DNA of 64,000 bases, from NCBI GenBank assembly GCA_964023205.1, contig OZ026851.1, positions 13,805,637-13,869,636 on the forward strand, given 5' to 3'. This document shows positions 1 to 64,000 of this stretch, piece after piece. Position 1 is the stretch's first letter. The number at the start of each line of letters is the position of its first letter. The notes under the pieces were generated by a model. It saw only the letters and a list, made by a program, of their open reading frames with translations. It searched no databases and was not told the DNA's origin. The translations under genes and the position numbers were made by a program. The DNA comes from Lutraria lutraria. Its lineage: Eukaryota; Mollusca; Bivalvia; Venerida; Mactridae.

Positions 1-166
1 AACTTTCGAACGATAAAACGTGCATTATGTTACTACAATGCTGGACAAAATGAGATATTTTTTTCATTCTTACATGCTAAAAAGTGAATTGATTAAACTA
101 TGATAATTACAATGAGCGGATAAGCAATTTTCATGATTTTGATGTCATTTGGTCAATTGACGTTTC

Positions 167-174
167 TGACGTCA
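167..174. promoter_or_regulatory. Distal perfect CRE palindrome
   Basis: TGACGTCA lies 1.85 kb upstream of the proximal CRE. It may be an upstream element of the NR4A gene, or chance. No factor occupancy can be inferred from sequence. Confidence 0.3.
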
Positions 175-810
175 AGGGGCAAATAAACATTCCTTTTTAC
201 AGTGAATATCGTAGACGTCGTTAGGTCTTCAGTGAGTATATAACGTTTGATGTTTCAGTATAAACTCGCATTATATGTGTTTCACTTTCCATAAAAAAAT
301 GGAAACAATATCTTCATAAGTTAGTTTTTTTCTTACGTTAGATTTTATCAAATTTCAGAATCTATATGAAAATAACTAATGAAAAATATAAACAGTATTC
401 AGCGGAAAACTTATGCTAATATCTTGTCTTTGCTCTGTATATCTTTAAAATATCATTTTGATTTAGAAAAATACACGCAGCACCTGAGATTCGAACCTAC
501 CTGTCACCATCCGACATCCGTTAAAGTCATTGCTAATAGACTGCTCGACCTGCGAAGAAGACTTATTTAACCTAATTTACAATGGCAATGTTGAATTGAC
601 AAATACAAATTTAGCCGAATTGTTATGGACAACTAATTCTGAAATCGTAATCGACAAAAAGCCATTCACTTAGTAAATTCATGAAAAAATGTCAATAGAT
701 AATACTGAGCCAAAACTGGTATCGTTATTGATGTTTGTGCGTGCATTCTTCTATAACAATGTATAGAAGACATGTTTTTAAACACACAGAAACAAGCTAT
801 TCATTGACTG

Positions 811-918
811 CTCCGTTGCGTACAGATTTTTGACTAAAATTGTTGCTCCGTTGCGTACAGAAATTGTTTTCTCCGTTGCGTACAGTACAATGTTTACACT
901 TAGCACCGTGGCGTACAG
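811..918 (+). repeat. Four spaced copies of a CCGTTGCGTACAG motif
   Basis: The 15-mer CTCCGTTGCGTACAG is exact at 811, 846 and 871, with a variant CACCGTGGCGTACAG at 904. Spacing is 25-35 bp and the DNA between copies is unrelated. A further TTGCGTACAG occurs near 1310. No coding content is supported here. Confidence 0.7.
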
Positions 919-2002
919 TATGTAAAATTTAAAAGCTTTAAAACATCTACTACAAGGGATTTTGATGAGGAAATAATGGATATACGTGAGGAGCTTTACA
1001 TTCTCCATACACGTGGACAAATATTTTTGTCGATTCATTCATTTTAACGGAATAATCGTCGGTTTTGTTCAGTTTCCTCGCTTCGTTTTTCAAAAAACTC
1101 AACACGAGATGTTCAGACACTGATTTTGTGAAAACGGCTTGGTTTGATAAAAAACGATTATTAGCCGCCGATTGCCGTTTTAAAGTTCTTTCATTTGATG
1201 TGTACTATTGTGTAGATGACGTCGTATTTAAAAAGTTTGAACCAAAAACAAACGACACCTACCTCACAACATTTATCCGTCCGCCATCTTGTAAACACCG
1301 TTGATTTTTTGCGTACAGTGCTACCACACAGTGATAATAACCGAAACTATTTTATTTGAATAAACGCCTGCTTTTACACAAAGTATTTTCACTTGCGTTG
1401 TACATTAGATCTAAGTAAAGATATATATTACATATATTATACAAAATAATATTACAAAAGAAAGGCGCAAAGACTAAACATACAGAATGTAACGTGACAA
1501 TGTTGTAATTCATGCTTACATGTTAAGTATATCAATAATTGGAACCGCGCAATAAATGCATAATTGTGGTCTTAGAAATTCTAACATAACAGTCGGACAT
1601 TGATATATTTCGTTTACTCTGATGTTCTGTTGTATCAAGGACTTATATGTATGTGTATAAGTCCTTGGTTATATATGTACATGTATTAAATTCTTAGACA
1701 ATATTCTCCTGTATCTATTTTTTTACTTTTTACCTACAAATTATTTAAGCCATACTAGTATTTATTTGCATCTACATGTATTTGTTTTGCTCAATTTTCA
1801 GATAAATTTTAGCTAAAATAAATTTCTACTAAATAATGATATTATATCAAAATCAACTTTTAATATAAATTTAAAAAACAAACATGGACATATTTGGAGT
1901 TTGCTTTACAGTTTTGAACAGTGAAGTTCTCAACACGTCATGAATGGGGAATTTTTTTTGGTATATCAAACGAACACGTCTTACTACGACACGCGTGAAA
2001 CC

Positions 2003-2250
2003 ATTGGCTGATGGACTCGGTGACGTCATTTCAAAGCGCACTACCTTTGATATAAAATTCACTGAATATCGCGAGACGTGCATGTTAATTGATCAATAAT
2101 TTATTGACGTCGTTGCCTCTCAACCTTAAACAAATTGTTAAAGACACCAATTATCGAATCTGTATTCCACAGTGCGTCAGAGTAAACAATGACATATTTG
2201 CATGCTATACATGTCATGGTATTAATTAAGCTGTGAATATATATTTAACC
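2003..2250 (+). promoter_or_regulatory. Candidate NR4A core promoter: CCAAT, CRE, TATA
   Basis: An inverted CCAAT (ATTGG) lies at 2003-2007, a perfect palindromic CRE TGACGTCA at 2021-2028, a CRE-like TGACGTCG at 2104-2111 and a TATA-like TATATATT at 2238-2245. The first usable ATG is at 2298. CRE-driven induction is well established for vertebrate NR4A genes, so this arrangement suits an activity-induced gene. The start site (about 2270) is inferred. Confidence 0.45.
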
Positions 2251-2297
2251 GTTTTAGTCGGCATCCCAGACAGTCGTGTATTGGGCGTCTGTCAAAA

Positions 2298-2315
2298 ATG
2301 TGGAATATGAATAAG
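2298..2315 (+). CDS. Candidate first coding exon of the NR4A gene
   Basis: ATG at 2298 opens six codons (MWNMNK) that end in phase 0 directly before a GTGCAA donor at 2316. The next certain exon at 2906 also starts in phase 0, so the join is in frame. The position 50 bp downstream of a TATA-like sequence favours it. The donor is weak and so short a peptide cannot be checked by similarity. The true first exon could lie elsewhere, including before the window. If real, the protein is 695 aa. Confidence 0.3.
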
Positions 2316-2610
2316 GTGCAAGAAATATTTTTATTTTATTATATATATATATATATATATTTTTTTTTTGGTCATCAAATATTTTAAAATATTTCTATTC
2401 TGTGAGCTGTGAGAAAGGATAGTTGTAGCAAGGCCATACTTAACAAAAAAATTTTGAGGGGTAACCTTAACCAGTGAATTTTCAGTGGGTTGGTAGATAG
2501 GAAATATTTTTTTTACAATTTATTTTTTACATTGAACCCAAAATACCTGTCAAAATGCTATTTATATATTGAAAATATACCTAAGAGGCAAAAAAAAGTT
2601 GGATATGACC

Positions 2611-2625
2611 GGGGGGGGGGGGGGG
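2611..2625. repeat. Poly-G tract in NR4A intron 1
   Basis: A run of 15 G within the first (candidate) intron. The flanking 2400-2640 is AT-rich and looks like old repeat DNA. Confidence 0.8.
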
Positions 2626-2905
2626 CAAGTAGGTAGCGTAACTCCAAACACAACATTTTTTAAGGACGGACTAATCTCACGGAGACTGGGAAGTAACGAA
2701 TTATAATGGTGTCATAATTATTATGTCATCAATCTAATTATATTATATTAATTAACTGACTCAATGTACTCACATTGGATTCAAAGTGATGTGGTTCAAA
2801 TCCCCAGTTAGTAATATCTTAAAAAACGTAGAATAAAAGAGTGGTTTTATCCACACAGTTAGGGTTTGTTCTTAGTTGGATTATATATTTTTTCTTCTGT
2901 TTCAG

Positions 2906-9198
<6,293 letters not shown>

Positions 9199-10710
9199 TG
9201 TATAATCAACGCCTTAGACTTATCCTAAATTCTTGTGGGCGTAGGATGTACTATCTCCAGTACCATCCACATGGTACCGCCCACAATCTTAAACACATTC
9301 CTACTACCTTTACTTAGGAAGTTTACGCAAGCGGTTCCCTCAGCTATGTTGTCACCTTTTGCTCGTGTGTCGTCTCAGATTCATCTAGATTACTTCTTGC
9401 AGCAAAGAAGACATTTTGTTCAGAGGCACCAACGATACTGACCTAGTGTTCTCTCTGCTAGTGTGTCCCTCTTTATGGACACATTGTTAAACATTGTGTG
9501 AGAAAGAAACAACATTGTATATTCATCATGCATCTGATTTGCATGTCTTATATAGTTTAGTATTTCAAATCGTGGTTGTGAAACAGTCCTATTTCATTCA
9601 CTACTTACATTTACACAGTGGCTTATAAAGTCACCATATTTCATTATCGTTACACAAATATATACATTTTATCGAATGAAACAGGCGCTTAAAAGAGTGC
9701 TATGTTTTTTCTAGTTGTCACAGTTGATCTTGCAACTATAATGAACATGGCGTAATTTTGTTGACTCATAAATTGATTTCATCACTGTGCAAACAGAAAA
9801 ATATCCGATAGACCACAGGCATTCAGACTGTCAATTCTTATCCTTTAATCCTATCTGATTTTGTGCCCCACGATTTATTTTCTCCTTAGAATCTTCACGA
9901 TTCTTCAGACAGGTGCAAGTTGTGTTCGAACCAGGAGTGTTAATGCGAATGAAAATTGGCGTGGGTCACATTGTAGATTAATTGAGGGTGACCTGTCATT
10001 GTTACATATGTAATCCAACTCAATTTCTTCATATAAAACTTGAAGCAAATCCAAATTAAACCTATATTGATTCCGATGATTAGATGTTGTCTCTGATATT
10101 CTACTCCATGTGCATTTTTTATCTCCCTTTGTTAGTTCAGTTGACAATTAATAGATAAAGGGAGGTAATTCTAGTTGGTAGTTAATTTGTTATTACAAAA
10201 ATGTCGTTTCTCGTACCTTGTTTCCACACATCCCTTAGAATGGAATTCATGAAAACTTGATTTTTTTCTTGAACTTAAGTTCATAATTAGTTCATGAAAT
10301 ATACATAGTTATTTGTCTTTGACAGGTCTCGCACATTCACACACCCTTGTCTTACTTCATTAAAACATATTTTTGATAAATAATGTTGTGATTTGATTAC
10401 ATAGCTTTATATTTTGTATGTCATGTAATGTTTGATCTCTATTATTGTTTTAATTTTGTTAATGTAACATTTTTACTCATTTTTTTTTTAAAGTCATTTA
10501 TCATTATATATTTTCATAACCTTCAAATGCATACATGGTTTTTAAGTTTATGATTTTTTCAATTTGACGGAACTTTATAATGATTTGTTTCGTCCTACAT
10601 GAGTTTGTTGAGAAATAATTTCATCTTCCAGACAGAAATTATGCATAGACATCTTATTTGGCTCACAATTTTCCTGGTAGAAATCCATCCGCTTTAAATA
10701 ATAATAAAAG
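9199..10710 (+). other. Likely NR4A 3' UTR
   Basis: AT-rich DNA after the TGA, without credible coding sequence. The first canonical AATAAA after the stop is at 10703-10708; ATTAAA variants occur near 10053 and 10358. A 3' UTR of 0.9-1.5 kb would be ordinary for NR4A. The end is not determined. Confidence 0.45.
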
Positions 10711-11489
10711 CAAAAAACTGACAAGATTCTGTTAAATACTTGATATCTTTAGAATATAATTCAACAAGCGAAGACTCACTTTTAGCATTGTACACTTTCT
10801 AAGTATTATATTGAAAGGGAAGTATTTTTTATGTTATGCATTACAAGTAAGTGTTTATCTTGTGTACAAAACGTGTATATAATACATCATATTCATTTCA
10901 TCCATAGTTATTATAATTTATTATTTATATAAAAGTCTAGTCCATTTTTGTGATGCTTTTGTTTGACTCGTGATTGAAATACGTAAGTAATTAATTCAAA
11001 AATAAGAAGTTGTGATAACAAGATTATACCATAACATAACGAGTTAAAAGAATGTGTTAAACTTGGAATACAGTAAAAATCCTCATATTCGGACCCTTCC
11101 GAACTGGACCAAAAATCCGGTTTTCTAAGAATTCCAGTTTTCTTAGAAAGTGCATTTTCAATAATGCCCAGACGTTGTTTACCTTCAAAAAATGCTATTC
11201 AGTCATTTATGAACATAATTTTTATTTTAATCAAATATTTTTAAGTATTGTTTTTAATTTGTTGTCAAAATTTTATAATGTATACAAAATATGATGATTT
11301 ATTTTTTCAAAACACGATGTTGTGACGTTGATTTTTTTATACTTAGTTGTAACATTTTTATTTTGTGTGCTATCATTTCTGTCATTAAGTGCTTATCTGT
11401 TGTTGTTTTTCTGAAAAGTAAATTTTCATTGTTTAAATATGATGATTATTGTTATTTACCATTAGTGTGTTAATTACATACGTCATTAT

Positions 11490-11534
11490 TACGTCATTAT
11501 CACGTGACTATAAACTACGTCATTATCACGTGAC
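11490..11534. promoter_or_regulatory. Paired ACGTCATTATCACGTGAC direct repeat
   Basis: The 18-mer ACGTCATTATCACGTGAC is exact at 11490 and 11517. Each copy joins a CRE half-site (ACGTCA) to a CACGTG E-box. Further CGTCATTA copies flank the pair at about 11480 and 11541. It lies about 2.3 kb after the NR4A stop; function unknown. Confidence 0.4.
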
Positions 11535-12689
11535 AAAAGCGTCATTATCTTTCCATTGCTTCAATTTTTTGCATTCCATAATGATCAGACTCTTCATTGA
11601 TTGTTAAGTTTAGCTATCCTTGTTAAATGTATTCTGTAGATGATTTAGTTATTATCATTTGGAATGCATCGGCTATTTCTGTCAAACTAAACTAATAATA
11701 CTTAAATTTAACAAAAATCGCCGATGTGTTCCGCATATTTTATTTATGAACTCGTCATTTGTTGAATCTCACTCATTTGGAATTTCTCGGCTATTGTCGT
11801 GCAATTTACGTAGATTTCGGCCGAGGTACAGCGAAAGAATACTTAGTTTATTCAAAATATTAGTTTATCCATTTATAGTATTTATTTGATACACTCTAAG
11901 TTATTTATTCAAGGAAAGTAGTGTGAGCATATTGAGCTCTGTCATCGCTATGTGTATGAATGTGTTAAATTTTGTTCCATTTTGGATGGCAGGAGGTCAT
12001 CCTTGGCAAGTGGCCAAATCATGATCTTTGATTAATGATCACTTGTCCCTCACTCGCTGTAAGTTCAAATTCCACCTGGGACCTGACAAATAATATGTTT
12101 CCCGATTTTGCTGATTACAAAGCAACCATTAACGTAGTGATAGGGGAAGGAACTCCAGACTACGAAACTGTCCAGATAGCTTATGATTGGTCAGTGGTTC
12201 TTACCAGATGTACGCGTGGGGTCCGTACCTCCATTCCAAGCTGGAAATGTCATCAAATGACCGCCAGGGTTGTTTGTAAGACGTTAAAGCCCAGTAAAAA
12301 GATGACAGATCGCCGTATGCTATAAAATTCAGATTAGTAAATTTTAGACAAAGATTTTAAATTGAAATGTAAATGACTCCTAAATACATGTGTATAAGAT
12401 TACACAGGATTTAATGCGTTCTTCTCCATAGTAACAACAGAATGTTCATGTGTTCAAGATAGTCATTGAGATGTATATATAAATATCTATATTTCTATAT
12501 TTGGTATACTATATAAGTGATAGCATATTGGATGGCTTATTAAACTTTATGTGCTTTTTTTCTTCGAATTCAAAACTTGTAGAACGGCCTTAAGAATGTC
12601 TACATAAAATTTGATTTTTTTGTTCATATCCATAGCTTTGTGCACGATGCGAATAAAATACTCGTACATTTATCTACATGTTTATTGTA

Positions 12690-12810
12690 TATTCTATAAA
12701 CCATAGGTTGACGACCAAGTATGGGCTCTTTGGTAACACACTGGACTACGTATCGGAAGGGCGTGGATTCGAATCTCGGCTCCGCCTTCCGCTGTCCCCA
12801 ACCCAACTAC
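12690..12810 (+). repeat. tRNA-like repeat fragment
   Basis: GGGCTCTTTGGTAACACACT and a B-box-like GGATTCGAATCTC about 50 bp later resemble the head of a tRNA-derived SINE, directly before a large foldback. It is not called a tRNA because the stems do not close cleanly. Confidence 0.35.
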
Positions 12811-12830
12811 TGAGACAAGTACTGTGTCTA

Positions 12831-13230
12831 GAAAATCATAGGCACTCGATTTCGTGATTTTTATACGTTTACAGACGTTATTTTTCAATTTCACCCATCT
12901 TTTAGATTGACGGTAGTGACGAAAATAAGCGTGGGTCCCGGCTTTCCTTCTAATCTGCACGTGCTTTCCGGGAACCTTGCTTTCCCAGTGTTCCCCAACT
13001 TTAAACGTTTTGACAGCTTTTACAAGGAAAGCCGGGACCCACGCTTATTTTCGTCACTACCGTCAATCGAAAAGATGGCGAGTTCACTACCTTGGAGTAT
13101 TTTATACACTCAATAAGGGAAAAAATGAAGATTTTTCTTTCAACAGATTTGCGTTGTTCGATGGGTGAAATTGAAAAATAACGTCTGTAAACGTATAAAA
13201 ATCACGGAATCGAATGCCTATGTAGAAAAT
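12831..13230. mobile_element. Large foldback element, arms about 115 bp
   Basis: Left arm 12831-12949 (GAAAATCATAGGCACTCGAT to GGGTCCCGGCTTTCCTT) is complementary to 13024-13080 plus 13163-13230. The right arm is interrupted at about 13081-13162 by about 80 bp with no counterpart in the left arm, bounded by a short GATGG duplication. The loop is about 75 bp. Open frames across both arms are the same repeat read twice. Looks like a non-autonomous DNA element. Confidence 0.75.
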
Positions 13231-13430
13231 CGCAGGGAAAGGGATGAGGCGTTGATTGTTGTTCTACACCGGGCACAGTAAAGAACCAGGGAAAACTATT
13301 CGAAAAAAGAGTAGGGATATAAATGCCTGGTTCTCCTGTATCTTATCTCCCTCCCCTCTCTCGTGAGCGGTCCTGATATAGCCATAGCTGTCGAATAGAC
13401 CGTTAAACATCAAATAAACATGAGATCTGT

Positions 13431-13528
13431 CTGTGTAGAAAAGACCTGATCACGGGATTCACGTGAACACCGAGAACTTCGTGCTCAACGTATTTCGAGA
13501 ATCTCGTGATCAGGTCTTTTCTACACAG
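13431..13528. repeat. Inverted repeat, 30 bp arms
   Basis: CTGTGTAGAAAAGACCTGAT starts the left arm (13431-13460) and its complement ends the right arm (13499-13528). The arms differ at one or two positions and the loop is about 38 bp. Confidence 0.8.
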
Positions 13529-14436
13529 ATGGACTTCGTTGGAATTGGAGTTACCAACATGTTTTTATGTAGTCTACATTTATGAGACGTACGAGCAATC
13601 CGTTTTTGATATCATCTGTAGTGTACGATTAGTTGGACTAGTTTGTATGTGATTCTGACGATATTGTTACTGGCTGTGGACATATACGGGGACAACAAGA
13701 CAGCGTCCAACATGGTGTGCAGGTAAATTTAATGCTTTATATAATGTGATTTTATAACTGCCAAAGCTTAATAATTACATGGTCGCTGAATTCGAATATA
13801 TTTAGCTTCATCCCACAATCGATAGTTTTCGTTTTTTACCGTTATGGAATGTGTTCTATATAATATATTATTATGTAGCGCACCGTTTATACGATAATCA
13901 ACGTAACTTCACTGGAGCTAAACTAAATTAGAATATTTTAATCATCCAAAGTCTGAGAGCATTTCATGCATATATATACAAAATACATACTTATCAACAG
14001 ATTAATGCAGCACATAATTATAATACGAAAAAAATATATATATATATGTATATATATACGCCTTTATATACATTGTAATATCGATTTTATCATTATACAG
14101 TGCATTATAAGATACGACTATGCATAGAATTATACAGCTTTAACAGTTTAATAAAATCGCACAATACCAGACCAAAATTTGTCTGTCATTCATTTGAAAT
14201 GAAAATTGTCCTTTTCCTTAATTGGATCAGCTTATAACGACCGGTAGATGAGGTTAATAATTTTAGATATCAAGTCATTTAAGTGTAATAAGGCCTTTGG
14301 CAGTGTACTTTTGTACGCGTCTGAATAAAGTGTCTGTTCTGTTCTGTCATTTTATTGTTGTTGATAACGGGTGTTATTATACCTCACTCCCGTTTCCAAT
14401 ATAAAGTCGCCTATACCTGAGCGGGCATAAATTTTT

Positions 14437-14676
14437 AATAACACACTGTACAAAATAACACACAATACATAATAACACACTGTACAAAATAACACCACAG
14501 TACATAATAACACACTGTACAAAATAACACACAGTACATAATAACACACTGTACAAAATAACACACAGTACATAATAACACACTGTACATAATAACACAC
14601 TGTACAAATAACACACTGTACAAAAATAACACACTGTATATAATAACACACAGTACATAACAACCACTGTACAAAA
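14437..14676 (+). repeat. 17 bp minisatellite (AATAACACACTGTACAA)
   Basis: About 14 units of AATAACACACTGTACAA, alternating with AATAACACACAGTACAT. A period near 17 stays open in several minus-strand frames and makes three overlapping Cys/Val/Tyr-rich frames of about 100 codons. These are repeat artefacts, not genes. Confidence 0.92.
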
Positions 14677-14935
14677 TTACGCATGCGCAGAAATAATGCT
14701 TATTATACTCATAGACAAATCCGAATAAAAACATTGCTAACCAATCTATACCATTATTATTTACTTATCCTGTGTTATATATTATATAATGAGAATGATC
14801 ACAACTAGAAACTTTTATATACAATACACAGACTAGTTGACAAGTTCTTTTCTATACAATGATTATAAATAATTAGTAAATAATCATATATGATTTTTTC
14901 ACACATATCATAAATGATACAATATACTGTCAGTT

Positions 14936-15305
14936 GTTTTCGGTAATAATTTGTTGTTGTTTTCTGTACGAAGGGAAGCAACTCGTACAATATACAATAT
15001 GGCCTCGTGTCATCAATATTGTCTTATCTTACAAAAGATTCTTAGCTCTACGAAGACACTTACCACAGAAGTTACGAAATTCTAAAACCGTTTTATCAAC
15101 TGTTCTTGTCGACCGCGACTGTTTTCGGTAATAATTTGTTGTTGTTTTCTGTACGAAGGGAAGCAACTCGTGCAATATACAATATGGCCTCGTGTCATCA
15201 ATATTGTCTTATCTTACAAAAGATTCTTAGCTCTACGAAGACACTTACCACAGAAGTTACGAAATTCTAAAACAGTTTTATCAACTGTTCTTGTCGACCG
15301 CGACT
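14936..15305 (+). repeat. 185 bp tandem duplication
   Basis: Two adjacent copies, about 14936-15120 and 15121-15305, nearly identical (for example CGTACAAT against CGTGCAAT). Each runs from TTTTCGGTAATAATTTGTTG to TCTTGTCGACCGCGACT. The near identity suggests a recent duplication. No coding content is supported. Confidence 0.9.
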
Positions 15306-15601
15306 AAGTCTACACGGGTAAAGTGTATTCACCGACCCTAGCTATGTAAATAAGAAAAATGCAATTGATTCAATACGGCCTAGAATTTTATTTAATATAA
15401 TAAATTAATATATCTTACTTGAAATTATGTTTTTGATCAATGTGAACATTGACTCATCTAAGTCGAAAGCTAATATTAAGTAAAATAATCGTTAATAACG
15501 GTGCTTTGAAATAAAATGCATTGTTGTATGTTTATGTTTTAGTTATTTAAGCGTGTGTATATTAACAATCAATGATAGAATAAAGTTCTCAAATTCCATA
15601 C

Positions 15602-16150
15602 TTTGAATTTTCATTTTTGAATGTTTTCCATGTTTATTTTCGCACATCCGGCACCATCAAACTTTTGCCAAAATCTCCCAGTAACTTTCGATCTGATCAG
15701 TATTTTTTTACATGAGTCATAAATGAATAAAGACACTTGCGTATGACTAAAAAACAATGTTTAAAATGGCTCATTATACACGATACACGCGATTATTACC
15801 ACATCAGCTTCATTCCTGACGTAAATTTTCGCAGGAGAAATGTCATAGCTCGTTCGTTGTCATATTTTCTCTGAGACTTTCTGTGCGTGTGGGCGAATTA
15901 TCCTGACACTGTATCACATTCGGCTTTTTTCAATTAAATGGCTAGAAACAGAAGATGAAACCAAAATGTTTACTCACCTACCTTTCTGTCAGTTAAAATC
16001 GGCGATCACATCCGTTACTGGAAGCCTGCACATCAAAATCACGGTTGCACCAGCGGTGTCGGAGGTGCTGGTTTTTTACAATGTGAAAGTCGAGGACTGT
16101 GTTTAAAATTGAAAATAAACATGGAAAACATTCAAAACTGAAAATTCAAA
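15602..16150. mobile_element. About 550 bp element with 42 bp inverted termini
   Basis: TTTGAATTTTCATTTTTGAA at 15602 begins a terminus whose complement is 16109-16150; over 42 bp there are only one or two mismatches. The 465 bp interior has no open frame of note. Fits a non-autonomous terminal-inverted-repeat transposon. No target duplication could be confirmed by eye. Confidence 0.6.
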
Positions 16151-17111
16151 ATATTGAACGCCGGAATTAGCATAAGTTCAGGTGAGTATTATAGATACTT
16201 GTTAATCATTAAATATTATTTTACTGATGCAGAAATGTACAATTAATCATTAGCTATAGATAAAAACTCATTTCAGTTATGTACTTTCAGTAATTATTGA
16301 ACAACACCACTTTTTAGGATGCATAGCGAAAAACTCAGGCGGCCATTTTGTCACAAATTTGTGCTTTTACGAATTACCTTAAAGAGGATAAGGTAGTAAT
16401 TTAATAAGTGTTTAAGTTTCAAGTCAATCACTTGTATAGTTTTGTACTTATGCTCTGGACAAGAATATAATTTTAGATTAAATAAAGGGAGATAGTTGCG
16501 CAACTGGACTACAAATAGATATAGTTTAGTCCCTTTTTATAGTTGCCATCTTTTCATATTTCAAGTTTTAGGTCAATACCTTATATAGTTTTCAAGTTAT
16601 GCTCCGGACAAAAAATTGGGACGGCAGGACGGACGTACTAACGATAGGATACTTAGGTGGTTTTCCCATGTTAAAATTTGATAAAATTTAGCCACATAAA
16701 CTCAATTTTAGCCACATAAATCCACTTATGGACATTTTTTAAGTGACTCCGGTTGAACAGAGTCCTAACCCTAACACTAGAGTCACCCAAACCCAATTTG
16801 TTTGTACGGGCAGACAGACGGCTACTATTACTATATCTCCAGGCGGGGGATAATCAGATTCTGTAGTACACTAATGATGTATTTTGTATATTTCTAATTA
16901 TATCACGTCGATATCAATTAGCAATATCTTCATATATTAAATGAAAAAAAATACCGAGTGAGCCTAGTCATACGTGTATTTTATTGCGTTTAATAAGTGA
17001 ACATTTTCAAATAAATCGCATTTGACACTATCCCTAATCCCTGCAAATACAATTCAAAGTTAACCATTTTTGTTCTATTTTTTTTAAAATCCAGACCCAA
17101 GCAGCAGTAGG

Positions 17112-17144
17112 AGTGAACACCCTACCCCCCCCCCCCCCCCCCCA
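17112..17144. repeat. Poly-C tract
   Basis: A run of C of about 20 in intergenic DNA, next to old repeat sequence. Confidence 0.8.
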
Positions 17145-17599
17145 TTGTGTGCCTAACATCCATTCAAAGCTGGCTACGCCCCTGAACATAAAAATGAATT
17201 TCTTTTCATCATTTACGGATATCTGGTACCACTCAACAGCCTTAAAATCAAAGACTGTCTCGTTATGATAAAGGTAGCGGTCGCGTTTTCTTATCTTTAA
17301 GAACTCTCATGAGCTGTCGTAACGTTCCTAAACTGAAGAATTCGTAGCCAAGAAAATATTAATGAAACGCATTTTACCGTTGAGAAGGGAGATAAGACAC
17401 TTCTTACTTAAGAATTAGCATAAGATGTTTGATGAAACGGGGCCTAAATGTGTATACTTTACAAATCTTCATAACTTCTATTAAAATCAATGTTTTCACT
17501 AGGAACTTAGTCTTTGTGTGTAATAAACTCTTTTATATAATTTAAGCATCCACCAAAATACGTTCAATATCTTTAACATTAAAATTTAAAATAAAAAAC

Positions 17600-17780
17600 T
17601 TATTTTCGGCAGTCTGAAGTTGTCTTTGGTAACATGAAGCTGTTTTCTGTATAATGAAGCAGGTTTCGGTAATCCGAAGTTGTCGGGGTTTTTTTTTGGG
17701 GGGGGGGGGGTTTGGGGGGGGTAATATTTGTTTTCTGTAATATGAAGTTGTTTTCGGTTGTTTTCGGTAGAATGTTGTTA
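17600..17780 (+). repeat. Degenerate TTTTCGGTAAT-GAAGTTG repeats with T/G runs
   Basis: Several imperfect copies of TTTTCGGTAATNNGAAGTTG surround a T10 then G-rich tract at about 17688-17722. The motif is related to the start of the 185 bp duplication at 14936. The minus-strand frame 17542-17826 is produced by this repeat. Confidence 0.55.
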
Positions 17781-19186
17781 TACGGGTTGATAAACCCATT
17801 GGACCATTCTTAGGTAACGAGGTCATTTAATGATTGTTGTAAAGCTTGTCCGTTAGTGTGACATCTGATAGAACATTTATTTATTTATCTGTCTGTTGTT
17901 TAACGACCCTTCCGATAGCTATGGTCAATTCACAGTGTGGACAACCCACGTGACTTTTGCCGTTACAAATAGTTATTGCGGAAAGCATTTTTTGCCGGTA
18001 AGCAGGAGAAAATAAGCTATAAGTATCTTATTCCAAAATCGATTTTCATTTCTTTGTATTGTGTACAGTTTTCTGTAACATTCGCACCAATTGCCTCAAA
18101 ACAATTGTTTGAACTTTGGGTATTGCGGGAAGCCAGTGTATTTTTCAATAAATGGTACGGGTTTTCAGCCATTTAAAGCTAATTGCATATAAACCGGGAG
18201 TTCCACACATTGTACTGCTATTATTTATGAAATATTAAGCATTTTCATGCCTTTTATCAGGCAGCAATTCTTAAAATTGTATTTATGCTGATGCGGGAAG
18301 CTGATTTTGTGATGCTCTTGCGGAAAGTCATTTTTAAAATGATCTTACGTAAGGTTAACTTGCTAAAATCAATACTGAACACTTATTGTTGTTGTTTTTT
18401 TTGGGGCGTAAAGGGAAACAACTAGTTTATCACACAAGTAAAAAAATCAATAACGACAGGAGTTGTCTTTTCATAGGGAAATAGCGTCAATGTTCCGCAT
18501 GTGTCGAACGAATCAAAAGTAAATTATCAAACTATTGATGTTTAGTTTTATTTTGTACGACACATTTAAGGTATTTTATCAGTCATTAGTTCGTGTACTA
18601 GACGCGTACGAAATCCTTTGATAGTACGTTTTTTCCAAATTATACGGAACCCTGAAGTAGCTGTCTAAACTTGACCCTTTATTAATTAACCTTATGATAT
18701 TGGTAGTGCTATCTAATAAATGCCCAGTGTTATATGATAGAGATTATGTCAATATATATACATGTACTATGGGATAACAGGGCCAATACGAGAAAACTGA
18801 GACAATACGAGATTCAAGTATTTTGATTGGCTGAGAAGAAGGGCCAACACGAAAATTGATAATAAACAGAGAAATGGACGCCATCTTGGAAAAGAGTACC
18901 GACTCAGACCCTCAGAAGTTAGTTTCATACCTGAAACAGTTAGCTCCCTTTATTGGTGTAGCCCCACCTTAGAGAGATTTTCACGGTGTGTAAATTTACG
19001 GAAGCACATTCAGTGTCAGCAGAGGATCATAAACTGCTAATTGTGTGAAAAAGTCTTTTTAATGTCTTTATAATGTCCCCTATCATGGGTGTAAAGCATA
19101 CAATATTATGTATATAGTTGGTAAATAAAATTCTTATTAATCAAATGATTTCATATTGGCTTTGCTATTGGGCCTCGAGAAATCGA

Positions 19187-19253
19187 CCCTGCAGAGAAAT
19201 TTGAAGTGGACAGACTTTCTTTATTTTTTCCCCAAATTTCTCTGCAGGGTCTG
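19187..19253. repeat. Hairpin with perfect 18 bp arms
   Basis: GACCCTGCAGAGAAATTT and its exact complement AAATTTCTCTGCAGGGTC are separated by about 30 bp. Intergenic, about 1.3 kb before the second NR4A-like gene. Confidence 0.75.
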
Positions 19254-20430
19254 TGGACAAAATTGCGGAAGTAACAATCGGCTAACTAAGGTACCTATGG
19301 ATTCGGAAAATGGTTGACTGGAACATGGACTACATGAAAAAACTCGAAACATTTAAACTTCCGACGAAAAATACGACTTACCTTCGAACTCGCCATTGTT
19401 CTAGACCCTTGGTAGCAAAACAATATACCACGTGATTATAGTCTTTAATTGAAATTAGGAGAAAAGGATTTTAGGTATTTTCTTATACATGTATAAGCCT
19501 AATCAAATGACCCCTTTGGCGTGGCTTGGTAGCCAAATTTTTACCCAGGGTCATGATTTGAACAAACTTGGTAGTGGTTATCTGCATAACAAATATAAAA
19601 GTTTAGGTCTTGCACTTTTGGTCAAGAATATGTTTCAATATTTTCCTATCTGAGTCTATGTCAAACCAAGTAATCTCCGGCCATCAGAAGTCTGTTAGAC
19701 AATGCTATACATTACATAATTATATAAGCTCTGCGCATTGTAGTTTCCGAAAAGAAGATTTTTTAAAAGTGTTTCTGTTGGTTGCCATGGCAACTAGGAT
19801 GTTGAATGGAAGTACATTTTTTTTCACCAACTTTGAAACGGATTTTTCTTGCAAAGTTTGGTTGCAATTGACTCCGTGATTTAGGTGGAGATGTTGTTGT
19901 TTATAGAAAAGATTGACAAAAGTTCACCATGAGAAAATTGTTTTCATTTGGGAAAAGGAGGGAAGTCAGGAACGATGAACACATTGCGGAGGTTACGGTT
20001 TTATGCCCAACACCCAAAACCCCTAAACTAACATATACCAAAGATCTAAACCCTACAAAGATGAGACACTTTTATAGTAAACAAAGTACGGTTTCCACTG
20101 CAATCCCCCCCCCCCGCCTAGAGTTTCTTTGTACTTCTGATAAAAACATGGCCACAAACTGTTGCAAATTTGCCATTACATGTTCGTAACTAACAGCAAA
20201 GGTCACGTTCGTATGACTAAAAGGCTATTTACGATCGTGGTATTTTCTTTGTGTTAAATAATGTTCGTACCTAGAAGCAAGACTTATTTATGTGTTTGTG
20301 TCTCAAAATAAATGACAATGGAAAAAATGATTCATATTGTCTCTATAGATATACAAACCTACGTACAGTGGAACTATGGAAATTCTTGTTTGTGCTAACA
20401 TCATATTAGCAAAGGGTTCTAAAATACTCC

Positions 20431-20479
20431 ATGAGTCACAGACAACATCATACGATGGGGGTAAATTATTGTATAAATA
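20431..20479 (+). promoter_or_regulatory. AP-1 site and TATA box before the second NR4A-like gene
   Basis: A consensus AP-1 site TGAGTCA at 20431-20437 lies 34 bp before TATAAATA at 20472-20479. The ATG is at 20546, so a start near 20502 would give a 5' UTR of about 45 bases. AP-1 control would make this gene immediate-early-like too. The sites are visible; their use is inferred. Confidence 0.45.
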
Positions 20480-20545
20480 CCAAGAAAGTCATGAGTAAAG
20501 TGTTGTAACTATTTACTACATTGAAGAGATAGGGTAAAATCAAAT

Positions 20546-23500
20546 ATGAATGCTTCATCTTATAATATGACGACTAGACGGGGATGTGTTCCTGCATCAA
20601 ATACAGCGTACCTTTTGCCATCTCAGGTAGGTTTTAAAATAATTAATATTCCTTTTTTAAACAATGTTTTTTTAAATAAACACTGTGCAGATTTACTCCA
20701 TATATCAGTTGTTTTATTTTTTAAAAATTATATAGACAGCACTTGGCATCTCCATGCTCGACATTTTGTATATGGTCTTTTTGGGAACTCTTTCTTATCT
20801 GTAAGCGTCAGTAATGACATTTAAAAACTAATTTGTAAGTGCATCTTCTCCCTTACAAAAGGTGTGTGAGTCTTAATCGTTCTTTTCACAAATACATTAG
20901 ACAGATTTCTAAACCGTACATATGTTTACAATTTTAACACTGCACCATCTCTATGAAGAATCAATCAAGGATCTGGGCCGTTTGAAATTGAAACATGTAT
21001 TAGACAATGCAAATGTATGAATAATTGTGGACATGTAAACATATGAAAATATGTATACGGTATAAAAAACTGATTCTCTTAAAAATGAAATAAATATTGT
21101 TTCAAAGTCATTTATCCTTTGAAATCAGCATTCCATTTCTGTTGAGAGCACTTCCTTAAATATTTAATATGTGAAATTTCGGTATTTTCTCAATTGATAT
21201 TGTTTTTATTTAGCTATACATGTACGTACTTGATATTTTAGATAAACAACAGTTCAAACCAGACACCTGGATTCGACAACATGAGATCGACACTTCATCA
21301 ACGCCTTCTGTTAAAACACAACGATTTTGATACGACACAGTGTGGACCAAGCTTCTGGAATGTTCCAAATTATACACCTGCGACTCCGACTTTCTTAATC
21401 AACGATACTAACTTCCTTCCATCGCCTAGTCAAGTTCCTGTGACAAACGGTTGGTCGGACGATATTTCCCTCCAACTGACCGGAATGCGGAACTGGCGAA
21501 GTGTAGATTTGAATGGACCCATTAACTACAGCAACTCAACTAATCTAAATACAGACAGTGGCGGAAGACCACAAAATATTGATAACAAATTCAACAATGT
21601 AGAATACCATCAAAATTTCCTCCCTCGAAATTATAACGAAATGGATAGACACGCGAATGCATTGTACACAGCACAGTACTTAGAAAGCACTTATGGGAAT
21701 GCAACGCCAAATTGTTCAAACATTATGCTGCCAATATCTGCCTCCTCGTTTCCATTGGGAAATTTTATGTCCGGAGCGAAGATCTCAGATTGTCATGAAC
21801 TAGGGTTATCAATGGGTGACAATTCTTTAGGACGACAAACGACCTTGTTTGACCCTCTTTTCAAGCGTGAAGCACCATACAGTGGCTATAACAACAGTTA
21901 CTGTATAACTAAGGCTGAAACTCGCCCATCGTCATCTACCAGCAATTTATACATGGAGGCTAATCATAGAAACGATTTTTCATCATTAAAACTCGGGTAA
22001 ATATATTTTCTATACAATTTGGTTAATTCTGGTAACTATATTGGCTTGTTTCAGCCCTCTATACATTATTTACTGATAAAATGTCTGCACTATGGAAACA
22101 AACATTATTTCGATTTCAAAGCAACTAAAATTTCAGTCACTGGATACACATGCACTGTATATCAAGTGTAAAGTTTTAACTTTTTCGAAACAATGTATAA
22201 TGTCTTCGTGTGTGTGTGTTACCATTGCATATAATGTATATTGCATATACGGCATCAAAAATAAATTGATTTTTATAGACACGTGTACTGTAAATAAAAA
22301 TAAATACATACCTGGGGTTTGATCTTCTCGTGTTTAGGTCGGACAAGATTGAGCGCACGTGTGTAGTGTGTGAAGATATGGCATATTATCAACATTATGG
22401 TGTGTACACATGTGAAGGCTGCAAAAGCTTCTTTAAGGTAATTGAATAATCTTAAGTTGTAATCATCATTTTAAGTAATTTTAATCAATAATTTTACTGA
22501 GATCATTTTCATTTACGTTACGCTATAACGCGGTCTTATTGTCGAAGGAATGTACGAGCGTTACATGCTATTGCTAATTAACAACTACGATGTTTAGATG
22601 TACAAAATTCTCCGTTCATAATATTACTAATTAGGTCAACAGTAAACTATTAGTTATGTATGAGTTGAATTTGTACAAATGAAATTCAAATCCCAACCAA
22701 ATATGTTCTTCATCTCTGCAACATGTCCTCGTGAACTAGCTCCGGGTTCGAACATTACATACAAGTACATGACTTCTAACATCACTGTTTAATCGGATCC
22801 CCTTTGCACATAAAATCACCTTACAATATATCCCTTTGCTTTGTGTTTTTGCATTTATTTGCCTTATACATAAATGTATTTTACTTTATTGCCCATTGGC
22901 TCAGTTTTCTGGGGAGTTGATGTATGCTACTTTTTCATACCATTTCGTCTTTCAGATGAAACCTTTTTCACTTAAAAAAATCGAGCATTATTGGAGTTTA
23001 CCTCTCCAAGAAACACCCTTTTGGAATAGCAATAGTGTTGTTATTGAGGGGTTGTTGCTCTAGAGAGGTCAAATTAATAGTTAAATCGTGCGGTGGGTAA
23101 ATGATGCTGTTGTTGAAGGGAGGTTGTTGTCCTTTTAGGATTGGGAACAGACACAAAAAATATTCAGTTTCAAATAACATTGTTTTTAAAAGGATTCTAT
23201 CTAACACAATATTTGGGATTTATTAAACATTTCATTGTTCTGTCCTTTGCAGAGATCTGTCCAGAAAAAAATAAGTTATATTTGTCAGTCGGGCAAGAAC
23301 TGTGTAATCAACAAAGTGCAAAGAAATAGATGCCAGTCGTGTAGATATGACAAATGTATTTTAACAGGCATGGATTCCACATGTAAGTACGCATTTTGGG
23401 GCAGGTTTGATTTTGGCGGGGTGGCAACATTTTAAGTACCTTTGTAGTTGTATGACTGTTTTGAATACCTGACAAAGAATGTGGCACCGTTATAATGTTG

Positions 23501-24283
23501 CAAAGCTGTGAAATGTCGTACTTTCCGTGAAATCCCGCAGTGAATAATCATATAAAAGGATGAAAATTGCTGTATGACATGTATATATAAAATAAAAAGT
23601 AACATAATTTATAATAAAAAGATATTCATGTATATAATATATTAAATAAATTGTACAAGTAATAATATTATAACATAACAGTGATTTTTTTTCGTATATT
23701 TTATAGCCTTATACAGGCTGTTTCCCTTAGCCCAAAAAAACTTGTATTTTCCCCTAAAAATGTCATGTATATGTTCCTCCAAAATGAAGTTATATTTCCC
23801 GCTGAAAAGAAATTAAAGAAGTCCACTAACAGCAATTACAAAATAGATCAACAAAAATGGCTTTAAAAAGCAAAATAATCTATTGAAATCAATAGCTATG
23901 TCAAGAGATTGACAAAAAAAGATAGAATGGACTTTATTTCATATTTTCCTCTTTTCTGATTTATCGCGCTGTATTTTCCCCTTCATAAAGCCACAGGTAG
24001 TTTTGAAAATTCCAAAAAAAATCACTGCATAATTATATAACATGTAAATAAAGTTTAAAAAAATCGGCTTTTATACGATTCTGTGTTCTTTGTATAAATT
24101 TAGTTAAGTTTATTTTTTCATACATATTTAATATTTACTGAAGTCAAATTATTATTTTTTCGTTTATGTATTTTAGTGGTACGGAAGAACGAACTACAAG
24201 GAAAACGCGGACGATTGGCAAAGAAAATAACAGGTGGACAACTGGACATAACACAGGCGCCAACGAGTAAACTTGTACAATAG
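20546..24283 (+). CDS. NR4A-related receptor with DNA-binding domain only, 5 exons, 390 aa
   Basis: Exons: 20546-20626, 21242-21996, 22338-22437, 23253-23382, 24177-24283 (stop TAG 24281-24283). All introns are GT-AG, phases agree and the sum is 1173 bases. Residues 1-286 are an Asn/Ser-rich region without recognised domains. The DNA-binding domain spans about 287-352 and keeps all eight zinc cysteines with normal spacing (CX2C-X13-CX2C, CX5C-X9-CX2C). P-box is CEGCKSFFK and finger 2 contains [14 protein letters not shown]. The extension [14 protein letters not shown] matches the NR4A A-box of the upstream paralogue. The frame stops 21 residues after GKRGRLAKK; no ligand-binding-domain exon is visible before the desaturase gene at 28096. 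About 40 of 66 DBD residues match the upstream gene by hand count. Likely a nuclear DNA-binding factor without AF-2. A decaying copy is possible, but open exons and intact splice sites argue against it. Confidence 0.82.
22338..23382 (+). other. Diverged DNA-binding-domain exons of the second NR4A-like gene
   Basis: Exon 22338-22437 encodes finger 1 and ends in phase 0 after SFFK. Exon 23253-23382 is 130 bp and ends in phase 1, exactly as in the full-length gene. CEGCKS matches the P-box of COUP-TF-type receptors rather than NR4A. The extension and gene structure, not the P-box, point to NR4A. A family C inverted-repeat element sits in the intron at about 22990-23140. Confidence 0.85.
22990..23140. 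mobile_element. Inverted-repeat element, family C
   Basis: TTTACCTCTCCAAGAAACACCC to GTTGAAGGGAGGTTGTTGTC, similar to the copies at 6157 and 30583. Intronic and partly decayed. Confidence 0.55.
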
Positions 24284-24483
24284 ATATCAATCATATACAT
24301 ATATACATATAATTTTGTACATTATTTCGATTTGAAAATATTTCATGTGCAGAATGAGTTAGCTCTATTGAATATGTAGGCCTATGTATATGATATAAAT
24401 TTTCAAGCATTTCTGTGTGATTTCCATTCGTAATTTCGTTTTCGAATAGGCATGTACATTCATAAAAATCTCAATTTCTCTAT

Positions 24484-24733
24484 CACACGCCCGTTTAACT
24501 CATAACGAGTGTAATTTATCCTTCGGCAAAACTGTTGTGAGGAACTTCCGTTTCTCGTTGTCAGCACCCATATTGTTTTCGATATTTTTACACAAAAGTC
24601 TGTATTCTTCACAATTTTGGAAAAACCTTACCTTATTGACATACAATATGGGTGCTCACAACGAGGACGAAAGTTCCTCACAACATTTTGCCGAATGATA
24701 AATTACACTCGTTATGAGTTAAACGGGCGTGTG
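24484..24733. mobile_element. 250 bp foldback, 92 bp arms
   Basis: Left arm 24484-24575 starts CACACGCCCGTTTAACTCAT; right arm 24643-24733 is its complement with a few mismatches; the loop is 67 bp. It starts 200 bp after the second NR4A-like stop codon. If transcribed in a 3' UTR it would fold into a long duplex RNA. Confidence 0.88.
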
Positions 24734-24809
24734 TCATCAAACTTGTTATGTTTTTTCACATCAAGTTGGTTGTTAGATTTTACTCCTCCGTATAACGATG
24801 AAGAGCAAG

Positions 24810-25015
24810 AGACGTCATTATCCATACTATTCACTAATATGTGACGTCATTATCAATAATATTGCCAGTATGTGACGTCATTATCAATAATATTGCCAGT
24901 ATGTGACGTCATTATCAATAATATTGCCAATATGTGACGTCATTATCAATAATATTGCCAGTATGTGACGTCATTATCAATAATATTGCCAATATATGAC
25001 GTCATCAATATTATT
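24810..25015 (+). repeat. 31 bp minisatellite carrying six perfect CRE palindromes
   Basis: TGACGTCA occurs at 24842, 24873, 24904, 24935, 24966 and 24997, exactly 31 bp apart. A degenerate first unit has AGACGTCA at 24810. The rest of each unit is TTATCAATAATATTGCCAGT plus ATG. As DNA it is an array of CREB/ATF consensus sites 0.5 kb beyond the second NR4A-like gene. No regulatory activity is shown by sequence. Confidence 0.93.
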
Positions 25016-25217
25016 TGCTACGTTCCCATTGGGTGAGAACAAATGAGCAGTAAACCGTGTTTTCTCGCAGAGTAATGGTTGATGTCTTACGTGTTCCTAT
25101 GGTCAATATCGCAAGTCTTTATATAGTTTCTTTGTTTCCTGGGTGTGTTATAAAATGAACAGAAAGGATATGTATTAAGTTTGCCATGAATTAACTTTGT
25201 GTAAATAGGACATCAAT

Positions 25218-25223
25218 AATAAA
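25218..25223 (+). terminator. Candidate polyadenylation signal of the second NR4A-like gene
   Basis: The first clear AATAAA after the stop at 24283 is at 25218-25223. Using it would put the foldback and the CRE array in the 3' UTR. Confidence 0.35.
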
Positions 25224-25530
25224 GTTCTACTTTCCAATCTTTTTGTTTCGTTATATTTTTGTGTTTTGCTTTGCAAACACGTGTAGTTATGTCTTAAATA
25301 GAAAACAGGATGACATATGCGTGAAAACGCCGATCATTGACAGAAATAAATGTTAAAATATTTGTTGCGATTTTTTAATACATCGTACTTGATTTTAGCA
25401 GTAGGTTAAGTCCTTAAATAATTATTGTCATATTATATACACTATATATGTAGGTCAATGCATTCAGCCGTGAACTATTTTTTTCAAGTTATTCGCAGTT
25501 TGAGCTCTTTAATTAGCATAAATACATGTA

Positions 25531-25662
25531 TAATCAAACCTGTGTTAGCGGCCACCTCCGAATAAAGGCACATATGGAATAATTACAATAAAACCACTTC
25601 CGGTTATAAAGGTCATCTGTAAATAACGTCCATATGGAGTTTTTGTTCACAGGCTTGACTGC
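25531..25662. mobile_element. Inverted-repeat element, family B (TCAAACCTGTG)
   Basis: Runs from TCAAACCTGTGTTAGCGGCC to TTGTTCACAGGCTTGACTG. The ends are complementary and the interior has GAATAAAGGC blocks. Other copies: 36570-36736, 37938-38097, 61662-61818. Confidence 0.65.
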
Positions 25663-27070
25663 CCTATACTGCTAGTACGCAGGCTGTCTCAGAAACGACT
25701 GGGACTGAAACACACACTTTTGTGTTTTTAACAGAAAGATACAATCTGAAGTCTTTGCGCAATCTTAAAAAATTAACATAAACAAAACACGATCGAATTA
25801 AAGATTCAAAGGTAATTCAAACATAATTTTGCAAACTCTTGTTATGAACAGACAAAAGGTGCAACAATACAACATGTTTACTAAATAGCTGTCACAGTGA
25901 CAATGGGTAGCGAATGCTAATTTTGTCCTCATAATTAATTTTGAGTAGATTGCACTATTTTAGTAAATTAAATTCGGAAATACTTTTTTTCCTTTTTTGT
26001 ACCCAAATGCTTTTGAAAAAAGCTGATTAATGTTTATTTAAAAGTGTACATTTCAAATCCGAGTGAAAAAGAATTAAAATAATTGTTGATTACTAAATGA
26101 ATAAAATATTTTTTTAAAAATGAGAATGTTAATTCATACATATGTATTGTAAGTGTTGCTTAAATGTTGCATTTTCCTTTGTTAACAAGCAATTAATAAT
26201 CATAACTTTTGTAATATCGTAATATTTACAGCATAAGCAATACAGTCAACAGAGCAGGCAACAAACAAACTGACAGTTAGCAAATAAAGACATCAATATT
26301 GTTGTTTTCTTACGTCGTTCTGAAATGTTTCATGATGATATTACAAAAATACTTTATCTGGTAATGCTTCGAAGCATTATCATTGGTGAATAGACTAATA
26401 TAAAGTTCATCACGTTTGGTTTGTTTTATGCGTTTTTTCTATTTATTTTTTGCGCTGTATTTTAAATAGTGGACACTTTTACACAAGTTACTTACATCCG
26501 TGAGTGGTAAATTTAAATGATGAGGTCCATTAATTAGACAAATCATGTGATAATTATGATTGTTACTTTCAGAACAGCGATTGGCATGTAGAATCTTAAT
26601 CATACAGAACATTTAAGGTGAATTAATTTTAGCTCGGTACCGTACCCATCGAAATTTAGAAATTAACCCAGACAGAGTCAAGAGTAGAAACAGCTAAAGA
26701 AAGAGGATCTCAAATTTTGCAGAAGCAATTTTCGTCAGAGGGGGTGGGGGGGGGGCAGCTTAGTCTTTTTAGTTAGGTCGTAAAACCCGAAATTATTGCT
26801 CCCCCAGTTCCTACGGTCATTATCCAAACAGATGAGGAAAATGGGATATATATATTCTATATAGATCTATAATGAAAAATAATCAACATTCCGTATTATA
26901 TATTATTTAATAGCCGACCGGTTTCGTCATTAGACTCATTAAGGCAATAATACTAAAATATGGCGTCAAAATATTACGTCTATATATATATATATATTTA
27001 TCACATACCCGTGCCGTTTTTGCCGTGCCATAAAAACGATTATGGCACGGCCGTGCATATAATATGTAAA

Positions 27071-27091
27071 TGACGTCACGAAATGACGTCA
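27071..27091. promoter_or_regulatory. Two perfect CREs 13 bp apart
   Basis: TGACGTCA occurs at 27071-27078 and 27084-27091, one kilobase before the desaturase ATG. The pair may act on the desaturase gene; unproven. Confidence 0.35.
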
Positions 27092-27313
27092 TGAACTTGA
27101 CGAAGCATAGAAGTAATGTAGAATTGATTTTAACAATTTGAGTAAGCAAAGATAATGTTCACATCGTTAGATATGTTCACACATTTATTATTTATGATGA
27201 CTGTTTCATAATGTAACTATTTTTGTACTCCTGATTAAAAAGCCTTATTACTTGTCACTCTTTTGTTATTAGTAGCAATGTCAAACAAGTTTGTTGGTTT
27301 TCGCCGTATTTTA

Positions 27314-27496
27314 AAGGTATATGATAAAAAGAATATTAAATGAGTGTAGATTCCGTCTTTAATTCATTGAACTCGTTGAATAAAACAGTATGAAACTCGC
27401 CAAAGGCTCGCTTCATACTGTTTTATACAACTCGTTCAATAAATTCAATACGGAATCCACACTCATTTAATATCCTCTATATATTTATCATACCTT
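27314..27496. mobile_element. Near-perfect 183 bp foldback
   Basis: AAGGTATATGATAAA at 27314 pairs with TTTATCATACCTT ending at 27496; the inner arms (ATTAAATGAGTGTAGATTCC and complement) continue to a tight loop near 27400. Typical of a small hairpin MITE. Confidence 0.8.
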
Positions 27497-28095
27497 GGAA
27501 TGTTAATTATTTTTCATTATTAATTTACTCGACTCGGACAATTTTTAACATTTTATATATCGATCTAGTAATATTATATAATATAGCATCCCTGGTTATA
27601 TATGGAATGCCTTATGTATTTATAAATACTATATATATGTATATATACCAGGTAGATCTAGCTTTATTAATAGATATCTAAATTAAACTATATCTGCATA
27701 AAAATATTATATTCCGTAATTTATATAATATAAAATAATTATAATTAAACTTAAATTCAGATTTTCTTGAGTGACGGTCTAGAAATCTTCGTAACGTAAA
27801 AATCTGAAGAAAATACTTGCATAACAGTGAAAGGGCAGACCGGCGTATTAAATTTTGAAGTTATATAAAGTAATGGTTTCATAACCGTCCCACTCTTGGT
27901 TACCTGGTTACAGGTAAACATTTATGTGTATGAACTTGACATTGAACACGTTCGCGTCACTTGGACGCTTTCAATAGTACGATTATTTCAATAATCGCTT
28001 GATTTGACACTGACTTCCGTGTTTGGGCAACATTTGGTTGGCGTGCAGAACCGAAGCAAGTTTATACGTTCATTTCTTGTGTTTTTATCCTAAAA

Positions 28096-31000
28096 ATGGG
28101 AAAGGGTGGAAAAGGACTTACCTCGAATGGATTAAAAGGGGATGCTGTGAAAGGTTTTACTTGGGACGAAATTGAAAAGCACGATAAAAGAACAGATAGC
28201 TGGATCGTGCTGGAAGGAAAAGTTTACAATGTTACGAATTTTATGCGGAAGCACCCTGGCGGAGCTCGAGTACTTTCTACATACGGCGGACAAGACGCGA
28301 CAGTAAGTATGCATTGTCGTGACATTATATATATCCTACTATTTTCTTCATTAGTTCGGCTTGATATGTACAAAAGTGTCTCGATCGATATTCATTTGTA
28401 ATGTAAAGCGACTAGACTAGAGTAGATTTACAGTTATTTGGACTTGATAAATGATATTAGTCACTTCTAATCTTATTCCTGTACTGTAGTGTACAGGCTA
28501 TAAATTTATTATGCAAGGCCTTCCAACACTGAAAAGAGAAGTCAAGGATACTGTGAAGTGATTATTGCAATACAATTAACTTATTTCTGCACGCCCATGT
28601 TACTACATGCTTGGATATGGAAGTATCCTTTATTCTCATATTTTCGGGGATTCTCATATTTTCCTGGATTCGTTTCCGGTCGCGAATACTCGCTCGCGCA
28701 GTTGATACGATTATCCGAAATGCAGTCAAGTTTTCGTCAACATCATTTTCTATCGTATACTAAAGATACAATACGCTCGAGACATGTGAATCATACGCAA
28801 ATAAAGATAAATGTTCAAATTAATTCCTTAAATTATTGTAAATTATGTTATTTTTCCAAAAAACAATGAAACTGGCCACTTTTGTGTTGATCTCCCGCGT
28901 CTGCAATCAGCGGCAGTTGTCTACCCTACCAGATCCGCAAATTAAACGCTTGATTTGGTATAATGCACATAAAAATCAAGATAAACCATTATGTTATGGT
29001 TCAATTATAAAGCAATTAAAATCATCGAATAAACGTTTTGAGAGTTGATATAAAACTTCACCGCCTGATTGATTCTTTGTAATTAAGGACAGATTAACGT
29101 TTTTCTTGTTTATTCACACTCGTTAATAACACTAAATAGTTATTTCAACGATATCGTTAACATTTCGTTCACAAATTCGGTATAATTTGTAATAATTCAC
29201 TTCCAAAAGTTATCACATGAACTTCGTTGCAATGATTTCTTTTTACATTTTTGACTTAGTTGCATAATACAACAAAATAAAAGACCACGCAAAATATTAT
29301 TTCAAATGAGAATTCAAAAACGAGTCTTGTGCTAGAGTGTATGCATTACCCCAAACTAATTGTATGCAGTATAGAATCAGAGCGCGTGTGAAGGTTACTA
29401 CCGAAACGAGGCTATCCAATCAGAATCCCGGAAAAAATATCCAATTAGAATCCCTGAAAATATGAGACAGCTTCTGCGAGACACAGACGACCGAAAGTGA
29501 AAGTAAAAACGTTATGATTTCGTTTCAAAATGGAATTTTTGTACATTTTAAACTGTGAATTGTCATTTGACATAGTTTTTGCTAAGTTTTGATGTATACG
29601 TTTGACCGTTTATTTGTAATCCGCCGACGCAAGCTTGAAAATAAGTCGTTATCCCCCCGAAAATACGGGTCAACGGCATATATACTGGCCATATGTATGA
29701 CTGGGAGACTAACCCTTTACTGGGCTTAAAATGCTAGTTAAATGCCAATCCTGGTCCAAACCTGCTGGTCCAACAGAATTTCAGATAGTCCTTCCTCCTA
29801 TTAATATGTTAATTGTTATTTGTCAGTGATTTTATTTCGCTATATTTACTGCCGTATATGGGCAGTTTCTTTCATTATCCCCCTAAAATGGTCAGAATTT
29901 CCCCCTGACAAGAAGCGTTATCCACATGATCATGTAAAAAGAAGAAAATTACAACAGTTTTCACACCATTGTCACCAATTACAGTGTAGTAATATTTATA
30001 TTTATGATTTAAACAACTAAAATAATCACATATTCCATAGAAATAAATGTTATTATGTATTCCCAATTTGAAATTTGGTGCGCTAAATTTCCCCTTTTGA
30101 TGGGCATGGGTAGTGAGAAAATTTTGGAAAAAAATCACTCAGAAATTTGAAGGTAATTTACTTCTTACTGAAACAATCTTTTGTATCTATACTGACGGTT
30201 TTAATGAAAATCATGATTGCAAACACGCTTTTTTACTGTGTCCGTATATTTAGTTACTGTCCAGCTTTAGGTACTGAATCAGTCACGTATTTAGGTAGTC
30301 AAGTTGCCTTATTTATAATAGTTATAACAGTTAGTTAAAAGGTTAGAGAAATGTCATATCTTGATGTGTGGTTTGATGTTATTTCAGGATGTTTGGACAG
30401 CCATGCATAATGACAAAGAGTTTGTAGGGAAATTTTTGAAACCTTTGTACATAGGTGAAGTTGTCAATTCTCAGGAGGTAAGGATTTTTTTCCCGATCAT
30501 GACGTTCATTCCAGACCCTTTATCTATCCATATTCATTACAGTGTTGTGTCACAATCCCTTAATAAAAAATGCATGCATGGTAACGTAACCTGTACAAAG
30601 CAACACCCTTCAGGAGTAGCAAAATTTTGTTGTTGTTAGGAAAGTCATACTGTTGTTGAAGGGAGGTTGTTGCTCAACAGAGGGTCACTCTGGGGAGGTT
30701 GTACTGTACTTTCTTAGTTCTGAAATCAACTTTCTCTGTTAAATTTCATGATTTGGTAAATTAGACCATTTCTGGAGCTGCGTGAATATTGGCAACCATT
30801 CCCTATATTGGCAATCATTCCCTATATTGGCAACCATACTCCTATTGCCACTTATTCAGAACTTTTTATGTTATTGTTAACATTTGATGACTTCGAGCTT
30901 TTAACGTTGGAGAGCCTGGATGTACACCTAGGTAAAATCAGACTAAGAGCCACCAACCTTTCATAAGCTAGCTGGGTAGCTTCCTCACATATGAAATTTT

Positions 31001-34000
31001 GTCAAATCTCAGAAAAAATTCTAACTCACTGTAGTGTGGGGCTAGTGATACCTTGTCAGATACCATAACCACTTGCCCATGGAGCCCCCCCCCCCCCCTC
31101 CCTCTTTGATTTCTGATTTGCTTCATTGTCATAATAGACTCATATTACATCTTTTACTACGAGATAGTCATATGATGTCAAAATTTGTTTATGGTCAGAA
31201 AAAATTAAAGGAAAGAAATAGCTTAAAGCATTTTTATACTTCTTTTTTGAAGTGCTAACAGCATTGTGAAAAGAGAAAGGAACATTTTAGAACTGTTGTA
31301 CAGCCTACATGTTAGAATAAACTAATTTCTTCCTTTAGTGTTTGTGACAAGTTGAAGATACAGTCATTTATGTTATGACTAAGTTTTAACAAGTCCATGT
31401 TTGTTATAATTTGTTAGTCAGCGAGATTGTCTGTGGGCGGAAAAATGGTTGAAAATATTTTTTGTCTGTTTTTTTGTATGTTGTTACAAATGTCATTGTC
31501 TATACTCTCCCAATTGAAAATAGTATCTTTTTGTCCCAATTCACAGACAAAAATTCCCAAATGAAATTTAAAAAAAGAAAAGAAACTAAAATGTCTGAAA
31601 ATAAGAGATCTTTCACTGTAATAGACATGTAATGATTGAAAGTTCCCTGCATTTAATCTTATAATATTTTGAGTTATTTTTTACAGAAAAAGCGCTATAT
31701 ATAAGTATGGTATAATAATAATATATTCTTCTATTTACATATTCTTATGTAATCTCATATTTGTATATTCTTATACATTTGTATTTATATAAATTTTTTC
31801 ACAGACTGAAATGGAAGCAGATTTTCGTCAGCTGAGGCAGTTTGTAGAAAGCAACAATTTACTCAAAGTGGAGCCTATGTTTTACATATGGCATTTAATC
31901 TCAATCCTATTGTTAGAAGTGGCTGGTTACCTTGTACTGTCAAGAATAGGAACCACATTGGTCCCATACATGGTGGCTGTAGTCTGCTTCGTCATCTCAC
32001 AGGTAAATTTTGCTAAATTTATTCTTTGAAATATCAAAATATTTTTTATCTTATATTTTTTAAGTTTTTTATGCCGGTAACCCCCCGCAAACAAAGTTTG
32101 AGAGGGGGTATATTGGAGTCACTCTGTCGGTCCGTCCATCCGCATAAAATATCAAAATTTTGTGGAGCAAACTACTTTCACATTCTTTAAGCAATTGCAA
32201 TGAAACTTAAAATATGTTATCACCATGAAGTGTAGAAGTACAAGACACAATTTTCATTCCCAGCAATTCACTCATTCCAGAGTTATGTGCCCTTGAACTT
32301 AGCCATATAGTGTACAATGTCGGTCTTAGTTTGTGGAGCAAACTTCTTCCACATTTTTCAATGGATTGAGTTATGTTCTCTTGAACGTAGCCATATAGTG
32401 TACTTTCACTTTCTTAGTGTCAAAGCGGCGTCGGGGGTATTAGCCACCTCTGTGACAGCTCTAGTTGTTCTTGAAAGCATGTGGCATGGTAAAATAGTGA
32501 GACAGAGGACCTAGAGTACAGAGAATGTACCATTCCTCGGGCAGTGTTTATTCTCTCTTCATTGGGAAGAGGCCTTAATTAGCCTGTTGAGTTTGGGAAG
32601 AATTATGACTAATATCGCTGATTTTGGAAATAAAATAGCTGGTGAAAGTTTGGATTTTTGGGAAAACTGCTGATTTTAAAGAAATTTTTAATTGGGAGGA
32701 GGCTTTGCTTAAGAAGTTGAAAAATCACTGTTGGGCCTAAAGAAAAGTATAGGGATGTAGGGGAGAATTAGGGAAGTTTGGGTAACCAGTAACAAACATT
32801 TTTTTACGCCTATTATGATTTAACCTTTACATTATCAGAACAAATGGAGTCCATTTTAGATCGCTGAACTTTCTCGTACGGTTTCATCTCCCTATCATAA
32901 TGTACTTACTGAGGTTATTTTCGTATTAGCGACAAATACTTGTACATTGAAAAGTATTGTATTTCTAATGAATTTATTTATGCATATTACTGGTAAATGA
33001 AAGAAATACTAATTTGTTTCTTTGTTGAAGTTAGTATTAAGGATTTCAATCAGTTAGTTGTATTTCCGTGAAATTTTAGGGGTCATCATGATCCCTTTAT
33101 GTATCAATCTTTTCTACAGTACTTTATTAAAAACAACATTTCATTTTAAAGTCCCATAAGCATATACATTTATCGGTCCTATCAGTTTCTGTTTATTCTA
33201 TAACAGAGGAATCCAGTGTGTTTTCCTCCCGTGCATACTTTATAGCAAGAAAAAATGTTTCCAAAACTACTATCGTATTTTTTTCAGTGTCATTGAAAAA
33301 AAGACTATTTATAGAACAGCTGTGTTTTCCCGCAGTCATATTATGCACACGGCATTAAGTGACGTCACACGCTCTATATATTTCAAGTTTACAAAAGCAA
33401 AATACACAGCGAAATGAGTGTTTTTAGAAGAAAAATGGCTTGTTTCGTCGGTAATAACTATCTTGGGAAAATATCAGCAAATGTTTGTTTTTTTACATAC
33501 CGGTATATTTTTTATTGCAAAAAGCTCATAGGGCTTTAATAATACAGTATAATGGAATATGGTTATAATTACATCATCGATCATGTATGATATTAGACTA
33601 GTACAGTGTAACCTCTCAAAGCAACACCATTGGAAAGGTTGTGCTGTAGTCTTTACTTCGATTATTCTAAAATTCAATTTTAGGCACAAGCAGGCTGGCT
33701 TCAACATGATTTTGGTCATCTGTCAGTTTTCAACAACAGAAAATTAAACCACATAGCACATCACCTTATTATTGGCCATTTAAAGGTAAGTCACTATAAA
33801 AGTACCAACTTTTTTTATTTTGAAACAAAAAAATCATTTGGAAAGTTTCATTATTTGCCCAATTATGTCAGTGTTGTCTTTAAACATGAAAAATAAAACC
33901 CTTGGTTGATTGTTATGTACAGAAAATTTCTTGCTTTTACTTTACTTTTATAGCAAATTTTACCCTTTCGTACAAATTCTTAAGAGTCGGAAGCCTTATT

Positions 34001-37000
34001 TTACAAATTACAGGAGTCAAAATACCATTTTAAGGGTCAAATTAAAGCCCTGTATGTTATATAGAGGCCTTTACTTCTTCTTTATGTAGTGAGCATGTCT
34101 GATGAGTCTTTGTTCTATAAATTCTGTTGAATCATTAATTTTCGTTGGGGAATTAATTTCGTGGATTTTGTGGGTCGGCTCATCCACAAAATCAAATCCC
34201 CACAAATTTAAATGCAGAGATAAGGCATTTTTTTCAAAAATCAAAATCTACCAAATTTATGTCCCCAAGAAATAGCCATTTTAATAAAAACCACAAAAAT
34301 TGAGCCTAATGAAAATATGGTATATGCAAGACTGAAAATAGAAATACCGGTAAGTTTGTTTGGAGTGCTTCAACCTACTCATGAAAATCCTAGCACACAA
34401 TTTTTTTTTACATTTTTTTACTGTTATTATATACCGTAAGTAAAAAAATCCCTACCTACCTACCCAGTGGTAAAATTCTTGGTCGTAGCACTCCAAACAA
34501 ACTTATTTTTATTTTCAGCCTAAAGTACAATTTATTGTGATTTAATTCACTGCCTTGACTCTAACTTAGACTTGAGGTTTTTAAGTGTATAAGTCTAGCT
34601 GCTTGTACGTAATGAAATAATAGCATTGTAGTATACTTGTTGATGTATTGCTTACATGTGTGACTGTATTGTTACTTGTATGTGAAGTATAATATTAATT
34701 GTTACATATTCATTTTTTGTAGGGAGCGTCTTCTCATTGGTGGAATTTCCGCCATTTTCTTCATCATGCAAAACCAAACATTATAAAGAAAGACCCCGAC
34801 GTGCAAGTTGCCAATTTGTTCTTACTCGGAGAAATAATGCCGAAAGTTTTTGGTTCTAAGAGACGAGGTTTTATGCCGTATAACTTTCAGCATATCTATT
34901 TCTGCTTGTGTAAGTGCTTATTTTTCACATTCATAAATTTTGCTGTTAACTAATACAGGGGGCGCTGGAAGCAATTTAACATTGGGGCAGCGGAGGGGTG
35001 GGTTTGGAAGGGGGTGACCACCTGCCTCGAGTGGGCTTTTGTCAAACAATTTATTTTGCAGAAATATTGGGACGGCATTCACTGCCCCTGTCGCCCCAGC
35101 TCTGCTCAGACACCTCTGTAATGTTAGTATGCAGATGATGTACTACAATCACTGTCATATAAACTTTCTGTATCTAAGATTTAACATGATAGTATAATTG
35201 TGATAATTCATTATCACAGTGATAAATCATTATCATTGTAACTACATGTACATCATTATTATCTATGCTTAAGATCAATGGGTTATAAGACAGGAAAATA
35301 GCTGACAGTGTCTTACCTGTCATTCTATGTTAACATATTTATCCAGTCTAAAGTCTCTTACATGGAACCAGTCTAAAGCATGGTCAGTCAGAAGTTGTGG
35401 ATTCAACGCCAAGCACTAGTGGAACACCACTTTGTTCTGCATGTAAACTTGTAAAGTAGCCAAAGTTATTACATTGTAGGTCATGTTTTTCCCAAGACTT
35501 CTCGTACATCAAGTTAAATAAAGTTATCATTTGCTTGTTGAGTATCTTTGACGTAATGTTTGACTTATTTTGCAGTGACCCCACTTCTACTACCAACTTA
35601 CTTTGTGTGGGAAAATTTGTATTTTGTTATAAAGAGGAGAGATTACTGGGTATGTATAGTTTTAATTTTATTTCTGTCAAGGCCAGAACGTATTTTGTGT
35701 CTTTCTGTGCCAAATTGATTTTTGTCATTTCTAAAATCTGAAAAATAAAGTGCCTTTGATAAATTCTATTATTATTTTCTAACCATTCAAGTTAAGGTCG
35801 CTGACTTCAAATAACTGTAACATCTCACTAATAGAAAGTTGTGGGTTCAAGCAGAGCTTCCGACCATGTCTCTTTATGTGAGAAAGTAGGCAGTTGCTTA
35901 CGGAGGATGGGAGTCTAGTACTGGTTCTTCCCAGGAATGATGGTTAGGTGATCTGTCCTCCTCATATGACTCTGACTGTTGAAAAGGGGCGTAAAACCCG
36001 ATATACCGGTGAACAAAACAAACATCAAGTTGTAGTCCAACTTTCTGTGTGAGGTAAATTTGTCAATTTTAAATCCTCAAATAATGATTATCTAAATCAT
36101 CTTCCACTTTTTAGCTGAGAGGGTTTTTATGGACACATTTAACTACCCGTAAATTCAATCTTTGAGATCTTGCATTCTTTAATTACTTTCTTTCTTATTT
36201 CAGGATTTATTTTTTACCGTGACTTTTTTCTATCGTATGTTTGCCACATTGACGCCGTTACTTGGTGTATGGGGAGTCTTCGGAATATTCTTTGTTGTCA
36301 GGTATGTTGAAAACTTTAGAATTAAAATCATATTAGCCATCGTAAATATCTAAATTCTTACAATTATACATTTCCTACTTTCCGGTTACTGAGTTACTTA
36401 AAATCTCTGTTCTTGAATTGTGAAACCCTGTTTATCTGAATTGATAGGGATCTAAATTTGATGCTTTACAAGTACTTAACTTGTTCTCTGCGAGTTACTC
36501 TCAACCTCTTGCAACCTCTCCACTAAAATGACTCCAGAGATGCAGAACAAAACTTAATGGACTAAGATAGAGTCAGACCACCTCTGAATAAAAGCCACCC
36601 AGTGAATAAAGGCCATTCTTCAAAAAGTCTTATTTGATCATTTAGAAAAATATGACCTCCAAATAAAAGCCTCCTGTGATCAAAGGCCACATTATGTCTT
36701 TCCCAAGTGTGGCCTTTGTTCACAGATTTGACTGTAATGTATTCAATCCCATCACTATAAACAACTCATTTACCATTCTCAATCTTCAAACTCACGATTT
36801 GAGGGCTGTTAATTAATCTTTGATGGGATGAAGCCATCATAAAATAACCATTGAATGGGTAAGAATAAGTTTTTCAGTTTTAAGACTGAAGGGGAAAAAA
36901 GCTCATTTCTTCATTAAAATTTTCAGAGTAATTGAAAGTCTTTGGTTTGTATGGTGTACTCAAATGTCTCACATACCTAATGAGGTCGACTTTGACCACA

Positions 37001-39575
37001 GTAAGAAGTGGTTCCAGCTTCAGCTAGACTCTACGTGTAACGTTGAGCAGAGCTTCTTTAATGATTGGTTCTCTGGACACTTGAACTATCAAATTGAACA
37101 TCAGTAAGTCTTATTTCATTTATACTCTCTGTTTGACCCGCCTCTGTGGTTAAGGTCACTTCAAATCACTGTTACCACTCACTGATAGAGGGTTGTGGGT
37201 CGAGCCCAGCTACCGACCATGTATCTTCATGTGAGAAAGTAGGTGGTTGCTTATGGAGGATGGGAGTCTAGTACTGGTTCTTCCCAGGAATGATGGTTAG
37301 GTGATCTGTCCACCTCATATGACTCTGACTGTTAAAAAGGGGCGTAAAACTGAAATGAAAAAAATCATACTCTTTGTTTAATTGAATGATTTCAATGCTT
37401 TAGACTGCAGATATAGCATCAGATTCGGTTTTATTGTCAAGTAACAAGTTTTTGTGGTATAACTAGTTTTGTGGTATTATATGTATTGCAACATTTCCAA
37501 TTTGCACATGCGCATCATTCCTGAAAATTTGTAAACAGATTGTCCGACAATTTTGTTAGCTCGTTGATTTCTGCATACAATATGCTAATCATAAATATCG
37601 TAATCAATCATAAGTATCGTAATTAATCATAAATATTGAATCAATAATAAATATTGCAATCAATCATAAAATATCATAATCATAGATATTGTAATCAATC
37701 ATAAATATCATGATGTCACTCAGACATGATACTGTAGAATCATTAATTTTCATTGGGGATTTAATTTCGTGGATTTCGTGGTTCGACTCATCCACGAAAT
37801 CAAATCCCCACGAATCCAAAAGTGGAGATAAGGCATTTCTTTTCAAAAATCAAAATCCACGAATTTATGTCCCCACGAAATAGCCTTTTTAGTAAAAACC
37901 ACTTGAACCCAACGAAAATTAATGATTCCACAGTATACAGTCAAACCTGTGCTAGCAGCCGAATAAAGGTTACCCTGTGAACAAAGGCCATTCTTTTACA
38001 AGCTGTTATTGATTATTTAGAACAAAATGACCTCTGAATAAAGGCCACCTGTAAATAAAGGCCATGAGTGGTCTTTTGTTCACAGGTTTGACTGTATATG
38101 ACACTATGACATTGTAAGTTATTCCCATTGCTATTTTAGAACAAAGTTTTATAAGTGAAATCGTTCTTTTCAGTTTATTTCCGACCATGCCAAGACATAA
38201 CTTCAGTAAAGTGGCTCATCTGGTTAAATCTTTGGCCAAGAAACATGGAATTAACTACCGATGTAAGCCTCTGTCGACGGCTTTCGCTGATGTTATCAGG
38301 TATATGAATATTGTATGATTCTGAAAAATTCAGATACAAAAATGTCTTTCGACAGTTTTTCTGTTTTATATGGGCAGTTATACCAACCAGTGTTCCTGTA
38401 TACCAGAACCGCCCTGGATCTCCGCAAATAACTGCCAACTTTTCCTCACATGGTCGAGTGGTTATGGTCACTGACCTCTCACTGTTAGAGGGTCGTGGGT
38501 TCAAGCCCAGCTACCGACCATGTCTCTTTATCAATTGTTTATGGAGGATGGGAGACTAGTACTGGTTCTTCCCAGGCACGATGGTTAGGTGAGCTGTCCG
38601 CCTCATGTTACTCTGATTGTTGAAAAGGGACAAACAAACAAACAAACAAACAAACAAACGTTTCCTCATGAATCATAGTGGACTAGTTAAAGCCTAATTA
38701 ATATCTTTTGTCAAATTATCACAGAGAGCACGTCAGATCTTCAACTTTTCTGTACATGAAAATTACTGTTAATTGAAATTCACATGTTGGTCAACAAAGT
38801 TTACGTCAATATATGATGTGACTACGTAAAAAAAATTCCGTGTTAATAGTTTAAAATGTTTACTCATGCATTGACCTTTGGTGGCGGTGCTATTTTGGAA
38901 TAACTGTGCACAACATATTACGTTCAAACAAAAGAATTTAGTACATTATTGTATAGGGGAAAAAAGGTGAAATATAATAGGGGAATATTAGTGTTAAGCA
39001 AGTCTCAAGTCCATTTTTGGACATATCTTAGTTTAAGTTAAAATGTTTATGTAAGAGGGACAGCGTTTTATGGTTGATAACTGAAATATATGCATGTGGC
39101 ATGAATTTTAAGATATTAGTATTTGCTGTCTAAGTCTTAATATGACTGTAAAATGATTTCTTTGATTTGTGCCACAATAACATTATAAAACTTGAGAACG
39201 ATCTCAGAGTTCAAATCTCAATTCCATTCTCAAGGTGTTATAGTTGAAATGATAGAGCTGATTAATGTTTAAATACATATTCAGATCAATTATGCCGTCA
39301 GACTAATATTTTTGTATTGGGAACATTAAAAGACAAGACACGAGATTTGAGCTCGGAGACCAATCTAAAGGTCTATAACTTCGGACCCAGGGCTGTTCTT
39401 CATATATCCATCCAAGTTTTTTATGTATAACTTTTTAGAAAAAAGTTTGGTGTACAGTACAGTGTTTGAATATAACTCTTATATTGTATAAAATGGTGTT
39501 CTTTTTGTTATTTTCAGATCTTTGGAAAGTTCTGGTGAAATCTGGTACAATGCATACTATGAAGGCTTACATTAA
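28096..39575 (+). CDS. FADS: Front-end fatty acyl desaturase with N-terminal cytochrome b5 domain
   Basis: Exons: 28096-28302, 30388-30477, 31805-32002, 33684-33785, 34723-34909, 35576-35649, 36204-36301, 36927-37103, 38174-38299, 39518-39575 (TAA 39573-39575). Phases agree; 438 aa, the usual length of animal front-end desaturases. The cytochrome b5 domain is at about 20-95 with heme motif HPGG at 53-56. The desaturase part has hydrophobic membrane segments and three histidine boxes that bind the di-iron centre: HDFGH (173-177), HFLHH (210-214) and QIEHH (374-378). Gln replacing the first His of the third box marks front-end enzymes. It should add double bonds between the carboxyl end and existing ones in polyunsaturated acyl chains, in the endoplasmic reticulum. 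Whether it acts at delta-5, -6 or -8 cannot be settled from sequence alone. The start ATG fits the b5 domain length. Confidence 0.95.
28637..29465. repeat. Possible element with inverted CTCATATTTTC ends
   Basis: CTCATATTTTCGGGGATTCT and TTTTCCTGGATTC at 28637-28672 are roughly complementary to GAATCCCGG and GAATCCCTGAAAATATGAG at 29422-29465. It lies in desaturase intron 1. The interior reading frame 28845-29048 is unrecognised. Weakly supported. Confidence 0.3.
30583..30710. mobile_element. Inverted-repeat element, family C, in desaturase intron 2
   Basis: From ACCTGTACAAAGCAACACCC to GGGGAGGTTGTACTGTAC; the ends are complementary and the interior shares TTGAAGGGAGGTTGTTGCTC with other copies. 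Confidence 0.65.
32075..32520. repeat. Dispersed repeat in desaturase intron 3
   Basis: Begins CCCCCCGCAAACAAAGTTTG and contains tandem TTTGTGGAGCAAACT and CATATAGTGTAC blocks. It resembles the abundant 'GTCCGTCCATCCGC' repeats of mollusc genomes (from general knowledge). The frame 32317-32514 lies inside it and is not a gene. Confidence 0.5.
33601..33650. mobile_element. Short family C inverted-repeat copy
   Basis: TACAGTGTAACCTCTCAAAG to GAAAGGTTGTGCTGTAGT; a 50 bp, nearly loopless version directly before desaturase exon 4. Confidence 0.5.
33956..34055. repeat. Dispersed repeat, family D
   Basis: ATTTTACCCTTTCGTACAAA to AAGGGTCAAATTAAAGCCCT. Similar copies at about 52707-52800 and 54747-54812 in importin introns. 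The ends are partly complementary (GACCCTT against AAGGGTC). Confidence 0.5.
34124..34325. mobile_element. MITE family A copy 1 (AATCATTAATTTTCGTTGG)
   Basis: Compound inverted-repeat element with internal hairpin TTTCGTGGATT and complement. Four copies in the window: here, 37730-37935, 42514-42675 and 55885-56087. This one is degenerate at its ends. Confidence 0.7.
34360..34520. mobile_element. Inverted-repeat element, family E (GTTTGGAGTGCT)
   Basis: TAAGTTTGTTTGGAGTGCT at 34361 is complementary to AGCACTCCAAACAAACTTA at about 34487. A related copy at about 58080-58270 ends in GGCTGAAAATAAAAATAAGT and its complement. Confidence 0.6.
35788..36026 (+). mobile_element. tRNA-derived SINE family A, 5'-truncated copy
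   Basis: Begins within the A box (GTTAAGGTCGCTGACTTCAA), has a B-box-like GTGGGTTCAAGC and body motifs GAGAAAGTAGGCAGTTGCTT and ACTGGTTCTTCCCAGGAATG, and ends GGGGCGTAAAACCCGATA. Desaturase intron 6. Confidence 0.8.
36570..36736. mobile_element. Inverted-repeat element, family B
   Basis: GAGTCAGACCACCTCTGAAT to GTTCACAGATTTGACTGTAA with several AATAAAAGCC/AATAAAGGCC blocks. Desaturase intron 7. Confidence 0.65.
37137..37360 (+). mobile_element. tRNA-derived SINE family A copy
   Basis: CCGCCTCTGTGGTTAAGGTC head, GTTGTGGGTCGAGCCC B-box region, same body and GGGGCGTAAAAC tail as the other copies. Desaturase intron 8, just after the exon ending at 37103. Confidence 0.85.
37730..37935. mobile_element. 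MITE family A copy 2, best-preserved ends
   Basis: TACTGTAGAATCATTAATTT at the left and AATTAATGATTCCACAGTA at the right form clean inverted termini bounded by TA. A family B element follows directly at 37938. Confidence 0.85.
37938..38097. mobile_element. Inverted-repeat element, family B
   Basis: ACAGTCAAACCTGTGCTAGC to CACAGGTTTGACTGTAT: complementary termini of about 16 bp and internal GAATAAAGG blocks. It abuts the preceding MITE. Desaturase intron 8. Confidence 0.8.
38444..38659 (+). mobile_element. tRNA-derived SINE family A copy
   Basis: TGGTCGAGTGGTTATGGTCA head, GTCGTGGGTTCAAGCCCAG B box, shortened body, tail of eight CAAA units at about 38628-38659. Desaturase intron 9. Confidence 0.85.
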
Positions 39576-41734
39576 ATGTAGAAGTTATGAAGTGCACTAA
39601 ATGCTCTATGGTCCAATTAGATCAGCTTATTATTTTGTTGTTGGCAACAGGGAAAGTTCTCTAGTCCTGCACATGTTTAAATATATATGTAGTATTAAAG
39701 AAATGAAATAACTGATAACTGATTATATCAATTCATGAAATACTGGATGGTGTTAACAGACAGTGACAAGGTGTTAATTCAAAAATATTTATGACATCTC
39801 ACTGTAAGATGTATACCGGTAGTTCCACATAAAAGATTCTTTCATTCATAATTTATTAACAATAAAACATAATACTGGAGAAATCTAACTTCGTACCATG
39901 TATAATCCATATTTCTACAGTGTGATTATATAATAGATCATGGATAATCTTTATCGCTAATGCCCCACGAGTTATTTTTACGATAGTTCAGCTTTCCATA
40001 TCCGCCACTAGCTCGGCGCACATGAATTTTGATGCAGACCTAAGTACTACATTATCTAAATCCGCCATGTGATTGTTAAACTACTTCCCGTTTCATGTTG
40101 CTGTAGTCTAGTTTCCATTAGTACTTTCAGTACTTTGATTTATATCTGCTCTTAAATAAAGTCTTTCAATATTTTGATAAACAATTAGAGCCTAGTTCCT
40201 TTTAACTGTTTTAATATTTGAGTTAAATGTCATCTTAGAGTGTGAGTGCTTAATAAAGTATGATGTGTAAATTTGAGATCACATGACTGAGATTGGATAT
40301 CAAACCTGACACTCATTTGATTTTTCATACCTTAGTCTGAAATCTGACCAATGATCTATGTTCATTTTAAATCTGGTCAGAAATTTTACCAGTGATGTAG
40401 CCACATCATGAGTCTGGTTAAGAAATAGGGATATTAGTTGTTTTGTAAATAGGAAATTTTCAATTCTTTTATTTTGAAAACAAATAAGGTGGTTATTCAG
40501 CGCTTTCTCAGTCATGTATACTAATGTATGAGATTATGTATGTAACTGGTTCTTGGGATACTTTTCTTATCTATAATCAAAATGTTAATGTCTGTGATAA
40601 TCAATTAAGTGTACATTGTTAATTTATTATTTTGTACTACATGTATTTTTTATATTTTGTGTATTTATACAATCATTCTCATTGATTTATTAATTATCAT
40701 CAATTTTTGTTCATAACATTTTTGATATTTTTATGTTGTTGTACTGATGTGTTTTGACAAAATTATTTTTTTATGCTGCAGTTGATTATTTGTAGTCGTG
40801 TGGGCACAATCTGTATCAAATATTTTAGACAAGTGGGCTGTTCAGAAAGCTTCAAAATGTTGTCGGCTTAAAGGGTCGTCTATTGTTGTTTTTCTGCATA
40901 ATAAAATCATCATGTGTATTAACGTAATATTTCATAGTATTTACTTCTGTATCATTCCTTTTTTGTTTGCTCAAACTAATTTTATTAATGTGGTCATATT
41001 TGTTACGGCTACAATGTATGATGTATTTAAATATTGTTACTATGTTGTTCTTTGCTTGTATTCTTTTTCCTTGATCTTATAACTATATTATGAACATTAT
41101 TTTTGGCTCAAATCCTACTGATGTACTGAAGAGAATTAATTATTTAATATTTTAGTTGGAATCAGAAAAGCAAGATTATAAAACATGATCCTTAAAAGAA
41201 ATTCCTGTATATAAAAGACTGGTTAGTACAAACTGTAATAGGTGATTTTTAAGCAAAATAATTCATGCAGTCAGATTATTAAAAGGCTTAAATAATGATT
41301 TGTCATTAGGATCACTGGGTTCAAAACAAATCAAGATAAAATTCAGAGGAAATTGTTGAAAACCAGTTGGAAAGTGTATGGTATTGAGTGATTTTTTTAT
41401 TTTTGTGTTCTCCCAGTGAGAATCTATTATACAATGTACTTTTTTACTGGCAGGATTACTGGAGTATTACCTAGCACTAAAAACCCTGAAAACTGGAATT
41501 CTCTGAAAATCAGATGATTTTCAAGTCCCATTATTTTTGGAATTTATCAAAAGTTCTCTGTTTATGGTAATACCGAAAACCAGACATTTGGCCGACCTGG
41601 GGCCACTCATGGGGTGTAAGGGATTTTACTGTACATGTTCTGCTTCAACACTTCTGTCTATAAACAGCTATTTCTGTCTGATTGTTAATTTTGTCTATCT
41701 CCTTTTTTTTGTCCTCCACCTCTGAATTACGTGG

Positions 41735-41880
41735 GGTAGCTTGGCAGAAGCTTTCGGATAGAGTTTGGTTAGTACTGGTTAAGGCCTGAATGAAGTCTAG
41801 GAAAGCTGGTTAGTATAACTGCCCGCCACAATATGACTGAAATAATGTTGAAAATGGCGTAAAACCTGATGAAACAAACT
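41735..41880 (+). mobile_element. SINE tail fragment, family B
   Basis: GGTTAGTACTGGTTAAGGCC to AAATGGCGTAAAACCTGATG matches the 3' half of the SINE copies near 51156 and 57655. Confidence 0.6.
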
Positions 41881-42513
41881 ATCTCTTATAATGATATTTT
41901 ATAAATTATATCCATATAAAGATATGACTGGTGTCACTTGTATTGGATCATATCATTTAAATTATTTATTATAATCATTTGCAATTGTGATATGTACATG
42001 CTGATTATGTAAACTATGTCTATTTATTAACTGATCATTCCTGTATTATATCAGTTTATTCCACTAAATCTATCTACCACCTTTGTATAAGGTCAGATGA
42101 ATAATTAAGTCTAATGTATAAAATAACTTAAATCTGTATCATTGATCTGTTGAGATTTCTACGTTATTTGTTTCAATTTAAAAAAAGCAATAAATTATTA
42201 CAAATCCTCTGTTGAAATTTGTTTAATTTTAAGTTAAGTAATCAACAACTCAGGTAGATTATAGAATCTGTAAGTCTGAGACGATTGCTTTCCATGATTT
42301 TATAAGATAATATTTATTTTATCTGCTGTAATATTTTCATAAAAATTAAATGTCAGAGTTCTGAAATTACCCGAAACGTCACAGATAATGAAATCTTGCT
42401 TCAGAGTTACAAAACTGATATGTGTCTGTTACTGGATGTTATATTGTTAAATACAAGATGCTGTCATGATACATTTGTTGATTTATGTGGTTATATGCTG
42501 TGTTTATGTCACA

Positions 42514-42675
42514 TACTGTGGAATCATTAATTTTCATTGGGGATTTAATTTCGTGGATTTCGTGGGTTGGTTTCTTTTCAAAAATCAAAATCCACGAATT
42601 TATGTCCCGATGAAATAGCCATTTTAGTAAAAACCACGAAAATTGAGCCCAACGAAAATAAATGAAAATACTGTA
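42514..42675. mobile_element. MITE family A copy 3, internally deleted
   Basis: Starts TACTGTGGAATCATTAATTT but lacks about 45 bp of the internal hairpin found in other copies; the right end is altered (AAATACTGTATATG). Confidence 0.75.
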
Positions 42676-43209
42676 TATGCCACATTTGGTTATATACGGT
42701 ATGTGTTTTTGCCACATAATAATTTGCAATTTTTGTATTTGTAAGTTTTGTATGTCTTCTGATGAGAATTGTGTTTTTTTTTACAAATATATTTTCTTAT
42801 TTTTTTATCATAGTATTTCTGACTTATGTACTGATATACCTACTATAACACACTGTACTAGTTACATGTTTATAACAGTATTTTATTCAAGTATTTCTTT
42901 ATGGTCTGTTTTCTTACATTTCTTGCAATGCCTGGAGTTTATTTTCTGTCTAAAATAAATAACAAAATGACTGCTATAGTTTGTTGTCTTTATATATATG
43001 CCTGTGTCAATAATAAATTATATTGATGCCAAAAGGGAATGTATGTGCTACTTTCAAATCTTCCTCTCTGTTTAATCATGCAGGGATGTAAAGTTGATGT
43101 TTTGTTAATTTTATGATCTTTTTCTTCCCGCCTACTCTTGTTGTGTTCAGGAACCCTATATTATTTGAAATTCTATATCTACAAGCAATTTCATATTCGA
43201 GGATAATTT

Positions 43210-43500
43210 TAGATTTTTAGCTCACATAAGCACAAAGTGCTTGTGGTGAGCTTTTGTGATCGGCCTTTGAGTGTAGTACGTCTGCCGTGGATCATAACCA
43301 AACCTTTTCAAAATGTTTGTCTTATTAGTATCTTGGACAAATTCGAACATGGGTCATCTGGGGACAAAAACTAGGTCACTGGTTCAAATTGCTGGAAAGC
43401 CATAATAATTGCCTAATAACAACAGACCTGATGGCACAGGCTCAAAACCATCTTGTTAAATATTGGGGGGGGGGGGTCCCCCAGTTCCCGCAGCCCTGAT
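43210..43500. repeat. Dispersed 'agctcac...gtgagct' repeat
   Basis: TAGCTCACATAAGCACAAAG, then GTGCTTGTGGTGAGCTTTTG, is a short inverted repeat heading a repeat family common in mollusc genomes (general knowledge). It ends near a G9/C5 tract at about 43465-43482. Confidence 0.5.
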
Positions 43501-45228
43501 ATATGAGTGTCCCTGTTGTGTTGAAGGCATCTGTATCTTGTACTAGTTAGTACTAGCCAATAATTTTCCTACTGTTTAGTCAATTAAGTGATGGAAAAAC
43601 AAACATCTGATCTTCTATGATGTTCAAACCTGTTAAGTCGGAAGAATGCAATATCATCCCATATTCAGTTGGCAATGATAGGCCCAGTTGTGAGTACTTA
43701 ACTAGTAGATTTTCGTAAGTTTTTCTTTGCTACTACCATGTTTTATAAGGCAAATGTATTGGGGAGAAAATGTGAACATGTACGTACGTTTCCTTTGAAA
43801 TATAACTTTTGATAAGCCACTATTAATAAAATGGCAACCATCTCATAACCATGCAATTTTATGCCACTCTCCTTCCTTAAATCATTCATCGACTGTCATA
43901 AGTTATGTCTAATAATTTAATAAATGATATAAGTATCGTCGCTTTACACAGCCAGGAATGATTATTCGATAACAAGAGTAGGGATAAAACGGGCAACAAA
44001 TCATACACATAATCTAGAACAGGAAAATCACGCACGTTTGTATGCTACCATCAAGGACGTATATACATATACGCATACATGTACGTATATTTAAGTCCTT
44101 AATTGCTACCATCATGCACATTTTAAGAAAAAAGTAAATTAAGAATACAATTATATCAGATAAGTACAATATTGGTTTGGTTCCTGAAATGCATACAAGG
44201 ATTAGTGAAGGACTGTCCCGTAAACTAGCCCGCAACTTTAAGGCATTAAATTAAATTCAGCCAGTTGATAGAATATAACACTATTTCACAATATTTGCGC
44301 AATCCGTGTTATAATTTCTATTTATCTATCGATCTTCCTTTAATGCCAAACCCATTGCACGGGGACGTAGGCATGGCGCGCGTCAAGCTGTGACAATTAA
44401 TGAGTGTAAAAGAAAGTAAAAGCAGAAAATAGAGCCCATGCTCCGATGTAGATCTAGATATATGTAAGTTGTTAAAAGTAAAAACAGATACATCGCATGA
44501 GACTAAGGCGTAACATGTTTAATACTGCAGCATTGAATCAAGTTGTTCTAGGGTCGGAAGGGTAGAGATGTCGGGCGGCAGGTTGTTCCTAGGGAAATAA
44601 AGAATTAAATGTCTAAGAAACTACAGATATATTATAATATTCCATAGTTCATGCGGAAAAAAACAATTATACCAAATTGCTCCAAAGACCTCATTGGTAT
44701 GCAGCAATGAATGATTTCGGTGTAATTTTGACCATTTTAATAATTTTATCCTGGAACTATCGGACATAACCTAAAGCGCGGGAAAATTGCGCCATTTAAT
44801 AACCAACTGGGTTGCAAGAAAATAGTTCTTTTATTTCTTCTATTCGTTCACAATATTCCATAAATGAACAATTTGGTTTAACAAAATATATCAATCGAAT
44901 GATATTAAATACATTTCACATAAAATAATGTTATAATTATAACAAATTTACACGATGTTGATAATATTGGTAAAGTAGTTCTCTGTATAGTACACTCGTT
45001 TTGATTAGCCGAAATTCGACCTAATTACAACTCTCTGACTGTACGAACCAATGATATTATACGTTTTATTGATTGTCAGGCGAATGTACCGGTTGGCTTT
45101 TTGTTGAATTACTGCGCATTCCCACATGGAGTTCACCTTGCTTGGAAAGAAAAAGAAAAAACAAGCATAAAAAGTTCTGAAGGTGTTTCATATCGGTGTC
45201 ATTTAGCGGCCTAAACATTCAATGAACC
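43501..45228. other. Intergenic DNA and importin promoter region
   Basis: No supported exon. A short hairpin lies at about 44052-44100 (AAGGACGTATATA with complement). A CCAAT box is at 45048-45052, 180 bp before the importin ATG, and no TATA box is visible. A TATA-less promoter is usual for a housekeeping gene. Confidence 0.45.
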
Positions 45229-62897
<17,669 letters not shown>

Positions 62898-63710
62898 GTT
62901 GTGTAGCATCAGTAGATTAAAGTGAAGTGTGGGGAATTTTCACACATACCAAACTAGTTGCGTCAACTTATACTAGTTGTCTTCATCTGTAAAGACTTGT
63001 ATTGCTCTGTGCAAGGGGATGACAGCTGAATTGTGAGAAAGACTCGAAAATTGACGAGAGAGAGGACTTGGGGAGAGAGCGTGTGAGAGAGAGAATTATA
63101 AACACTCGACGAATTAAAAATTTTACCGCGACGGACGTGACCTGTGCGACACTTAGATGATACAACGATACTGAGCACCATGGCTAACCTGTAATTTCAA
63201 AAATGATTATTTAGAAAAATGTATGATACACACAAAGTTGATTATCACTTTAGGAGAAGGATGAAGGACTTAGAATTACTAGTTGTGAAAAACGCTGGAA
63301 ATGGAAGATTTGAATTATTGGTTGTTTAGTCACACAATCTTTGGTTCAAAAATAAATTTATGAACTCTCAGGCATTTAGCCACTGATATTGCTCTAAAAT
63401 AAATCCATGATATTGTTATGCAGAGTGAATTTATTTTTCTTGCCAAAATTTGTGACGAGTTTCTTCCAGTACAAAATGTACATGTCAGACGATGATTATA
63501 AAAAAGGAAAAAGGCAACCATTCATGTGGTGCAGTGTGTGTTTACCTGAATCCCTCTTCCAGACGTTATCAGTGATTAGGAATAACATGACAGTGCTTTC
63601 TATAAAATCTGTGATCCAATTTTCTCTATATAATGAAGTGATTTGTTACTTGAATTCAACGCAAGTGATACCATATATATTGTTTTCCAATAAAGTGCTA
63701 TTATCTTTTG
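62898..63710 (+). other. Importin beta 3' UTR
   Basis: Non-coding after the split stop. AATAAA at 63689-63694, followed by TGTTTT-like and T-rich sequence, is the likely polyadenylation signal. The frame 63407-63715 inside it has no family signature. Confidence 0.55.
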
Positions 63711-64000
63711 TCTGATCTTAATCAGGTCGGAATTGACAGTGTAAATTTCTTATTTACCTACTGGACGTTATGACATTAATGTACACAATTAACATACTCT
63801 ATGATGTTTTATAGAACGTACTTGCTTTGGCAAGTTTATATTTTTAGGATGAATCATTATTTCACGCAATAATTCTGTGGATTTGTTTATTTTTTGTTGA
63901 CCTACTTTCTACTGTAAGTCTCTTTATGTACTGTGCTCAAAACCTTGTGCTGTATAATTCTTACTGTGTTGATAAATGTATGATTAATTATAATATGTGT
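63711..64000. other. Downstream flank
   Basis: AT-rich DNA after the probable polyadenylation site; I see no feature in it. Confidence 0.4.

Follow-up and report, generated by a model that had tools for sequence, protein, structure and literature searches.

Can a nuclear receptor of the NR4A type lose its ligand-binding domain (LBD) and live on as a gene for little more than a DNA-binding domain (DBD)? The question is raised by two neighbouring genes on the forward strand of a 64,000-nucleotide stretch of a clam genome, hereafter the window (C20:13805637-13869636 of the assembly). One of them is a full-length NR4A (HR38) gene, and the other, whose ATG follows the stop of its neighbour at a distance of 11.3 kb, encodes a protein that ends shortly after the DBD. 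Our preferred reading, to which we assign a probability of roughly 0.7, is that the second gene arose as a tandem duplicate of NR4A from which the LBD was lost, so that its present product is a transcription factor with a DBD only. In the following, we examine whether the gene is alive, whether it is complete and where its DBD comes from.

The Two Genes

The NR4A neighbour is 79% identical to HR38 of both Mercenaria and Ruditapes, while those two are 91% identical to each other. These values indicate a bivalve source that is kin to Mercenaria and Ruditapes but lies outside that pair. The environmental protein P0041 matched exon 2 of the neighbour with 95.6% identity over 271 residues.

The DBD-only gene consists of five canonical exons at 20546-24283 that join in frame to give 390 codons and a TAG, with GT-AG boundaries in all four introns (Table 1). 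Pfam assigned one domain to the 390-residue protein, zf-C4 (E 4.2e-27), the C4 double zinc-finger DBD that marks the nuclear receptor superfamily, and gave no further family at E-values up to 1. The eight zinc cysteines are all intact, and the GKRGRL extension is followed by 21 residues and then by the stop. The spliced frame and the Pfam result thus confirm the initial annotation in its exon count, protein length, zinc cysteines, extension and position of the stop. The 251 open codons of exon 2 have a chance probability of about 3e-7, calculated from the exon's own composition and for this one place, not for all possible places. No N-terminal homology to NR4A was detected by profile, as the HMM score of -1.5 was matched by 235 of 500 shuffles, and the top local N-terminal score, obtained against Ruditapes, was equalled by 18 of 300 shuffles. 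Over its full length, the 4201-bp locus matched the 728.5-Mb assembly (71 contigs) once, which makes it single-copy.

Upstream of the ATG, the TATAAA at 20472 is the sole one on the forward strand in 20200-20546. A AAAGGTCA site 348 bases 5' of the ATG was considered as a promoter NBRE and set aside; the window holds five such sites against 3.58 expected, and nothing was drawn from it.

Table 1. Features of the NR4A neighbour, the DBD-only gene and the surrounding sequence (window positions).
Feature	Position	Strand	Remarks
Full-length NR4A (HR38) gene	2906..9198	+	Full-length; first short coding exon not located
NR4A neighbour, located coding exons 5' of the LBD exons	2906-3037, 3512-4326, 4972-5155, 5565-5694, 6433-6593	+	
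NR4A neighbour, four LBD exons (beside a hinge exon)	6832-7034, 7658-7842, 8588-8735, 9087-9198	+	tblastn
TATA-box-like TATAAATA	20472..20479	+	74 bases 5' of the ATG; putative function
Coding exon 1	20546..20626	+	27 codons; phase 0 at end
Coding exon 2	21242..21996	+	N-terminal region; phase 2 at end; no similarity to the N-terminus of NR4A detected
Exon 3	22338..22437	+	First zinc finger; stops at FFK, phase 0, like NR4A
Exon 4	23253..23382	+	Second zinc finger; 130 nt like NR4A; phase 1 at end
Interspersed repeat, ~350 bp	23675..24028	+	Within intron 4 of the DBD-only gene
Exon 5	24177..24283	+	GKRGRL extension, tail of 21 residues, TAG
Imperfect inverted repeat, MITE-like in form	24464..24753	.	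180 bases downstream of the stop
31-bp tandem array, 6.3 copies	24811..25005	+	Six perfect TGACGTCA sites inside
Candidate poly(A) signal	25218..25223	+	First AATAAA 3' of the stop; putative use

Constraint on the DBD-Only Copy

Between the DBD-only gene and its NR4A neighbour, the pairwise dN was 0.35 and the dS 1.80, which is near saturation. The two proteins are 50% identical over 111 aligned positions (56/111), and 49 of the 86 residues of the DBD plus extension are identical. Neutral evolution was simulated in 2000 runs, with drift on the DBD-only copy since the duplication and synonymous change alone on NR4A. The frame stayed free of stops in 33 runs, while none of the 2000 kept the eight cysteines and none reached the observed identity of 49/86. 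In a lenient version with three times the length on the NR4A branch, 38 runs were stop-free, three kept the cysteines and 22 reached the observed identity, and an open frame together with the cysteines was seen in 0 of 2000. The simulations thus argue against a long drift as a pseudogene and for selection on the copy over most of its past. Two other loci of the genome, L009 and L010, were tried as pseudogene yardsticks and rejected, since their in-frame stops came from finger-1 exons read into their own introns.

The copy could nevertheless have died recently, so that a duplicate functional for most of its history would now be a pseudogene free of lesions. Its DBD branch is long (3.44 in the 29-row tree described below), and no orthologue of the gene was found in three protein searches (31, 13 and 165 proteins, with the best 120 of the 165 used), a weak negative since the candidates were chosen by words. 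Furthermore, the G+C content differs little among codon positions (0.40, 0.43 and 0.39, compared with 0.50, 0.44 and 0.36 in the NR4A neighbour), so composition gives the gene no coding signal of its own. Against these observations stand the 390 open codons, the canonical boundaries of all four introns and the neutral simulations, and we consider a recent death unlikely. The gene is probably an intact DBD-only gene.

Search for a Ligand-Binding Domain

With the NR4A LBD as the query, tblastn matched the exons of the NR4A neighbour alone, and no second set of LBD exons was found in the whole window. Likewise, three HMM profiles run against the 2977 six-frame ORFs of the window gave LBD matches to the four exons of the neighbour and to no others. 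A profile built from two vertebrate NR4As detected all four of these exons (E 1.6e-19, 1.5e-18, 1.4e-7 and 5.3e-7) and would thus have revealed an LBD of comparable conservation. A profile of 113 non-NR4A LBDs clearly detected only one of the four (4e-7; the others 0.043, 7.6 and unlisted), so a strongly diverged LBD could escape it. Between 24.3 and 28.1 kb, 3' of the DBD-only gene, the top match of the LBD profile search had an E-value of 15. The next gene opens with a cytochrome-b5 ORF at 28003-28398 with an ATG at about 28096, and the original observation that no LBD exons precede it therefore holds for tblastn and the HMM profiles alike. The region 28003-37104 is likely a front-end fatty-acid desaturase gene (cytochrome b5 E 3.1e-19; FA_desaturase E 9.6e-7, narrowly below the cut-off), and an importin beta-1-like gene with HEAT repeats and TPR_IMB1 (E 4.2e-15) lies at 52034-59776.

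The gene model would be incomplete if an isoform avoided the TAG, for example through a donor after 24233, and reached LBD exons that are farther off or absent from the assembly. A donor-like CAG/GTGGAC is indeed present there and scores 6/9, the same as the weakest among the 11 donors of the two gene models. However, donor-like sites scoring at least 6 occur at 9.4 per kb in 24600-28000, a frequency that makes this one unremarkable; moreover, the LBD exons detected in the window all belong to NR4A and another gene begins at about 28.1 kb. An unseen continuation of this kind is quite improbable. With a DBD and no LBD, the gene fits the NR0 definition as worded in PMC4070562. As it lacks the LBD by which an NR4A is recognized, we label it "NR4A-derived" and not "an NR4A".

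Relationship to NR4A

The resemblance of the DBD-only protein to NR4A extends beyond the zinc fingers. A 13-residue stretch of the extension aligns without gaps with that of the NR4A neighbour and has RGRL at the NR4A spacing, and the solved structures most like the protein are the DBDs of NR4A2 and NR4A1 (E 6e-31 to 1e-28). The P-box differs, reading CEGCKS where NR4A has CEGCKG. At the gene level, the intron phases 0, 2, 0 and 1 are common to both window genes in all four introns, and both have a second-finger exon of 130 nt. This exon starts at profile position 28 only in the two window genes among 28 split DBD genes of the same genome, which were paired by eye. The gene structure adds weight to the descent from NR4A independently of trees. 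Another nuclear-receptor DBD of the same chromosome, about 72-77 kb upstream of the window (L041; G000:C20:13728844-13733426), is split at the common 25/24 position and not at that of NR4A.

The DBD phylogeny that the initial annotation had called for also placed the gene with NR4A. In a tree of 29 rows, picked from 130 proteins plus the window, the support for this grouping was 92/76, and it was 98/95 after four long rows had been dropped (25 rows). We also built a tree of 44 DBDs from the clam's own genome, comprising 42 loci constructed from 67 of 81 DBD hits and the two window genes (four hits); the 10 remaining hits, unpaired or fragmentary, did not enter the tree, and X was placed at the joins of split codons. 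Here the NR4A neighbour was the row nearest to the DBD-only gene (61% over 66 columns; support 89/78), at a fork that was not starred. A placement with NR2F was not rejected (p-AU 0.19 with 29 rows and 0.14 with 25). Neither was an origin of the duplicate within the clam lineage alone (p-AU 0.064 with 25 rows); the best tree places the gene outside clam and vertebrate NR4A, on a long branch.

That the DBD came from another, NR2F-like subfamily and resembles NR4A by convergence is very improbable, for although the P-box serine is that of the NR2F rows, the AU test does not reject this origin and the matches of two protein searches were mostly NR2F (owing to the P-box stretch), the trees support NR4A in three sets, the intron site and phases are common with NR4A, GKRGRL stands at the NR4A spacing, unlike the QRGRL of NR2F, and the gene lies in tandem beside NR4A. 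The NR4A derivation proposed at the outset is supported by the DBD identity, the GRGRL extension, the intron positions and phases, and the tandem position.

Orthologues and Precedents

An RGRL-like motif followed the DBD in 15 of the 130 proteins compared, and in four of them it had the NR4A form. Those four proteins (from Mercenaria, Ruditapes, Hoplias and Eptatretus) all have an LBD according to their listed Pfam domains. Among eight proteins listed with PF00105 only, seven carried a DBD without an NR4A-type extension, and one was without a DBD start by the pattern used.

The DBD-only receptors of the NR0A group (knirps, ODR-7) derive from other subfamilies. By description, they are like the clam gene in having a DBD without an LBD (PMC7827873). 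The NR4A receptors (NGFI-B, Nurr1, Nor1, HR38) share with it the DBD fold, the RGRL extension and the intron positions and phases, but they have an LBD, an unrelated N-terminal region and the P-box glycine. In the passages of PMC10497141 and PMC8363021 that name holders of DBD-only receptors, only arthropods and nematodes appear. Two receptors with a single DBD are reported from the Pacific oyster (Vogeler et al. 2014, PMC4070562). One of them, CgNHR41, has no identified LBD and is said there to be what "might be another homolog" of NR4; in the published DBD tree it falls outside the NR4 group. The statement that DBD-only receptors derived from NR4A had not been described is not supported as worded, given this single-DBD protein and its possible NR4 homology, which liken it to the clam gene by description and not by sequence (PMC4070562).

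Second NR4A-type genes are also described in gastropods, with two such genes each in Biomphalaria and Lottia (PMC4388693). BgNR4a and LgNR4a are comparable to the clam gene as a second molluscan NR4A-type gene beside HR38, but they presumably have an LBD, as the same paper does not mark them as excluded from its DBD+LBD tree. In the literature searched, no title or abstract described a tandem pair of NR4A and a DBD-only gene. The clam gene looks like a new instance of a little-studied kind, with CgNHR41 as a published near-precedent that is probably similar.

Repeats and Motifs around the Gene

The repeat in intron 4 has at least 40 other matches in the genome (40 scored of 2194 candidates), of which 39 are long and 80-88% identical and one spans 49 bases. 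The inverted repeat 3' of the stop has no further copy within the window and may be a trace of the event that removed the 3' part of the gene. Tandem arrays with units of 40, 34 and 185 bp were seen at 7858-8448, 14436-14677 and 14935-15305, respectively, the first within an intron of NR4A.

The CRE sequence TGACGTCA occurs 13 times in the window against 0.50 expected. For ACGTCATTATC, there are eight copies against 0.05 expected, six in the 31-bp array that follows the DBD-only gene and two at 11491-11527, about 2.3 kb 3' of NR4A. These copies may go back to the duplication of a 3' element with CREs, or they may simply be a common clam repeat.

Proposed Function and Significance

NR4A binds the NBRE as a monomer, as known from work on NGFI-B, and the RGRL motif of its extension contacts the 5' AA of the site. 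Since the residues of the recognition helix are retained in the clam protein, together with the RGR extension, monomer binding to NBRE-like sites is to be expected of it. Most likely, the gene encodes a functional DBD-only transcription factor that evolves fast and can bind such sites. We propose that NR4A was duplicated in tandem and that one copy then lost the LBD. The TATA-like element at 20472 would serve this copy as its promoter, and the encoded protein would enter the nucleus and bind NBRE-type sites (AAAGGTCA) as a monomer. The outcome of binding would be set by the unrelated N-terminal region; with no AF-2 and no LBD surface, the work done by the LBD of NR4A is beyond this protein. 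It may compete with NR4A at shared sites, which is plausible since neither the DBD nor the RGR extension has been lost, or it may regulate a subset of its own. That the net effect is antagonism of NR4A is a tentative idea, to which we give somewhat less than even odds.

More speculatively, the clam gene and CgNHR41 might together form an ancient and conserved bivalve branch of DBD-only NR4 receptors, sister to all other NR4A. Such a gene, born by tandem duplication and free of an LBD, would be dedicated to reading the target sites of NR4A and would tune an immediate-early receptor linked to CREB, and both copies would have retained CRE-rich repeats on their 3' side. We regard this scenario as doubtful.

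The tandem pair provides a genomic context, in the form of neighbours and an intron map, by which the same gene can be sought in other bivalves, and it lets CgNHR41 be judged as a real orthologue or as a truncated model. According to a table in PMC7827873, no physiological ligand is known for the NR4A receptors. A gene in which nature has retained the DBD of this family and discarded the LBD would ask directly what the LBD contributes.
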